Part shown: positions 1 to 64,000 of the stretch, one piece after another
Layout of the letters: each line of letters begins with the position of its first letter
Position numbering within the stretch: the stretch's first letter is position 1
NCBI GenBank assembly: GCA_009840625.1
Contig: VXNJ01000001.1
Coordinates: 558,001 to 622,000, forward strand
Reading direction: 5' to 3'
Length of the DNA stretch: 64,000 nucleotides
Origin: Chloroflexota bacterium
GTDB lineage: Bacteria; Chloroflexota; UBA11872; VXNJ01
The notes under the pieces: generated by a model
Told to the model about the DNA's origin: nothing
The model's input: the letters and a program-made list of their open reading frames with translations, nothing else
Database searches by the model: none
Translations under genes and position numbers: made by a program

Positions 1-1197
1 GCCTGGCAGCCGCTGGCCGACGAGGATTTTTCGATTTCGTCGATCCTGGCCCTGGAGGGATACGTATCGGCGCTGATCGCCGACGTCTACCATTACCGCG
101 CCGCCGACCAGAACTTCCACGCCGGATTTCACGCCTACGAATGGGTGCGCGGGCAGGAATACGATCCCTGGCGCTCGGAACCCCCCAAGAGCGATCTGGC
201 CAAGTTCACCAACGAGCACTACGACGAGCTCTGGCGCGCCAACGTGGCCCAGTTCATCGTGAATACCGAGGAATTCGCGCGGAAAGAAGACTGGTTCGCA
301 TTCAAAGTCGCCGACCTGGCCTGCGACTGGCTGAAACGCAACCGGGGGCAGGACAAGGTCTTCCTGTGGATGGACAGCTTCGACCCCCACGAGCCGTGGG
401 ACCCGCCTGCCGAATTCGACGTATACGGCGACCCCGATTACACGGGTCCACGCTACGTGATGCCCATGGGCGGGCCGGCGCGCAACTGGTACAGCGATGC
501 CGAAATCGACAACATCCGCGCTCTTTATGCCGGCGAAGCCGCGTCGGTCGATGCCGCGGTCGGCATGGTGCTTGAACAACTGCGCGAACTGGGCTATTAC
601 GACGATTCGGCAATCGTGCTGATGGGCGACCACGGTCACCCGCTGGCCGATCACGGAAAGTTCCTAAAAGGTGCCGACCGCCTCTACAACGAACAGCTGT
701 TGATACCGTTCATGGTCCGCCTGCCGGGCGGGCGCGGCGCCAGGCGCACTTCAGCCATTTGTCAATATCAGGACCTGCTCCCCACGTTGTTGGAAGTGGC
801 CGGGCTCGGAAATTGCACCGCTGACATGCACGGCCGGAGCTTCCTGCCAGTTCTTGAAGGCGACACCGACCATCACCGCGATGCAATCATCTGCGGTTAT
901 CACGAGGCGTTCGACCGGGTAATCCGCAACGACCGCTGGAGCCTTGTTCTGCGGCCCGCCGGTGAGGGCGATGAGCTGTACGACCTGCAAGCAGATCCCG
1001 GTGAGCGAACCAATCTTCGTTCCGGAAACGACGAGCTGGCCCGCGACATGCTGGCGGGCTTCGGCCGCATGTACTTTGACCACCTTCGCCGCGAGGCGCA
1101 GGGACGTCGACACGGCCTTGAGAGCAACGGTCGCAATCTGGGCGTCTGGGGTCCGCCAACCGGCGATCCGGCCGCGCGGCCGTTCATCCGCCGCTAG
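1..1197 (+). CDS. Sulfatase-family hydrolase, C-terminal part (5' end outside window)
   Basis: The reading frame is open from base 1, so the N-terminal metal ligands and nucleophile motif lie outside the window and the catalytic type cannot be read. What remains shows the alkaline phosphatase/sulfatase fold: a conserved segment SFDPHEPWDPP near base 379, and a metal-site motif MGDHGHPLADHGK near base 622 with the Asp-His pair. The C-terminal part ends with the usual ELYDLQADPGERTNL substrate-proximal segment. The SFDPHEPWDPP block is shared with the two complete genes at 5239 and 6785, so this is probably a third member of that subfamily. It is followed after 3 bases by the Gfo/Idh gene, suggesting co-transcription. 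Natural substrate unknown. Confidence 0.9.
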   Translation, partial: AWQPLADEDFSISSILALEGYVSALIADVYHYRAADQNFHAGFHAYEWVRGQEYDPWRSEPPKSDLAKFTNEHYDELWRANVAQFIVNTEEFARKEDWFAFKVADLACDWLKRNRGQDKVFLWMDSFDPHEPWDPPAEFDVYGDPDYTGPRYVMPMGGPARNWYSDAEIDNIRALYAGEAASVDAAVGMVLEQLRELGYYDDSAIVLMGDHGHPLADHGKFLKGADRLYNEQLLIPFMVRLPGGRGARRTSAICQYQDLLPTLLEVAGLGNCTADMHGRSFLPVLEGDTDHHRDAIICGYHEAFDRVIRNDRWSLVLRPAGEGDELYDLQADPGERTNLRSGNDELARDMLAGFGRMYFDHLRREAQGRRHGLESNGRNLGVWGPPTGDPAARPFIRR

Positions 1198-1200
1198 CCC

Positions 1201-2310
1201 ATGGCGCTCAGGCTGGCGATCATCGGCGCCGGCCCGGCCGGGGCGCAGGTGATGTACCCCCCGGCGCTGGCCGGCAGCGACCGATTCGAAGTGGCCTGGG
1301 TCTACGACCCGGACCGCAAGAACAGCGCCGCGCTGGTCGACGCTATCGGCCAAGGCCGGCCGGCCGCCAGCCTGCAGGAAGCGCTCACCGATGGGGTTGA
1401 GGCGGCCATCATCGCCTCGCCGGTCCAGTTTCATCGGCCGCAGGCGATAGCCGCCTTGGAATCGGGCCTGCACGTTCTGGTTGAAAAACCGATGGCGCGC
1501 ACGCTCTCCGGATGCCGGGCGATCCAGCGGGCGGCGGCGGCCGCCGGCAGGGTCCTGATGGTCGGATTCATGAAGCGGTTCGACCGCAGCTTCGAGCGCG
1601 CCACTGAAATGGTCGCCGGTGGCGAGCTGGGAACGATGATCGAGGTCCGCTGTGATTGGTCGCACCGTTCGCCGTTTCCGGCCCACGAATCGCGAGCTCA
1701 CCCCCAAACCTGGGGCGGGACCTTCCAGGACCACGGATCGCACACGATCGACCTTTGTCGTCTCTGGCTGGGTGATATCGAGCAGGTGTCGGCCGAGATG
1801 AAGATCGCGTTCGGGGAACGCCACAACGAGGATGTCGGCGCGGCCATCTGCCTGCACGCGCAAGGCGCGATCTCAACCCACAATATTTCCAGGGTGCACA
1901 CGGGGCGGATGATGGAGAGTTACGACCTCGTAGGAACGCGCGGCCGCCTGCGGATCCAGTATTCCGGTCGGGCCAGCTACGCCTCGGCCGATCCGTTCCA
2001 GATGACGTTTTTCGGGCCCGGCGGAACGACTCGCGACCTGACGGTGCGACCGCTGGCAAACATTCGGGCCGAAATCGCCCGCAACGGTCGCTACGCCCGT
2101 GAGTTGAACCACTTTGCCGACTGCATCGCGGGCGAAGCTGAAAACCGTGCCCCGGGCGACGCCGGATCGGCCGCGGTGGAGGCAGTCAACGCAGCGTTCG
2201 CATCGGCCGCCAGCGGCGCCAAGGTCACCCTGCCGCTGCAGGTCGAGCCCGACCTGGCGGCCTTCTTCGAGGCGCTCAGGAACGGCGCCAGGGACAGGGA
2301 CCGGCGATGA
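1201..2310 (+). CDS. Gfo/Idh/MocA-family NAD(P)-dependent oxidoreductase
   Basis: Predicted cytoplasmic sugar or cyclitol dehydrogenase of 369 residues, the usual family length. An N-terminal Rossmann fold carries GAGPAG at residues 9-14, and the family signature EKP sits at 95-97 (HVLVEKPMAR), its Lys being part of the catalytic site. The C-terminal domain has GGTFQDHGSH near 172-181, where Asp and His usually complete the active site. The gene sits directly behind a sulfatase and overlaps the next gene by 4 bases (ATGA), so sulfate-ester removal followed by oxidation of the sugar is a plausible order of reactions. Substrate cannot be read from sequence. Confidence 0.9.
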   Translation: MALRLAIIGAGPAGAQVMYPPALAGSDRFEVAWVYDPDRKNSAALVDAIGQGRPAASLQEALTDGVEAAIIASPVQFHRPQAIAALESGLHVLVEKPMARTLSGCRAIQRAAAAAGRVLMVGFMKRFDRSFERATEMVAGGELGTMIEVRCDWSHRSPFPAHESRAHPQTWGGTFQDHGSHTIDLCRLWLGDIEQVSAEMKIAFGERHNEDVGAAICLHAQGAISTHNISRVHTGRMMESYDLVGTRGRLRIQYSGRASYASADPFQMTFFGPGGTTRDLTVRPLANIRAEIARNGRYARELNHFADCIAGEAENRAPGDAGSAAVEAVNAAFASAASGAKVTLPLQVEPDLAAFFEALRNGARDRDRR

Positions 2311-4067
2311 ACGGGGCTGGGTTACTCGTGCGCGGCCTGGCCGCACACGGGGTCGAGCACGTCTTCGGCCACCCCGGCCACGGCAACACCAACATTTTGG
2401 ACGCCCTCCTGGACGAGCCGGGAATCAGGTTCCACCTGGTCCGCCACGAGCAGGCCGCCGCACACATCGCCGACGGCTACGCGCGAGTCGCCGGCAAGGT
2501 CGGAGTCTGTACCGGATCGGTCGGACCGGGGGCGACCAACCTCCTGATGGGGGTTGCGACCGCCATGTCGACCTCCTCGCCGGTGCTGGCGTTGATCGGA
2601 TCTCCGATCCGGGACTGGCTGGGCCGCGGGCAGCTGCAGGAGACTTCGCGGCCCGATTCGTCGGGAATCGATCAGGCATTCATGCAGATGTACCAGCCGG
2701 TTACCAAGCGGGTCTGGTCCTGCTGGTCGACCGATCAGATCGCGCCGGCGCTGCGCAAAGCGTTCACAACCGCCCAGGTGGGAAGACCGGGGCCGGTGGC
2801 GATTGAGATCCCCTGGGACGTGCAGGCGGCGGCGGCGGCCGGGAGTGTCGAACCGCCGGATTCGGCATTGGTCCGGGCCCGTCCGCGGGCCGGAAAGTCG
2901 GAGACCGCGGCGGCGGCCAAGGCGCTGGCCGAGGCCGAATTTCCGCTGATTCTGGTAGGCAACGGGGCGCGGCGGTCCGGCGCCGCAGCCGAGGTGATCG
3001 CGCTGGCCGAGCTGCTTGGCGCACCCATTTCCTCATCGTTCGTGGCCAAGGGACTGATTCCCGAAGACCACCCGCTGAGCGTCGGTATCTGCGGATGGCT
3101 TGGCCACCCGGTCGCCCACGAGCTGATCCGCGAACACGCCGACGTGATCCTGGCCGTGGGGCACCGATTCTCGGACCAGTCCACCAGCTGGTGGACGGAA
3201 GGCCGGCCGTTCGTTCCCCAGAACAGAATCATCCAGGTCGACGTCGAACCCCGCGAAATCGCCCGGACCTGGCCGGCCGAGACGGCCCTGGTGGGCGACG
3301 CCCGGGCGGTTCTGAGCGACCTGCTCGACCGGTTGTCGGACCTGGGCGGCCGCCCGGGGGCCCCAGAATCACGCCGATTGGTCGAGCGCGCCAAATCGTC
3401 TTACAAGCTCGAGTTGCCGGATCCCGACGCCGAGCCGATGAACCCGCTGCGCATCGCCGATCAGGTCCGCCGGATCCTTCCGCGGCGATCGCTGCTTTCG
3501 ATCGACACCGGCAACCACGCCCACTATTTCTCGTTCAACTTCCCAATCCTGGAAGGCGGGGAATTCCTGAACCCGGGCGGGTGGACGCCGATGGGCTGGG
3601 GACCGACCGCGATCATCGGCGCAGCCCTGGCCAAACCAGGGCTGCCGGCAGTCTCGATCACCGGCGACGGCGGATTCCTGATGGTCTGCCAGGAGATCGG
3701 CACCGCGGTCGAGATGGGCCTGCCGATCGTCTGGCTGGTCTTCAATAACGGCGTACTGGCGGCGATCCGGGAGGGCCAGAAGGCCGATTTCGCGGGTCGC
3801 ACGATCGGTACCGAATTCCAGGTGTCCACCGACTTCGCGACTCTGGCCCGGGCGCTGGGCGCCGAGGGGTTGCGGGTGAACCGGCATTCTGAATTCGACG
3901 GGGCGTTCGAGCACGCGCTGCGGCTTGGCGGACCCTGCGTTCTGGACCTGGCGATCGATCCCGACGCCGATCACCCGCCGGTCGCCGGGTCCTGGTTCGA
4001 ACCCGGCCGCGGCGAGCCGGCCGCGCAGCCGCGCGGCGGGGAACTGCTCTACACCGGCGCCGCCTGA
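2307..4067 (+). CDS. ThDP-dependent enzyme, acetolactate synthase-like
   Basis: A 586-residue member of the pyruvate-oxidase/acetolactate-synthase family with all three domains. The N-terminal pyrimidine-binding domain has the catalytic glutamate at E48 (RHEQAA). The central domain is around residues 190-345. The C-terminal pyrophosphate-binding domain has the GDG...NN motif (GDG 453-455, NN 480-481). Length fits acetolactate synthase, but no regulatory IlvN subunit or other ilv gene lies nearby; the gene is translationally coupled to a sugar-type dehydrogenase. Known relatives include IolD-type diketone hydrolases, sulfoacetaldehyde acetyltransferase and oxalyl-CoA decarboxylase. Context favours a catabolic lyase over branched-chain amino acid synthesis, but the reaction is not assigned. 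Confidence 0.85.
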   Translation: MNGAGLLVRGLAAHGVEHVFGHPGHGNTNILDALLDEPGIRFHLVRHEQAAAHIADGYARVAGKVGVCTGSVGPGATNLLMGVATAMSTSSPVLALIGSPIRDWLGRGQLQETSRPDSSGIDQAFMQMYQPVTKRVWSCWSTDQIAPALRKAFTTAQVGRPGPVAIEIPWDVQAAAAAGSVEPPDSALVRARPRAGKSETAAAAKALAEAEFPLILVGNGARRSGAAAEVIALAELLGAPISSSFVAKGLIPEDHPLSVGICGWLGHPVAHELIREHADVILAVGHRFSDQSTSWWTEGRPFVPQNRIIQVDVEPREIARTWPAETALVGDARAVLSDLLDRLSDLGGRPGAPESRRLVERAKSSYKLELPDPDAEPMNPLRIADQVRRILPRRSLLSIDTGNHAHYFSFNFPILEGGEFLNPGGWTPMGWGPTAIIGAALAKPGLPAVSITGDGGFLMVCQEIGTAVEMGLPIVWLVFNNGVLAAIREGQKADFAGRTIGTEFQVSTDFATLARALGAEGLRVNRHSEFDGAFEHALRLGGPCVLDLAIDPDADHPPVAGSWFEPGRGEPAAQPRGGELLYTGAA

Positions 4068-4187
4068 TCCTGCCAAGGCGACGGCCTGGCCCGGCGAAAA
4101 TGTCAATGGTGGGGTCCGGTTTTCTGCAGCCTAGCCCGTCCGAATCCACTAGTCCCCGATTCCAGGCCAATCCGAACAGGTCGCCCC

Positions 4188-5198
4188 ATGGTCCGAAGCT
4201 GGCAATTTGACGATTACGCAATCGACGCGCTCACTCAGGTCGAAAAAGGCCGGCCCCCGCTCGGCGAGAGCGACGTCCGCGTGGCAGTGCGCGCCGTGAG
4301 CCTGAATTACCGCGACCTCTTGGTGCTTGAGGGGTGGGTCAGCCGCGACCTGGAACTGCCGGTGGTTCCGCTGTCGGACTTTTCCGGCGACGTCATTGAC
4401 GTCGGGGCCGGCGTATCCGAGTTTTCGGCCGGTGACGGGGTCGTGAGCAACTACGTGGCCGACTGGCAGGATGGGCCGTTCCAGGACCGGTACCTGCAAA
4501 CCACGCTCGGCACCCCCGGCCCCGGCGTGGCGGCGACCGAATTGGTCCTGCCGGAAACCGCCCTGGTGGCCAAGCCGTCCAATCTCACTCACGCAGAGGG
4601 CGCTACCCTGCCGATCGCCGCTCTGACTGCCTGGTCCGGACTTCACGCCGGCGATCCGCTGGGGCCGGGAAGCACCGTGCTGGCGCTGGGCACCGGCGGG
4701 GTATCTGTTGTAGGCCTCCAAATGGCCAAGGCGATGGGCGCCCGAACCATCATCACCAGCAAGGACGACGAAAAACTGGCGACCGTGGCCGGGCTGGGTG
4801 TCGATCACGGAATCAACTATCGGACCCACCCCGAATGGGCGCGACAGGTGCGTGAAATAACCGACGGGCGGGGCGTGGACCTGGTCCTCGAGGCGGGCGG
4901 CGCACAGACCCTGAACCAGTCGCTGCGCAGCCTGCGCGCGGCCGGAACCGCGGCGCTGTTCGGAGTCTTGACCGGACCCTCCGGCGAGATCGAGACGAGG
5001 ACGATACTGGCGCGCCGCCTGAACGTCTGCGGCATTTATGTCGATTCGCGGGCAGAGTTCAAGCGCATGAACCAATTCATCGAAAAGGTCGGCTACAAAC
5101 CCTATATCGGGCAGGAGTTTGAATTCGACGGGCTGCCGGAGGCGTTTGCGGCGATGAAGAACCAGTCGCATATCGGCAAGATAGTAGCGACGGTCTGA
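4188..5198 (+). CDS. Zinc-free MDR oxidoreductase, quinone-reductase-like
   Basis: A 336-residue medium-chain dehydrogenase/reductase with a GroES-like N-terminal half and a nucleotide-binding half carrying LGTGGVSVVGLQ near residue 165. The place where zinc alcohol dehydrogenases have GHE reads PLSDFSG, and no structural-zinc Cys cluster is present, so this belongs with zinc-independent quinone or enoyl reductases. It probably reduces an electrophilic carbonyl or enone with NADPH. It lies 120 bases after the ThDP gene and 40 bases before the sulfatase-like gene at 5239, all on the same strand. The 120-base gap shows no convincing regulatory element. Confidence 0.85.
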   Translation: MVRSWQFDDYAIDALTQVEKGRPPLGESDVRVAVRAVSLNYRDLLVLEGWVSRDLELPVVPLSDFSGDVIDVGAGVSEFSAGDGVVSNYVADWQDGPFQDRYLQTTLGTPGPGVAATELVLPETALVAKPSNLTHAEGATLPIAALTAWSGLHAGDPLGPGSTVLALGTGGVSVVGLQMAKAMGARTIITSKDDEKLATVAGLGVDHGINYRTHPEWARQVREITDGRGVDLVLEAGGAQTLNQSLRSLRAAGTAALFGVLTGPSGEIETRTILARRLNVCGIYVDSRAEFKRMNQFIEKVGYKPYIGQEFEFDGLPEAFAAMKNQSHIGKIVATV

Positions 5199-5238
5199 CC
5201 AAACAAATGCAGATTACCGGCAAGGCGGGAGATTGAGC

Positions 5239-6723
5239 ATGAACGTCGTACTCATCATGAACGACACCTGGCGCTACGACCACGTGCGCGCCAACGGCAA
5301 CGACTGGATCTCGACCCCGAACCTAGACGGGTTTGCAGCCGAATCGGCGGTGTTCGACCGTTCCTACATCGGATCGTTTGCGACCATACCCTGCCGTCAC
5401 GATTTGATGAAAGGCCGCTACGGCGAGCCCCTGCACTACTGGCGCCCGCTGCAGTGGGACTGCCTGACGTTGCCCGAAGTGCTGCGCGCCAACGGCTACG
5501 TCACGATGCTGATCAACGACACCCCGCACATGATCAATTACGGTTTCGGTTTTGACCGGCCGTTCCACGCTTGGCAAATGATTCGCGGCAATGAAGTAGA
5601 CCGGTTTCGCACCGACTGGTTCCGCGAATGGAGGCTCGGCAACATGGACAAATTTCGCACGAGCGCCGGGATGGCCCAGTTTTACCGCCAGACCCACGAC
5701 AAGTTCCTCGAGGAACAGTTCTTCGCTCCGATGGTCATGGATGCGGCCTGCACCTGGCTGGAGCGCAATCACAACCACGACAAGTTCTTTCTCTGGGTCG
5801 ACTCCTTCGACCCCCACGAACCCTGGGATCCGCCGCAGCACTACCGGGACATGTACGCACCCGACTACGACGGGGTGGAAGTGGTCTGGCCGGCCTATTG
5901 CCGATCCTCGGACGTGTACACCCCCGAAGAGCAGGAGCACATCGGAAAGCTCTTTGCGGCCGAATGCACGATGTGCGACACCCACATCGGGCGCGTGCTG
6001 ACCACGATCGACAACCTGGGCCTGCGCGAGAACACGGTCGTGGTGATCATGTCCGATCACGGCCACTACTTCGGCGAGCACGACCAGCAGTCCAAGTCCG
6101 GCCCACTATACGAAGAGGTCTCACATCAGATCCTGATGATCAGGCACCCGCACGGAATAGGGTCAGGCGAACGCTTTCAGGCCCTTACCCAGCCGGCCGA
6201 TTTCGCCCCCACGGTCCTTGAAATGCTCGGAATCGAGGCCCCGGCCGAAATGGGTATCCAGGGCAGATCGCTGCTGCCGCAGATGGCCGGTTCCAACGAG
6301 ATTCATCGTCCGGTGGCCGTGTCCGGCACGTTCCCGTACGAAATCCTGCCGGTCGGCGATCCGACCTACGCCGGGCGAAGAGTCCCGGCCCCAATGGTGG
6401 AACCGGGCTGGACCCCGCTGACAGTCACCGGCCCGGAGTACGCGTTGATCGCCTACCCGGAACGGGAGCGCAACGAGGTTTATCACCTGCCCAGCGATCC
6501 GGGCATGACCAGCAACATCGTGGACGCAAACCGCGAACGCGAGCAGGAACTACACCGGGAGTTGATGGCCTTCCTGGAGACCCACGACAGCCCGGAATGG
6601 ATCAAGCGGATCTACGGCGACGGTCCGGCCGGGGTGCAGGTTCCCGACATCGACGAACACCTCAAGCTGGTGCGTCAACGCGGCATGCCGTTCACCGTCA
6701 CCCTGGACGGTTCGGTCCTCTGA
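5239..6723 (+). CDS. Sulfatase-like hydrolase with Thr at the nucleophile position
   Basis: A full-length member of the alkaline phosphatase/sulfatase superfamily, 494 residues from ATG 5239. That start is preceded by GGGAG; a TTG two codons upstream is the alternative. The N-terminal metal site reads IMNDTWRYDH. At the catalytic Cys/Ser-x-Pro-x-Arg motif it reads T49-I-P-C-R53, followed by HDLMKGR in place of the usual LxTGR. Threonine cannot be converted to formylglycine, so classical sulfatase chemistry is unlikely. The C-terminal metal site MSDHGHYFGEHD is intact. Thr nucleophiles are known elsewhere in this superfamily, for example in nucleotide pyrophosphatases and phosphopentomutases. 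A phospho- or other ester hydrolase is possible. No signal peptide is visible. Confidence 0.88.
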   Translation: MNVVLIMNDTWRYDHVRANGNDWISTPNLDGFAAESAVFDRSYIGSFATIPCRHDLMKGRYGEPLHYWRPLQWDCLTLPEVLRANGYVTMLINDTPHMINYGFGFDRPFHAWQMIRGNEVDRFRTDWFREWRLGNMDKFRTSAGMAQFYRQTHDKFLEEQFFAPMVMDAACTWLERNHNHDKFFLWVDSFDPHEPWDPPQHYRDMYAPDYDGVEVVWPAYCRSSDVYTPEEQEHIGKLFAAECTMCDTHIGRVLTTIDNLGLRENTVVVIMSDHGHYFGEHDQQSKSGPLYEEVSHQILMIRHPHGIGSGERFQALTQPADFAPTVLEMLGIEAPAEMGIQGRSLLPQMAGSNEIHRPVAVSGTFPYEILPVGDPTYAGRRVPAPMVEPGWTPLTVTGPEYALIAYPERERNEVYHLPSDPGMTSNIVDANREREQELHRELMAFLETHDSPEWIKRIYGDGPAGVQVPDIDEHLKLVRQRGMPFTVTLDGSVL

Positions 6724-6784
6724 ATTCGCCAAACCCAGCGTTGCCAATACCGGTAATACCTCCGACCACTCTTAGGAATTCACC

Positions 6785-8263
6785 TTGAACGTCATCCTGA
6801 TCATGAACGACACGCTGCGTTACGACCACGTCGGCGCCAACGGGAACCCCTGGATCTCAACTCCAAACCTGGACGCGTTCGCGGCCGAGGCGGCCGTATT
6901 CGACAACAACCACCTCTGCTCGTTCCCCACGGTTCCCAATCGCCATGAAATGATGAAGGGCCGCCACGGCAACCCCTTCCAGGCGTGGCGACCGCTGGAG
7001 TGGGGGGCGATGACGTTGCCCAAGGCCCTGCGACTAGCCGGCTACGAAACGATGTTCATCCACGACACCCCGCATCTGGCCAACTTCGGGTACGGGTTCG
7101 ACCGGCCGTTTTCCGGCTGGGAATTCGTCCGCGGGAACGAGGCCGACCGCTGGCGGACCGACTATTTCTCAGAGTTGCAGGTTCCCGGCGGCGGCAAGTT
7201 CACCTGGGACCAGCAGGCCACCCATGAATACCGCAACTACCGCCACATGCGACGCGAGGAGGACCAATGCGTAGCCCGGGTGATGTCGGCCGCCTGCGAG
7301 TGGCTGGATCACAACGCCGGGCACGAGAAGTTCTTCCTCTGGATCGATTCCTTCGATCCCCACGAGCCGTGGGACCCGCCCCAGCACTACGTCGACATGT
7401 ACGATCCCGGTTACGAAGGCGTGAAGATCACCTGGCCGTCTTTTGGGGAAGTCGCCGACAAGTTCAGTCCGGCCGAGCAGCGCAACGTCAAGGCCCTGTA
7501 CGCCGGCGAGGTGACGCTGATGGACCGCTGGATCGGCCGGGTGCTGGAGAAGATCGACGACCTGGGGCTGCGCGAGAAAACCGCCGTGATCATCATGTCC
7601 GACCACGGATTCGATTTCTTCGAGCACGGCTACGTCGGCAAGCGGGCAATCTATCCCGAGGTGGTTCGCACCGTCCAGATGGTCCGCCTTCCGGACGGAG
7701 CGGGCGCCGGGAGCCGGATCGCCCAACTTACCCAGCACCCAGACTTTGCGCCTTCGGTATTCGACCTGACCGGAGTAGAGGTTCCGGAGGGGATGGACAT
7801 ACAGGGCAGATCCTGGGTCCCGCTGCTGAGCGGCGGCGGGTACGAGGCACGGACGGCAACCGTTTCCGGCAACGGTCCTTCCTACTTTGACGCGAGAAGC
7901 CCGTTCGCCGCGGCCTTGGCGGGACGGTTCACGGGCTGGTCGCCGCTACAGGTGACCGACGGACGCTGGTGGCTGGTTGACAACGCCGACCCGGGGATGC
8001 GCGAACTCTATGACGTCGACGCCGATCCGGATACCCAGGTCAATCTGTACGGCCAGGAGCCCGATCATTACGCGCGGTTGCACGCAGAGCTGATTTCATT
8101 CCTGGAGCAGTCGCAGGCCCCCGAAATTGCTATCAAACTGTTCCGCGACGGGCCGGACGGGATCGATCCGAAGCAGGGTGCCGCGGTCTTTGCCCCGGGC
8201 ATGTTCCCGGATGGAGTTCCAATGAACACCGTCCGCCCCGGCAACGTCGTCCGACGAGACTGA
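6785..8263 (+). CDS. Sulfatase-like hydrolase, tandem paralogue with Thr nucleophile
   Basis: A 492-residue paralogue of the preceding gene, starting at TTG 6785 with AGGAA six bases upstream. The two proteins match closely through the N-terminal 130 residues, including NDTxRYDH, GNxWISTPNLD and RPF. The nucleophile motif is T49-V-P-N-R53 followed by HEMMKGR, so this copy also lacks the Cys/Ser needed for formylglycine. The second metal motif is MSDHGFDFFEHG, and the SFDPHEPWDPP block is present near residue 185. Conservation of Thr in both copies argues against a random loss. The pair probably arose by duplication and may act on related substrates. Probably co-transcribed with its neighbours. 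Confidence 0.88.
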   Translation: MNVILIMNDTLRYDHVGANGNPWISTPNLDAFAAEAAVFDNNHLCSFPTVPNRHEMMKGRHGNPFQAWRPLEWGAMTLPKALRLAGYETMFIHDTPHLANFGYGFDRPFSGWEFVRGNEADRWRTDYFSELQVPGGGKFTWDQQATHEYRNYRHMRREEDQCVARVMSAACEWLDHNAGHEKFFLWIDSFDPHEPWDPPQHYVDMYDPGYEGVKITWPSFGEVADKFSPAEQRNVKALYAGEVTLMDRWIGRVLEKIDDLGLREKTAVIIMSDHGFDFFEHGYVGKRAIYPEVVRTVQMVRLPDGAGAGSRIAQLTQHPDFAPSVFDLTGVEVPEGMDIQGRSWVPLLSGGGYEARTATVSGNGPSYFDARSPFAAALAGRFTGWSPLQVTDGRWWLVDNADPGMRELYDVDADPDTQVNLYGQEPDHYARLHAELISFLEQSQAPEIAIKLFRDGPDGIDPKQGAAVFAPGMFPDGVPMNTVRPGNVVRRD

Positions 8264-8300
8264 TTCTGCGTACCCAATAAGAGAAGCCACCCAGCAAAAC

Positions 8301-9803
8301 ATGCGCATCATTTATTTCGATATCGATTCGCTGCGGCCGGCGCACCTGGGCTGCTACGGGTATTCGCGGCCGACCTCGCCTACCGTGGACGCGTTGGCCG
8401 CCGAAGGAGTGCGCTTCGACGGCTGCTATGGTTCCGACCTGCCGTGCAATCCGTCCCGGGCGGCCCTATTCTCGGGCCGTTTCGGAATTCTCAACGGGGT
8501 GGTCGGCCACAACGGGCCGGCCCAGCACATGCGCTATCCGGGCGAGGGCCACCGCCACGATCCCGAGCGGCCCATGTTCATGCGGCACCTCCAGCACGCC
8601 GGCTACAACACCGTCTCATTTTCCGGTTTTGCCCAGCGGCACATGTCCTGGTGGTTCACCGCCGGGTTCACCGAATTCCACGGCAACAAGCTCCCGGGCG
8701 GGCTCGAATCGGCCGATGACGTGAACGGACTGGTCGAACCCTGGCTGCAGGACAACGGCCAGAGCGACAACTGGTTCCTGCACGTAAATTACTGGGATGT
8801 CCACCATCCCTATCGGGCCCCCGACCAATATTGGGACCGGGTGCAGGCCGCCGGTCCCGGACTGGAGTGGCCCGACGACGCAAAAATCCGCGCCGACTAC
8901 GAGCGCTACTACGGCCCCCGCTCGGCACGCGACTGGGGCATCATGGAGCGGCAATGGGCCGGTAGGGCCTATTTCGAGCGGTTTCCGCGGATGCGGGCTC
9001 AGATCCGCAATCGCGAAGACCTGCAGGCCTTTGTCGATGGACACGACGCGGGCATGGCCTACGTCGACGACGCCATCGCGCGGATCCTTGACATCCTGCG
9101 CGAGCTCGGGATTTACGAGGAAACCGCGATCATAGTCTCCTCCGACCACGGCGAATCGGTTGCCGAACAGGGCCTATATTTCGAGCACGGCAACGCATCC
9201 GAGGGGACCGCCCACCAGCCGCTGGTTATCCGCTGGCCGGGCGTGACCGACGGCGCGCGCGGCTCCTCCTACGACGGGCTGCTTTACCAGCTCGACCTGG
9301 TCCCCACCGTAGCCGAATTACTCGATCTGGAGATCCCATCCGGCTGGAGCGGGGAGAGTTTTGGCCAGGCCCTGCGCGGCGAGTCTTGGCAGGGACGCGA
9401 CCACCTGGTGTGGGGAACCGGGATATTTACGTTCCAGCGGGCGGTCCGGACTCGCCGGCACCTATTCATCCGGACCCTGCATCCGGGTTGCCTGCCGGTC
9501 GATCCGATTTCGCTATTCGACATGGAGAAAGACCCCCGGCAGGAACATAACCTGGCCGCCAGCGACCCGCAGGTAACGGCGGACATGGATCATCTGCTTT
9601 CCAACTGGTGGTCCGACCACTGCACCGGCCCGGGGAGCGTGCGCGACCCATTCCAGGACATGATGGACGTTACCCCGGACACCTACATTCCGCTTGAGGC
9701 GGTGCTGGCCCACCTGGAAGAAGACGGTCGCCCCGAACAGGCCCAGGACCTGCGACTCCGGCGCGGTCTCCTAGCCGAGCAAGCAGATGGCCGGCCGTTC
9801 TGA
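8301..9803 (+). CDS. Sulfatase, Cys-type
   Basis: A 500-residue sulfatase with the canonical formylglycine motif C49-N-P-S-R53 followed by AALFSGR. The first metal site is FDIDSLRPAHLGCYG, and the second metal-binding stretch is SSDHGESVAEQGLYFEHG. The start ATG 8301 places the nucleophile at residue 49, the same position as in the three related genes nearby. It would need a formylglycine-generating enzyme; none is encoded in this window. The stop overlaps the DsbA-like gene by 17 bases. Sulfated carbohydrate or aryl sulfate is the likely substrate; there is no visible signal peptide, so it may act in the cytoplasm. Confidence 0.92.
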   Translation: MRIIYFDIDSLRPAHLGCYGYSRPTSPTVDALAAEGVRFDGCYGSDLPCNPSRAALFSGRFGILNGVVGHNGPAQHMRYPGEGHRHDPERPMFMRHLQHAGYNTVSFSGFAQRHMSWWFTAGFTEFHGNKLPGGLESADDVNGLVEPWLQDNGQSDNWFLHVNYWDVHHPYRAPDQYWDRVQAAGPGLEWPDDAKIRADYERYYGPRSARDWGIMERQWAGRAYFERFPRMRAQIRNREDLQAFVDGHDAGMAYVDDAIARILDILRELGIYEETAIIVSSDHGESVAEQGLYFEHGNASEGTAHQPLVIRWPGVTDGARGSSYDGLLYQLDLVPTVAELLDLEIPSGWSGESFGQALRGESWQGRDHLVWGTGIFTFQRAVRTRRHLFIRTLHPGCLPVDPISLFDMEKDPRQEHNLAASDPQVTADMDHLLSNWWSDHCTGPGSVRDPFQDMMDVTPDTYIPLEAVLAHLEEDGRPEQAQDLRLRRGLLAEQADGRPF

Positions 9804-10680
9804 CGCGCGGCAGCGCCGGCGCCGGCGCATGGCCGAAGTGCGAACTCGCGCCGCCGCCGATCAGACCGGGGCCGCAGCGCCGCCGCCCGATCAATCTCGT
9901 GCAGAGCCGCGCCGGCTGCGCCGGCGCGACGTATTCCTAGGGACCGGAGCGGGCATAGTGGCCGGCGGCCTGCTGGGCGGACTGAACTGGTTCGACGCCC
10001 AATCGCGGCAGAGCGTCCCGGAGCCGATTATTGATGCATCAACGCCCGCGGCCCCGGTTGCCAGCGTGCCGGAACCGGACGCCGAACCCGAATCGGGCGA
10101 AAAACCGTTCATCGCCCGGTCGCCCGAAGAACTCGATGGACACCGGCATGCGACGTTGTCGCACCGCCTTGGCGATCCGGGCGCGCCGCTTTTGATCGTC
10201 GAGTATTTCTCCTACACCTGTCCGCACTGCATCACCTTTGCCGCGCAGATCGAACCCCAGGTCAAAGAGTCATACATCGACACCGGACAAGCCGTGCTGG
10301 TGGCCCGGCACCGTCCGTTCGATACCAACGCGATCAGCGCTTCGCGAGTGGCGATTGCAGCCGCCCAGCAGGACCCGGCCGCGTTCTGGCCGATGCACTA
10401 CCGGCTGCTGAACCAGATTCGCCAGATGGCCGCGAACGGCTACAGCTGGGAGGACTTCGAGCCGATCGGCAATGAATTCGGCCTGGACGGCAAACTGCTG
10501 GTCGAAGACGCCCAGTCGGATCGAACGTCCGAAATCCTGCAGGCCAACATCTCCGAGGCCTCCGGTCTCGAGGTAAACGGGACTCCCACGTTCTTTCTCA
10601 ACGGCAAGCGCAAGGTGGGCTCCGGATCCTTGAACGAATTTCTGGCCGCAATCGAGGAAGCGCTGGGCAGCGCCCGATGA
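9787..10680 (+). CDS. DsbA-like membrane-anchored thioredoxin-fold protein
   Basis: A 297-residue disulfide oxidoreductase. An Arg-rich cytoplasmic N-terminus is followed by a single hydrophobic anchor (about residues 50-68), then a Pro/Glu-rich linker (75-108) and a thioredoxin-fold domain. The active site is C145-P-H-C148, and the cis-Pro loop reads NGTPTFFLNG. DsbA-type proteins oxidise cysteines in exported proteins. The stop codon overlaps the VKOR gene by 4 bases, giving a donor and recycling partner in one transcript. The start overlaps the end of the upstream sulfatase gene. Confidence 0.92.
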   Translation: MAGRSDARQRRRRRMAEVRTRAAADQTGAAAPPPDQSRAEPRRLRRRDVFLGTGAGIVAGGLLGGLNWFDAQSRQSVPEPIIDASTPAAPVASVPEPDAEPESGEKPFIARSPEELDGHRHATLSHRLGDPGAPLLIVEYFSYTCPHCITFAAQIEPQVKESYIDTGQAVLVARHRPFDTNAISASRVAIAAAQQDPAAFWPMHYRLLNQIRQMAANGYSWEDFEPIGNEFGLDGKLLVEDAQSDRTSEILQANISEASGLEVNGTPTFFLNGKRKVGSGSLNEFLAAIEEALGSAR

Positions 10681-11126
10681 GTTTCGTGGATTCGCTTACC
10701 TACCGCTACCTGACGGCCCTGTTGGCCGTGGTCGGACTGGCGGTCGCGGCGTACCTCAGCGCGTCCGACCTCGCCGGCGAGGCGACAGTCTGCATTGAGG
10801 GCGGCGGCTGCGAGGCGGTAACGCAAAGCGCCTGGGGCGAGCTTTTCGGAGCCCCGGTGGCGCTGCTGGGAGTGGCTGCCTACGCGCTGATCGTGCTGGC
10901 GGCGGCGGCCGAGTTGTTCTGGCGCGACAAGGTGCACCCTGACTCGACGCTGGCCCTGGTGCTCCTGACCGCGGCCGGATCGACGTTTTCGGTTTACCTG
11001 ACCATCGTCTCGGCGACCCAGATCAACAACTTCTGCATTTGGTGCATATCGTCGCTGCTTATCCTGCTGCTGCTCTTCGGATTGAGCCTGAATAGAGCGC
11101 TGCGCCTGGCCGCCATCGACAGTTAG
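10677..11126 (+). CDS. VKOR-family quinone-linked disulfide reductase
   Basis: A 149-residue membrane protein with four hydrophobic helices and the four cysteines of the family. The loop pair is C39 and C45; the active CxxC pair is C120-I-W-C123. Bacterial VKOR homologues re-oxidise DsbA-like proteins and pass electrons to quinone, replacing DsbB. The 4-base overlap with the DsbA-like gene supports that partnership, and menaquinone genes at 33256-34942 supply a likely acceptor. It ends 19 bases before the convergent SDR gene; no clear terminator was found in that gap. Confidence 0.93.
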   Translation: MSFVDSLTYRYLTALLAVVGLAVAAYLSASDLAGEATVCIEGGGCEAVTQSAWGELFGAPVALLGVAAYALIVLAAAAELFWRDKVHPDSTLALVLLTAAGSTFSVYLTIVSATQINNFCIWCISSLLILLLLFGLSLNRALRLAAIDS

Positions 11127-11144
11127 CTGGCTCGCGGCCGGCGG

Positions 11145-11918
11145 TCAGATGTTGCCGACCGCCAACGCGCCGTCCACCCGCAGATCCAACCCGGTCACCG
11201 CGTCGGAGTCCTCCGAGGCCAGGTAGAGGGCCGCCCGCGCCACCTGTTCGACGGTTATCAACTTGCCGGTCGGAACCCGCGACATCAGTTGCTCGAGCGG
11301 CATGCGGCTACCGGAGCCGGCCGAGCTCCAGAACAGCGGAGTGTCGGCATAACCGGGCGAGATCGAGTTGACGCGTATGTCGTGCTTGGCCCATTCCTCG
11401 GCCAATACGTAGGTTGTCATTACCACCCCGGCCTTGGAGGCGCAATAGGCCGCCCGTTGCGGAATCCCGCGATAGCCGGCGACCGAGGCCATGTTGATGA
11501 TCCGCCCGCCCTCGCCCTGGGCAATCATCTGCCGGCCGGCAAGCTGGGCGCCAAAAAATACGGCGCAGAGATTGAGGTCAATCATCTGCCGGTACTCGGC
11601 TTCCACCACTTCTTCGGAAGCGCTCCCGCCGGCTCGGCCGGCGTTCCCGACCCAGACGTCCAGTCGCCCGAACCGCGCAACGATCGCATCCACAAACGCC
11701 TCCAGGGAGGAGTTGTCGGTGACGTCGGCCTCAAACGCGAGGCCCGTACCACCGCCTTCCTCGATCCCCGCAATGACCCTTCGGGCGGCCGGCAGGTTGA
11801 TGTCGCAGATCGCCACCGCCGCGCCTTCGGCGGCAAATTTCTGCGCGATTCCCTTGCCGAACCCGTCGCCGCCGCCGGTGATGGCGGCGATTTTTCCGGA
11901 AAGCTTGCCCGCGGTCAC
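11145..11918 (-). CDS. Short-chain dehydrogenase/reductase (SDR)
   Basis: A 257-residue classical SDR. The cofactor motif TGGGDGFG spans residues 14-21, with D39 after the second strand suggesting NAD over NADP. The NAG motif is at 92-94, and the catalytic set is S145, Y158 and K162. It begins with GTG at 11918, two bases after the stop of the upstream sulfatase gene; a GGGAGG ribosome site lies inside that gene's end. It is the last gene of a three-gene minus-strand unit (sulfatase, sulfatase, SDR). Oxidation of a desulfated sugar or alcohol is a reasonable guess, not shown by sequence. Confidence 0.92.
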   Translation of the reverse strand: MTAGKLSGKIAAITGGGDGFGKGIAQKFAAEGAAVAICDINLPAARRVIAGIEEGGGTGLAFEADVTDNSSLEAFVDAIVARFGRLDVWVGNAGRAGGSASEEVVEAEYRQMIDLNLCAVFFGAQLAGRQMIAQGEGGRIINMASVAGYRGIPQRAAYCASKAGVVMTTYVLAEEWAKHDIRVNSISPGYADTPLFWSSAGSGSRMPLEQLMSRVPTGKLITVEQVARAALYLASEDSDAVTGLDLRVDGALAVGNI

Positions 11919-11920
11919 GC

Positions 11921-13387
11921 TCAGACCTCCCAGTCCGGCCAGTGCCGCAACCGGGTCGCGATCCGCTCGGCCGCATGGCCGCGACCCTGCTCGCGCAGGT
12001 AATCAATCCAGTATTCATACGGCACGTATTTGAACGGGCCCGACTCAATCACCTTCGGCATCGGGTCGCCCGGATGGCCCGGGCGACCCGCCTGGCGATG
12101 GGTCCATTCGGTTAAGAGGTGGTCGAGTTCGGCCACCACATCCGGGCGTTCGGTGGCCAGGTTGTTGGTCTGGCGCGGATCGCAACGCATGTCGTAAAGA
12201 CTGAGCGGGGGGTAATCGAATAACCCGGGGTGGTACGTCCGGGTCAGGTACCAGTCCCGGGTCCTGACCGAGCGCTGGCAAGCGTACAGGCCGTGCGAAA
12301 GCACCAGGTGATCGCGGCTCGAAAATTCCCCGGCGGCCCCGAGCAGCGGCGCCAGGCTGGCTCCGTCCCACCCGGATTGGGGGTCTATACCGGCCAAGTC
12401 GCACAGCGTCGGGGCAATGTCCAGGCTGTAGACGAATTCGTCGCAGACGGCGCCCTCGGCCACCCGCCCGGGCCACGAGATGATCAGCGGGATATGGTGC
12501 GGGGCCTCGTAACCGTTGCAGTGATCGCCGTAGATGCCGAATTCACCCTGGGCTTCGCCGTGGTCGGCGGTGATGATGATGCACGTATCGTCCAGGACCC
12601 CTTGGTCCTCCAGCACTTCCAGCAACTGCCCGATGTGGTAATCGACGTAGGCAATCGATCCGTCGTAGCCGTTAATCCACTCCTCGAAATCGCTCAGGCG
12701 GTCAAAGCGCGTATCCGGCACTGTCCCGGTCTCGGGATCGCGGTAGGGGTTCACGGTTGGCGGCGTGAACGGCCCGGAGAGGTCCTGCTGGGCATCAAGA
12801 GTTGCCTGATCGGGCCAGTCCGGCGGGGGTTGCCCGTCGAATTTGGTCATCCACTCCGGTGGCACCCGGTAGCGCCGGTGCGGATCCCAGTAATTTACGT
12901 GCAGCAGCCAATCGTCTTTCTGGCAGATCCGCTCAAGCACCGGCAGGGCGGCGGCGTTGACCTCATCGGCGGTCTCGTTGCCGCGCTTGAGGGTGTGGTG
13001 ATGGTATTCGCGGAACCCCGAAGTGTGCCAGAAGGCATGATGGCGGTCGGCAAACGACGAAACCGAAGCCGTGTAATACCCGTTGACGAGGAAATTCCTG
13101 GCCATTGTCAGGGTCAGGCCGCCGGCCCGCTCGAGGTGGATGTCTGCCGGCAGCCGGTATTCGGACCCCGGCCCCCAATGGGTCACCACTCCGTTGTTGA
13201 TGCCGAACATGCCCCCGAACAGCGAGGCCCGGCCCGGCACGCAGGGGGAGTCGGAAACATAGCAGCTATCGAATCGCGTGCCGCGGGCGGCGATCGAATC
13301 GATATTGGGTGAGGTGTCGCGGTGATACCCGTAGCACCCCAGGTGGTCGGGGCGCTGCGAATCTATGTCAATCAGCAGGACGCGCAC
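11921..13387 (-). CDS. Sulfatase, Cys-type
   Basis: A 488-residue sulfatase from GTG 13387, which has GGAGG eight bases upstream; an earlier in-frame start at 13471 would add 28 poorly conserved residues. The nucleophile motif is C49-V-P-G-R53 and the first metal site is LIDIDSQRPDHLGCYG. The second metal site is ITADHGEAQGEFGIYGDH. It closely resembles the gene at 8301 in layout, and both have the nucleophile at residue 49. It overlaps the upstream sulfatase gene by 20 bases, so translation is likely coupled. Requires formylglycine maturation by an enzyme encoded elsewhere. Confidence 0.9.
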   Translation of the reverse strand: MRVLLIDIDSQRPDHLGCYGYHRDTSPNIDSIAARGTRFDSCYVSDSPCVPGRASLFGGMFGINNGVVTHWGPGSEYRLPADIHLERAGGLTLTMARNFLVNGYYTASVSSFADRHHAFWHTSGFREYHHHTLKRGNETADEVNAAALPVLERICQKDDWLLHVNYWDPHRRYRVPPEWMTKFDGQPPPDWPDQATLDAQQDLSGPFTPPTVNPYRDPETGTVPDTRFDRLSDFEEWINGYDGSIAYVDYHIGQLLEVLEDQGVLDDTCIIITADHGEAQGEFGIYGDHCNGYEAPHHIPLIISWPGRVAEGAVCDEFVYSLDIAPTLCDLAGIDPQSGWDGASLAPLLGAAGEFSSRDHLVLSHGLYACQRSVRTRDWYLTRTYHPGLFDYPPLSLYDMRCDPRQTNNLATERPDVVAELDHLLTEWTHRQAGRPGHPGDPMPKVIESGPFKYVPYEYWIDYLREQGRGHAAERIATRLRHWPDWEV

Positions 13388-14822
13388 TGCGGGCTCCTCC
13401 GATGCGGGGGTCTTTGTCGCGCGGGACGACGTCGCCGGTGGCAAGAAACCAGTCGGTGAGCCGACCGGCAAGTTCGAGTCGGACCGATTGATGGTCGGGA
13501 GAGTCGATCAGGTTCACCTGCTCGCCCGGGTCCGCAACCAGGTCGTACAGCTCGTCGCGGTCGCGCAGGCGACGCACGTACTTGTGCGTGGTCGTGCGAA
13601 TCGCCGCCGCCTTAGCTACCGAATCCGGGTTGTCGGTCTGGATTCGGCCCTTCTGGTAGTAGACGTGGTCGGTCCCGCCCAAGCCGTCCCACTTGAGTTC
13701 CACCGCCTGGCGCTCGAAATGGTGGTGGCCGCCTTCGACGAATACCGCGTCCTTGTGGTCGAGCGCTTGCCCGCGTATCAACGGCAACAGGCTTTTGCCG
13801 TACTGGTCGTGTTCAAGCGGAACGCCGGCGATGTCGAGGATGGTGGGGGTCAGGTCGAGCGTTTCGCAGAGGTGCGGGATCATCGCGGCGCGCTCGTTGG
13901 TCGGCAATTTGATGGTCAGCGGCACCCGCAGCAGCACGTCCTCGAATCCGCTGGGCCACTTCTCGACCAGGCCGTAGTCGCCGGCATAGTCGCCGTGATC
14001 GGAGAAGAAAAGCACCGCCGCCTCGTCCCAGAATCCATTCCTCTCCAGCGATTCGCGGAGCTCGCCGAACTGGTCGTCGAGCCGCGAGCACATACCCCAG
14101 TAGGTGGCGATCAACTCCCGCCAGTCCGCCGCGTTGAGGCGATCCAGCCCATAGGAGCGGTGCATCTCCTGGTGATGGATGGGGGCATCGCCGCGCGGTG
14201 GCATGGGGTCGGGTACCCGGTCACGGTCGTGCATCGAAAAGTAGGGTTCCTCGCACCAGTAAGGGCAGTGCGGGAAGATCAGCGGCAGGTACAGGCAGAA
14301 CGGCTCCGGCGGATTCGATTCGAGGAAGCGGATTGCGCCGTCGATCCACTGACGATCGGTATCGTTCGAAGCCGCGTCCGGGCGTTGACCGAAGTAGAAG
14401 CTGCGGAAGTGCTTATGCTCCGGCGGCCAAGGGTTGGCGGTGAACTTGCGGTAGTCGAAATTGATTTGGCCCTCGTGCGAAATGCTGTCGGGGAATGACT
14501 CCTGCGCCAGGAGGTCATTCTTGCCCCACATCTCGACGTGGTAGCCGGCCTGCTTGAGGTACTTGAACACGTTCGGCTGGTGCGGTCGCAGCATGTGCCA
14601 GAGAGTGCGGTGGCCATTTACATGCGGCGGCCATCCGGTGAACATGCAGATCCGCGACGGGGTGCAGACCGTGTGATTGACGAAAAAATGCGAAAACGGA
14701 GCGTACTCGTCTGCAAAGCGGTCAAAATTTGGAGTGTTAATGACCGAATTTCCGGCGTACCCAACACAGTCCCAGCGCATCTCGTCGGGCATGAAGATGA
14801 TGATGTTGGGGTGCTTGGGCAT
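13368..14822 (-). CDS. Sulfatase, choline-sulfatase/arylsulfatase-like, Cys-type
   Basis: A 484-residue sulfatase more distant from the other copies here. The first metal site is MPDEMRWDCVGYAGN, the nucleophile motif is C53-T-P-S-R57 followed by ICMFTGW, and the second metal site is FSDHGDYAGDYGLVEKW. The C-terminal region has ELYDLVADPGEQVNL, typical of this family. It is the first gene of the minus-strand trio and is divergent from the lipoprotein gene at 14895, so its promoter should lie within 14823-14894. I saw no clean promoter hexamers there. Confidence 0.92.
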   Translation of the reverse strand: MPKHPNIIIFMPDEMRWDCVGYAGNSVINTPNFDRFADEYAPFSHFFVNHTVCTPSRICMFTGWPPHVNGHRTLWHMLRPHQPNVFKYLKQAGYHVEMWGKNDLLAQESFPDSISHEGQINFDYRKFTANPWPPEHKHFRSFYFGQRPDAASNDTDRQWIDGAIRFLESNPPEPFCLYLPLIFPHCPYWCEEPYFSMHDRDRVPDPMPPRGDAPIHHQEMHRSYGLDRLNAADWRELIATYWGMCSRLDDQFGELRESLERNGFWDEAAVLFFSDHGDYAGDYGLVEKWPSGFEDVLLRVPLTIKLPTNERAAMIPHLCETLDLTPTILDIAGVPLEHDQYGKSLLPLIRGQALDHKDAVFVEGGHHHFERQAVELKWDGLGGTDHVYYQKGRIQTDNPDSVAKAAAIRTTTHKYVRRLRDRDELYDLVADPGEQVNLIDSPDHQSVRLELAGRLTDWFLATGDVVPRDKDPRIGGARSARPAD

Positions 14823-14894
14823 GCCCCGATCCTTAGGCAGAAATTTGCGGGTCGCGGGCCAGGGACGCTCTTGGCACCCGGCTATTTAGCTTAA

Positions 14895-15845
14895 TTGGGA
14901 CTCGGACGCAGTTGGCCGGTCTGGCTGCTTTTTGCTGGCCTTTTGCTGGGATGTCAGCCCGGCGCCGAATCGTCCCGGGCCGGATCGCCGGTTGATTTCG
15001 AGCACTTCGTAAACTGGCAGCTGCTGGGCGACCGCCAGATCATATTCCGTTCAAGCGCCGACGGCGACTGGGACATCTATTTCGCCGACGGGTTCGGCGA
15101 CGAGCTGCGGCGCGTCACCGCCGACCGACATCACAATCGCTATGCGGACCCTTCGTCGGACGGATCCCGGGTCCTCTTTTCCTCCAGCGCCGACGGGGGC
15201 GATTTCGATCTGTTCATAGTCGGAATCGACGGCAGCGACCTCATCCAGCTGACCGCCAACGATCTCGAAGACTACTCGCCGGTCTTCTCCCCCGATGGCC
15301 GACGGATAGTCTTTGAACGCGACGTCGATTTCTTCCAATTGTTTGAGCTTGATTTGGATAGCGGCCGGGTGCGCCAACTCACGGATGTTCCCTGGCACAA
15401 CTACGCGCCCGACTGGAGCCCGGATGGGCATGAGTTGGCCTATTTCGCCAACCCCGAAGGCGATTTCGACATCTATGTCATCCGGACGGAACAAGCGCCG
15501 GGGCAGGACCCGGAGAGGGTGGTCGATACGTTCGCATTCGCCCAGTTCCCAGACTTTGATCCGAGCGGCAAGCGGATCGCGTTTGAGGCCTTCGAAAGCG
15601 GGGACTGGGACCTATTCACGTTCGATCGAGAGTCCGGAGAAATTCGGCGCGTGACCCGCGGCGGCGGGGACGACCGCGATCCCGACTATTCGCCCGACGG
15701 ACAACAAATCGCCTTCTCGCGCGCCGGTGAGGATTCGGCCGACATCTGGATCACAGGCGCCGATGGGGCCCGGGCAGATCTGTTGATTTCAACCCCGGGT
15801 CGCGACTCCCAACCGGTTTGGATCAAGTCGGCGCGCGGCCACTGA
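14895..15845 (+). CDS. TolB/PD40-type beta-propeller lipoprotein
   Basis: A 316-residue secreted lipoprotein. The N-terminal hydrophobic stretch ends in a lipobox LLLGC with the lipidated Cys at residue 20. The rest is built from about six repeats of the PD40 form, recognisable by YSPDGQQIAF-like and FSPDGRRIVF-like strands and by Asp-rich turns (DWDIYF, DFDLFI, DFDIYV). Such propellers usually bind partners and lack catalysis. The start is TTG 14895 with no ribosome site visible, so the message may be leaderless or the start may be misplaced. It is not obviously part of an operon; the next gene is convergent. Confidence 0.82.
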   Translation: MGLGRSWPVWLLFAGLLLGCQPGAESSRAGSPVDFEHFVNWQLLGDRQIIFRSSADGDWDIYFADGFGDELRRVTADRHHNRYADPSSDGSRVLFSSSADGGDFDLFIVGIDGSDLIQLTANDLEDYSPVFSPDGRRIVFERDVDFFQLFELDLDSGRVRQLTDVPWHNYAPDWSPDGHELAYFANPEGDFDIYVIRTEQAPGQDPERVVDTFAFAQFPDFDPSGKRIAFEAFESGDWDLFTFDRESGEIRRVTRGGGDDRDPDYSPDGQQIAFSRAGEDSADIWITGADGARADLLISTPGRDSQPVWIKSARGH

Positions 15846-15937
15846 CCGCCGGGGGCTTCAAGGAAGGGAGCTGGTCCCGTCTTCCCGGCGTTTTCCGGGA
15901 TTTGCGATCCCGCCCGCGGGCGCCGGTTCGCGTGCGT

Positions 15938-16891
15938 TTACCAGCCTACCTCGTACTGGAGCAGGCGCGAATTCATGTAGGTGATTAGCGCGATTACCAG
16001 GAACAAGACCACCGACATCGCCGCCGCGTATCCCATCTTCAGGTACTCGAAGGCATTGGAGTAAATCAGGAGAACGACGGTGACGGTGCTGTCGAGCGGG
16101 CCTCCGGTGAGTACGCCGTTGCCTGGCTGTTGCGTCATGATCCACACCTGCACGAACATCTGCAGGGCGCCGATGAAATAAACGATGACCACGAAGTACG
16201 TGGTCGGCGCCAGCAGGGGCAAAATGATCCGCAGGAATTTTGATACCCGTCCCGCGCCGTCGATGTCGGCGGCCTCGATAACGGTCGGCGGGATCCCCTG
16301 CAGCCCGGCCAGGTAGATCACCATGTTCAGCCCCATGTTCTTCCAGACGCTCATGACGATGATTGCGAGCAGCGCCGATTCCTGGCCTTTGAGCCATTTC
16401 GAGGCCGGCAGGCCGACCCAGAGCAGAAACTCGTTAAAGAGCCCGAACTGGGGTTCGTAAAACCAGAGCCAAATCAGCGAGACCGCCACGAACGAGGACA
16501 CGACCGGCATGTAGAACATGGCCCGGAAAAAATAAATGCCGCGAATCGAACGGTTGATCAACTGGGCCAGCAGCAGCGAGGTGATCACTCCCGCCGGCAC
16601 GGTCACGAACGCGAACACCAGGGTGTTGCGGATCGCCGGTCCGTAGCGCTCATCGCCCGGCAGGGCGGCGAAATTCTTCCAGATCGGGTCGGCGATCTCC
16701 GGAGCGGTGAGCAGGTTGTAGTTGGTTATCGAGTAATAGAACGCGCCGACGATCGGCACCAGGATAAATACCGTGATGAAGAGGATCTGGGGCAGGACGA
16801 AGAGGTACCCGGCCAAATTGCGCCGAAAGTAAACACCAAACCGCGCCTGCCCGCCCCCGATCGAAGCGGGGGCGACGGGGCCGTTATTCAA
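15938..16891 (-). CDS. Sugar ABC transporter permease, MalF/UgpA type
   Basis: A 317-residue inner-membrane permease with six predicted helices. The ATPase-docking EAA loop reads EAADIDGAGRVSKFLRIILP. It is the last gene of the importer operon, six bases after the partner permease. The order binding protein, MalG-type, MalF-type is less common than F before G. No ATPase gene accompanies the operon; CUT1 importers often share one ATPase (MsmX/MsiK type) encoded elsewhere. Substrate is probably an oligosaccharide or sugar derivative; the nearby sulfatases hint at products of sulfated glycans, which is inference. Confidence 0.93.
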   Translation of the reverse strand: MNNGPVAPASIGGGQARFGVYFRRNLAGYLFVLPQILFITVFILVPIVGAFYYSITNYNLLTAPEIADPIWKNFAALPGDERYGPAIRNTLVFAFVTVPAGVITSLLLAQLINRSIRGIYFFRAMFYMPVVSSFVAVSLIWLWFYEPQFGLFNEFLLWVGLPASKWLKGQESALLAIIVMSVWKNMGLNMVIYLAGLQGIPPTVIEAADIDGAGRVSKFLRIILPLLAPTTYFVVIVYFIGALQMFVQVWIMTQQPGNGVLTGGPLDSTVTVVLLIYSNAFEYLKMGYAAAMSVVLFLVIALITYMNSRLLQYEVGW

Positions 16892-16897
16892 GGAGGC

Positions 16898-17821
16898 TTA
16901 CCCCTTGATGCCGGAGAGGGCGATCCCCTGGACGAAGTAGCGCTGCGTCATAAGGAACAGGATCAGGATCGGCACCGTGGCAACCATGGTGGCCGCCATC
17001 AGCAGACCCCAGTCCGTGTTGTATTCCTGTCTGAAGTTGGCCAACGCCACCTGCAGGGTCTTGATGTCCTCGTCACGGGTGATGATGAACGGCCAGACGA
17101 AGTCGTTCCAGGTCTGCTGGAACGAGAACACCGTCAGAACCGCCAGAGCGGCGCCTGAGAGCGGCAGGATCACGTTCCAGTAAATGCGCAACTCGGAAGC
17201 CCCGTCGATGCGCGCGGCATCTTCGAGCTCGCGCGGCAGGGTCTGGAAGAACTGACGCAGCAGGAAAGTTCCATAGGCGGTCGGGAACATCGGGATGGTC
17301 AGTCCGGCGTATGAGTCGAGCAGACCGCGTCCGCCCTGGCCCAGGATGTCGTTGCCACCGGTTAGCGGCCAGTTCTTGATCATGATGAACAGCGGAACCA
17401 TCGTGACCTGGAACGGGACCATAAGGGTGGCTATCACGGCCACGAACAAAACGTCGCGACCGGGGAATTCCAACCGCGCGAAAGCGTATCCGGCGGTTGA
17501 AGCAAGCAGCAGGTGGGCCAGGGTGATAACCGTGGCCACAAATGCGCTGTTAAAGAAGAACCGCCCGAAGTTAAGGCCCCAGACGGTGGTGTAGTTATTG
17601 AACTGCCAAGCGTACGGAAGATAGGTGCCCGGATCTTCAATCGCGAAGTCGAACAGGTCCTCCGCGGTCTTGAATGACCCCAGGAGCGACCAGAGGAACG
17701 GAAAAACCGCCAAGAAGGCGATTACCGACATGAGGATGTAGAGCAACGAACGGCGGATGATCGGCCAGGTACGGCCCTGCGTCCGCAGCGTCGCCGCCGG
17801 TTGGGTTTGCGCTACCGCCAT
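16898..17821 (-). CDS. Sugar ABC transporter permease, MalG/UgpE type
   Basis: A 307-residue membrane permease with six helices and the conserved EAA loop EDAARIDGASELRIYWNVIL. It pairs with the permease that follows. A 247-base gap separates it from the upstream binding-protein gene, holding a strong hairpin described separately, so expression of the permeases may be lower than that of the binding protein. Confidence 0.93.
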   Translation of the reverse strand: MAVAQTQPAATLRTQGRTWPIIRRSLLYILMSVIAFLAVFPFLWSLLGSFKTAEDLFDFAIEDPGTYLPYAWQFNNYTTVWGLNFGRFFFNSAFVATVITLAHLLLASTAGYAFARLEFPGRDVLFVAVIATLMVPFQVTMVPLFIMIKNWPLTGGNDILGQGGRGLLDSYAGLTIPMFPTAYGTFLLRQFFQTLPRELEDAARIDGASELRIYWNVILPLSGAALAVLTVFSFQQTWNDFVWPFIITRDEDIKTLQVALANFRQEYNTDWGLLMAATMVATVPILILFLMTQRYFVQGIALSGIKG

Positions 17822-17989
17822 TAGGTGATTTCCTTACGAACCGTTCTTCCGCTGTCCGAGCCGCAATGCGGCTATGCACTCGGCCGTTAAGACTTTCATC
17901 TTACCGAAACGCCCCTCTTAAATTGAGTGGCGATTCAGATTCAGCCAGCCAGGCTTGATCCACCGGGCGGGCGTTTTTTCGGCGAGGCC

Positions 17990-18016
17990 GGGTGGCGGCC
18001 GCTCGGGCCACCACCC
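17990..18016 (-). other. Intercistronic hairpin between binding-protein and permease genes
   Basis: Inverted repeat: GGGTGGCGGCC at 17990-18000 pairs with GGCCACCACCC at 18006-18016, an 11-pair stem with one mismatch and a 5-base loop. On the minus-strand message it lies 53 bases after the binding-protein stop. No U-run follows it in that direction, so it is not a typical intrinsic terminator. Hairpins placed this way in sugar-importer operons often stabilise the upstream message or reduce read-through; that role here is inferred. Confidence 0.5.
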
Positions 18017-18068
18017 ATGCCCCGCTTCTCGGTAGTTCCGTTTGACGGGAACCGCCGAATTGGACGAC

Positions 18069-19439
18069 TTAGCTGCCCGTAATGATTTCCAGGACTTCCG
18101 CGTCCATTCCCTCGAGGGTTTCCTCGACGGTAAGTTCGCCGAGAGCGGCCTTCTCGACCCAGCGGCTCATGGCCGGCTGAACGTCGAAGTGCTCCGGAAC
18201 GATCTGGCGTCCCTTGCCGAACTTGTTGCCGTTCTGGGAGTAGGTCTTCCACGGCTCTTGCTTGTAGAGCTCGTAGGCTTCCATCGCTACCCGGCACGGC
18301 ATTGAGCGGTCGCCAACCACGTTGATGTCATGGTTTGGACCCGGGGACGCAAAGTACTTCATGGTCTCGAAGGTAGCGTCCGGGTTCTTGGTGAGCTTCC
18401 AAGGCATGTATTTATCAACGTAGATCTGCATGATCTGCTCTTTGGGACCACGCAGCGGTTCGCCGACTACCACGTCCGCAAACACGTCCGGGGCGTTCGT
18501 TTCGCAGTTGCCCACGTTACCGGGCCAAAGCTGCTGGTACGCCACGCGGCCAGCGCAGAACGCGTGCAGGTTCGGTACGCCGGAGTCCATGCCTTCTTTG
18601 GGCATGGTCCCGTCGACCAGACCGGCTCTCACGTGCTGGCTAAGCGCAGTGATGCCCTCGGGCGAGTTGTTAAGCGGCATCGTGCGGTCTTCGGAGAAGT
18701 AGTTACCGCCGGCCTGGAACAGCCAGTCCTCGTACACCTGAGTGTGGTGCTGGATGTTGATTCCGGCCTGCTCGAAGATGTCGCCATCTTTGATCGTGAG
18801 CTTGGGAGTTGCTTCATTGAGTTCGTCCCAAGTTGTCGGCGGTGTCGGCTCGAGGCCGGCCGCTTCAAAGAACGAGGCTCGGATAACCGCAGAGGCTCGG
18901 TAGTTGAACCGATACGGGACACCCTGGATATGACCTTCATAGGTCACGTCCTCAAGCCCGCGCGGGTAGAAGTCGCTCCACTCGTCCCAGTTGGCTACGT
19001 ACTCATCAATTTCGAGCACCTGGCCCTTTGCGGCCAGTACCGGGGTCCACAGCCCGCCGCCGTACCAAATGTCAGGCGCGGATTGGGCCGCAAAACCGGT
19101 AGTGATCTTCTGGAAAGAGCTTGCCCAGTCGGAGAAGTCGGGTTTGACCTGAATACCGGTCAAGTCCTTGAACTTGGCGATTTCAGTGCGTGCCGCTTCC
19201 TGGCCAGCCGGGTTGAGTCCGTTGAAGCGGAATTCAATTTCCACGTCATCGAACATCATCATTTCGTCGCCCTTGTCGGCCATGGCGTCGCCGCCACTGT
19301 CCGCCGGAGCGGCGGGTGCCGCAGCTGCCGGAGCCGCAGCTGCCGGGGCGTCTGCCTCTTCCTCGCCACAAGCGGCCAGGATGGCCAGACCGGTTGCCCC
19401 AGCCATGCCGGTTAAGGCACGTCTTCGGGTTATGCGCAA
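18069..19439 (-). CDS. Extracellular sugar-binding lipoprotein of ABC importer
   Basis: A 456-residue family-1 solute-binding protein. The N-terminus has a twin-arginine stretch (TRRRALTGMAG) and a lipobox ending LAAC with lipidated C24, then an Ala/Pro-rich linker, indicating Tat export and membrane anchoring. The mature part matches the MalE/UgpB fold (segments such as IDEYVANW and VPYRFNYRASAVI). It starts at TTG 19439 with AGGAGG seven bases upstream. It heads the importer operon with the two permease genes. Ligand unknown. Confidence 0.92.
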   Translation of the reverse strand: MRITRRRALTGMAGATGLAILAACGEEEADAPAAAAPAAAAPAAPADSGGDAMADKGDEMMMFDDVEIEFRFNGLNPAGQEAARTEIAKFKDLTGIQVKPDFSDWASSFQKITTGFAAQSAPDIWYGGGLWTPVLAAKGQVLEIDEYVANWDEWSDFYPRGLEDVTYEGHIQGVPYRFNYRASAVIRASFFEAAGLEPTPPTTWDELNEATPKLTIKDGDIFEQAGINIQHHTQVYEDWLFQAGGNYFSEDRTMPLNNSPEGITALSQHVRAGLVDGTMPKEGMDSGVPNLHAFCAGRVAYQQLWPGNVGNCETNAPDVFADVVVGEPLRGPKEQIMQIYVDKYMPWKLTKNPDATFETMKYFASPGPNHDINVVGDRSMPCRVAMEAYELYKQEPWKTYSQNGNKFGKGRQIVPEHFDVQPAMSRWVEKAALGELTVEETLEGMDAEVLEIITGS

Positions 19440-19820
19440 GAGTGTTCCTCCTACTTTGAGTTGCTCTGATATCCCGCCGGCGCGCTGGGATCAATAAAGA
19501 ATCCCGCGCCAGCAGTGTCCTCCCAAATATTCAGAGAAGGCCAACCGTTGACGGGCCTATCAGTTGGGCGCATTTTGCGCCCATAGAGGGTCAATGTCAA
19601 ATCCACTGAAGGTAAGCGCCGAATCGACCAATCGCAATCGCGCAGCTTTCGACCGTGTCGGCACTTCGGGTCAGTGCTGCCTAAAATCGGTCAATCGTCC
19701 CCGCTTACACCGCTGGCCCGCGGCGGCCGGCAGCGAGCACCAGGGGCGTGGCGCGATTGGCCCCGAATAGTTCGTTTGCGCGACCGATATATATATGGAG
19801 AAGAGATACAGGAGGCAGAC
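19440..19820. other. Divergent intergenic region between two Tat-lipoprotein genes
   Basis: A 381-base non-coding stretch between the sugar-binding lipoprotein (minus) and the propeller lipoprotein (plus). It contains the inverted repeat listed at 19487-19505 and an AT-rich run TATATATAT at about 19788-19796, just upstream of the plus-strand gene, which could be part of its promoter. ORFs in this stretch look like chance frames. I found no confident -35/-10 pair. Confidence 0.5.
19487..19505. promoter_or_regulatory. Inverted repeat upstream of sugar-binding-protein gene, possible operator
   Basis: GGGAT at 19487-19491 and ATCCC at 19501-19505 flank nine AT-rich bases, 48-66 bases upstream of the binding-protein start. 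Position and dyad symmetry fit a repressor operator for a sugar importer, but five-base arms occur by chance and no regulator gene is adjacent. Confidence 0.25.
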
Positions 19821-20876
19821 GTGGTGAGAAATGACTCGATCATTAGCCGCCGGCGACTGCTGGCCACCGGATCCGCCGGTGCGGCCATATTGGCCCTGGC
19901 CGCCTGCGGCGAGGCCCACGACGAAGGCAGGCTCGGCGGGGCCGAAGAAGTTGCCGGCGCCGCGCGCGCGGGCGGCGGTCCCTCGGCCGAACTCGACGGC
20001 GGGCCGAAGTTCGTGGAGGACCCGACTGAGATGGTTGGGCCGGTTGGCATCGGTCAGAACGACGAACGCAAGGACATCTACGTTGTCACCGCCGACAACA
20101 AGCTGTTTGAATTCACTAATGAGGGCGTCCTCAACTACTGGTCCGACGGTGGCGATGAGATAACCGATCGCCAACACCCGTTCAACGCCCCCTCTGACAC
20201 CACGATGGACCGCACCCGGGTTCTCTGGGTGCTGGACGCCGGCAACGCCCAGGTGCAGAAGTTCTCAACCTACCTGGGACGCCCTGAGGGACACATGAAC
20301 ATTCCCAAAATATGGGGCGACCCCGACCTGGAAGGCGCTACCCAGCTGCGCTCGAGCGGGTTTGGGTTTCCGTACATAATCACCGCCGACGAGCGTTTGA
20401 TTCGGTTTTCCGCCGACGGCAGCAACAAGACGGTAATCGAACCTCCCGAGGCCGGCGGGCTCTGGCGCGGCGTTACCGCGGTCCCGGTTGAAGGCGAAAT
20501 ATTTGGACTGGACTGGGATCCAGACCAGGGCAAATCCAAGCTCTTCCAAATCAACCGCGTCGGGCTCGACTACGAGATCGAGCACAAGGCCGATTTCGAA
20601 GACCTCGTCGAGCCCGGTCACATGTCAGTGAACCGTGAAGAGCAGTTCTACGTGCTTGACCCGGCCAATGATGAGATTCACCGGTTCGAGATCGACGGCA
20701 CCCGAAGCGCCAGCTTCGGCGGCTCCGGATCTGGCGATGGCCAGTTCTCCGGGGCCACCGGCCTGCAGGCCGGCGTAGAAGGCGTATACGTCGCCGATAA
20801 CGGCAACAACCGGATCGTGCACTTCGACTCGGACGGAAACTTCATCAAATCCTGGGGCGGCGCCGGCACCGGTTAA
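19821..20876 (+). CDS. Tat-exported NHL-repeat beta-propeller lipoprotein
   Basis: A 351-residue protein from GTG 19821, which has GGAGG five bases upstream; GTG 19824 is an equal alternative. The signal is a Tat type with RRRLLATGSAG and a lipobox ending LAAC (Cys about residue 29). The mature part forms a propeller. The clearest NHL repeat is near the C-terminus, with YVADNGNNRIVHFDSDGNF, and others are weaker. Function unknown; such proteins are often extracytoplasmic sensors or binding scaffolds. A strong terminator directly follows, so it is probably the last gene of its transcript and perhaps monocistronic. Confidence 0.8.
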   Translation: MVRNDSIISRRRLLATGSAGAAILALAACGEAHDEGRLGGAEEVAGAARAGGGPSAELDGGPKFVEDPTEMVGPVGIGQNDERKDIYVVTADNKLFEFTNEGVLNYWSDGGDEITDRQHPFNAPSDTTMDRTRVLWVLDAGNAQVQKFSTYLGRPEGHMNIPKIWGDPDLEGATQLRSSGFGFPYIITADERLIRFSADGSNKTVIEPPEAGGLWRGVTAVPVEGEIFGLDWDPDQGKSKLFQINRVGLDYEIEHKADFEDLVEPGHMSVNREEQFYVLDPANDEIHRFEIDGTRSASFGGSGSGDGQFSGATGLQAGVEGVYVADNGNNRIVHFDSDGNFIKSWGGAGTG

Positions 20877-20897
20877 TTCGAACCTGGTTGAATTACC

Positions 20898-20932
20898 CTG
20901 ACGGCGCGGCAATCCCGCGCCGTCAGTTTTTT
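20898..20932 (+). terminator. Rho-independent terminator
   Basis: A perfect 12-pair GC-rich stem (CTGACGGCGCGG at 20898-20909, CCGCGCCGTCAG at 20915-20926), a five-base loop and six T (20927-20932). It ends the propeller lipoprotein gene and separates it from lysA, whose GTG start is ten bases further on. Confidence 0.95.
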
Positions 20933-20941
20933 GGGGACCAA

Positions 20942-22282
20942 GTGAAACACTCCAACGACCGCATACAGGACCCTCTGGAGCTGTTCCCTGAGGGCACCGC
21001 GCGCGACGCTGCCGGCCGCCTGATCCTAGGCGGATGTGCAGTGACCGACCTGCTCGAGCAATTCGGCAGCCCGCTGTACGTCTACGACGAAGACGCGGTC
21101 AGGGCATCCTGCCGGCAGTACCGCCTGCCACTGGCCGCGGCTTATTCGAATTCGCGGGTGATATACGCCGTCAAGGCCTATGCCGACCTGCACGTGCTCG
21201 GCCTGGTGGACGAATGCGGGCTCGGGGTCGATTGCGTCGGCGCCGGCGAGTTGACCGCCGCGCTCGAGGCTGGCATCGACCCGGGCATGGTCACGTTACA
21301 CGGCAACAACAAATCGCGCGCCGAGATCGAGCTGGCGTTGGACGCCGGGATCGGACAACTGGTCGCCGACGGGGAGGATGATCTCTCATTCATCGGTCAT
21401 GTAGCCGCCGGGCGCGGTATCCGCGCTCCGGTCCTGTTGCGGCTCACGCCAGGCATTTCAGCCCATACCCACGAGTACATTAGGACCGGCGAGCTCGACT
21501 CCAAGTTCGGCATTCCGATTTCCACCGGTCAGGCCCGCGCGGCCGCCAAGTCGGCGCTTGCTGATCCCGGAATCGAGCTGCTCGGTTATCACGCCCACAT
21601 CGGTTCGCAGATATTTGACCGCCAACCGCTAATCGACAACGCACGCAAGTTAGTGGAATTTGCCATTGCGACTGAGCGCGAAACCGGCTATTTCCCGGCT
21701 GTCATCTCGCCGGGGGGAGGCGGCGGCGTGCGGTACACGCTGGACGATGCCGGACTGGATCCGGGCCCGCTGATGACCGCGATCGGGTCAGCGGTTACCG
21801 AAGCCCTGCCCGATGCGCGCCGGCCTCTGCTGGTGGTCGAACCGGGCAGGTCGCTGATCGCCCGGGCCGGCGTGGCCCTCTACAGCGTCGGTACGATCAA
21901 ATCGATTCCGGACATCCGCACCTACGTGGCCGTCGACGGCGGCATGGCCGACAACATCCGCCCTGCCCTGTACGGCGCCGAATACACGGTGGTGCTGGCC
22001 AACCGCCAACCAGGCCCGCCGTTCGGGACCGTAACCGTTGCCGGCCGCTACTGCGAGTCCGGCGACATCCTTTTCAAGGACGCGCAACTGCCTCGGCTGC
22101 GACGCGGCGACATCCTGGCAGCGGCAACCTCGGGGGCCTACGGGATGGCAATGGCATCGAACTACAACATGGCCCTGCGGCCGGCGGTGGTATTCGTAAC
22201 TGACGGCCGGTCGACTCTCACCCGTCGGCGCGAGACCGAAGCCGATCTATTGGGCCTATTCCCGCAATCAGGTGAGGGTTAA
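20942..22282 (+). CDS. lysA: Diaminopimelate decarboxylase
   Basis: A 446-residue PLP enzyme that converts meso-diaminopimelate to lysine. The PLP lysine lies in YAVKAY. Other family motifs are SKFGIP, HAHIGSQIFD, the glycine-rich phosphate loop PGGGGGVRYT, EPGRSLIARAG and the CESGD active-site motif. GTG 20942 was chosen because the longer frame from 20888 would be read through the terminator hairpin. Its presence implies that the cell makes diaminopimelate. It ends by overlapping the convergent cytochrome c gene by 15 bases. It must be transcribed from a promoter inside or close to the preceding terminator, or by leakage through it. Confidence 0.93.
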   Translation: MKHSNDRIQDPLELFPEGTARDAAGRLILGGCAVTDLLEQFGSPLYVYDEDAVRASCRQYRLPLAAAYSNSRVIYAVKAYADLHVLGLVDECGLGVDCVGAGELTAALEAGIDPGMVTLHGNNKSRAEIELALDAGIGQLVADGEDDLSFIGHVAAGRGIRAPVLLRLTPGISAHTHEYIRTGELDSKFGIPISTGQARAAAKSALADPGIELLGYHAHIGSQIFDRQPLIDNARKLVEFAIATERETGYFPAVISPGGGGGVRYTLDDAGLDPGPLMTAIGSAVTEALPDARRPLLVVEPGRSLIARAGVALYSVGTIKSIPDIRTYVAVDGGMADNIRPALYGAEYTVVLANRQPGPPFGTVTVAGRYCESGDILFKDAQLPRLRRGDILAAATSGAYGMAMASNYNMALRPAVVFVTDGRSTLTRRRETEADLLGLFPQSGEG

Positions 22283-22774
22283 CAGCCAGTCGATTAATAG
22301 ATCGATCTCGGCGTCGTTGAGACCCAGGTTCGGCATCAGCGTATCGGCCTTGTGGGCCGGCGGGTCTTTGAGCCAGGAAGCCAGGTTATCGCGGCTGACC
22401 TCCATCGTTTCACCGGCCATCATCTGGCGGCTGGCGAACCCGTTCAGGTTCGGGCCAGTGTCGCCGATGGCTTCCGGAATGCCATCCACGATGTGGCAAC
22501 CGGTGCAGCCCTTTTCAATGAAGATGTCGTAAATGGCCTCAAGTTCGGGAGAGCGTGCGACCGGCGCGGCATCCGCTGCACCGGCGGCGGCGGCGGTGAT
22601 CGAAAAGATGCCAAATTCGGTCAGCTCCGGCGAATCGATGTAGGGCCGGTAATGGTCGGCAGCCTCGCTGTGGCGCCAAAAAATCTCGGTCACGAGCACG
22701 GCGGCCAACACCACCACGATCAGCGCCGCCAGCGTGGCGACGGCCGCGACTTGGACTTCGGTTCGATTAGGCAT
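22268..22774 (-). CDS. Membrane-anchored mono-heme cytochrome c
   Basis: A 168-residue protein from ATG 22774. One N-terminal membrane helix (about residues 9-32) anchors a c-type domain with heme site C90-T-G-C-H94 and a likely distal Met ligand M147 in TLMPNLGL. An Ala-rich linker separates the two. It is the last gene of the b6-type operon; its start lies inside the final codons of the Rieske gene. It is the likely electron acceptor for the Rieske protein on the outer side of the membrane. Confidence 0.92.
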   Translation of the reverse strand: MPNRTEVQVAAVATLAALIVVVLAAVLVTEIFWRHSEAADHYRPYIDSPELTEFGIFSITAAAAGAADAAPVARSPELEAIYDIFIEKGCTGCHIVDGIPEAIGDTGPNLNGFASRQMMAGETMEVSRDNLASWLKDPPAHKADTLMPNLGLNDAEIDLLIDWLLTLT

Positions 22775-23255
22775 AGGGCTTGAATTGGACCTCTTTGACC
22801 AGTTCGCGCGGACGCGGATTAGTCGAAACCAGAATCTGACCGCCATCCAGACGCAGCGGGTGGTACGCCAGGGGGCGTGGAGCCGGACCGCTTACATTGT
22901 CGCCATATTCGTCGTAGACGGAACCGTGACAGGGACAGCGAAACTCGCGCTCAACCGGATCGAACGGAACTTTGCAGCCCAAGTGCGTGCACTCGTGATT
23001 TAGCGCGATGAAACCGCGCTCACTGCGGGCCACGAATATGCCTGCAGTGGGGATGAACTTGACTTCGCCTTCGGCGTAGCTGGCTGGTTCGCCGGCGTCC
23101 AGCCACTCCTCGTCAACCTCGCGCGCTGGCATGAGGTAAGCGACCCCTGAGGCCACCGCCGCCAGCGGCGCCAGCACACCCATGGTCGATCCGAATACGC
23201 CTTTAAGCAAATTGCGTCGAGTCAGCTCGACTAGTCCTGGCTGGCGGGCAGGCAT
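22767..23255 (-). CDS. Rieske iron-sulfur subunit
   Basis: A 162-residue Rieske protein with both cluster-binding loops: C89-T-H91-L-G-C94 and C107-P-C109-H110-G-S. The N-terminus carries a Tat-like signal-anchor (TRRNLLKGVFG plus a hydrophobic stretch to about residue 42) that keeps it membrane-bound with the cluster outside. In quinol oxidase complexes it takes the first electron from quinol. It lies between the cytochrome b C-terminal subunit and cytochrome c genes. Confidence 0.95.
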   Translation of the reverse strand: MPARQPGLVELTRRNLLKGVFGSTMGVLAPLAAVASGVAYLMPAREVDEEWLDAGEPASYAEGEVKFIPTAGIFVARSERGFIALNHECTHLGCKVPFDPVEREFRCPCHGSVYDEYGDNVSGPAPRPLAYHPLRLDGGQILVSTNPRPRELVKEVQFKPYA

Positions 23256-23305
23256 TACGCTACGGCGCGGGAATGCGGGCGATCAAAAAGCGCGGCTGCG
23301 CCCGG

Positions 23306-24142
23306 TCATCCGGCGCCAAAGGCGGCGGGAATCGGAGCCGGTACGTTCCAGGGCGCGTACAGCGCAAGATCCGGGCCGCGCATCGCCCCATAGATGAATG
23401 TCAGCAGCACGATCGATACCCAGACTCCGGTGAACAGGAACACGGTCATTTCCCGGCGGTCGGCACCCATCGCCAATCGCCCCACCAACAGGGCGGCCCC
23501 GCTTAGCACGATCCAAACGAGCAAGGGCAAGAGCCCGGTCCAGACCAGGGCCGACAGGTCGGACAGATCCAAGAAACCGAAGAAGAGAATCCCGGTCGGC
23601 CACCAGCCGGGCGATTCACCGCCGGATAGCTTGGTCAGCTCCAGCGCCGAGTTGATTTCATGGAAAAGTCGACCATCGGGGTCGAACGCGACATAGAGGA
23701 TCCAGGCGATTCCGAAAAATGCCGCGCCGGCCAGTGCAAACCCAAGCGACCGACCCCCGAACCAGGTTCCCGGGGCGATCGGGTTCGACGCGGTGAGCGG
23801 CACCAGCAGCAAGCCGAGAACCCAAAGGCTGGGGATGATAATTCCGCCGATGATGGGATCGTAGCGGAGGTTTAACTCGGCAACCGAGGCCGTAAACCAT
23901 GGAACCGGAGCCGGATTGTCGGAGGCGGCAACGTTTGCCGGAGGTCCGAGATTGGCCGACATGGCGGCGGCAACAACCAACAGCACCAGCAGCAGGCCCA
24001 GTCCCAACAGCAACTCGGTCAGCAGCACCGAGGGCCAGGCAAGCTGTTTGCCGGGAGCGGCGCGAACCGGCCGCACCTGGCCGCGGGCGAGCCCCATCAG
24101 GCCGTATGTCTTACCCGAGGAGTCCAACTGCGAAGTACTCAA
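23306..24142 (-). CDS. Cytochrome b C-terminal subunit (subunit IV-like)
   Basis: A 278-residue protein with about six hydrophobic segments. The segment SDNPAPVPWF followed by ELNLRYDPIIGGIIIP matches the quinol-site region of the C-terminal domain of split cytochrome b proteins. It directly follows the b6-like gene, giving the split b6 plus subunit IV arrangement. It is longer than plant subunit IV (about 160 residues) because of extra C-terminal helices. It carries no heme ligands of its own. Confidence 0.8.
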   Translation of the reverse strand: MSTSQLDSSGKTYGLMGLARGQVRPVRAAPGKQLAWPSVLLTELLLGLGLLLVLLVVAAAMSANLGPPANVAASDNPAPVPWFTASVAELNLRYDPIIGGIIIPSLWVLGLLLVPLTASNPIAPGTWFGGRSLGFALAGAAFFGIAWILYVAFDPDGRLFHEINSALELTKLSGGESPGWWPTGILFFGFLDLSDLSALVWTGLLPLLVWIVLSGAALLVGRLAMGADRREMTVFLFTGVWVSIVLLTFIYGAMRGPDLALYAPWNVPAPIPAAFGAG

Positions 24143-24164
24143 GCCATTAACCCAGCGTCAGGCA

Positions 24165-24914
24165 TCAAGGCCCCCATTCGGTTGCGGCCGGACCGCCGCG
24201 GCGAAGCAGGAAAACGTGCCAGCCGGCCAGCGCCATAAGCGCCAAGGGGCCGACGATGAAATGCAAGGTGTAGAAACGCGTCAACGTGGCCTGGCTCACA
24301 TCCTCGGACCCGAATGCCAGCAGTCTGATCCACTCGCCAAAGATTGGTCCTTCGGCAAGGATTTCACCACCCCCGGCCGTGATCCAGTAAGCGGATTGAT
24401 CCCACGGCAATACGTACCCAGTCAGTACGGTAAGTACCGCCCCGAGCAGCATTGCCACCGAAAGAATCCAATTGGCGGCGCGGCCGGCGTAGGCCCCAGT
24501 GAAAAACACTCGCACCAAATGCAAGGCCGCAAACGCGACCAGAGCGTGCCCGGAAACTACGTGCAAGTTTTTGATGAGGCCGCCCAAAAACACGTCCGTC
24601 TCCAGGCGCACCATCGAGGCATAAGCGCTATTGATTTCGGGTACGTAATGGAACATCAGCAGCAATCCGCTGACGAACATGATCAGGAGGCTGTAGAGGC
24701 CGAGCAACCCGAAGCCGAATGAATATGTCGGGCGCAGGTTCGTCGAATTCACCTGCACCGGGTGAAACGCGAGAAAGAAGTTCTGCGCAACCGCCCGCGA
24801 GCGATCGGTGTAGCCGTTCTTGGGTTCGGGCCGCAGATTCACGCCGACGACTCCTTCTGATTGCATCGGCGCGAATTGCTCCAATCGCGCTCGCAAAATC
24901 GCAGGTTCCGGCAA
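24165..24914 (-). CDS. Cytochrome b6-type subunit
   Basis: A 249-residue diheme cytochrome b N-terminal subunit with four core helices. Heme ligands are H118 and H132 (13 residues between) and H218 and H233 (14 between); the second spacing is the b6-type signature, since bc1 complexes have 13 in both pairs. The position of the Cys that binds the extra heme of true b6f complexes holds Ser (S65, in PTYSFGFG). The quinol-site PWDQ segment is at 170-173. It is encoded between the flavoprotein and subunit IV genes and should oxidise menaquinol. Confidence 0.93.
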   Translation of the reverse strand: MPEPAILRARLEQFAPMQSEGVVGVNLRPEPKNGYTDRSRAVAQNFFLAFHPVQVNSTNLRPTYSFGFGLLGLYSLLIMFVSGLLLMFHYVPEINSAYASMVRLETDVFLGGLIKNLHVVSGHALVAFAALHLVRVFFTGAYAGRAANWILSVAMLLGAVLTVLTGYVLPWDQSAYWITAGGGEILAEGPIFGEWIRLLAFGSEDVSQATLTRFYTLHFIVGPLALMALAGWHVFLLRRGGPAATEWGP

Positions 24915-24990
24915 GCTGCAAGGCCCGCCTGGACCGCACCCATTTTCCCAAAGCGGGACAGGGCGAATGCGCCGGTGGGCCGGCCGCGCA

Positions 24991-26766
24991 TCAGGCCGGC
25001 ACCTTGATCAAGTCAAGCTCTTCTGAAAAGGCGAACCATTCAAACGAAATTACGTCGGTCGGACATATCTGAACGCAAAGTCCGCAATTCGCGCACTTTG
25101 AATCGTCCTTGAGAATCAATGTCGCCTCGCTGGCCGCTTCGGAGTTGCGCTGGAAGTCGAGGCCTGCTCCGAATTCCTGGGCAAGCAGCGAATCCAGCCC
25201 CGCGCCGCTGGCGTCTTCAGGTCGGGTCAGCAGCAGGCAACCGGGCGGACAAACGTCCACGCAGTCCCCGCAGGTGATACAACGCGGGCTTTCGAACACC
25301 GTGTTCACGTTGCACTTGAGGCAGCGGCGGGCTTCGGCCTGCGCTTCGGTTGCGGTGAATCCGATGTCGACGACATCGAATGGCCCGCGCCGCGCCGGCG
25401 GAATAATCTCCGACTCCTGCGCGAGGGCGGTCAGGGAGCCGGTTACCGAAAAATCGGAATGCTCGACCGGGTGCATCCGCCCGTCGCGGCGCACCCCCAG
25501 GGATTGCCCCTGGATCAGCGCTTCGACGTCGGCTGCGGCGCGATGGCCGGCGGCAACCGCATAAACCACTCCCTCGTCGGCGTGCGGGGACTGGGCGGCG
25601 ATCACGTTATCGGGCAACTGGCTCAGCTCGGGGGTTTTTGGTGCTTCCAATTGCGAATGGCCCATCGGTAGGACCACCAGGTCGGCCGATAGCGAACCGC
25701 GCCCGGGCCCAAGTGGGACGCTCACTTGGCCCGACTCCTCGGACACCTCGTCCGGGAGGTGGCCGCTGATGATTTCGACGCCTTCGCGCCGGGCCTCGCG
25801 GGCGGCTTCAAGCGACCCGATGATGCGGTGCGCGACCATAGTCACGCCGACTGGGTTGCCCGCCATGCGCTGGATGCGAGCGGCGACCCGGGCGGCGTAA
25901 ATGGATCGGTTGCAACCACCGACTATGACGACTCGGCGGCCCACTTCGGCGGTCTGGCCGACACGCAGTCGCTCGACCAGTTCGGGTGCGGAGATGATCG
26001 GACCACCGGTGCCGCGGTACCACTGACCGGGGTCGCCCAGCGCCAGCACCACAGCGTCGTAATTTGCGGCCAACTCGGCAAGATCCAGCCCTTCGCCTAG
26101 CCGCATCCCGAATTGGACCTGAACCCCGGGCATTTCCAGAATTGCCGCGACTTCGGCTTCGATGACCGCGCGCGGCAGAACGAATTCCGGTATTCCCCGC
26201 AACATCATGCCACCGGCGCGGTCGGTAGCTTCAAAAACGTCGACCGCGTGCCCGAGCAGGGCGAGGTCGTGCGCCGCGGTCAGGCCGGCGGGGCCCGAAC
26301 CAACGACGGCGATTTGCGCCCCCGCCCGGCGTTGGTCGGCAAAGTTGCGCCGATATTGCGACAGCCCGAAGGCGGAAAATGCGGTCCTGGAGTTTTCCGG
26401 CGCCCGTTCGGGCGCTGCCAGGTCAAAGGGGCGCGTAGTCGGCCCCGCAACCTCGGCCGCAAAGCGCTGCAGCGGACCGATCGCGACGGGAGTATCGATG
26501 CTCCCGCGCCGACAAGCCGTCTCGCATGGAGCGGAGCAGGCGCTGCCACAGACGGCGGCGAACGGGTTCACCTGGCGGGCCATGTCCCATGCAGCCTGGT
26601 ACTCGCCGCGGGCGATCGCGGTGACCATTCCCCGCACATCGGTATCCAACGGGCAGGCGGCCTGACAGGCGATCTGCTCGCGGTAGTAATCGAGCCCGGG
26701 AAGCGTTACCCGCAGGCCGGTTTCATTGACAGCGCCGGTGGCGCCGGCGCTATCGGGGGGCGCCAT
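24991..26766 (-). CDS. FAD/Fe-S NAD(P)H oxidoreductase, GltD/NfnL-like, with C-terminal ferredoxin domain
   Basis: A 591-residue fusion. The N-terminal part has a Cys-rich Fe-S region (C34, C38, C73, C77, C81, C85) like the glutamate synthase small subunit. Next come an FAD-binding fold (VVGSGPAGLTAAHDLA near residue 155) and a second nucleotide-binding fold (VVIVGGCNRSIYAARVAAR). The C-terminus has CLKCN followed by two ferredoxin-type [4Fe-4S] motifs, CITCGDCVDVCP and CANCGLCVQICP. Such proteins move electrons between NAD(P)H and ferredoxin. It heads the b6/Rieske/cytochrome c operon, so it may feed the quinone pool or the complex directly. No glutamate synthase large subunit is nearby. Likely promoter upstream at 26810. 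Confidence 0.9.
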   Translation of the reverse strand: MAPPDSAGATGAVNETGLRVTLPGLDYYREQIACQAACPLDTDVRGMVTAIARGEYQAAWDMARQVNPFAAVCGSACSAPCETACRRGSIDTPVAIGPLQRFAAEVAGPTTRPFDLAAPERAPENSRTAFSAFGLSQYRRNFADQRRAGAQIAVVGSGPAGLTAAHDLALLGHAVDVFEATDRAGGMMLRGIPEFVLPRAVIEAEVAAILEMPGVQVQFGMRLGEGLDLAELAANYDAVVLALGDPGQWYRGTGGPIISAPELVERLRVGQTAEVGRRVVIVGGCNRSIYAARVAARIQRMAGNPVGVTMVAHRIIGSLEAAREARREGVEIISGHLPDEVSEESGQVSVPLGPGRGSLSADLVVLPMGHSQLEAPKTPELSQLPDNVIAAQSPHADEGVVYAVAAGHRAAADVEALIQGQSLGVRRDGRMHPVEHSDFSVTGSLTALAQESEIIPPARRGPFDVVDIGFTATEAQAEARRCLKCNVNTVFESPRCITCGDCVDVCPPGCLLLTRPEDASGAGLDSLLAQEFGAGLDFQRNSEAASEATLILKDDSKCANCGLCVQICPTDVISFEWFAFSEELDLIKVPA

Positions 26767-26809
26767 TGGTGGTAGGCAAATCCGGGGGCGGGCGGGTTAA
26801 CCAGCGGAT

Positions 26810-26815
26810 TTTATA
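26810..26815 (-). promoter_or_regulatory. Possible -10 element for the b6-type operon
   Basis: TATAAA read on the minus strand, 44 bases upstream of the flavoprotein start and in the only sizeable gap before that operon. No convincing -35 hexamer is found at the right distance, so support is weak. Confidence 0.25.
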
Positions 26816-26859
26816 TTGGGTGCCCGTTTTGACCGGCCGGCGCGACCCGCCAAGACGGA

Positions 26860-27600
26860 CTATCTGCCACCGCTCCATCCGGTCAGCGCCCGGGCGGCGG
26901 CGTGGGCGGCCCATTCCCGGCGATCGTCCAGTTGGGCCAATTCCTCCCGGTGCCCGCGACGGTCCAGCGCCCGCGCCAGCAGAAAGTCGGCAAATCCCGG
27001 GTTTTTGGGCAAGAGCGAACCGTGCAGATACGTACCAAAGACGTTTCCCGCTTGGGCACCCTCGGTTCCGTCTGCGGAATTGTTGCCGTGCCCGTACTCG
27101 ACTTTGGCCAAGGGGGCTTGCCCGGCGCCAAGATAGGTGCGGCCGCCGTGGTTTTCGAACCCGACCAGGATCTGTTCCCGCCAGCGGGCCGCCGCGTTAC
27201 CGATGCAGCGCGGCACTTCGGCGCCGGGGTGGACAGTCTCGACGTCAAGCAGACCGATGCCTTCGAGTACCGTTCCGCCTGCGTCGCGGTAACTGTGCCC
27301 CATCAATTGGTACCCACCGCAAACCGCCAGGACCACCACGCCGTCGTCGACGCAGCTTCGCAGCGCCGTTCCGGTCGAGGCCTTGAGGGCCTGGCTGGCC
27401 AGTACCTGCTGGCGGTCCTGGCCCCCGCCGATAAGGATTATGTCGACATCCTCTGGGCCGAACGGCAATCCGGCAGTCAAGGGAACTACCTCTGCGTCAA
27501 ATCCGCGCCAGCGACAGCGCTGGACAAGGCACTCGACATTGCCCCGGTCGGCGTAGATATTCATCAACTCCGGGAGCAGGTGTCCGATTCTGAGGTTCAT
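26860..27600 (-). CDS. gatD: Lipid II isoglutaminyl synthase, glutaminase subunit
   Basis: A 246-residue class I glutamine amidotransferase of the CobB/CobQ type. The nucleophile Cys lies in LAVCGGYQLMG and the catalytic His in YLHGSLLPKNP. ATG 27600 overlaps the murT stop by 4 bases and gives the conserved start (MNLRIGHLLPELMNIYADRGN region); an upstream in-frame start is unlikely. With MurT it amidates D-glutamate at position 2 of the peptidoglycan stem to isoglutamine. The small size and the pairing with MurT separate it from cobalamin enzymes. Confidence 0.92.
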   Translation of the reverse strand: MNLRIGHLLPELMNIYADRGNVECLVQRCRWRGFDAEVVPLTAGLPFGPEDVDIILIGGGQDRQQVLASQALKASTGTALRSCVDDGVVVLAVCGGYQLMGHSYRDAGGTVLEGIGLLDVETVHPGAEVPRCIGNAAARWREQILVGFENHGGRTYLGAGQAPLAKVEYGHGNNSADGTEGAQAGNVFGTYLHGSLLPKNPGFADFLLARALDRRGHREELAQLDDRREWAAHAAARALTGWSGGR

Positions 27601-28973
27601 CGCGCCTGCCAGTGCTGGTCGACGGCTCCCGAACGCAGGAGCCAACGCCGCAACTCGAGCATCGCGGTGTAAGTAGATAGCACCAGCAGCCGCTGCCCGC
27701 CAAGCTCCAACGCCGCGCGCAAGGCGGTCTCCACCGGGCCCTCGGCAACGGCGGCGGCTCGGTGTCCGGCGTATTTGAGCCGCAGGGCCATGTCGGCGGC
27801 TCGCGAACCTCCGGTAACCAGCTGGCGCGGACCCATCTCGGAAAAGTTGACGTCCCAGATCCAGGAGACGTCCTCGCCGTCGGCGGGTCGATCGTTCAAG
27901 AGCAACAGCAGGTCGTAGTTCTCTTTCGGCAAGGTGCGGACCAGCTCGTTGGCGCCGGTCGGATTCTTCATTAGCAGCAGGGTGATTTCGACGCCGTCCA
28001 ATTCAACCTGTTCGGCCCGACCGAACCTCGGCCCGACCTCGGCAATCACGGCGGCCGAGCTTTCGACCGGATACCCCAGGGCGTGGGCGGCGGCCAACCC
28101 GGCCAGCAGGTTGTAGGCATTAAAAGTCCCGGGCAGGGAGCTGTTAATGGTCACCGACCCCCCGTTGACGCGGCATTCGAGCGAAATGCCCGACAAATCG
28201 GCCCGCAGAACCTTCCCGCTAATTTCCGGGGAGCGGTGGGCAAACCCGCAGTCCGGGCACTGGAAGCGGCCCAGGTGCGAGTAGGCCACGCCCGAGTAAT
28301 GCAGCGGTCCAAGGCACTCGGGGCAGAGCGTCGAATCGGCCCATTCATCGGGTTCGGCGCTCGAATCGGAAACGTCCAGACCGAATCCAACCACCCGGCC
28401 CCGATAGGACTCGGCTATGTGGGCCAGGACGGGATCGTCCCGGTTGAGAACCAGCACGGGGCGCGGTTCGCAGTCGGCCAGCGAGGCGGCGAAACCGCGG
28501 CCCAACGCGTCCAGTTCGCCATAGCGGTCGAGCTGGTCCCGGAACAGGTTCGTTAGTACCACCGCGCGCGGCCCGATCCGGACCAGACTGGCGATCAACT
28601 GCGCTTCGTCGAGTTCGAGCACCCCCAGCGAGTCCCGGCGCCAGCGCGCCCGGCCGCGCAGGTCGACCCGTTCCAGCAGGTGCGAAAGCAGGCCGCGGGC
28701 CAGATTCGATCCCGACGGGTTGCTGACCACCGGATCATCGCCGGCCCTGGCGATTTCGGCCACCAGCCCGGTCACAGTGGTCTTGCCGTTGGTCCCGGAA
28801 ACCAGGATCGTGCCGCCACCGAGATCGCCGATTAGCGCGTAGAGCAGGTCGGGGTCGATCGTTGCGGCCACCAGACCCGGCAGTGCAGAACCGCCGCGCC
28901 GGGCGATTCTGCGCACCGCCGCGCGACTGAGGCGCGCCGCCGCGACCGCGGCGATTCGGCGCGGACCGGGCAC
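27597..28973 (-). CDS. murT: Lipid II isoglutaminyl synthase, Mur-ligase-like subunit
   Basis: A 458-residue protein with a Mur-ligase ATP-binding loop (SGTNGKTTVTGLVAE), a central domain with an inserted four-Cys zinc ribbon (CPEC near residue 218, CPDC near 240) that is diagnostic of MurT, and the C-terminal DUF1727 domain. It activates the D-Glu carboxylate with ATP for amidation by GatD. Start is GTG 28973. It follows the PepF gene by 13 bases and is coupled to gatD. Confidence 0.93.
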   Translation of the reverse strand: MPGPRRIAAVAAARLSRAAVRRIARRGGSALPGLVAATIDPDLLYALIGDLGGGTILVSGTNGKTTVTGLVAEIARAGDDPVVSNPSGSNLARGLLSHLLERVDLRGRARWRRDSLGVLELDEAQLIASLVRIGPRAVVLTNLFRDQLDRYGELDALGRGFAASLADCEPRPVLVLNRDDPVLAHIAESYRGRVVGFGLDVSDSSAEPDEWADSTLCPECLGPLHYSGVAYSHLGRFQCPDCGFAHRSPEISGKVLRADLSGISLECRVNGGSVTINSSLPGTFNAYNLLAGLAAAHALGYPVESSAAVIAEVGPRFGRAEQVELDGVEITLLLMKNPTGANELVRTLPKENYDLLLLLNDRPADGEDVSWIWDVNFSEMGPRQLVTGGSRAADMALRLKYAGHRAAAVAEGPVETALRAALELGGQRLLVLSTYTAMLELRRWLLRSGAVDQHWQAR

Positions 28974-28986
28974 CTATGACCCGTCC

Positions 28987-30798
28987 CTAGTCGCGGCCGG
29001 CCGCCAGGGCCTCGGCTTCATCGATCATGTCTCCGATGAGCGCCAGCCCGCGCTGCCAGAGCCTGGGGTCGTCGAGATCCACGCCCAAGGGTGCGACCAG
29101 GTCCCTCGGCGAGGCTGAGCCACCCCGCCGCAACATCTCCAGGTAGCCGGGCACAAAGTCGGGTCCCTGCCGGCGATAGGTGGCGTACAGGGCCAGGACG
29201 AGCAGGTGGCCGAAGCTGTAGGCGTAGGTATAGAAGGGGGTGTGGATGAAGTGCGGGATGTAGCTCCACCAGGACTCGTAGTCCGGGGTGAGTTCGACCA
29301 CGTCGCCGTGCATCGGCGCATTCGCATCCATCCAAAGTTCGCCAATGCGTTCGGTGCTGAGTTCCCCCTCGCTGCGCCGGGCGGCGTGGGCGGCGCGTTC
29401 GAATTGGGTCAGGACGATCTGCCGGAACACGGTGGCGAAGGAATCCTCGATCTTGCCCGCCAGTAGCGAAAGCCGCTCGCCGGCGTCGCGGCTGCCCTCC
29501 AGCAGGCGATAGAAGACGATCATCTCCCCGAACACCGAGGCGGTCTCGGCCATCGTCAGCGGGGTGTGCGATTGCAAGTACCCCACATCGCGGGCCAGGT
29601 ACTGGTGAATCCCGTGCCCGAGTTCGTGGGCCACGGTCATCACGTCGCGAGCGCGGTCGGTGTAATTGCAAAGGATGTAGGGATGCGCGTCGGCCGGACC
29701 GCCGGCCGAGAACGCACCGCCGCGCTTGCCGTTGCGCAGCTCGGCATCGATCCAGGAATGCTCGAAGAACATTTCGACGACCTCGCCCGCCCGGGGGTCG
29801 AAGGCGGCGTAGCTGTCGGTGACCATCTGGCGGCAGCGGTCCCATGACCAGCGCCCGTCCTGTTGCTCCAGCGGGGCATAGCGATCGTAGTCGTAGAGCT
29901 TCTCAAGCCCCAGCAGCCGGGTCTTTAGTCGGTAGTAGCGCTGCACCATTCCATTGGCGCCCGCGCAAGCGTCAATCAACGCGTCGACTGATTCCTGCGA
30001 TATCTCGTTGGCCAGGTTGCGCGCCTGCATCGGGTGCCCTCGGGAACGCAACTGGTCATCGACGTTGTGATCTTGCAGCAACACATTGAATATGTATGTG
30101 AGCACCTTGGAATTGGAGCGCAGCGTCACGGTCAAGGCCCGGGCGGCCGCGCGCCGCACCTCGCGGTCGTGGTCGTGGAGCAGGGCGAGCGTGGCCGACT
30201 CATTGAGCCGCTGGGGTCCCGACGGCAGTTCGACGTCGCACTCCAGGCCGCTGGTTATCTCGTCAAATAGGCGCTTGAAAGCCCGCGAACCGGTGTTCGA
30301 TTTCTGCTCTAGAGCTTCTTCGACCGGACGGTCCAGCACATGCGGGCGAAAAGCCAGACCCTTGCGCAAAAAGTGGGCGAAGCGGCCGGCGGCCGGGTCG
30401 GTGATTATGGGTTCGGTGTGATCGTCGGGCAGGGCGAGCCATTCGAGTTCGAAGAATAGGAGTCCCGCCCGGACCTGCGAATTGGCCTCGGCCGTCCTGG
30501 CGACCAACGCCCCGTTTGCGGGATCGGAGCTATCGGCCGCGTGCAGCAGGTGGGCGAAGATCAACGGACGGTCGGCCAACTGGCTGAGATCTTCGAGCTC
30601 GGCGAGCGCGTCCCGCATCGCCGGCGCGTCTAGCTCGGCGACTCGGCCCTCGTAACGGTTTCGGAATTCCGTGGCGCGCTCGCCGGCGCGGGCGATGTCG
30701 GCATCCAACTGCGGGTCCGCCGGGCCCGCGTAAAGGTCCGCGAGGTCCCAGGCTACGCCGTCGGCACTGCTGACGGCGGCTGCGGCGGGCGTGGACAT
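28987..30798 (-). CDS. pepF: Oligoendopeptidase F-type M3 metallopeptidase
   Basis: A 603-residue cytosolic peptidase. The zinc site is HELGHGIHQYL with the usual third ligand Glu in the downstream helix (TASVFGEMIVF). ATG 30798 was chosen because it begins a typical PepF N-terminus (VAWDLADLYAG); a longer frame to 31005 would run across the metG region. Degrades short peptides. First gene of the pepF-murT-gatD unit, divergent from metG. Confidence 0.92.
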   Translation of the reverse strand: MSTPAAAAVSSADGVAWDLADLYAGPADPQLDADIARAGERATEFRNRYEGRVAELDAPAMRDALAELEDLSQLADRPLIFAHLLHAADSSDPANGALVARTAEANSQVRAGLLFFELEWLALPDDHTEPIITDPAAGRFAHFLRKGLAFRPHVLDRPVEEALEQKSNTGSRAFKRLFDEITSGLECDVELPSGPQRLNESATLALLHDHDREVRRAAARALTVTLRSNSKVLTYIFNVLLQDHNVDDQLRSRGHPMQARNLANEISQESVDALIDACAGANGMVQRYYRLKTRLLGLEKLYDYDRYAPLEQQDGRWSWDRCRQMVTDSYAAFDPRAGEVVEMFFEHSWIDAELRNGKRGGAFSAGGPADAHPYILCNYTDRARDVMTVAHELGHGIHQYLARDVGYLQSHTPLTMAETASVFGEMIVFYRLLEGSRDAGERLSLLAGKIEDSFATVFRQIVLTQFERAAHAARRSEGELSTERIGELWMDANAPMHGDVVELTPDYESWWSYIPHFIHTPFYTYAYSFGHLLVLALYATYRRQGPDFVPGYLEMLRRGGSASPRDLVAPLGVDLDDPRLWQRGLALIGDMIDEAEALAAGRD

Positions 30799-30938
30799 GC
30801 GGTGCCTCGAATCTGGGTAAGCGTTCGCTGGATGAAAGCATTGCCGGGGCGATGCGGTGGGGCCGCCCCGGTCGATTTTGCGCCCGCACGGGGATAATTG
30901 CCGCGAGCGCGCCCCTTTTTCCCCGTCCCGGCGGTGCA

Positions 30939-32471
30939 ATGCCCAGTTTCTACCAAGCTTGTGCGATCGACTACCCCAACGGGAACCCGCATCTTGGCCA
31001 CGCATTTGAAAAGATCGGCGCCGACTGCCAGGCGCGGTTCAAGCGCCTCAAGGGATTCGACGTGTTCTTCTCCACCGGGGTGGACGAGAACAGCCTCAAC
31101 GTTGCCCGCACGGCGGCCGCGGCCGGCCTTGACGCGCGCGAATTCATCGACTCGATGTCGCCCCGGTTCGCCGCGCTGTGGGAGCACCTCGACGTTTCGG
31201 CCAGCGCCTTTATCCGCACAACCGAACCGCGTCACCACCAGGCCGCGCAGGAGTTCTTCCGCCGCGCCCAAGCCCGCGGCGACATCTACAGCGACCGGTA
31301 CGAAGGCTGGTACTGTCTTTCGTGCGAGAACTATTACGCCGAGGACGAACTGGTCGAAGGCGTTTGCCCGATCCACCGGCGGGCGCCGGAATGGCTGGCC
31401 GAGGAAAACTACTTCTTCGCCCTTACCGGGTACCAGGAGCGATTGCGGACGCACTTCCTGGACAACCCGGATTTCGTGATTCCGCGCTCACGCTACAACG
31501 AAATGCTGGCCCTGATAGAGGGCGGGCTCAAGGACTTTTCGGTCTCACGCCATCGCGCCGACTGGGGAATCCCGACCCCGGACGACCCCGACCACGTTAT
31601 CTATGTCTGGTTTGACGCGCTGATCAATTACGCAACCGTCGTCGGGTTCACCAGCGACGACGAAGCCTTCCGGCGCTGGTGGCCGTGCGACGCCCAGGTC
31701 ATCGGCAAGGACATCCTGCGCTTTCACGCCATCTACTGGCCGGCCATGCTCTGGTCCTGCGGTCTGGAACCGCCAGCCAAGATCGTCTCGCACGGGTTCA
31801 TCGACATGGCCGGCGAGAAGTTGAGCAAATCGCGCGGCAACGTTATCGACCCCTACGACGTGACCGAGTACTACGGAGTCGATCCGCTCCGCTACTACTT
31901 GCTGCGCGAGATGCGTTTTCTGCTGGACGGTAGTTTTCGTCGTGAGACCCTGCACTCGCGTTACAACCACGATCTCGGCAACGACCTTGGCAACCTGCTG
32001 AATCGCTGCGTGGCGATGATCTCCCGCTACTGCGACGGGGTTCTGCCACAACCGGGCGAGGCCGCTGACGAAGATGCCGAGCTGCAGTCCGCGGCCAGGT
32101 CCGCGTGGTCGGACGCCGAACGGCACTACGCCGCCTGGGAGTTTTCCGAGGCCCTCGAATCGGCCTGGCGGTTCATCGCCGCCGCAAATCGCTATGTCGA
32201 CCAGACCCAACCGTTCAGACTGGCCAGGGATCCCGCTGCCGGGGGGCGCGTGGGCACGATCCTCTATCACCTGGCCGACTGCCTGCGCCAGATTGCGGTC
32301 CTGGTTTATCCCGCTATGCCAGGGGTGGGGGAACGCATATCCTCCCAACTCGGCTGCCCCGGCCCCGGGCAGGTTAGCTGGGACGAATCCGCGCGCTGGT
32401 CGACGATTTCACCCGGCAATCCGGTTCCCGGGGGTCGGCCGCTATTCCCACGGCTTGACATGCTCGACTAG
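30939..32471 (+). CDS. metG: Methionyl-tRNA synthetase
   Basis: A 510-residue class I synthetase. The HIGH motif appears as H18-L-G-H21, KMSKS as K294-L-S-K-S298, and one zinc knuckle as WYCLSCENYY with a following CPIH. ATG 30939 fits the family start (FYQACAIDYPNGNPHLGH). It is the short form, without the C-terminal tRNA-binding domain. It opens a six-gene plus-strand run to murE, with tight spacing throughout. Confidence 0.95.
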   Translation: MPSFYQACAIDYPNGNPHLGHAFEKIGADCQARFKRLKGFDVFFSTGVDENSLNVARTAAAAGLDAREFIDSMSPRFAALWEHLDVSASAFIRTTEPRHHQAAQEFFRRAQARGDIYSDRYEGWYCLSCENYYAEDELVEGVCPIHRRAPEWLAEENYFFALTGYQERLRTHFLDNPDFVIPRSRYNEMLALIEGGLKDFSVSRHRADWGIPTPDDPDHVIYVWFDALINYATVVGFTSDDEAFRRWWPCDAQVIGKDILRFHAIYWPAMLWSCGLEPPAKIVSHGFIDMAGEKLSKSRGNVIDPYDVTEYYGVDPLRYYLLREMRFLLDGSFRRETLHSRYNHDLGNDLGNLLNRCVAMISRYCDGVLPQPGEAADEDAELQSAARSAWSDAERHYAAWEFSEALESAWRFIAAANRYVDQTQPFRLARDPAAGGRVGTILYHLADCLRQIAVLVYPAMPGVGERISSQLGCPGPGQVSWDESARWSTISPGNPVPGGRPLFPRLDMLD

Positions 32472-32476
32472 GGTTC

Positions 32477-33259
32477 GTGTCGCCATTGCTGTTCGACTCG
32501 CACTGCCACCTCAACCACGACGCTTTCGGCGCGGATCTGCCGGAGGTGATCGGGCGGGCCCGGGACGCAGGCGTGGGACGCCTGCTGGTGCCGGGATTCG
32601 ACCTGGAATCTTCAATTAAGGCGATTGCGTTGGCGCGCAACGACGATTCAATTAGCGCCGCCGCCGCCGTTCACCCTTATTCGGCGGCCGAACTTGACTC
32701 GGACGCCAAGTCACGCCTGGCGGAAATCTGGGCATCTGGCGCGGCGGTCGCTGTCGGCGAGATCGGTCTCGACTTCGCCGGGCGCGGTTATCCGGAACCC
32801 GAGGTCCAGAGTGAAGCGTTCGCCTGGCAGCTCGACCAGGCCGAGCGGCTGGGACTGCCGGTCATCATCCATCAGCGCCGGTCCGCGGCCGCGATTCTGG
32901 AGCAGCTTGCCGGACGCCGCATCACCGGCGTCATGCACTGCTGGAGTCTCGGCCCGGAGGACCTTGACCGGTTCCTGGAACTTGGCCTGTACGTCTCGTT
33001 CGCCGGGTTGCTGACCTTCAAATCCGCCGAACCGGTTCGGGCCGCGGCGACGCTGGTCCCGGACGGACGCCTGCTGGTGGAAACCGACGCACCCTACCTG
33101 GTCCCGCGTGGTGCGCGTTCGGGGCGCCGCAACGAGCCCGCCAACCTGCCGTTGACGATCGATTTGCTGGCCCGCCTGCGGCATTCCGCCAGAGATGAAG
33201 TCGCGGCCCTATGCGCGGAAAACGCGCGGGCCTTGTTCGACCTGCCCGACGCTGCATGA
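32477..33259 (+). CDS. tatD: TatD-family metal-dependent hydrolase
   Basis: A 260-residue TIM-barrel hydrolase beginning at GTG 32477, five bases after metG. Metal and catalytic residues are visible: DSHCHLN at the N-terminus, GEIGLDF, IIHQRR, MHCWSL and ETDAPYL. TatD proteins are 3'-5' DNA exonucleases and putative deacylases. metG-tatD adjacency is common in bacteria. The stop overlaps the next start by 4 bases. Confidence 0.93.
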   Translation: MSPLLFDSHCHLNHDAFGADLPEVIGRARDAGVGRLLVPGFDLESSIKAIALARNDDSISAAAAVHPYSAAELDSDAKSRLAEIWASGAAVAVGEIGLDFAGRGYPEPEVQSEAFAWQLDQAERLGLPVIIHQRRSAAAILEQLAGRRITGVMHCWSLGPEDLDRFLELGLYVSFAGLLTFKSAEPVRAAATLVPDGRLLVETDAPYLVPRGARSGRRNEPANLPLTIDLLARLRHSARDEVAALCAENARALFDLPDAA

Positions 33260-34233
33260 GCAAGCTTTCGCTGGAAAGCATCGCCGCCCCGGTCGAACCC
33301 TGGCTGGATCGGGTTAACTCGCGACTGGACCAGCTCTGCGACGACGAACCTTCGCCGATGATCGCGGCCGTGTTACAGAACCTATTCGATGCCCCCGCCA
33401 AGCGCTTGCGGCCGCTGTTGGTGCTCCTGTCGGCCGGGGCGTTCGGGCGACTCGACGAGCGGTCGGTGGTACTCGCCTGCGGTGTCGAGTGCCTGCATAC
33501 GGCGACCCTGATTCACGACGACGTGGTCGACTCCTCGGCCACCCGCCGCGGACGCGAGACCGTGCACACGATGTGGTCCGAGGGGATCGCGATCCTGGCC
33601 GGGGATTTCATGTTCGCACTCTCGGCCGAAATGGTGGCGAGCCTCCGCCGCCCATCGGTCGTATCCAAGTTCGCCGACGCCATCATGCAGATGTCGCGGG
33701 CCGAATTGCATTCGCCCGATCTCGACGATGGCGCGGCGGCAGCGCAGGCCGACTACCTGACCAAGATCGAGGGCAAGACCGCCGCTCTGATCGGACTTTG
33801 CGCCAGCGCCGCCGCCGACCTGGCCGAACGTCCGTCCCAGCAGCAGGAGCGGATGCGGCAGCTGGGAGTCGCCCTCGGACTGGCATTCCAGATTTGCGAT
33901 GACGTCCTTGACCTTCGCGGCGATCCCGATTTGACCGGCAAGCCGGCCGGCGGTGACCTGCTGCAGGCCCAGCTGACGCTGCCGATCCTGGTGCACCTGG
34001 GCATGGTTCCCGGCGGCGAAGTTGCCAGCTTTTACGACGGTCGCAAGGCACGCCCCGACCGGATTCCGCTGGCGCTGGCCGAAATCGGCTGCAGCGGCGC
34101 GCTGGATGCGGCGGTAGCCAAGGCCCGGGATCTCGCCGCCGAGGCCCGCGCCCAACTTGACCATCTGCCGGACAATGAATTCAGAAGTGCGATATCCGAC
34201 CTGACCGAATTCGTAGTTGACCGAGTCCGCTGA
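33256..34233 (+). CDS. Polyprenyl diphosphate synthase
   Basis: A 325-residue all-helical prenyltransferase. The first Asp-rich motif is DDVVD (in LIHDDVVDSSATRRG) and the second is DDVLD (CDDVLDLRGD). ATG 33256 overlaps the tatD stop. Product chain length cannot be read safely. Immediately downstream is a menaquinone methyltransferase, so it most likely makes the menaquinone side chain (HepT/HepPP-like) and not the undecaprenyl carrier, which uses a different family. Confidence 0.9.
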   Translation: MSKLSLESIAAPVEPWLDRVNSRLDQLCDDEPSPMIAAVLQNLFDAPAKRLRPLLVLLSAGAFGRLDERSVVLACGVECLHTATLIHDDVVDSSATRRGRETVHTMWSEGIAILAGDFMFALSAEMVASLRRPSVVSKFADAIMQMSRAELHSPDLDDGAAAAQADYLTKIEGKTAALIGLCASAAADLAERPSQQQERMRQLGVALGLAFQICDDVLDLRGDPDLTGKPAGGDLLQAQLTLPILVHLGMVPGGEVASFYDGRKARPDRIPLALAEIGCSGALDAAVAKARDLAAEARAQLDHLPDNEFRSAISDLTEFVVDRVR

Positions 34234-34942
34234 ACGCGGGCGGCTTGATCCGCCACAGGTCCGGGCGATGTTTGACGCCATCGCCCCGACCTACGATCGC
34301 CTCAATCGCATGATCAGCCTCGGGCTTGATGCCGGCTGGCGGCGGCGGTTGATCGATCTTTCCCTGATCGACGACCCTGCGGTCCTGCTCGACATCGGGA
34401 CCGGTACCGGCGACCTTGTGGCCCTGGCCAAGCGGCGGGGAGCAGAGCACCTGCTTGCCCTGGGAATCGACTTCTCGCACGCGATGCTGCTGGCCGGCCG
34501 CGACCGGGTGGGGCGCGCCGGCGGACGGCTGGCTCGCGCTGACGCTCTGCGCTTGCCGGTCGGCGACGCCGCGGTCGATGCGATTGTCTGCGCGTTCGTG
34601 GTTCGCAACCTGGCCGACCGTCAGACCGCCTTTACCGAATGGCGCCGCGTCCTGGCCGGCGGTGGACGGTTGGTGATCCTGGAAATGACGCCGATGGGCA
34701 ATGGTCCGCTGGCCCGATTATTCCGCCTCTATTTCGCGCGGATTACCCCGCTGCTCGGTCGCCTGGTCTCCGGCCATCGATTCGCCTACAGCTATCTGCC
34801 GGCCTCGGTGGAGCGATTCCCGGGCCCCGCGGATCTGGCCGCTGAACTTGCCGAAGCCGGCTTCGAGCAGGTCGCGTGGGAGCGCCGCGGGTTGGGGAGT
34901 GTTGCAATTCACACCGCGGCCGCACCGGGGGGCCGGGCATGA
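34217..34942 (+). CDS. menG: Demethylmenaquinone methyltransferase (UbiE/MenG family)
   Basis: A 241-residue SAM methyltransferase. The N-terminal signature reads FDAIAPTYDRLNRMISLGLD, the SAM-binding loop LDIGTGTGDLVALA, and the C-terminal signature YSYLPASVERFPG. It catalyses the last step of menaquinone synthesis. It starts at TTG 34217, overlapping the prenyltransferase gene by 17 bases, and overlaps the next gene by 4. No ubiquinone genes are seen here; menaquinone also fits the b6-type complex at 22268-24914. Confidence 0.92.
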   Translation: MTESAERGRLDPPQVRAMFDAIAPTYDRLNRMISLGLDAGWRRRLIDLSLIDDPAVLLDIGTGTGDLVALAKRRGAEHLLALGIDFSHAMLLAGRDRVGRAGGRLARADALRLPVGDAAVDAIVCAFVVRNLADRQTAFTEWRRVLAGGGRLVILEMTPMGNGPLARLFRLYFARITPLLGRLVSGHRFAYSYLPASVERFPGPADLAAELAEAGFEQVAWERRGLGSVAIHTAAAPGGRA

Positions 34943-35997
34943 AGCTCGAACTGCGCGCGGTTGACAATCCGCGGGAGTGGGCCGAGCTCTTCGGCACCGC
35001 GACCGGGCACAGTTTTCTGCAGCGCTGGGAGTGGGGCGAAATCAAGCGCCGCAACGGTTGGCAGCCATTGCGCATCGGGGCCTTCAACGGGCAGTCCCTG
35101 GTGGCCGGAGTTCAGATCCTGATCCAACGCCATCGCCCGCTTTCCTTCCTGCCGGCGGTCGGGATTGGGTATGTTCCGCGCGGGCCGGTGGGACGGGTCG
35201 AAAGCGGCGTGGCCGAGGCCCTGGTCGCCGCGGCCGTTGATGGCGCCCGTCGTGGCGGCGCCAGCCTGCTCAGAGTGGAGCCGCCGGCAGCGAATGCGGG
35301 CTGGGTCTGCCCGGCGTTGCTGCAAGCGGGATTCGGGGTTTCCGATCAGCACGTGCAAATCCGGCACTCGGCCTACATTGATCTGGGCAAATCGGAGTCC
35401 GAAATCCTTGCCGGATTCAAGTCCAAGACGCGCTACAACACCCGCTTGGCCGGACGGCGCGGAGTCGTGGTGCGGAGAGGCGGGGAGAAAGACCTGTCCA
35501 GCTTTTTCGAGCTGACGGTTGAAACCGGTCGCCGCGACGGTTTCGCGATCCACGACCGGGAATACTACGAAGCCGTTTACAACGCTTTCGGGCCCGACGA
35601 TTCGGCGCTTTTTGTGGCTGATTACGAGGGGCGTGATCTGGCCGCACTTTTGGCTATCAAGACCGGCGGGGAGGCGGTGTACGTCTACGGGGCTTCGACA
35701 TCGCACGAGCGACGCCGGATGCCCAGTTACGCGGTCCAGTGGGAAGCGATGCGTTGGGCCCGCGCCCACGGCTGCCGCCGATACGACCTGTGGGGAATGG
35801 CCGATCCCGAAAACGCCCGCGACCCGATGGTCGGAGTCAGCCGGTTCAAGAACGGTTACAACCCGATGCCGATCGAGCACCCGGGGACATTCGATCTGGA
35901 TCTCTCGCGGCCTTTATCGGGGCTCATCAAGGCCTTTCTGCCGATGTACCAGCAGGTGATCGCCAACCGGTCGCAACCGGAGCCGGCGTCGAATTGA
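34939..35997 (+). CDS. FemAB-family aminoacyl ligase (peptidoglycan bridge)
   Basis: A 352-residue protein with two GNAT-like halves. Signature segments are SFLQRWEWGEIKRRNGW near the start and YVYGASTSHERRRMPSYAVQ, YDLWGMADPEN and VGVSRFKNGYN towards the end. FemX/FemAB enzymes use aminoacyl-tRNA to add amino acids to the stem peptide of lipid II. ATG 34939 overlaps the menG stop. Placement directly before murE supports a cell-wall role. The transferred amino acid is unknown. Confidence 0.9.
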   Translation: MKLELRAVDNPREWAELFGTATGHSFLQRWEWGEIKRRNGWQPLRIGAFNGQSLVAGVQILIQRHRPLSFLPAVGIGYVPRGPVGRVESGVAEALVAAAVDGARRGGASLLRVEPPAANAGWVCPALLQAGFGVSDQHVQIRHSAYIDLGKSESEILAGFKSKTRYNTRLAGRRGVVVRRGGEKDLSSFFELTVETGRRDGFAIHDREYYEAVYNAFGPDDSALFVADYEGRDLAALLAIKTGGEAVYVYGASTSHERRRMPSYAVQWEAMRWARAHGCRRYDLWGMADPENARDPMVGVSRFKNGYNPMPIEHPGTFDLDLSRPLSGLIKAFLPMYQQVIANRSQPEPASN

Positions 35998-37478
35998 GGC
36001 TGGACCGACTGGCGGCTGCGATCGGCTGCCGCGTCGAACCCGGGGCGGGCGAACTGCGGATCGCCGCCATCGCCTTCGATTCGCGCCAAGCGGTGCCCGG
36101 ATCGCTTTTCGTGGCGATCGCGGGAACCAGGGTCGACGGACACGATTACATCCGGCAGGCGGTCGCCGCCGGAGCGGTGGCGGTGGTCGCGCAGCGCCCT
36201 TCGGCCTGCCCTCCGGGCGTGGTCGGACTGGTCGTAAAGGACTCCCGCGCGGCGCTGGCTCAATTGGCCCGCTGCTTCCACGGGCGCCCGGACACCCAGC
36301 TGGGCCTTATCGGCGTGACCGGCACCGACGGCAAGACCAGCACCTGCTCGCTGCTTGCGCACCTACTGACCAACGCCGGTGCCGATTGCGGCCTGGTCAC
36401 GACCGCCCAGCTCGGCGTAGGCGGAGTGCTCTCACCAAGGTCCGAGCACGAGACCACGCCGTCAGCCCTGCGCGTCAACGAGTTGCTGGCGGAAATGGTT
36501 GCGGCGGGCGATCGCTGGGCGGTGATCGAGGCAACCTCGCACGCGTTGGACCAGAAACGGGTCGACGGACTCGCTTTCGATCTTGCGGTGTATACCCGGA
36601 TCACCCACGAACACCTCGAATATCACCGCACGATTGACGCCTACGTTGCCGCCAAGGGGCGCCTCGCGCAACTGGTAGACGCGGCCGCGGAAGCGGACGA
36701 CCCTGGCACCCTGGTCCTAAACGCCGCCGATCCGCATACTCCGACCATTACCGCGGGCCGACGCTGTCGCCGGATCAGCTACGGGCAAGGCGTCGGTGAT
36801 GTCCAGAGTCGCCGGGAGCGATCGGGTGTACGCGGACTCGAATTCGAGGTGGTAACGCCTTGGGGCCGGGGGAAAGTCCAGACTCCGTTGCGCGGCCGCT
36901 TCAACATCGAAAACGTCCTTGCCGCCATCGCCGCCGGCGGTGCCGCCGGGTTCGATCTGGAGGCGCTGATTGACGGGTGCCGATCGTTTGGCGGCGTCGC
37001 CGGGCGCATGCAGTACGTCGATCGCGGACAAGATTTTGTGGTAGTCGTCGATTACGCCCACACACCGGCCAGCCTGGGCGCGGTACTGTCCGAATTGCGC
37101 AAGCAGACCGACGGTCGGTTGATCGCCGTTTTCGGCAGCGCCGGCGAGCGCGACATAGAAAAGCGTTCGCTGATGGGGCGCGTGGCGGCCGAACTGGCCG
37201 ACTTCGCGGTAATTACCGACGAGGACCCACGCGGCGAGAGCCGCGACCGGATCGCCTCCCAAATCGTGTTCGGGCTGCGGCAGAAGGATCCCACCGCCAG
37301 CTTCGTGGTCATCCACGACCGCCCGCAGGCGGTCCGGTACGCCCTCTCCCAGGCGCGCCCCGGCGACGTAGTCGCACTGCTCGGCAAGGGGCATGAAAAG
37401 AGCATTATTGGACCGGACGGTGAAGTCGCCTACGACGAAGTCGAAGTGGCGCGCGAGGCGCTGGCGGGGCTTGCCTAG
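35994..37478 (+). CDS. murE: UDP-MurNAc-tripeptide synthetase
   Basis: A 494-residue Mur ligase from TTG 35994, which overlaps the upstream stop codon; longer frames would lie inside the FemAB gene. Motifs: ATP loop GVTGTDGKTSTCSLL, EATSHALDQKRVDGL, THEHLEYH, DYAHTPASL and the C-terminal GKGHEKS. At the site that recognises the third amino acid, DAP-adding enzymes have DNPR; here it reads D-E-D-P-R-G-E. Thermotoga MurE, which adds lysine, has DDPR. The third residue of this cell wall may therefore be lysine or ornithine, although lysA shows that diaminopimelate is made. Confidence 0.93.
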   Translation: MRLDRLAAAIGCRVEPGAGELRIAAIAFDSRQAVPGSLFVAIAGTRVDGHDYIRQAVAAGAVAVVAQRPSACPPGVVGLVVKDSRAALAQLARCFHGRPDTQLGLIGVTGTDGKTSTCSLLAHLLTNAGADCGLVTTAQLGVGGVLSPRSEHETTPSALRVNELLAEMVAAGDRWAVIEATSHALDQKRVDGLAFDLAVYTRITHEHLEYHRTIDAYVAAKGRLAQLVDAAAEADDPGTLVLNAADPHTPTITAGRRCRRISYGQGVGDVQSRRERSGVRGLEFEVVTPWGRGKVQTPLRGRFNIENVLAAIAAGGAAGFDLEALIDGCRSFGGVAGRMQYVDRGQDFVVVVDYAHTPASLGAVLSELRKQTDGRLIAVFGSAGERDIEKRSLMGRVAAELADFAVITDEDPRGESRDRIASQIVFGLRQKDPTASFVVIHDRPQAVRYALSQARPGDVVALLGKGHEKSIIGPDGEVAYDEVEVAREALAGLA

Positions 37479-37532
37479 CCGGTTATCCGGCCGGGGGCGC
37501 GGCGGGTCAACGGCCGCCGGGCGGGAACGTTG

Positions 37533-37931
37533 CTAGTTCCCGGCCACGCTCGATGTGCAGGTCCCCTCGTCGACGGCCCCGCCGGTGGTCTTAAAAGACT
37601 GACCGCAGGAGCAGTCTGCCTTCGACAGCGGGTTGCTGACCGAAAATCCCTGACCCATCAAGCCGTCGGCGAAATCGATCACCGCACCGTCAAACAGCGG
37701 CAGCGTCATGGAATCGACGTAGAGAGTTATGCCCAGCGACTCGGTGACCAGATCGGTGTCGGTGGGGCGACGGGCAATACCCAGCTGGTATTCCCAGCCG
37801 CCGCAGCCGCCCGGGGCAACCGCCACCTTCATCGCCGCGGCGTCATAACCCTGTGCGTCGACGATGCTGTTGAACGCCGAGGCTGCGGATTCGGTCAGCG
37901 AAATGTTGGGAGTGGTCAGTTCGGAAGCCAT
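37533..37931 (-). CDS. A-type iron-sulfur carrier (IscA/ErpA/HesB family)
   Basis: A 132-residue protein with the three conserved cysteines: C43 (GGCGGWEYQLG), C107 and C109 (CSCGQSF). Carriers of this family deliver Fe-S clusters to apoproteins. Compared with typical members of about 110 residues it has a C-terminal tail of some 20 residues with an extra Cys (C125). Convergent with murE and not in an operon. Confidence 0.9.
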   Translation of the reverse strand: MASELTTPNISLTESAASAFNSIVDAQGYDAAAMKVAVAPGGCGGWEYQLGIARRPTDTDLVTESLGITLYVDSMTLPLFDGAVIDFADGLMGQGFSVSNPLSKADCSCGQSFKTTGGAVDEGTCTSSVAGN

Positions 37932-38044
37932 ATCAGATAGTGCTTGGCTCTGTCGGCCCGGATGATTCAGGTTAACCGCGGTTGCCCGATATTAGTTGAG
38001 AAACATCGACTCGGTACTGACGATTACTTACATGCAATACATAC

Positions 38045-38275
38045 ATGCCCGACAAAACAATCAGCTTGCCCGACGACGTCATTCCAATCATTGACCGGCT
38101 CGACGTCCCCTTCTCCCGATGGGTGACCCGGCAACTTCGACGTCACGCGGCTCGATCGACGATGTCGTGCGCCGAGATGCTGTTGGTCGATGCCGCATTG
38201 GCAGACGGCAATCAGCCGACCGAAGAGGATGCGGCGGCAGTGGCCGAGCGAATGGATAGATCGGCTCCGTGGTAG
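38045..38275 (+). CDS. Putative MazE-like antitoxin
   Basis: A 76-residue protein with an N-terminal segment KTISLPDDVIPIIDRL resembling ribbon-helix-helix antitoxins. Its acidic C-terminal part (PTEEDAAAVAERMDR) could bind the toxin. The assignment rests mainly on the MazF-like gene that overlaps its 3' end by 7 bases. No ribosome site precedes ATG 38045. Two ACATGC repeats (38030-38035 and 38043-38048) at the start may be an operator. Confidence 0.6.
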   Translation: MPDKTISLPDDVIPIIDRLDVPFSRWVTRQLRRHAARSTMSCAEMLLVDAALADGNQPTEEDAAAVAERMDRSAPW

Positions 38276-38594
38276 CGCGCGGCGCAGTTTGCTGGATTGA
38301 ACTCGACGAGCGCCGACCGTCGTAGTCGAATCCTCCGACGAAATCCTCGGCGTGGACTTCTGGCAAACGCACGTGGTGCCGCCAATCTCCAACACCGACC
38401 GGGCCGGCCTAGCCGGAAATGTGTTGCTTGACGCGGCCGTAACGGGATTGCCGGTGGACTCGGTTGCGGTGCCGTTGCGACTGAAATTGGTCGATCGGTC
38501 CTGGCTGGGTGATTGCGCCGGGCGACTGCCCCGGGCGCTCACCGACGCGATCGACGACGGCATCCGCGCCGTGTTGGGACTGGACCGCGCCTAG
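38269..38594 (+). pseudogene. MazF-like toxin gene with a one-base frameshift
   Basis: The frame from GTG 38269 reads VVARGAVCWIELDERRP, a typical MazF start, and then stops at TAG 38323. From 38316 another frame continues with TVVVESSDEILGVDF, VVPPISNTDRAGLAGN, GLPVDSVAVPLRLKLVD and a LGL C-terminus, which is the rest of a MazF/PemK fold. Adding one base near 38317-38318 would restore RRPVVVES, the normal family junction. So a single-base deletion, real or a sequencing error, disrupts the gene. There is no slippery heptamer to suggest programmed shifting. Without the toxin the antitoxin gene would be a relic. Confidence 0.8.
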
Positions 38595-38718
38595 AGTTCC
38601 GACCACGCCCGGCGGAGGCAACGCGTACTTCGGTGGGCATCATGATCGCCCTGGCTGGCAAGTTCGATAATTGGCCTAACAGGGTGGGGTCGAGATTAGG
38701 AAATAGGTACTTTGGGCC

Positions 38719-41202
38719 GTGATAGCTGAAGCGCAATCCCGGCCACGGACGGTTCAAATCCCGGTTCAGGGAATGACCTGCGCCGCTTGCCGTGCAAACG
38801 TCGAAAGAGCCGTCGCCGGTGACGGAGTACTCGAGCATTACGTCTCGTTGCTCACCCGCGCGGTCGTTGCCCGCTACGATCCGGCTGCCACCGATGCGAT
38901 CGCAATCAGCGATCGGATTCGCGCCATCGGATACGAGGTCGAATTCGCTGAATCCCAGATAGCCCTCGGCCCCGCAGACGGAGATTTGCGGCCTGCCGCG
39001 CTGGCGGCGCTGGGAGGACTCGACGGTCTGTTGCGAGCCGAAGTACGGGGCGATCAGATTTGGTGCCAGTACTTTGCCGACTATGTCGGCCGCGGGCAGA
39101 TTAACGCCGCCCTGGAAGCGGTCGGCATCACGCCGCTGGCAGTCAGGACGGAAACCGCCGGCAAGGTGCATTTCCCGGATTCGGGCCCCATCGCAGCCCG
39201 CGCATGGTGGGACCGGCTAATGGATCACTTGGAAGATCTCACGGATGCGCTGCCGGACTGGTCCGGACCGGTCGCCGGGATCCTGGCCGGACTGGTCGTC
39301 CTGTGGGGCCAGGCAGCCTGGATCCCATCCCCGGCTTTCATGAGCAACCTGCCGGTCCTGTGGCTGGTGGCGGCGGCGGTGTTCACATTGCTGGGATCCG
39401 ACTACCACCGCGCCGCCTGGCGGGCGGTGCGCACCCGCAACCTCGATATGAATTCCCTGGTGTCGATGAGCACGGGAATGGCGCTGCTGTGGAGCGCGAT
39501 TGAGATCGGACGCGCCGCCTGGAGCGGGTCCACCCCGGGCGAGGTGTTCCTCGCTGAGGCGGCCTTGGTCATTGCTATCGTCGCCCTCGGACACCACTTG
39601 CAGGATAGGGCCCTGGCGGCCACCACCCGACCGTACGAATCCCTGCTGGAATTGGTCGGCTCCGGCGACGCCCGGGTAGAGCGCGAAGGCGAGATCGCCA
39701 CCGTCAGGATCCGCGACCTGCGGCCCGGCGATATCCAGGTGATTCGGCCCGGCGATCAGATCGCCCTCGACGGAGTGGTCTTGTCCGGAAGATCAACCGT
39801 CGATGAATCCCTCTTGACCGGGGAATCCCGACCGGTCGCCAAGGGCCCTGGCGATCGGGTCATCGGATCGGCGCTCAACCACGACGGATCGCTGCGGGTC
39901 CAGGTCGAGCAGGCATGCGATCGGACCGTGCTGGCCCAGATAGTCCGCGAGGTAGAGCTCGCCCACAGCCGCCGTAGTCACGGCGAGGCCGCATTGGACC
40001 GGTTCATTGCCCGGTACGTACCGGTGATCGCGCTGGTCGGGATCGTTTCGTCGGCGGCCTGGCTGCTGCTCGCCCCGGATGAGGGTGTGGCGGCGGCATT
40101 CCGGACTTTGTTTACGGTTCTGGTGGTCGCCTGCCCGTGCGCGATTGGGCTGGCGATACCGGCCGCCACGACGGTTGGGATCTCGCTGGGAATCCGCAAC
40201 GGAATCCTGCTGCGCGATCCGGCCGTCATCGGTGCCGCCGGCCGGGTCAAAGTCCTGATGCTGGACAAGACCGGGACCCTGACCCACGGTCGCCCGGAGG
40301 TGGTTGACATTGAAACCCTTCCGGGAACGGACGCCGGCGATGCAATCGCCCTGGCCGCCGCCGCCGAATCCCATTCAGAGCACCCGATCGGTCGGGCGAT
40401 TTGCGAGGTGGCGCGCCGACGCGGCCTAACGGTTCCGGCCGCGAGAGAGTTTTCAGCAGAATTCGGTGGCGGAGTTCGGGCCCTGGTCGACGGCGCCGAA
40501 TTGCTGGTTGGCTCGCCCGGTTTCCTGCGCAGGAATTCGGTTGGCCCTATCGAAGTCTCCGGCGACGTCGGTTATGCAATCGCACAGGTGGCGGTTAACG
40601 GTCGGGCAGTGGCCAGCTTTGCGCTAGAGGACGAAATCCGAGACGAGGCGGCCGATGAGATCACGCGGCTGAGACGCGCCGGCATTGAACCGATCCTGGT
40701 AACCGGCGACCGCGCGCCGGCGGCGGCCAGGGTAGCCGCGGCGGTGGGGATTGAACGCGTCCACTCCGATCAGAGCCCGAACCAGAAAGCCGAGCTCGTC
40801 GCCGAATTGAAGAGCGAGGGCCACTGTGTCGCAATGGTCGGGGATGGGGTAAACGATGCCCCCGCCCTGGGCCGCGCCGATGTCGGAATCGCGATCGGAA
40901 CAGGATCCGACCTGGCCGCGCACGCTGCTCAAATGAGCATCGTTGCCGGCGGGCTGGAGCGGATTGCGGCGGCATTCACGCTTATCGCCAAAGTCCGCAC
41001 GGCCGTGAATTCCAACCTTGCAATCGCGTTCGGCAGCACTTTTCTGCTGGTCGCGCTGGCCACCGGGATCTTCTACCCGGTGCTTGGCTTTCAGTTCAAT
41101 CCGGTCCTGGCTGCGGCGGCGATGGGGCTCAGCATCCTGCTGGTGCTGGGGAATTCGCTGCGCCTGCGCTACCCGCGAATCGTAAACGCCACTTCGCGCT
41201 GA
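38719..41202 (+). CDS. copA: Copper-translocating P1B-type ATPase
   Basis: An 827-residue heavy-metal pump. The N-terminal HMA domain carries GMTCAAC (C21, C24). A second HMA-like region (about residues 90-135) has no CxxC. Eight membrane helices include the ion-binding C472-P-C474 that marks Cu-type pumps. The phosphorylated Asp is D516 (DKTGTLT) and the hinge motif GDGVNDAP is near 708-715. Starts at GTG 38719. Exports copper, probably Cu(I). No CsoR or CueR regulator gene or clear operator is adjacent. The 3' end overlaps the convergent lipoprotein gene by 34 bases. Confidence 0.92.
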   Translation: MIAEAQSRPRTVQIPVQGMTCAACRANVERAVAGDGVLEHYVSLLTRAVVARYDPAATDAIAISDRIRAIGYEVEFAESQIALGPADGDLRPAALAALGGLDGLLRAEVRGDQIWCQYFADYVGRGQINAALEAVGITPLAVRTETAGKVHFPDSGPIAARAWWDRLMDHLEDLTDALPDWSGPVAGILAGLVVLWGQAAWIPSPAFMSNLPVLWLVAAAVFTLLGSDYHRAAWRAVRTRNLDMNSLVSMSTGMALLWSAIEIGRAAWSGSTPGEVFLAEAALVIAIVALGHHLQDRALAATTRPYESLLELVGSGDARVEREGEIATVRIRDLRPGDIQVIRPGDQIALDGVVLSGRSTVDESLLTGESRPVAKGPGDRVIGSALNHDGSLRVQVEQACDRTVLAQIVREVELAHSRRSHGEAALDRFIARYVPVIALVGIVSSAAWLLLAPDEGVAAAFRTLFTVLVVACPCAIGLAIPAATTVGISLGIRNGILLRDPAVIGAAGRVKVLMLDKTGTLTHGRPEVVDIETLPGTDAGDAIALAAAAESHSEHPIGRAICEVARRRGLTVPAAREFSAEFGGGVRALVDGAELLVGSPGFLRRNSVGPIEVSGDVGYAIAQVAVNGRAVASFALEDEIRDEAADEITRLRRAGIEPILVTGDRAPAAARVAAAVGIERVHSDQSPNQKAELVAELKSEGHCVAMVGDGVNDAPALGRADVGIAIGTGSDLAAHAAQMSIVAGGLERIAAAFTLIAKVRTAVNSNLAIAFGSTFLLVALATGIFYPVLGFQFNPVLAAAAMGLSILLVLGNSLRLRYPRIVNATSR

Positions 41203-41843
41203 ACCTGGCCGTCAATTAGGACGTCCGCCGAGTAGGCGCCCGGGATGGCATCGCCGGGGTCCAGGTAAAAGGCGAAATAGCCTCGCGTGAATGCCGACTG
41301 CACCGGCTGCTCGTAGACGAACACCGGTTCATCGCCCCGTTTCCAGGCGATTCCAATGGTCGAGCCGGCGCCAATCCCGATGAACTCGGCCGAGACGTAG
41401 ACCCGTTCGCCGGCATCGAATTCGGTGGCTCGCTCGCGCGGCCGCTGCTGCGAGTCGATCGATCGGGCGACCGCCGCCGTGCCCACGCGGCCGCGCACTG
41501 CCACGGTCGGGGACTGAGTCGGAACTACCCGGGTCGGAGTCAGGGTCGGGGGAGGGGCGGTCGGCGCGGGTGGGACCGGTTGCGTTGGCGTCGGCTGAGG
41601 CGGCACCGTAACCACCGGCGTGGGAGTCGGCGCCTTATCCGGCGGCGGTTCGGGCGACTCGGTGGGGACGGTGGCCGGCGGCGCGGCAGTCGGGTTGGGC
41701 GCCACGGTCGGTTCGGGCGTCGTGGGCAGCAGGTCGCATCCGCTGAGCGACATCGCGGCGGCGCAGATCAAGGCGAGAACCAGCGTGCGCGACCGCGATC
41801 CGGTGACCACAGGTCGCCCGATCCACAACGTGGAATCTCTCAT
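41169..41843 (-). CDS. Lipoprotein with Pro/Thr-rich linker, function unknown
   Basis: A 224-residue protein from ATG 41843 (TTG 41858 is an alternative). A signal peptide ends in SLSGC, a lipobox. About 80 residues rich in Pro and Thr follow, a surface spacer. The last 110 residues form a compact all-beta-like domain with segments such as GERVYVSAEFIG, YFAFYLDPGDAIPGAY and REVAFTIRG, similar in look to Ig-like or intracellular-proteinase-inhibitor domains but not securely identified. Confidence 0.75.
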   Translation of the reverse strand: MRDSTLWIGRPVVTGSRSRTLVLALICAAAMSLSGCDLLPTTPEPTVAPNPTAAPPATVPTESPEPPPDKAPTPTPVVTVPPQPTPTQPVPPAPTAPPPTLTPTRVVPTQSPTVAVRGRVGTAAVARSIDSQQRPRERATEFDAGERVYVSAEFIGIGAGSTIGIAWKRGDEPVFVYEQPVQSAFTRGYFAFYLDPGDAIPGAYSADVLIDGQVQREVAFTIRG

Positions 41844-41959
41844 TCCGACCGACAACAACCTCGCCGCCCGCCGATATCCTGGCGGAAATCGATTCTAGAA
41901 GCCGGCGCGACTGCTTCGTGTTGGCTGCACGCCGGGCACGGCCGTGAAAGCGGTCAAGT

Positions 41960-42280
41960 TCAGATGTTCGACTTTTCGGGCATCCCCGGGGCGTCGATCT
42001 TGGCGAACTTGAGAACTTCGGTGTTGAGCGACATGCCGGCCGCCTTCTCACGCATGGCGTTCATGTGCGGTGCGACGGCGTGCTCGGCAAGTGCCTCGGC
42101 GGAGGTCCAGCGCTCCACCACCACCAGTTTTTCCGGATCCTCCGTGTTGCGGTGCAGCGTGTAGTGCAGGCAGCCCGCTTCCTCGTGCACGTTGATGAGG
42201 TTCTCACTGAAGATTTCGATGAACTGCTCTGTCTTGGACGGATCGGTGGTGATGTGGGCGATTACGGTCAGTTCGGACAC
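41960..42280 (-). CDS. Antibiotic biosynthesis monooxygenase (ABM) domain protein
   Basis: A 106-residue single-domain protein from GTG 42280, preceded by GGAG; an earlier TTG at 42292 is possible. The segments ELTVIAHI, CLHYTLHRNTEDPEKLVVVERW and EHAVAPHMNAM match YgiN-like ABM proteins, which form dimeric barrels. These often act on quinols or reactive aldehydes; the substrate here is unknown. It lies just upstream of the GH32 gene's end on the same strand, but with no clear functional link. Confidence 0.88.
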   Translation of the reverse strand: MSELTVIAHITTDPSKTEQFIEIFSENLINVHEEAGCLHYTLHRNTEDPEKLVVVERWTSAEALAEHAVAPHMNAMREKAAGMSLNTEVLKFAKIDAPGMPEKSNI

Positions 42281-42315
42281 TGGCTTCTCCAATGCGCGGG
42301 CGGGGGCGCACCATG

Positions 42316-43704
42316 TTATTGGCCCGGGCTTGCCTCGCGCAGCCTCCAGGCCGCAAAACCGGTCAGGTTATCGAGGTCGGCCTCGCGGACCGGGATCCCG
42401 GGGTCATCGATTCGCGAAATCACGCGGGTCCCGATGCTCTGGTCCAGCTCAGGGTAGGCGCGCAGGGCGCCGGCCCGGCCGTTGGCGAACACTTCGACGA
42501 CCGAGGCGTCGACGAACACCCGCAGCTCAACGTCTTCGCCCGGCGGCAAATGCAGTCGTCCTCCGGACACGGTGCGGTGGTTGCGCGCTTCGAGGCTGGA
42601 TCCAGACGCATCAAGGGTCAGCCAATCGTTGGCAAAGCCATAGGTGATTTCAGTCCGCTCGAGGCCGTCGCCCGAATCCAGAACGCTCAGCCCGCAAACA
42701 CCGTTCTCGACCCACGAAAAACGCGCAATGATTTCGATGCGGTCGCCAGCAACTTGGCCCGGTTCGCGCCAGTCGGGGGTTGCGGAAATGCGCAGCGCAT
42801 CGACTTCAGGCGCCGGACTGCACACCAGCCGGCCGGCCCGGTCGCTGCCCAGCACCCGCGGCAGACTCTGCGCGCCAGACCAACCGGCGTCGACCTGCAG
42901 CTGCCGGGGCCGCTCTTCCTGCAGCCAGCCAAACATGATCCGGCGACCGGTTTGATCGGTGTAGCTCTGCGGGGCATACAAAGCCTGGCCCAGATCGACG
43001 CGACCGCCCGGCGCGCCTTCGAAGACCCGCCCGTGGTCGGGCGCGGTGTAGTAGAAAACCCGTCGATCGGGGTGCATGCTCACGACTAGGAAATCGCGTC
43101 CGCCAGCCGTGAAGAAATCGGGGCATTCCCACATCGGCGAGCTTTCCTGGCCAATTGAAGAGGCAAAGACTCCGTCGTATTCCCAGCCGAGTAGATCGGG
43201 CGACCGGTACCCGAGCGCCAGACCGGACCGGCCGCTTTCGCCGGAGCCGATGATCATCCGCCAACCCCCGTCCTCGCGCCAGACCGAGTGGTCACGGAAC
43301 CCCGGGGTGGTCAAACCGCGCGGAGGGCCGGCGATAACCGGATTGCCGCCGTATTTTTCTAGCTCGCTCAAATCTTCGTTACCGAACGCGACGCAGGCCC
43401 GTTCGGGGGCCACGCCGGTGTAAATGATCACCGGCTGGCCGTCGTTGCTCACCGCACAACCCGAGTAGCAGGAGAGTGGGTCGGCACCGACCTGGCCGGG
43501 CGAAAGGGCAATCGGCAGGATCTGCCAGTCGATCAGGTTCTCAGACCGGGCGTGCCCCCAGTGGATCCGCTCCGCCCAGGGGTTGTCGGGATTGTGTTGA
43601 AAAAACATGTGATGCATGCCGCGATGCTGGATCAGCCCGTTGGGGTCGTTCATCCAGTTGGCGGCCGGCTGAAAGTGGTAGTGCGTGCGATGGCGCGTGT
43701 TCAT
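42316..43704 (-). CDS. Glycoside hydrolase family 32 (beta-fructosidase)
   Basis: A 462-residue enzyme from ATG 43704. It has a five-blade catalytic propeller with nucleophile D20 in WMNDPNG, transition-state stabiliser D138 in FRDH (RDP in most members) and acid/base E193 in WECPDFF. A beta-sandwich domain follows. No signal peptide, so it is probably a cytoplasmic sucrose or sucrose-6-phosphate hydrolase (ScrB-like). No fructokinase or sucrose transporter is adjacent, though the sugar importer at 15938-19439 could supply substrates. Confidence 0.92.
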   Translation of the reverse strand: MNTRHRTHYHFQPAANWMNDPNGLIQHRGMHHMFFQHNPDNPWAERIHWGHARSENLIDWQILPIALSPGQVGADPLSCYSGCAVSNDGQPVIIYTGVAPERACVAFGNEDLSELEKYGGNPVIAGPPRGLTTPGFRDHSVWREDGGWRMIIGSGESGRSGLALGYRSPDLLGWEYDGVFASSIGQESSPMWECPDFFTAGGRDFLVVSMHPDRRVFYYTAPDHGRVFEGAPGGRVDLGQALYAPQSYTDQTGRRIMFGWLQEERPRQLQVDAGWSGAQSLPRVLGSDRAGRLVCSPAPEVDALRISATPDWREPGQVAGDRIEIIARFSWVENGVCGLSVLDSGDGLERTEITYGFANDWLTLDASGSSLEARNHRTVSGGRLHLPPGEDVELRVFVDASVVEVFANGRAGALRAYPELDQSIGTRVISRIDDPGIPVREADLDNLTGFAAWRLREASPGQ

Positions 43705-43864
43705 GGTGCGGGGAGAAACGGGCTTGGATCGGGGCAAACCAATTAGAACCAACCGCACCGGGGAGCGCACGCGCTCCTAGATCGTCCGGCGCGCGATCCA
43801 GCGGCCAGGCAGTTGATGGGCTATTGCGATGGCCACGGCGCCGTCGTCGCCGGCCGTTACAGAG

Positions 43865-44305
43865 TCAATCGGGTTGGAGCGGGTCCCGGGTTTTGAGCTC
43901 GGGGAACAAACTGAAGTCCCGATCACATGTCAATAGAACTTCTGTGCCCCAAGCAATGCAAATGGCCGCAATCCTGGCATCGTGCACGACCCGCCCGTTG
44001 ACACGAGGACGCCGCGCGATTCTTTCGAATACGGCAAGAAAACCATCAGTTTCGGAGAGCATCTTTACTGACGGTGAGCAAGCCCACGCATTCAATTGCC
44101 TCCACGCGGCATCGCGGTCAATCGACTCTCTGCCCCAAAAGCGAGCATTCGTCACGACGCTTAGGAATTCAGAGCAAACAGGCCAGGGGATTGCCCAGGG
44201 GGCATCGCCTTCGGCCAACGTCTGCAGCAACCGCGCCGCCGCACGGTGTTTGTTGGACTCGCGGCGGTGGGCATACACGAGTACGTTGGTGTCCACCGCG
44301 ATCAA
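43865..44305 (-). CDS. VapC-type PIN-domain toxin
   Basis: A 146-residue PIN-domain ribonuclease. Acidic metal-binding residues are D5 (AVDTNVLVYA), E46 (SEFLSV), D109 (HDARIAA) and D128/D130 (CDRDF), so the active site looks intact. Start ATG 44305 overlaps the antitoxin stop by 4 bases, the usual vapBC layout. Confidence 0.92.
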   Translation of the reverse strand: MIAVDTNVLVYAHRRESNKHRAAARLLQTLAEGDAPWAIPWPVCSEFLSVVTNARFWGRESIDRDAAWRQLNAWACSPSVKMLSETDGFLAVFERIARRPRVNGRVVHDARIAAICIAWGTEVLLTCDRDFSLFPELKTRDPLQPD

Positions 44306-44550
44306 CGTAATTCGTCATCCCCGTAAATTACGTCCCGCAACTCCTGCCAGGAGTACTTCTCCAATGGGTCGGGACGGCTTTCCGATCCGACGCTCAGGTC
44401 CGGCAATCGGTAGCGAGGTCGCCGGCTATTGGCCTGCAAGACGATTCGCAAGCCTTCTTCAACCACCGACCGCAGCGGACGGCCCGTCATTTTTCCCAGA
44501 TTTTTGGCTTGGCGAAGTAGCTCGTCATCTATATCGATCGTGGTTTTCAT
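44302..44550 (-). CDS. VapB-type antitoxin
   Basis: An 82-residue protein from ATG 44550 with an N-terminal MKTTIDIDDELLRQA segment, the ribbon-helix-helix or type II VapB form (KTTIDIDDELLRQA), and a C-terminal tail likely to wrap the toxin. A good promoter and repeated bases that may serve as its operator lie just upstream. Confidence 0.9.
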   Translation of the reverse strand: MKTTIDIDDELLRQAKNLGKMTGRPLRSVVEEGLRIVLQANSRRPRYRLPDLSVGSESRPDPLEKYSWQELRDVIYGDDELR

Positions 44551-44555
44551 GCGTA

Positions 44556-44571
44556 CCCATACGTCCCATAC
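44556..44571 (-). promoter_or_regulatory. Direct repeat at vapBC start, possible autoregulatory operator
   Basis: CCCATAC occurs at 44556-44562 and again at 44565-44571, a nine-base period. The pair lies between the -10 element and the vapB start, where a VapB-VapC complex would block transcription. Binding is inferred. Confidence 0.4.
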
Positions 44572-44574
44572 CAC

Positions 44575-44604
44575 CTTATATGGCTACTACATACTAATAC
44601 TCAA
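44575..44604 (-). promoter_or_regulatory. Sigma70-type promoter of vapBC
   Basis: Read on the minus strand: -35 TTGAGT (44599-44604), an 18-base spacer and -10 TATAAG (44575-44580). Transcription would start about 20 bases before the vapB ATG. It stands out because this short stretch is AT-rich in a GC-rich window. Confidence 0.55.
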
Positions 44605-45006
44605 AAGAACCGTTGACACTCGTGAGGCAGATTTCCGACCACGCTAGGGGAAGGGGCTGTCAGCAATCAGAGGTCGAACCCAATTGCCGTTCAATCAGCG
44701 ATTCGACTACATTCCCTGCTTTGGAATTGGCTAGCCGATCCCGAGCTTCCCTGCGGGCAATCGTCCCGGTAACTTTGTTGCCGGAATCCCGCAATTCTTG
44801 AAGCACTCCTAGCGTTTCTTGGGCGGCTTGTCGAAACGACCGCGGCGGCGGTGTTTATCTCCCCAGCCAGCTGAGTGCAATCATCGGCATTAGAGGTGCG
44901 CAGATCGCGACTTGCCCAACATTTCGTGTTCGCTCGTCTCAAATTGCAGGAGTACATTCCGGAATTGCTAGCACCACCGGGAATGAATCCTCGCGCGCTT
45001 CGGAAC
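44605..45006. other. Low-coding gap with possible gene remnant
   Basis: About 400 bases without a confident gene. On the minus strand, roughly 44665-44860, one frame lacking a good start encodes a helix-like 65-residue tail (segments GVLQELRDSGNKVTG and VVESLIERQLGS) that looks more protein-like than chance. A stop codon cuts it off at its 5' side. It may be a decayed small gene next to vapBC. Base composition is less GC-rich than the surroundings. Confidence 0.35.
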
Positions 45007-45654
45007 TTAGCGCTTCAGCGCGAACGTGAGCCCGTCGGAAATCGGCAGGAGGACCGAGTCGGTGCGCTGGTCGGCGCTGATGCGCTCGTTTAGCTCGCGC
45101 GCTCGCAGGGACCGCTCGGAGTCTTCGGAATCCACCCCGGAAAGCGCATTGTCGATCAGGATCACTCCGCCCGGACGCAGGCGCGGCAGGACCTCTTCGT
45201 AGTAGAGCCAGTTCGAACTCTTGTCGGCATCGAGGAACGCCAGGTCGAACTGTTCCCGTTTCGGCATGGCGCGGACTATCGGCAGCGCTTCGCCTTGGCG
45301 CAATTCGATCCGGTCCGAGAGCCCGGCGCGACGCCAGTAGCGCTCCGCCACGCAGGTCCATTCGGGGCTGTCGTCGCAGCAGATCAGCTTTCCGTCGGGC
45401 GGGAGCGCCCGGGCAATGCAGATCGACGAGTAACCCGTGAAGGTTCCCAGTTCCAGGGCTGTTCGGGCACCGATCAGGCGGGTCAGCAAATTCATGAACG
45501 ATCCCTGCGCCGGCGAAATCTGCATTCCGGCCCAGTCCTTGGTCAATTCGTCGGTTTCGGCGATCAGGTCCGACAGCAACTCGTCCGGCGGCATGCTGAC
45601 CGCGGTCATATGGTCGTAAACCGCGTCGTTTAGGGCCCGGTACTTGCGACGCAT
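45007..45654 (-). CDS. O-methyltransferase, CCoAMT/family 3 type
   Basis: A 215-residue SAM-dependent O-methyltransferase from ATG 45654. The SAM loop is LELGTFTGYSSICIA and the metal/acid motif is FLDADKSSN; a further conserved segment is GGVILIDNAL. Related enzymes methylate catechols or small acids with Mg2+. It begins four bases after the hydroxyacid dehydrogenase stop, so both are likely on one message. Substrate unknown. Confidence 0.9.
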   Translation of the reverse strand: MRRKYRALNDAVYDHMTAVSMPPDELLSDLIAETDELTKDWAGMQISPAQGSFMNLLTRLIGARTALELGTFTGYSSICIARALPPDGKLICCDDSPEWTCVAERYWRRAGLSDRIELRQGEALPIVRAMPKREQFDLAFLDADKSSNWLYYEEVLPRLRPGGVILIDNALSGVDSEDSERSLRARELNERISADQRTDSVLLPISDGLTFALKR

Positions 45655-45658
45655 CGAG

Positions 45659-46792
45659 TCACCCACGCGGCGGAGGCGGGTCGCCGGCGCGGTTGGCCAG
45701 CGTCCGGTCGCTGAGCTGGAAACGGGGCTCGTACCCCTTTCGCAGGCGGTCGATCTCATCGACCATCAACTCGAAAAAACGCGTCCGCGAGGCCCGCGTG
45801 TTGCCGGCGATGTGCGGGGAGATGAACACGTTCGGCAGGTCGCGGATCTCCGAATCGATCGGGATCGTGTCGGGATCGAAGACGTCCAGGCAGACGCTGA
45901 TGTCGCCTTCCCGGCAGCGCTCGATCAGGGCATCGGAATCCACCACCGCGCCGCGCGAGACGTTCACGAAAACACAGTCGGGGCGGATCAGGTCTAACTC
46001 GGCCCAGCCAATCCTGTGCCGGGTGGCCGGGGTCAATGGCAGAAGGCAGACGACAACGTCGGCCAGGGCGAAGGCCGCCTCCCAGCCGACCAACTCGAAC
46101 CCGATCGCGTCGGCGGTCTCGATCGGGATGTAGGGATCGTGGACCAGGATTGGGGTTTTGAACGGTCTCAGGTACTCGATCAAGCGCCGCCCGATGTGCC
46201 CGCAACCGAGCATGCTCACGGTCTTTCCCTCGAGCTCGCCGCGCCGGTAGAAAGGCAGGTCGGGACGGGTGTCGCCTGAAGGAACGTCCTCGTGATTGAT
46301 GATCCGCCGATACAACGCCCCGGCGTCGCGCAGGCCGATCATCATCAACGCCAGGGCCCATTCGGAGACGGGGTACGAGGAACCCTGCGTCGTATCGACC
46401 GCGACAACGCCGCGGGCCGAGCAAGCCGCCACGTCGATCCGGCGCGCCAGCCGGTCGCCTTCCAGCTCGCCGACCAGGCGCAGGCGCGGGGTCATCGACA
46501 GCAGCGAACCGGTGATGCGCGGTGACCCATGGCAAACGATCAACGCGTCAAGTCCAAGCGCGAATTCGGCCAGGGCGGCTTCGGCGTGGGCGTCGTACGG
46601 GGGCGGCCGATGCCATTCGGATTCGAGATCCGACTCAAGCCAGTCAAAGCTGGCGAAATCTCCGAGGCGGGCGAGGTCGCCTACCCCGATGTACTCGGCC
46701 CGCACGTGCGCGTTGGCGCAAAGACCGACGGCTAATTTGGCAGCTATGACATCTCCCCCTCGGATGCGGTCGCTGGCGATTCCAGGCCCCAA
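45659..46792 (-). CDS. D-isomer-specific 2-hydroxyacid dehydrogenase family protein
   Basis: A protein of up to 377 residues. The NAD-binding loop is LGCGHIGRRLIEYL; catalytic segments are VNVSRGAVVD (Arg) and ISPHIAGN (His). The true start is unclear. TTG 46792 opens the frame without a ribosome site. A strong GGGGGAG occurs just before codons reading GTC ATA GCT, with no standard start in frame; homologues usually begin near LAVGLCANAHVRAE. It is divergent from the epimerase gene across a short gap. Substrate unknown. Confidence 0.85.
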   Translation of the reverse strand: MGPGIASDRIRGGDVIAAKLAVGLCANAHVRAEYIGVGDLARLGDFASFDWLESDLESEWHRPPPYDAHAEAALAEFALGLDALIVCHGSPRITGSLLSMTPRLRLVGELEGDRLARRIDVAACSARGVVAVDTTQGSSYPVSEWALALMMIGLRDAGALYRRIINHEDVPSGDTRPDLPFYRRGELEGKTVSMLGCGHIGRRLIEYLRPFKTPILVHDPYIPIETADAIGFELVGWEAAFALADVVVCLLPLTPATRHRIGWAELDLIRPDCVFVNVSRGAVVDSDALIERCREGDISVCLDVFDPDTIPIDSEIRDLPNVFISPHIAGNTRASRTRFFELMVDEIDRLRKGYEPRFQLSDRTLANRAGDPPPPRG

Positions 46793-46831
46793 ATAACGAT
46801 AATGGCCCCGAGGTTAAAACACGGGGGCGCG

Positions 46832-47620
46832 ATGTCCAAATTGAAGGTGCTGGTCACCGGTGCGACCGGTCAGATCGGCCGCACGATCATGGAGGATCTG
46901 AGCAACCGCTGGGAATTGACCGCAACCTCGCGCAGTTCCAATCCGGATCCGCGGTTCATCGAGCTGGATTTCTCGGACATGGACGAGACGGTTGCGGCAT
47001 TTTCGGGCCAGGACGCGATCGTCCACATGCACGGCAAGGCCAACCACGACACCGACGAATTCGAACCGTACCTGCGGTCGAACATCATCGACCTGTACGC
47101 GGCGTACGAGGCGACTCGGCTGGCCGGCGTCAAGCGCTTCATCTTCGCCAGCTCCAACCATGCCGCCGGCTGGCAGGAGCTGGCCGGGCAGGCGGCCGGG
47201 CCGGACGTCGGATACCGTCCGGACGGCTTTTACGGCGCCGCCAAGGTCTACGGCGAAGCGCTCGGCAACTACTATTCCGACCGCTACGGGATGGAAGTGG
47301 TCTGCTTGCGGATCGGCAGCTACAAGTACCGGGCCAAACCGACCGAATGGGAGGGGCGGCGGATCCTTTCGACTTGGCTGTCCGACCGCGACCTGATCGA
47401 CTTGGTAACCCGCTCGGTCGAAACCGCGGGGATCTCCTTCGGCGTCTACTACGGCGTCTCCAACAACGCCCGCTCTTACTGGGACATCACCTCGGCGGTC
47501 GCCGACCTCGGCTACATCCCCTCCGACAACGCCGAGGAATACGCCGACGCGGTAATCGCCGGCGGCGGGATGTCCGGTCTCTGGGACATCGTCATTCCCG
47601 GCATCATCGAATCGAGTTAA
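46832..47620 (+). CDS. NAD-dependent epimerase/dehydratase, uronate-dehydrogenase-like
   Basis: A 262-residue extended SDR from ATG 46832, with a GGGGG ribosome-site-like stretch upstream. The cofactor loop is TGATGQIG and the active-site pair is in YGAAKVYGEA (Tyr and Lys three apart), with FASSNHAAG before it. The overall match is to uronate dehydrogenase-type enzymes that oxidise hexuronic acids. This would suit a cell degrading acidic sulfated polysaccharides. The next gene starts one base after its stop. Confidence 0.88.
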   Translation: MSKLKVLVTGATGQIGRTIMEDLSNRWELTATSRSSNPDPRFIELDFSDMDETVAAFSGQDAIVHMHGKANHDTDEFEPYLRSNIIDLYAAYEATRLAGVKRFIFASSNHAAGWQELAGQAAGPDVGYRPDGFYGAAKVYGEALGNYYSDRYGMEVVCLRIGSYKYRAKPTEWEGRRILSTWLSDRDLIDLVTRSVETAGISFGVYYGVSNNARSYWDITSAVADLGYIPSDNAEEYADAVIAGGGMSGLWDIVIPGIIESS

Positions 47621-47621
47621 C

Positions 47622-48110
47622 ATGGCCGCTTCAACCGACGCAACCCTGCGCGAACTGATGATCTCGCGCCTAGCGGCCCGCGGCCCCAGCACGCTGCCCG
47701 GCGTCGACGGTCAGTTCCTGGCCGCACGTCGGGCCCTCGGCGAAGATCCGGACACCTACTTCACGCTGGAACTCTCCGACGGCGAATGGGTCCTCGAGTG
47801 GACCCGCGATCGTCAGTCGCTGGGACGGCTGCCGCGGGCGGGCCTTGAGCGCTACGCCGACGCCGTCCTGGCCGCCAAGTCAGAGGCGCTCAGGAACGCC
47901 CTTGAAGGCCCATTGACAATGCTGGCCGCAGCCGAACTGCTCGACTTGCCGGTGGACCTGGTCGCCGCCGCGGTCCGGGATGGCTCCCTGTCCGCCAGGG
48001 CAAGCGATGACGCGGGGATGACTGTCTCGTTCGCCGATCTATTGGCCTGGGGGAATTCGTCCGGCGGCAGTTCGTGGTTCGGGCTCGACCCGACGCTGGA
48101 GATCAGCTAG
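47622..48110 (+). CDS. Hypothetical protein with excisionase/MerR-like helix-turn-helix
   Basis: A 162-residue protein coupled to the epimerase gene. The C-terminal third (about 95-145) reads LTMLAAAELLDLPVDLVAAAV then DGSLSARASDDAGMTVSFADLLAW, the shape of excisionase-type DNA-binding domains (a helix-turn-helix, then a wing and an ADLLAW end). The N-terminal part is unrecognised. It may be a small transcription factor or antitoxin-like protein; there is no phage or integrase nearby. Confidence 0.65.
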   Translation: MAASTDATLRELMISRLAARGPSTLPGVDGQFLAARRALGEDPDTYFTLELSDGEWVLEWTRDRQSLGRLPRAGLERYADAVLAAKSEALRNALEGPLTMLAAAELLDLPVDLVAAAVRDGSLSARASDDAGMTVSFADLLAWGNSSGGSSWFGLDPTLEIS

Positions 48111-48139
48111 ACGGAAGCTAAACCGGACCGCTGAACTTT

Positions 48140-48526
48140 TCAGCGGACCTTGGAAAAGCCCTTCTCGAAGGGACGCGCCCGCTCGACCGGTTTGAAGCGC
48201 CAGATCCGGGAACCGGACCGGCCGGCGTCGTCCGACCGCTGCAGCGTTTCGCCGGCCACGAACGACCCGCCCTGCGGCATCGGCAGGCCCTGCACGCGCT
48301 CGCGGAATTTGCCGCGGCCGCGCGCAAGGTCATGAACGTCATGGCCTTGTTCGTGGAGTTGATCCAGGACCTCGTCAAGCGAAAGCACGGTACCGCACTT
48401 GCAGGTGAAACTGTCGGTCCAGCGCAGGCGCGCCTTGCGGATCGCAAGCTCTTGGCCGTCCGGACAGCGGACCACGAAGACTTTTTCGCGGCTGCGCGGT
48501 CGCTTGTCGGCCTCGGTCGAAGCCAT
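48140..48526 (-). CDS. Hypothetical protein, possible zinc-binding N-terminal domain
   Basis: A 128-residue protein rich in Arg and Lys. Cys residues in VRCPDGQEL and FTCKCGTVLSL could bind a metal. The C-terminal half (RGRGKFRERVQ, SRIWRFKPVERARPFEKGF) is basic. I do not recognise a family. Its ATG at 48526 and the length support a real gene, and overlapping frames on the other strand are less convincing. Confidence 0.6.
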   Translation of the reverse strand: MASTEADKRPRSREKVFVVRCPDGQELAIRKARLRWTDSFTCKCGTVLSLDEVLDQLHEQGHDVHDLARGRGKFRERVQGLPMPQGGSFVAGETLQRSDDAGRSGSRIWRFKPVERARPFEKGFSKVR

Positions 48527-48617
48527 TCCGCCTCCGGTCGTCTGCTGGTCGGGGCCAATTTGCCCGTGGCTGTTTCGTGCCCCTGATCGGATTTTAATTT
48601 TGGGGACCAGCGGCGGT

Positions 48618-49370
48618 TCAATCGGACGGCCGGGCGACGAAGATCAACTGGCCTCCGGCATCGCGGAACGGGCGGCGGTCGAATCCTCCGTATAGGGATT
48701 CGATCCAGAAACCCGACCCGACCAGCTGGGTTTCCAGTTCCGGCCAGCTGTGGAGATGCAGTCCGTAGCTGTGCTGGCTGGCAATCCGTCCACGCCCGTG
48801 GCGGTAACTGACGTGCGAGATTCCGGCCCGCAAATCGGGATCGTAGCGGTAACTCCTATCCCGCCACCACGAACCCGAGCCGCCCGCCAACGGTGCCGAC
48901 TCTTCATCGGGCAGGGCGTCAAATCCGGTCATCGCGAACAGTTCCGCCACCAGCTTTCCGCCCCTATCCAGATGCGACCGGACCCGTTCCAGAACCAGCG
49001 GCAGCTCGCGGTGCGGCACCAGCAGAAGCGCGTTGAACGCGGCCATGACCAGACTGAACTCGTCTTCCAGTTCCAGATCCTGCATCGACTGGAGATGGAG
49101 TCTGGCGCCGAAACCGCATACCGCCGGATCGGCGCGAAGCCGTTCGCGGGCCCGGGCCAGCATCGCCGGTGAGGAATCGATGCCGGTCATCACGGCACCT
49201 CCCCGGGCGAGGGGCGCCAGCAGGCGCCCCGAACCGCAGGCGAGTTCAAGCACCTTCGAGTCCGGCGCCGGCAGCTGGCCTTGCCAGAATTCCAGCTCGC
49301 CGGTCCGCGGGCCCGGGTACTCGAGGTCGTAGTGGGCGGCGACGTCGTCGTAGGCGCGGCGATTGTCCAT
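48618..49370 (-). CDS. Class I SAM-dependent methyltransferase
   Basis: A 250-residue methyltransferase. The N-terminus reads YDDVAAHYDLEYPG, the SAM loop LELACGSGRLLAPLA, and motif II MTGIDSSPAMLARARER. The C-terminal part has an extra all-beta-like segment (WWRDRSYRYDPDLRAG). Substrate unknown. It lies four bases after the endonuclease V gene on the same strand. Confidence 0.9.
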   Translation of the reverse strand: MDNRRAYDDVAAHYDLEYPGPRTGELEFWQGQLPAPDSKVLELACGSGRLLAPLARGGAVMTGIDSSPAMLARARERLRADPAVCGFGARLHLQSMQDLELEDEFSLVMAAFNALLLVPHRELPLVLERVRSHLDRGGKLVAELFAMTGFDALPDEESAPLAGGSGSWWRDRSYRYDPDLRAGISHVSYRHGRGRIASQHSYGLHLHSWPELETQLVGSGFWIESLYGGFDRRPFRDAGGQLIFVARPSD

Positions 49371-49374
49371 GGAC

Positions 49375-50046
49375 CTACACGCCGCCGTTCCGGGCCGCCG
49401 ACCGGGCGCGGTTGTGGGCCATACGCAGGGGAAGCGGGATCCGGAATCCGTCCAGGCACCCGATTACCGCATCGACCGCCTGGTCCAGCGTGATTCGGTG
49501 ACCGACCGAGACGAATATCGGCTTGACCGCGGCCCGCGAGCGCAGGACCTTGCCCAGCACCTCCGCTCCATCCGTCAGGTCAGACCGCGCGAGGGCCTCC
49601 TTGTCGGGATCGACGAACCGGCCGCAGAGACGCGACTTGGCGCAGCCGACGGCCGGCAGGTCAAATTCGACGCCGGCATGGCACGCCAGACCGAAACGGC
49701 GAGGGTGGGCGATGCCATGGCCGTCGAGCAGCAGCAGGTCGGGGCGTTCGGCAAGCGCGGTCAGGACCGCGGCCACGGCCGGCAATTCGCGGAATGACAG
49801 ATAGCCGGTTCGATAAGGGAAGTCAATCGCGGCCGCGGCAATTTTGCATTCGATTACCTGCAAATCCGGGCAGGACACCACGCAAGCCGAACCCCACGCG
49901 CGATCGCCATTCGGCTCGAAATGGACGTCAATTCCCGCCACCCGCGCAGGTGATGCGTCCAGCGGTTCGATCCGGACCTGCTGCTGCAGCCGCTTCTGCA
50001 ACTCCCTGGCTTGAGTCAGCCGGTCGCGGTCAACGGGTGATGCCAC
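49375..50046 (-). CDS. nfi: Endonuclease V
   Basis: A 223-residue DNA repair nuclease. Family motifs present are AGIDVHF, the wedge PYRTGYLSFRELP, LLLLDGHGIAHPRRFG and CAKSRLCGRF. It cleaves DNA near deaminated bases, mainly inosine. It starts at GTG 50046, overlapping the end of the first transporter gene by 17 bases, so it is the fourth gene of a minus-strand run of three transporters and a nuclease. A shared function with the transporters is not obvious. Confidence 0.93.
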   Translation of the reverse strand: MASPVDRDRLTQARELQKRLQQQVRIEPLDASPARVAGIDVHFEPNGDRAWGSACVVSCPDLQVIECKIAAAAIDFPYRTGYLSFRELPAVAAVLTALAERPDLLLLDGHGIAHPRRFGLACHAGVEFDLPAVGCAKSRLCGRFVDPDKEALARSDLTDGAEVLGKVLRSRAAVKPIFVSVGHRITLDQAVDAVIGCLDGFRIPLPLRMAHNRARSAARNGGV

Positions 50047-51286
50047 GGCCGGCTACGGTTGCCAGGGTCAGGACGACGATGCCGGTGAAGGCGATCGCCC
50101 CGGTCATAGTCAATACGGTGGGGGCAAAAAGGGCCGCAAAAACGATCGCGTAGAGCGAGGAGACCAGCATTTGCGAAAACCCCATCACCGCCGCGGCCAA
50201 TCCGGCCATGTGGCGGAACGGAGTCAACGCCGCCACCGTGATTACCGGCCTGGCCACCGAGGCACCCATCGTGGTGAAGAACATCGGAACCACGATGAGG
50301 GCCGCCCCGACGAGGGCCGAGCCGGGTTCGCGCACCAGCAACGCCAGGAGGTACATCGTCGAACCGCCGACCGCGGTCAGGATCATTCCGCCGAACAACA
50401 GCACGGGGCCCGAAACCCTGCCGACCAGAGCCCCGCTAATGGCTCCGCCGGCCATCAAGCCGGCCGAGACGATCCCGAATGCCAACCCGTACATCCCGGG
50501 AGAGATTCCGATGTCGTCGATCAGCACCAGGGCGGAAGTGGATATGAACGTGAGGTGCCCGGCGAATACGATCGCGACCAACGCGACCGGCACGACGTAG
50601 GCGCGGGTGGAAAAAAGCGTCCGGTAATTGCGCAGGATTTGAGGCACGTACAGCGCCCTCGGATCGCGTTGCAGATTGGTTTCCGGGATTTGGCGGATGT
50701 ATGCCGCAATGAGCACAATACCCATCAGGGTCAGGGTCGCAAATACCCAGCGCCAGCCGACGGTTTCCTGGTAGATGCCGCCGACGATCGGCGCAAGCAT
50801 CGGCGCCAGGGCCATGACCACCGACATGAGCGCAATGATCCGGGTGGCACGCTCCCGCCCGTAGACGTCGATGACCGTGGCGCGAGCAATCGACATGCCG
50901 GCGCCGCTGCCGAACCCCTGCACGATCCGCCCGGCCACCAACATCTCGGCCGAAGCAGAAAACCAGGCCAGAACGCCGCCCAGGACGTAAAGCGACATGC
51001 CGACCACCAGAGCGGGCCGGCGCCCGAACCGATCCGACGCCGGCCCGAACAACATCGCCGACGTGGCCGACATCAACAGGTACATGGTCACCGCCAGCCG
51101 AATGGTGGCCGAGTCGGCCTTAAATTCGGCGGTGATGTCCGGGATCGACGGCAGGAACATGTCGATCGAGAGCGGCGCCAGGGCCGACAGCGCGATGAGG
51201 ATCGCGGTCGTCAGTCGTGATTCGGCGCGGGCGTCGTGCTTGGCGTCGGGCGGCGCGGCAGCGGCCGCGTTGGCGGGGGGTGGCAT
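50030..51286 (-). CDS. Bcr/CflA-family drug efflux MFS transporter, copy C
   Basis: A 418-residue membrane protein with 12 predicted helices. The N-terminal signature APLSIDMFLPSIPDI and the loop motif GPASDRFGRRP identify the Bcr/CflA (DHA1) drug:H+ antiporter group. It is the last of three tandem paralogues; AGGA lies just before its ATG. Substrates of such pumps range from antibiotics to amino acids, so none is assigned. Confidence 0.93.
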   Translation of the reverse strand: MPPPANAAAAAPPDAKHDARAESRLTTAILIALSALAPLSIDMFLPSIPDITAEFKADSATIRLAVTMYLLMSATSAMLFGPASDRFGRRPALVVGMSLYVLGGVLAWFSASAEMLVAGRIVQGFGSGAGMSIARATVIDVYGRERATRIIALMSVVMALAPMLAPIVGGIYQETVGWRWVFATLTLMGIVLIAAYIRQIPETNLQRDPRALYVPQILRNYRTLFSTRAYVVPVALVAIVFAGHLTFISTSALVLIDDIGISPGMYGLAFGIVSAGLMAGGAISGALVGRVSGPVLLFGGMILTAVGGSTMYLLALLVREPGSALVGAALIVVPMFFTTMGASVARPVITVAALTPFRHMAGLAAAVMGFSQMLVSSLYAIVFAALFAPTVLTMTGAIAFTGIVVLTLATVAGRGITR

Positions 51287-51386
51287 CAGGTCCTAGGCGT
51301 TGGCGATGGCCGCTGCGTTCGGGCCAAGGCGCTCTGCCAATGATCCCACCGCGCCGGATCTACCCCGCTCTGAATTACGTCGAACC

Positions 51387-52634
51387 CTAGCGGATAACCT
51401 TGCGTCCGGCCAACAGCACCAGGAGAAAGGCCCCGACCCCCGACACCGCGATCGCACCGGCCATCGTGACTGCCGATGGGGCCAGCAGCGCCGCGAACGC
51501 GATCGCATAAATCGACGAAACGGCCATCATGGAGAACTCCAACACGGCCGCGGCCAGGCCCGACATGTCCCGGAAGGGGGTCAACGCGGTGGCGGTGGCG
51601 ACCGGCCAGGACATCGCCGTGCCCAAAAGCACGAAGAACATCGGCACCACGATAAGGGCGGCCCCCACGATGCCCGTTCCGGGTTCGATCAGCAGCAGCG
51701 CCGCCCCCAGCAGCGCCAGCGAGCCGACGGCGCCGAGTCCGATTCCGGCGACCAAGATCCGGTCTGCGCGGAGCCTGCCTACCAGCGCTCCGCCGATCGC
51801 CCCGCCGGCCATAAGTCCGGATGAGGCGACCCCGAAGGAGACCCCGAAAAGCCCCGCGCCGATCCCGACCTGGTCGATCAAGACCAGGGCCGAAGTAGAG
51901 ATGAAGACCAGGTGGCCGGAAAAGGTGAGCGCGAAAAGGGCCACCGGGACCACATAGACCCGGCTGGAGAACAGCTTGCGGTAGTTGCGGGCCGCCCGCC
52001 GCAGCCGCAGCGCATCTTGGTCGGGCCGCAAATTGGTTTCCGGTATCCAGGCCAGATAGGTCGCGATAAGCCCGACCCCCAGAAGGGTCAGGGTGGCAAA
52101 TACCCACCGCCAACCCACCGTTTCCTGATAGATGCCGCCCACGATCGGGGCCACCATCGGGGCCAGCGACATCACCACGCCGATGATCGCCAGGATGCGG
52201 GCCGCGCGGTCCCGGCCATGTACGTCGATGACGGTCGCGGTGGCGATCGCCATGCTCACGCCGCCGCCGAAACCTTGCACGATCCGCGCCGCCACCAGCA
52301 TCGGGGCCGAAATCGAAAACCAGGCCAATAAGCTGCCGACGACGTACAGCGTCAACCCCGCGACCAACGCCGGGCGCCGGCCGTACCGGTCCGAGACCGG
52401 GCCGAAAAGCAGCGCCGAAGTCGCAGAGACCAGGAGGTACCCGGTCACAGTCAGGCGGATGGTGGCCGAATCGGACGCGAATTCGGCGGTGATGTCCGGG
52501 ATCGACGGCAGGAACATGTCGATCGAGAGCGGCGCCAACGCTGCCAAGGCGACCAGGATCGCAGTTGTCAGGTGCGATTCGGCGCGTCCGCGTCGCAATC
52601 TACCGCGATCGGACGGGCCGGTGGCGGCCGTCAC
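51387..52634 (-). CDS. Bcr/CflA-family drug efflux MFS transporter, copy B
   Basis: A 415-residue paralogue from GTG 52634, which has GAGGA five bases upstream (TTG 52646 is an alternative). It carries the same APLSIDMFLPSIPDI and FGPVSDRYGRRP motifs and 12 helices. Identity with its neighbours runs through the whole protein, including the QETVGWRWVFATLTL block. The gaps to copies A and C are 30 and 100 bases. Confidence 0.93.
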   Translation of the reverse strand: MTAATGPSDRGRLRRGRAESHLTTAILVALAALAPLSIDMFLPSIPDITAEFASDSATIRLTVTGYLLVSATSALLFGPVSDRYGRRPALVAGLTLYVVGSLLAWFSISAPMLVAARIVQGFGGGVSMAIATATVIDVHGRDRAARILAIIGVVMSLAPMVAPIVGGIYQETVGWRWVFATLTLLGVGLIATYLAWIPETNLRPDQDALRLRRAARNYRKLFSSRVYVVPVALFALTFSGHLVFISTSALVLIDQVGIGAGLFGVSFGVASSGLMAGGAIGGALVGRLRADRILVAGIGLGAVGSLALLGAALLLIEPGTGIVGAALIVVPMFFVLLGTAMSWPVATATALTPFRDMSGLAAAVLEFSMMAVSSIYAIAFAALLAPSAVTMAGAIAVSGVGAFLLVLLAGRKVIR

Positions 52635-52664
52635 CTGATTCCTCAAACCGACGCGGCGATCCGA

Positions 52665-53912
52665 TCAGCGCATGATCTGACGCCCGGCCAGCAGCACCAG
52701 CAGGAACGAACCGACCCCGGTCAAGGCGATGGCCCCGGCCATGGAAAGCGCGGTCGGTTCGAGCAGGGCCGCGAAACCAATCGCGTAAAGGGAGGAGACC
52801 AACATCATCGAGAACCCCAACACCGCTGAGGCCAGTCCGGCCATCTGGCGAAACGGGGTAAGTGCGGCCGCGGTGGCTACCGGGCGAACGATCGCCGCCC
52901 CCATGGCGGTAAAAAACATCGGTACCACCAGCAGCGCGGCCCCGTAGAGCCCCGAACCGGGTTCGATCAGCAGCCAGGCCGCCGCCAGCAGCGCGAGCGC
53001 GGCCGCGGCGGTCATCCCAATGCCGCCGATCATGATCCGCTGGCCGCTCTGGCGGCCGGCCAGCGCGCCGCCGATCGCCCCGCCGGCCATGAATCCGGAG
53101 GAAACGACTCCGAACGCGATTCCGTAAAGTCCCGGACCGATTCCGATCTCGTCAATCAGCACCAGGGCGGAGGTGGAAATGAACACCAGGTGCCCGGCAA
53201 ACGTCACCGCAAACAGGGTTACCGGAATCACATACACGCGCGTCGAGAACAGAGTCCGGTAGTTGCCCAGAATCCGCCGCAGTCGCAGTGCGTCCGGATC
53301 CTTGTGGCGATTGGTTTCCGGAATCCAAAGCAGGTAGACAGATATCAGGGCAACGCCCATGAGGGTGAGCGTTCCGAATACCCAGCGCCAACCGACAGTC
53401 TCCTGGTAAACACCGCCGACTATCGGCGCCAGCATCGGCGCCAGCGACATCACCACGCCCATGATGGCCAGGATCCGCGCCGCCCGGTCGCGCCCGTAAA
53501 TGTCGATGACTGTGGCGCTGGCGACCGCCATCCCGACTCCGCCGCCGAACCCCTGCACGATGCGTCCCCCGACCAGCATCGGTGCCGAAAGGGAAACCCA
53601 GCACACGATCCCGCCCAGCACGTAGAGCAGCATGCCGGCGATCAGGGCCGGCCGCCGCCCGAAACGGTCCGAAATCGGTCCAAATAACAATGCGGCGCCG
53701 GCCGAAACCAGCAGATACATCGTTACCGCCAGGCGGATGGTGGCCGAGTCGGCCGCAAACTCGGCGGTGATATCCGGGATCGACGGCAGGAACATGTCGA
53801 TCGAGAGCGGCGCCAGGGCGGCCAGCATGATCAGGATCGCGGTGGTCAGCCATGACTCGGCGCGGGCCGACCGCTTCTCAGGCGGTCCAGGCAGCGTGGC
53901 GGCGGCCTGCAT
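52665..53912 (-). CDS. Bcr/CflA-family drug efflux MFS transporter, copy A
   Basis: A 415-residue paralogue and first gene of the tandem run. ATG 53912 is preceded by GGAG and gives the same N-terminal layout as copies B and C; a longer frame to 54065 adds a low-complexity region and is unlikely. Signature APLSIDMFLPSIPDI and GPISDRFGRRP are present. There is no adjacent regulator such as TetR or MarR. Confidence 0.92.
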   Translation of the reverse strand: MQAAATLPGPPEKRSARAESWLTTAILIMLAALAPLSIDMFLPSIPDITAEFAADSATIRLAVTMYLLVSAGAALLFGPISDRFGRRPALIAGMLLYVLGGIVCWVSLSAPMLVGGRIVQGFGGGVGMAVASATVIDIYGRDRAARILAIMGVVMSLAPMLAPIVGGVYQETVGWRWVFGTLTLMGVALISVYLLWIPETNRHKDPDALRLRRILGNYRTLFSTRVYVIPVTLFAVTFAGHLVFISTSALVLIDEIGIGPGLYGIAFGVVSSGFMAGGAIGGALAGRQSGQRIMIGGIGMTAAAALALLAAAWLLIEPGSGLYGAALLVVPMFFTAMGAAIVRPVATAAALTPFRQMAGLASAVLGFSMMLVSSLYAIGFAALLEPTALSMAGAIALTGVGSFLLVLLAGRQIMR

Positions 53913-54212
53913 CAATAGTTGCTCCTGCCTGGTTTGCAGCGCGTCCGAATTACGCTGTTCGGGCGCTCTCGATCGACTGGGCCAGCGCGTGACGGCACCC
54001 GTGCCGTGCGATGGTTCGGCGCCGATGGCTAACGGGAGGGAAATCGCGCCAGAGGCGACCGTCAATTCTCGCGTCCGCCCGAGGATCGCGGGTCGGCCGC
54101 GAACGGGAACCGAGCCTCCACTAAGGCATTATTTGATCGAGTGGCTTAAACGGGGCGAGCGCCCGCTCCCTCCCGCCACCGGGTCGGGCCTACGGATTCA
54201 AGGAGGCAGCGA
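53913..54212. other. Intergenic region between transporter run and nrdR
   Basis: A 300-base divergent gap. It contains the nrdR ribosome site AAGGAGG at 54199-54205 and, near 54130-54155, a more AT-rich stretch that may hold promoters. I found no NrdR-box-like palindromes, inverted repeats with long arms, or further genes. Confidence 0.45.
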
Positions 54213-54851
54213 GTGTGGTGTCCGCATTGCCAGAGCCTTGATCTGCGGGTGGTCGACAGCCGCCACGCCGATGACGCCACCCGGCGGCGGCGCGAGTGCG
54301 GCAACTGCGGGCGGCGCTTTACGACCTACGAGCGAGTCGAGCGATTCATCTGCCCGACCTGCAGTTCCCCCAATTCGCGGACCACGAAACTTGAATTCGA
54401 GCGCGGCGTTTCCTGGCGCCGTCGTGAGTGCCTTGCCTGCGGGACTCGTTACGAGACCCGCGAAAGCGCGGTCGCGCGCGACCTGGTGGTGGTCAAGCGC
54501 GACAGCCGCCGCGAACCTTTCCGGCGGGACAAGGTCCTGGCCAGCGTCCGGGTCGCCACCGCCAAATTGCCCGTTTCCAGCGATCAGATCGAGTCGCTGG
54601 TCGACGACCTGATCGCCGAAATCTCGCGCCTGGCCCTGCACGAGATTCCGACCGTCGAAATCGGCGGGATGGTAATGGAACGGTTGCGACCGCTGTCCGA
54701 AATCGCCTACTTGCGATTTGCCAGCGTTTACGAATCGATAACCGATCTCGAATCGATGTCTACCCAGATTTCAAACCTGCGGCAAGGAATCACGCAACGC
54801 GTCGATCCCCGCCAGTTCGTATTGATCCCGACCGAGGATTCAGGCAGCTAG
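54213..54851 (+). CDS. nrdR: NrdR-type repressor with two zinc ribbons
   Basis: A 212-residue protein from GTG 54213, with a strong AAGGAGG before it. Typical NrdR has one zinc ribbon and an ATP-cone in about 150-170 residues. Here the ribbon occurs twice with identical spacing: C3, C6, C29, C32, then C47, C50, C73, C76, each with an RRRREC or RRRREC-like block before the third Cys and a TTYE or YETRE segment after. The ATP-cone follows at about residues 91-178 (VVKRDSRREPFRRDKV). NrdR represses ribonucleotide reductase genes in response to ATP/dATP. No nrd gene is in the window. Confidence 0.92.
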   Translation: MWCPHCQSLDLRVVDSRHADDATRRRRECGNCGRRFTTYERVERFICPTCSSPNSRTTKLEFERGVSWRRRECLACGTRYETRESAVARDLVVVKRDSRREPFRRDKVLASVRVATAKLPVSSDQIESLVDDLIAEISRLALHEIPTVEIGGMVMERLRPLSEIAYLRFASVYESITDLESMSTQISNLRQGITQRVDPRQFVLIPTEDSGS

Positions 54852-54924
54852 CCGGGTCGCCCCAACCCTTGGAGCGGCTGCGATAATTTCTGACAATTTA
54901 ATTGCGCCCAAAGGCTGTGAACGG

Positions 54925-55236
54925 GACTAGTAACCTGATCCCGGCGCGAGCACAGAGAGTCGGTTAGCGGTGAGATGCCGGCGACGTGCCGCCAGGTGAA
55001 TGGACCCGGGAGCTGCGGCCCGAACTGGGAAATCCCACAGTAGGCGCCGACGGTAGAGGAACTCCGTTAACGGGACTGGGTATCGACCCTCAGCGGCGGT
55101 AGGCCGCCGCCGAGCGTCCGCACCCGAATCAGAGAGGGTCGGCCAATTCGGGCCGACCAAGCTGGGTGGCACCGCGCGTGGCTGATATAGCCATTCGTCC
55201 CGGCGGTCAATTCACAAAGCAACCGCCCAGAAGGAC
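54925..55236 (+). ncRNA. T-box leader of the trp operon, tryptophan specifier, apparently translational
   Basis: Unmistakable T-box parts in order: an AGTA-box-like start near 54929, a GAGAG plus GGTGAGA bulge region near 54955-54975, the specifier UGG (Trp) at 55001-55003 followed by A and GGGAGCTGC, the stem II block AGTAGGCGCCGACGG near 55040-55053, the T-box GGGTGGCACCGCG at 55164-55176 and its partner TCGTCCC at 55195-55201. Uncharged tRNA-Trp should stabilise the antiterminator. No terminator with a U-run follows; a competing hairpin that would hide the trpE ribosome site is listed separately. Confidence 0.92.
55197..55236 (+). promoter_or_regulatory. Predicted sequestrator hairpin of the trp T-box, covering trpE ribosome site
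   Basis: GTCC (55197-55200) can pair with GGAC (55233-55236), and GGCGGT (55202-55207) with ACCGCC (55222-55227). The ribosome site AGAAGGA (55229-55235) lies within or beside the lower stem, six bases before ATG 55242. The 5' arm uses the same bases as the antiterminator's 3' strand, so the two folds exclude each other. This is the layout of a translational T-box. Confidence 0.6.
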
Positions 55237-55241
55237 TTCAA

Positions 55242-56735
55242 ATGGCCACCCCGGTGCAGATGATCGGCACCGCTCCCGCCGTCGAGGCCGTTATCGGTCA
55301 CCTTCGCCAGAACCGCGCCGTCCCGGTTTACCGCGAGTTGCTCTCCGACCTGGAGACGCCTGTCTCGGCTTACCTCAAGCTTGCCGGCGACGGGCCCGCG
55401 TTTTTGCTGGAGAGCGCCGAACCGGACGAATCCGTCGGCCGCTACAGCTTCGTTGGGTCGGACCCCTACATGTTGGTGGCGATGCGCGACGGCACGGCGA
55501 CGTTTACTTTCGCCGACGGTGGAACCGAAACGGTCGCTTACCGGGACCCGCTGCGGGTCGTCGCTCGTCAACTCGCGAAAATCAACGCCGTGTCCCTCCC
55601 GGAGCTGCCTGCTTTTCAGGGTGGGGCCATCGGCTACCTGGGTTACGAAGCGGTCGAGAGTTTTGAGCGACTCCCGCACACCCGCGCCGACGACGTAGGA
55701 CTGCCAGACGTTCAACTCATGTTTGTCGACACCTTCGTGATGTTCGACAACGTGTCGCGAACCCAGAAGCTGGTGACTCTGGCCCACCCGAGCGATGACC
55801 CGCAACGCTCCTACCAGGAAGCGCTGAAGCGCCTCGATCAATTGGCCGAGCGGCTAGGCAGCCGGCCGGCCTCGCTGGATCATGGTTGTGGCGCGGCCGG
55901 TCCGGTCGAGACGAACATGTCCAAGGCCGAATTCGCGGCCATGGTTCGCCAGGCCAAGGAATACATCGCCGCCGGAGACATCATCCAGGTGGTGCTCTCG
56001 CAGCGACTCAAGCGGCGATTGGCGGTTCACCCGTTCGCCGTTTACCGTCATTTGCGGCAGTTGAACCCGTCTCCTTATATGTATTTCCTGCAGCTGCCCG
56101 ACATGCATGTCTGCGGCGCCTCTCCAGAAATGCTGGTGCGGGTGCGCGGGTCCAGGATGCGGACCGTTCCGGTGGCCGGCAGCCGCTGGCGCGGCAAAGA
56201 CCGCGCCAGCGACGACCGGATCGCCGAGGAGCTGTTGGAGGACGAGAAAGAGGTCGCCGAACACGTGATGCTCGTCGATCTGGCGCGCAACGACCTGGGC
56301 CGTGTGGCGGTCGGCGGCAGCGTTTCCGTGACCCGTTTGTTGGAAGTCGACCGGTTCTCGCACGTTATGCACATCGTCTCGCACGTCGACGGTTCGCTTT
56401 CCCCGGCCAAAAGCGGGGTTGACGCGCTGCGGTCCTGCTTTCCGGCCGGAACGCTCTCCGGCGCGCCCAAGATCCGGGCGATGGAGATCATCGACGAACT
56501 TGAACCCACCCGGCGCGGAGTTTACGGCGGGGCGGTGGGGTATTTCGCCTATTCGGGCGACCTGGACACCGCCATCGGCATTCGCACGATGGTCGTCCGC
56601 GACGGGATCGGGTACGTCCAGGCCGGCGGCGGAATCGTGGCCGATTCGGAAGCCGAATACGAGTTCAACGAGTCGATGAACAAGGCCGCCGCGCTGCTGG
56701 CCGCGATTGACCGCGCGCACGGAGCAAGCAAATGA
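55242..56735 (+). CDS. trpE: Anthranilate synthase component I
   Basis: A 497-residue chorismate-utilising enzyme. The tryptophan feedback site LLESAE is in [18 protein letters not shown], and the catalytic core has [62 protein letters not shown] and [10 protein letters not shown]. Makes anthranilate with TrpG in the first step of tryptophan synthesis. ATG 55242 follows AGAAGGA at a six-base distance, under control of the T-box. Overlaps trpG by 4 bases. Confidence 0.96.
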
Positions 56736-57316
56736 TCCTGATGATCGACAACTACGATTCCTTCACCTACAACCTCGTCCAGTACCTCTACGAGCTCGGA
56801 TGCGAGGTCGAGGTCTACCGCAACGACGCGATCGACACCGCCACGGTCAGAAAACTCGGGCCGGAGGCGGTCGTGGTCTCACCCGGACCCTGCACCCCGC
56901 ATGAAGCCGGAGTTTCCATGGAGCTGATCGAAGAAGTCTCTCGTGACCTGCCAACCCTGGGGGTTTGCCTGGGGCATCAGTGCATCGGCGAGGTGTTCGG
57001 TGGGCGGGTCATTCGCGCGCCGTCGCTTATGCACGGAAAGACTTCGATGATCGAACACGACGGCGCGGGCGAGTTCAAGGATTTGCCGCAACCATTCCAG
57101 GCCACCCGCTACCACTCCCTGATCGTCGAGCGCGAATCGCTGCCCGATTCGCTGCAGATTTCGGCGCAGACCGATGACGGGATAATCATGGGGCTCCGCC
57201 ACCGGAGCCGGCCCGTGCATGGGGTGCAGTTTCACCCCGAGTCGATCCTCACCCCGCAGGGGCACGACATTCTGCGCAACTTTCTAGAGCTCTATCGGAT
57301 CGGGCCGCGCGCATGA
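56732..57316 (+). CDS. trpG: Anthranilate synthase component II, glutamine amidotransferase
   Basis: A 194-residue class I amidotransferase. Nucleophile Cys in [11 protein letters not shown] and the catalytic His and Glu in [10 protein letters not shown]. It supplies ammonia to TrpE. ATG 56732 overlaps the trpE stop and its own stop overlaps trpD by 4 bases, indicating coupled translation. A folate role (PabA) is less likely in this setting but such subunits can serve both. Confidence 0.95.
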
Positions 57317-58326
57317 TCGCCCAAATGCTGGCCAAGGTCTACCAGGGCCAAGACCTGACCGCCGATGAGGCCGAATCGGTCATGGATCAGATCATGTCCG
57401 GTGAATTCGAACCGGCGCAGTTCGGCGCGTTCGTCGCCTGCCTGGGAATGAAGGGCGAGACCGCCGACGAAGTGGCCGGACTGGCCCGCGCCATGCGGCG
57501 GGCGGCGCTGGCGCTCGAGGTCGCCGGCGAGGATCACATCGATACCTGCGGTACCGGCGGAGACGGCAAGAACACGTTCAACGTATCCACCGCCGCGGCG
57601 TTGATCGCCGCGGCCGCCGGCGCGGTAGTCGCCAAGCACGGCAACCGCGCCGCCTCCTCGCGATCGGGTTCGGCCGACGTCCTCGAAGCCCTCGGTGCCC
57701 GGATCGACCTGACGCCGCGACAGGTCGGCGATTGCATAAGCCGGGTCGGGATCGGGTTCCTTTTCGCCCAATCGTTTCATCCGGCAATGCGCCACGCGGG
57801 CCCGCTGCGGGCGCAGATCGGGATCCCGACGGTTTTCAACATCCTCGGGCCGCTGACCAACCCGGCCGGCGCGCGGCGCCAGCTGCTGGGCGTCGCCCGG
57901 CCCGAGTTGCTGGATCTGGTTGCCGGGGCGCTGGCCCGACTGGGAACCCGCCGGGCGCTGGTAGTGCACGGGCTGGAAGGCCTGGACGAGATTTCCATCG
58001 CCGGCCCGACGCGGGTGTTTTCGGTTCGGGGCGAGCGCATCGAACAGTTCCAAGTCAGACCGTCTGATTTCGACCTCAAAGAACGACCGCTGGCAGAAGT
58101 CGCCGGCGGCGACCCGGTTGAAAACGCGGAGATCATCCGCGCGGTCTTTGCCGGCGAGTCCGGACCGCCGCGGGACTTCATGCTGCTCAACGCCGCGGCG
58201 GCGCTGCTGGTGGCCGGCAGGGCCAACGAACTTGGGGACGGTGTCGCGCTGGCCAGGGCAACCCTCGATTCGGGCGACGCCCGCCGCAAGCTGGCCGATT
58301 TCACGGCTGCAACCCATGCGGTCTGA
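57313..58326 (+). CDS. trpD: Anthranilate phosphoribosyltransferase
   Basis: A 337-residue enzyme. Signature motifs: [17 protein letters not shown] (PRPP loop), [18 protein letters not shown] and the metal-binding-region segment [16 protein letters not shown]. It transfers phosphoribose to anthranilate. Separated from trpCF by 41 bases, the largest gap in the operon. Confidence 0.95.
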
Positions 58327-58367
58327 GCCAATACCGCGCGACAAATAACCGGATCAAATCCCAAACC

Positions 58368-59738
58368 ATGAGCGTATTGCGAAATATCCTCGCCCACAAG
58401 CGCGCCGAACTTGGGCAGCGCGCAGCCCAGGTTTCGCTGGCTCAGATCCGCCGGCGAGCGCTGGCGGCGGCGGCGCCGCGCGGTTTTGCGAAAGCGTTGT
58501 CCGGGCCCGGACTGGCGGTCATAGCCGAACTAAAGCGCGCCTCACCATCCGCCGGCCGGATCGCGGACCTGGACCCGAGCGCGGTTGCCGCCAACTATCA
58601 GTTGGCCGGCGCGGCGGCACTTTCCGTGTTAACCGACGAGAAGTTCTTCGCCGGAAGCGATGAGGACCTGATTCGGGCCCGGGCGGCCTGCCGGCTTCCG
58701 GTCCTGCGCAAGGACTTTGTCATCGACCCCTGGCAGGTTCATGAAGCGCGCGCGCTGGGCGCCGACGCGGTACTGGTGATCATGGCCGCGATCGAGGATC
58801 CCGAGCCGCTGCTCGGGGTGGCCGGCGAACTGGGCATGGACGCTCTGGTGGAGGTCCACGATCAGTCCGAGCTGGACCGCGCGCTGGCGGCCGGCGCGAC
58901 GTTGATCGGGATCAACAACCGAGATCTGCAAACCTTCCGAACCGATCTGGCGACCACCGAACGGCTGGCCCCCCAAATCGGCGGTCAGGCGGTACTGGTT
59001 GCCGAAAGCGGGGTCAAGGACAAATACGATCTGGCGCGGCTGGCCGCCGCCGGTGCCGATGCCGTGTTGATAGGCGAAACCCTGGCCCGTCACAGCGGCG
59101 ACGTGGACCGGATGCGGGCTTTGATCAAGGCCCCTTCGCCGCGGGTGAAGATCTGCGGAATATCGAATCCCGCCGACGCGGCCGCCGCCTCCGCCGCAGG
59201 CGCCGACTTCATCGGCGCCATTCTGGCCCGATCGCGTCGCCAGGTCTCGCCGCAGCGGGCGCGAGAGATATTCGCCGCCGCGCCGAACGCCAAGTCGGTT
59301 GCGGTGATGGTGGCGGCCGACGCGGCCGAGATGGCCGGCGCCCTCGACCAGACCGGCGCCGATTACATCCAGGTGCACGACCTGGGGAAACCTCCGCCCA
59401 GGGAACTGGCCGAGCGCGTGATTCCGACTTTCCGAGTCGGTTCGGGCGGCCTCGAACCGGATCTCGGGGCGATCGATGCCGCCTTGGTCCACGTCGATTC
59501 GCCCGCCGGCGGCGGATCCGGCAAGGCATGGGACTGGACCCAGGCGCCGCGGCTGGTCGGCCGACGCAATTACCTTCTCTCCGGGGGGCTGGACCCGGAA
59601 AACGTCGCCGCAACCGTGATCCGCTTGCGGCCTTGGGGGGTCGACGTGTCCTCCGGCGTCGAAACCGAAGGGCGGAAAGACCGCCGCAAAATCGCCGCGT
59701 TCGTTGAGCGCGCCAAGCGGGCGGCGGAGCTTTCATGA
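58368..59738 (+). CDS. trpCF: Fused indole-3-glycerol phosphate synthase / phosphoribosylanthranilate isomerase
   Basis: A 456-residue two-domain protein. Residues 1 to about 255 are TrpC ([45 protein letters not shown]). Residues from about 258 are TrpF (VKICGIS with the catalytic Cys, and [16 protein letters not shown] with the catalytic Asp). Order C then F is as in enteric bacteria. The fusion replaces two separate genes. The stop overlaps trpB by 4 bases. Confidence 0.95.
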
Positions 59739-60949
59739 CCGCTCCTTCGCGGCGATTGCGCGAACTGCCGGACGCCAGCGGGCATTTCGGTCCCTGGGGC
59801 GGCATGTTCATGCCCGAGACGCTTATGCCGGCGGTGCACGAACTGGATGACGCCTATCGCGCGATTCGCGCCGACGCGGCGTTCGCTAAAGAATTGGCCA
59901 CATACCTTCGTGAATACGTCGGGCGACCCACTCCGCTTTACGAGGCGTCCCGCCTGAGCGCTCTGGCCGGCGGCGCGCGCATCTATCTCAAGCGCGAGGA
60001 CCTGGCCCATACCGGTGCCCACAAGATAAACGCCGCCATCGGCCAGGGTCTGCTGGCCCGACGCATGGGTAAGGACCGGGTGGTCGCCGAGACCGGCGCC
60101 GGGCAGCACGGCGTGGCTTCGGCGACGGTTTGCGCCCTGCTGGACCAGAAATGCGTGGTCTACATGGGCAGCCTGGACATTGAGCGTCAACACCTGAACG
60201 TGGTGCGGATGCAGGTCCTCGGCGCCGAAGTCGTCCCGGTGGAGTCCGGTTCCCGAACCCTGAAGGACGCGATCAACGAGGCCATACGCGATTGGGTCAC
60301 CAATGTCGCCGACACCTACTACCTGCTCGGGTCGGTCGCCGGGCCGCATCCCTACCCGATGATGATCCGGGATTTCCAGGCGGTGATCGGACGCGAAACC
60401 CGGGAGCAATTCAACCGGTTGGTCGGGGGTACCCCCGATGCCCTGGTCGCTTGCGTTGGCGGGGGTTCCAACGCGATGGGGCTGTTCTACGAGTTCCTGG
60501 ACGATTCCGCGGTCGCCCTGCACGGCGTTGAAGCGGCCGGTCACGGATTGGCCAGCGGCTCGCACGCGGCAACGATCGGCGCCGGCAAGGAAGGCGTCTT
60601 GCACGGAACGCGCACGATGGTCCTGCAGGACCGGTGGGGCCAGGTGCTCCCGGCCCACAGCATTTCGGCCGGCCTGGACTATCCGGGCGTGGGGCCCGAG
60701 CACTCCCACCTTGCCAGCAGCGGTCGTGCGCAGTACGCCTCGATCACCGATCGGCAGGCGCTCGAAGCGGTCACCGCCCTGGCCCGCACCGAGGGCATAA
60801 TTCCGGCGCTCGAATCGGCGCACGCGGTGGCTTTCGCGCTCGAACTGGCCGGCGGCATGCGCAAAGACCAATCGGTCGTGGTCAACCTATCCGGGCGCGG
60901 TGACAAGGACATGGAGACCATCGCCGAGCATGGGCTTGCCGGCAAATGA
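59735..60949 (+). CDS. trpB: Tryptophan synthase beta chain
   Basis: A 404-residue PLP enzyme. The PLP lysine is in [13 protein letters not shown], the conserved catalytic region is [10 protein letters not shown] and the phosphate loop is [10 protein letters not shown]. Length and N-terminal region fit TrpB1, which partners TrpA, not the stand-alone TrpB2. Overlaps trpA by 4 bases. Confidence 0.96.
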
Positions 60950-61755
60950 CGGCGCGCCTCGAGCGGATTTACCGGCGAACCCGCAGCCGCGGCGAATTGG
61001 CGCTGAACATATTCCTCACCATCGGGTATCCGTCGCTCGAAGAGTCCTGGGAACTGGCCCGCGCCGCCCTGGCCGGCGGCGCCGACGTGCTCGAACTGGG
61101 CATTCCGTTTTCCGACCCGATCGCCGAAGGTCCCACCATCCAGCACTCGTCCCAGGTCGCGCTCGAAAACGGCGTAAACCTGGGCGATTGCCTGGAATTC
61201 ACGGCCCGCCTGCGCGCCGAAACCGATGCCGGCCTGATCCTAATGGGTTACGCCAATCCGTTCCTGGCCTACGGAATCGATCCCCTGGCCGCCGCGATCG
61301 CGGAATCCGGGGTGGACGCGGCGATCGCCGTTGATCTGCCGCCCGAAGAGTCCGGGCCGCTGGCGCAAGCGCTGGCCGGCCGCGGCGTTGCGCTCGTTCA
61401 GTTCCTTGCCCCGACCACCGATCCCGAACGCGCCGTCCGGGTGCTGGCGAACGAGTCGGGGTTCATTTATGTCGTCTCGCTCACCGGCGTGACCGGCGCT
61501 CGGCAAAATATGGGCGTGGGACTGGCGACGTTTCTGCGCCGCACGCGCTCGCTGACCGACCGCCCGCTGGCGGTCGGGTTCGGCATATCCAGCCCCGAGC
61601 ACGTCCTCGGGCTGCACGGGCTGGCCGACGGGGCGATCGTTGGCTCGGCGTTCGTGAAAATCTGCGGCCTGGCCGATCGCCCATTACGCCTGGCCCGCGC
61701 GGAAGAATTCGTGAGCCAGCTTGCTGGAGCGGCCCGCCAAGGAGGCGATTCGTAA
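60946..61755 (+). CDS. trpA: Tryptophan synthase alpha chain
   Basis: A 269-residue TIM barrel. Catalytic Glu in [17 protein letters not shown] and Asp in AVDLPPEE; the phosphate-binding loop [10 protein letters not shown] is present. It forms the alpha2beta2 complex with TrpB and releases indole from indole-3-glycerol phosphate. The hydrolase gene starts directly after its stop. Confidence 0.96.
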
Positions 61756-62766
61756 GTGAATCCCTGGCTGCTTTTGCTTTTGCTGATACCGATCGGCTTG
61801 GCCGGCCTCTGGACGCTGCTGGTCTTTCGTACCGCCTGGTACCTGACCCACCCGAACCCACGCCACACGCCCAAGGGCTATGCGCCCGATTTCGACCCCT
61901 CGGTGCTGGGACTCGAACCTGTACAGATCGAAAGCCGGACCGGCATGACGCTCAAGGCATGGATCGCCCGGCCCAAACACCATCCGGCGTCGGTAATCCT
62001 CTGTCACGGGGTTTGGACCAACCACAAGGAAATGGTCGGCCGCTGCGTCGAGCTGCTCAAGCTCGGATATGGCGTCGTACTGTTTGACTTCTCCGGCCAC
62101 GGCGAGAGCGAGGGCAGCACCACCACGATGGGTTACCGGGAAATGCTGGACCTCCTTGGCGTCGTGGACTGGGCCGCAGACCAAGTGGAGCTGGGCCGGT
62201 TGGCGGTTTGGGGGAATTCAATGGGCGGCTCGGTGGCGATCATGGCCGCCGCGTTGGACGAGCGGCTGGAGGCGGTTATCGCCGACAGTCCATTTGCAAC
62301 CCTGCGCGAGAACGTGGCCCGGGCATTCAAACGAATAACAGGGCTTCCGCCCTGGCTGTTCGTGGGTCCGGTAGTCTGGCTGGGTCAGCGACTGGTCGGA
62401 CACCGGATGGACCACATCCGGCCGGTCGACTTGGTCGCTTCGCTGCATTCACGCCCGCTGATGGTCGTCCAGAGCGGGCAGGACTCAATCGTGAGCGCCG
62501 AGAGCACCCGCAAGTTGTTCGAGGCCGCTACCAGCGCCGAAAAGCACCTCTGGGTCATCGACGAAGCCGAGCACGTCGAAGGCTTTCATATCCTGCGCGA
62601 CGAATACCTGGCCAAGATATCCGAGTTCCTGCGCCATTCGCTGCGCGATCCGGTTGAGAAGCAGTTCTCCCGGGACGGGGGGCGGAGGAAAGCGGCGGGC
62701 GACCTCAAGCTCCGGCGAGGCGACGCGCCCGGCGCTCCGCGATCTGCTCCCACTCCCAAGCATTAA
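61756..62766 (+). CDS. Alpha/beta hydrolase with N-terminal membrane anchor
   Basis: A 336-residue protein from GTG 61756. Hydrophobic residues 3-25 look like a signal-anchor. The hydrolase fold has oxyanion segment LCHGVWTNHKEM, nucleophile Ser in GNSMGGS, Asp in QDSIVS and His in EHVEGFH, close to BEM46/YqkD-type serine hydrolases. It is probably co-transcribed with trp genes but has no evident role in that pathway. Substrate unknown. A basic tail of 35 residues ends the protein. Confidence 0.88.
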   Translation: MNPWLLLLLLIPIGLAGLWTLLVFRTAWYLTHPNPRHTPKGYAPDFDPSVLGLEPVQIESRTGMTLKAWIARPKHHPASVILCHGVWTNHKEMVGRCVELLKLGYGVVLFDFSGHGESEGSTTTMGYREMLDLLGVVDWAADQVELGRLAVWGNSMGGSVAIMAAALDERLEAVIADSPFATLRENVARAFKRITGLPPWLFVGPVVWLGQRLVGHRMDHIRPVDLVASLHSRPLMVVQSGQDSIVSAESTRKLFEAATSAEKHLWVIDEAEHVEGFHILRDEYLAKISEFLRHSLRDPVEKQFSRDGGRRKAAGDLKLRRGDAPGAPRSAPTPKH

Positions 62767-64000
62767 TCACCTGCGCGCAGGTCAGGCCGGCCCGCCGCGC
62801 GATCATCGCCCCCAGCTGTGTATTTGCCAATTGGGCGGCCGCATGAGCGTCGCTGTTGACGGTCAATACGGCGCCGGCGCGGGCTGCGCGGCGCGCGAGG
62901 TCGGCCGATAGGTCGAGCCGGCCGGGCTGCGAGTTGATTTCGAGCGCGACACCCGTTTCGGCGGCGGCCGCAAAGACCACATCGTGATCAAAATCGAACC
63001 CCTCACGACCAAGCACGATCCTGCCGGTCGGATGACCGATCGCGCAGGTCGCCGGATTGGAGATCGCGGTCAATATGCGTTCGGTCATCGCCGATCGCGA
63101 CTGGCCCAGTCCGGCGTGCACTGATGCGACTACCCAGTCGAGACTCGCCAGCACCTCGGGCTCGAAATCAAGCGATCCGTCGACGCGGATCTCGCTTTCG
63201 GTGCCATGCAGGAGAGACAGTTCCCCCCATTGCCGCGCCTGTGCCGCAATCTCGTCGCGTTGGGCTGCCACCCGCTCCGGGGAAAGTCCGTTGGCCACCG
63301 CCAGCGACTGGGAATGGTCGCTGATCACGAGTTGCCGCAGGCCGGCCCGGTGGGCCGCCTCGGCCATTGCCGCGATGCTGTCCTGACCATCGCTCCAGTC
63401 GCTGTGGGCATGCAAATCGCAGCCCAGGTCGCGGTGCTCCAGCAGGCGCGGCAACTGCCCGCGCCGGGCCAGTTCAATCTCTTCCCGCCCCTCGCGAAGT
63501 TCGGGCGGAATCAGGTCCAGGCCGACCGCCCGATAAAGCTCGGCTTCGGTTCCAAAAGTGGTCTGGGGCGAGTCGAGTTCGATGCCACGCCGCCGCGCCA
63601 GGTCGGTTAACCGGGCAATGTGTTCGTCTGAGCCGGTCGCCAGCACCAACGCCGAGCCAAGCGACTCTTCAGCCGATACCCGGATCCGGACTGGAATTGG
63701 TTCCTGCAATTCATCCGGGTCAAGCTGGACGAGCGATTCCCCGCCAAGGGCGGCCAACGCGGGGCGCGATGGATCGCGCACCGCGACCACCAGGTCGACG
63801 CCCGACATCGTCTCGCACGCCCTTCGCGCGGCACCGGCCAAGCGCACCGCGCTGACTCCATCGATATTCCCGAGCCGGGCGGCTTCCAGGTGCGCCGTGG
63901 CCAGCGCGTGCCCGAGCGAGAACAACCCGCGGGTGGCAGCGATCCGCTCGATTTCGGCCAGGATCTGCGCCACCTTGCGACTTCCGATGCCGGGCAGCTG
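62705..64000 (-). CDS. PolX-family protein with intact PHP domain and degenerate polymerase domain (partial)
   Basis: C-terminal 432 residues of a DNA polymerase X homologue; the frame runs off the right edge. A helix-hairpin-helix LPGIGSRKVAQIL lies at the edge. Where PolX has a DxD catalytic pair (ETVGDIDI), it reads ETMSGVDLV, so the first Asp is Gly; the third catalytic Asp strand VDLR reads VRIR. The C-terminal PHP domain keeps its metal motifs (CDLHAHSDWSDG, ISDHSQS, HGTESEIRVDG, ASVHAG, GHPTGR, NSDAHA). So a 3'-5' exonuclease or phosphoesterase role seems retained, while DNA synthesis is unlikely. Overlaps the hydrolase gene by 62 bases, convergently. Confidence 0.9.
   Translation of the reverse strand, partial: QLPGIGSRKVAQILAEIERIAATRGLFSLGHALATAHLEAARLGNIDGVSAVRLAGAARRACETMSGVDLVVAVRDPSRPALAALGGESLVQLDPDELQEPIPVRIRVSAEESLGSALVLATGSDEHIARLTDLARRRGIELDSPQTTFGTEAELYRAVGLDLIPPELREGREEIELARRGQLPRLLEHRDLGCDLHAHSDWSDGQDSIAAMAEAAHRAGLRQLVISDHSQSLAVANGLSPERVAAQRDEIAAQARQWGELSLLHGTESEIRVDGSLDFEPEVLASLDWVVASVHAGLGQSRSAMTERILTAISNPATCAIGHPTGRIVLGREGFDFDHDVVFAAAAETGVALEINSQPGRLDLSADLARRAARAGAVLTVNSDAHAAAQLANTQLGAMIARRAGLTCAQVINAWEWEQIAERRARRLAGA

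Follow-up and report, generated by a model that had tools for sequence, protein, structure and literature searches.

A clade of sulfatase-fold proteins from Chloroflexota with an invariant threonine at the formylglycine position

The formylglycine (FGly) sulfatases of SulfAtlas family S1 are defined by a cysteine or serine at the FGly position, in the motif C/S-x-P/A-x-R (PMC5066984). The window analysed here, the whole stretch of 64,000 nucleotides of a Chloroflexota contig, contains two tandem genes, T1 and T2, whose products resemble sulfatases and have threonine at that position. Are these proteins enzymes, and on what chemistry would they rely? An initial annotation, made from the sequence of the window, had described both as sulfatase-like with T-x-P-x-R; their PF00884 matches and the Thr49 codons given below agree with that description.

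1 to 1197, + strand: T3, 3' part of a Thr-type sulfatase-fold enzyme, 398 aa (PF00884, E=1.9e-22; in the Thr clade)
1201 to 2310, + strand: Gfo/Idh/MocA oxidoreductase, co-oriented with T3 and 3 bases 3' of it (PF01408/PF22725)
2307 to 4067, + strand: thiamine-pyrophosphate enzyme, acetolactate-synthase-like (PF02776/PF00205/PF02775; under the NCBIfam equivalog cut-offs)
4188 to 5198, + strand: zinc-type alcohol/quinone dehydrogenase family protein (NCBIfam TIGR02824 and others, under cut-off)
5239 to 6723, + strand: T1, Thr-type sulfatase-fold enzyme, 494 aa (PF00884, E=7.3e-33)
5383 to 5385, + strand: Thr49 codon of T1, ACC, at the FGly position (motif context YIGSFATIPCRHDLMKGRYG)
6785 to 8263, + strand: T2, Thr-type sulfatase-fold enzyme, 492 aa, TTG start, tandem paralogue of T1 (PF00884, E=9.9e-38)
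6929 to 6931, + strand: Thr49 codon of T2, ACG (motif context LCSFPTVPNRHEMMKGRHG)
8301 to 9803, + strand: C1, Cys-type sulfatase (LPCNPSRAALFSGR), 37 bases 3' of T2, outside the DxxH superclade
9787 to 10680, + strand: DsbA/thioredoxin-like protein, overlapping the end of C1 (PF13462/PF01323)
10677 to 11126, + strand: VKOR family protein (PF07884)
11921 to 13471, - strand: C2, Cys-type sulfatase (SPCVPGRASLFGGM), for comparison (PF00884)
13368 to 14822, - strand: C3, Cys-type sulfatase (TVCTPSRICMFTGW), for comparison (PF00884)

The nine genes from T3 to the VKOR gene form a single series on the same strand and either overlap or are separated by less than about 125 bases. The 5' part of T3 lies upstream in the genome, where the full gene (L036:726-2195) reads ADALPTIPARTALFTGN and has the motif LPTIPARTALFTGN (T-I-P-A-R); T3 is therefore the third Thr member that had been suspected in the truncated gene at 1-1197. 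The four true sulfatases counted by the same annotation among the neighbours are in fact three, the Cys-type C1, C2 and C3. The Gfo/Idh/MocA protein has a weak likeness to inositol 2-dehydrogenase, under the cut-off of that model. Gene order is partly kept in related Chloroflexota contigs (L041, L042 and L043); L043 has an enolase-superfamily gene between T2 and C1, and L041 has a similar gene at the same place. Large sets of sulfatase and enolase paralogues were reported earlier from SAR202 Chloroflexi (PMC6946804). This context points to a sugar-like or polyol ester being broken down in the cytosol.

Two details of these loci are recorded here. The disulfide-forming pair at 9787-11126 (DsbA-like plus VKOR) stands beside apparently cytosolic sulfatases. 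The T1 paralogue at L041:9409-10948 stops early, in a frame of 378 aa, and the rest may be in the next frame; a frameshift or assembly error is likely.

T1, T2 and T3 score 114.6, 130.6 and 80.4 bits against PF00884, whose curated cut-off is 25 bits, and the family is matched at E<=0.001 in 55 of 55 clade members. T1 and T2 are 49% identical, and both have C-terminal SGSH_C matches. T1 starts with MNVVLIMND and has no apparent signal peptide; its key residues are Asp9, Thr10, Thr49, Arg53, Asp94, His193, Glu194, Asp273, His274 and Lys286. An AlphaFold2 model based on 55 clade sequences (pLDDT 92.9, pTM 0.94) has the sulfatase fold. Its top PDB matches in Foldseek are S1 sulfatases, a Mn-dependent E. 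faecium arylsulfatase and phosphonate monoester hydrolases, with TM about 0.67-0.70. The fold search, run on one of the comparisons that the initial annotation had proposed, puts FGly sulfatases and phosphonate monoester hydrolases first, and NPP is absent from the best 50 matches. By fold and profile, the AS/PMH group (RlPMH, BcPMH, EfAS) counts among the closest solved structures; it shares a His rather than an Asn as metal ligand, but its FGly is made from Cys. The proteins studied here have Thr at this site, and the score against NF045661 (PehA-type) is 85.8 bits, where the cut-off is 900.

Homologues numbering 159 were aligned from the window's genome, 400 sampled Chloroflexota genomes and plasmid records. 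The tree split this alignment into a "DxxH" superclade and other sulfatases, and the superclade has a support of 99 in a tree calculated without the motif columns. At the nucleophile site the superclade has Thr in 71 sequences, Cys in 25 and Ser in none. TxxSH-type Thr proteins (e.g. L125 and L128) form a separate branch and are excluded from the counts. Thr49 (71/71) is one of 17 invariant columns in the Thr clade, in alignments with a mean column identity of 25%. Arg53, Asp94, His193, Glu194, Asp273, His274 and Lys286 are each present in all 71 members, Asp9 in 70 of 70 with one gap, and position 188 is Asp in 69 and Glu in two. At position 51, some members have Gln, Glu or Leu.

A hold-out set of 40 further loci, picked by profile score and fetched afterwards, has Thr in 34 of 34 Thr-clade proteins (33 new and one repeat of L044) and Cys in 6 of 6 Cys-clade proteins; one TxxSH-type outgroup was put aside. 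Full-length scores part the two clades, with at least 393 bits for Thr members and at most 360 bits for Cys members. The change to Thr, from which the initial annotation had suggested a conserved alternative chemistry, is more than a chance match, being constant in the 71 aligned and the 33 new hold-out members; Cys or Ser homologues were sought inside the Thr clade and none was found, the nearest Cys homologues forming a separate clade. Beyond the Chloroflexota, a single case of the Thr type came to light, on a Martelella plasmid (L137).

Unusual sequences at this site were noted in two places. Three tandem Thr-type genes (L034:1185-5463, - strand, G000:C4) have T-x-Q/E-x-R, in which the usual Pro is missing. 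In L193 (G033:C7), a sulfatase-like protein outside the studied clade, the nucleophile site reads STTGARR and the GKxH region is altered.

The metal motifs had been reported as kept, which holds for Asp9, Asp273 and His274; the second position is Thr10, where Gln or Asp is usual, and Asp94 stands in place of the GKxH Lys that binds sulfate. In the S1 signature G-Y-x-[TSCV]-x3-G-K, the column of this Lys is Asp in 71 of 71 aligned members (Ser in one hold-out member), and elsewhere it is Lys in 41 of 49 other Cys sulfatases, in which the Glu194 column is variable. MKGR in place of LxTGR, the other change that had been pointed out, is found in the T1/T2 subclade only; elsewhere most Thr-type homologues keep TGR, and MKGR was rejected as a defining trait.

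The Thr is conserved throughout a large clade and is not a product of decay. The loss of both the FGly residue and the sulfate-binding Lys might be expected of sulfatase-like proteins that have lost catalysis and serve in binding or regulation, but the 71 diverse sequences show no variation in the metal ligands or in the leaving-group pair, the residue is fixed as Thr and not as Ala, Gly or Val, and there are several paralogues per genome. We regard dead proteins as very improbable.

Active-site geometry was argued by homology to choline sulfatase (PMC5870055). Asp273, His274, Lys286, His193, Arg53 and Asp9 correspond to Asp296, His297, Lys309, His201, Arg58 and Asp14 of SmCS (Arg58 by motif; the others are described in PMC5870055). 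The Thr clade thus shares with FGly S1 sulfatases such as SmCS the fold, PF00884 and SGSH_C, the metal Asp/Asp/His, the His-Lys leaving-group pair and the motif Arg. It differs in Thr for Cys/Ser, Asp94 for Lys102 and the added Glu194, and it has an invariant Trp68 in the region of SmCS Asn75.

A Thr nucleophile is also known from NPP phosphodiesterases and from EptA/MCR-1 and LtaS. The nucleophile-side Zn set of NPP3 is D168, T206, D373 and H374 (PMC6052110), and judged by sequence only, Asp9, Thr49, Asp273 and His274 supply the same Asp/Thr/Asp/His site with a Thr nucleophile, whereas the second NPP metal site (Asp-x3-His and a later His) is not clearly present: the clade has Asp188-x4-His193, with other spacing, and no invariant later His (H483 in NPP3) was found, its nearest counterpart being the invariant Lys286. 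Against PF01663, the NPP family, T1 scores under the cut-off and T2 over it, with a best stretch of 41 residues. The Zn set of MCR-1 is E246, T285, D465 and H466, and its Thr is phosphorylated during catalysis (PMC5175174). The Asp/Thr/Asp/His set equals this Zn1 set save Asp for Glu, and the NPP second-metal ligands are not all present, so the clade could consist of transferases like LtaS or EptA/MCR-1, in which Thr would hand on a phosphoryl-alcohol group to some acceptor that is not water. EptA/MCR-1 and LtaS share with the clade the Thr nucleophile, the (Glu/Asp)/Thr/Asp/His metal site and the superfamily, but they are membrane proteins of envelope synthesis, whereas the T1-T3 reading frames begin at the catalytic domain and have no membrane part. 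The gene context is catabolic, the nearest structures are hydrolases, and none of the LtaS/EptA NCBIfam cut-offs is reached. LtaS-like members are moreover described as T-x-N-x-E, in contrast to T-x-P-x-R. A transferase is accordingly quite unlikely in our estimation.

The closest relatives of the Thr clade are the "DxxH" Cys proteins (C-M-P-A-R; L038, E. faecium, Streptomyces, Rhizobium and haloarchaea), which form one branch with a support of 99. Cys is present in 38 of 38 (25 aligned, 6 hold-out and 7 plasmid-borne). The seven plasmid-borne relatives, from E. raffinosus, E. faecium, Streptomyces, Haladaptatus, Halocatena, Rhizobium and Arthrobacter, are all Cys-type DxxH. One Cys-type DxxH gene (G158:C2:766326-767459; L109 and L173) carries an in-frame TAG stop. 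In a column scan up to T1 residue 479, the nucleophile alone is near-fixed yet different between the Thr and Cys clades; a looser threshold of 75% adds just position 64 (Pro versus Leu). Asp94, Glu194, Trp68 and Arg116-Gly117 are common to both clades and are therefore not specific to the Thr type. Asp94 and Glu194 were rejected as proof of a phosphodiesterase, since the Cys sister clade carries both. Trees hint that the Cys clade is nested inside the Thr clade, but a single Thr clade is compatible with an AU test (p=0.63), so that either Thr or Cys may have come first.

The Cys sister genes are located near anSME in G279, G357 and G363 (nearest 2-5 kb) and near FGE in Chelativorans, E. faecium and Streptomyces, six genomes or plasmids together, and the E. 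faecium locus has a TauE/SafE sulfite exporter gene in addition to FGE. At the other Cys sister loci examined no maturase is annotated nearby, and two genomes with sister genes (G355 and G158) have no maturase match. Because the nucleophile alone separates the clades sharply and the E. faecium sister lies near FGE and the sulfite exporter, the pocket common to both clades may be a sulfate pocket.

A sulfatase independent of FGly is the alternative that these observations favor. Thr would attack the sulfur of a sulfate ester, water would clear the sulfo-Thr by way of the extra acidic residues, and the substrates would be those of the Cys sister. T1-T3 also share one gene run with the Cys-type sulfatase C1. 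Choline sulfatase whose Cys is left unmodified still turns over sulfate, though slowly, so that FGly can strictly be dispensed with, but FGly boosts turnover 5-2500-fold in comparable enzymes (PMC6189696). About 100 homologues never have Cys or Ser, including those of a genome whose FGE looks complete. We consider a Thr sulfatase unlikely, and the most serious of the alternatives.

The window's genome has 46 PF00884 genes. Seven of them are of the Thr type, comprising T1, T2, T3, a gene at C14 and a tandem of three at C4. L038 is the single member of the Cys sister clade, and those of the others that were read have Cys. There is one FGE, with a CHDSYC motif that we take to be the FGE active-site pair. 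Judged by profile score, about 34 of the 41 sampled genomes of the class have Thr-type genes. None was seen near a maturase when coordinates were compared by eye. Two nearly complete genomes, G081 (95%) and G105 (94%), have Thr-type genes, and no Cys-type sulfatase, PF03781 protein or anSME match was found in either, which argues that Thr-type enzymes do not need FGly, although a maturase may have been missed or be of an unknown type. The absence of FGE was dropped as a general argument, since genomes of genus g7 (G033, G069, G109 and G149) are likewise without a recognisable FGE or a strong anSME match. The three examined (G033, G069 and G109) carry many ordinary Cys-type sulfatases despite this, so g7 was left out and G081 and G105 are the only clean cases. 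The g7 sulfatases possibly have an unknown maturase or are unmodified Cys enzymes. Their loci are L147-L149 and L151-L197, and the PF03781 proteins L147 and L148 end in RGGCW... without CHDSYC. E. coli is said to have an unidentified FGly maturation system (PMC6189696), so that a genome without FGE may still make FGly.

Retention of T-x-P-x-R would preserve the frame recognised by maturases, as expected if Thr were converted to a ketone-bearing residue that acts like FGly. Oxidation of Thr would give a ketone and not FGly, and such a residue has never been observed (PMC5066984); moreover, position 51 varies as given above, and Thr-type genes occur in genomes without a detected maturase. This conversion is extremely improbable.

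The best explanation is that the T1-T3 clade consists of active, FGly-independent, metal-dependent esterases with a Thr nucleophile, for which a sugar or polyol carrying a phosphorus ester is the most likely substrate, and we judge the chances of this explanation to be about even. We infer the use of the catalytic Thr, the metal set, the clearing step and the substrate as follows. One divalent metal held by Asp9, Thr49, Asp273 and His274 would activate the Thr hydroxyl, and unmodified Thr49 would attack the central atom of the ester while His193 and Lys286 assist the leaving group. Water would clear the Thr-bound intermediate, perhaps aided by the extra acidic residues Asp94, Asp188 and Glu194. 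FGly sulfatases clear theirs by hemiacetal cleavage (PMC5870055); a phosphorus ester is preferred here because an ordinary side-chain ester of Thr cannot use that route. The genes adjoin sugar-acid-type catabolic genes, and the substrate would most likely be a small sugar-like or polyol compound that bears a phosphodiester, phosphonate or phosphate group and is processed in the cytosol. For mechanism and ALTERNATIVES, the assignment as a phosphorus-ester hydrolase could fall either way. The initial annotation's interpretation as a whole, an alternative chemistry with a Thr nucleophile, is partly supported.

Thr is present at this site in 30 of the 59 PF00884 seed sequences, and T-x-N-x-E proteins have been discussed and kept out of the sulfatases, evidence being wanting (PMC5066984). 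A literature search that covered few subscription papers found no description of a T-x-P-x-R clade. A further proposal, which we hold to be less likely than not, is that the clade is a large branch of the sulfatase fold that has gone undescribed and relies on plain Thr as nucleophile, set off from its FGly sister essentially by that residue, and possibly made up of FGly-free sulfate-ester hydrolases. The Thr-type enzymes are probably active esterases of different chemistry that are wrongly counted as sulfatases in databases. Because 7 of 46 PF00884 genes here are Thr-type, as are genes in about 34 of 41 genomes of the class, the sulfatase counts used to infer use of sulfated polysaccharides by such Chloroflexota are probably inflated, and another ester-cleaving activity is probably overlooked. 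If the proposal is true, the Thr and Cys sister branches would let FGly chemistry be compared with Thr chemistry in natural enzymes that differ essentially at one residue. Should the enzymes prove active, the reason why sulfatases need formylglycine would become directly testable on the two paired clades.
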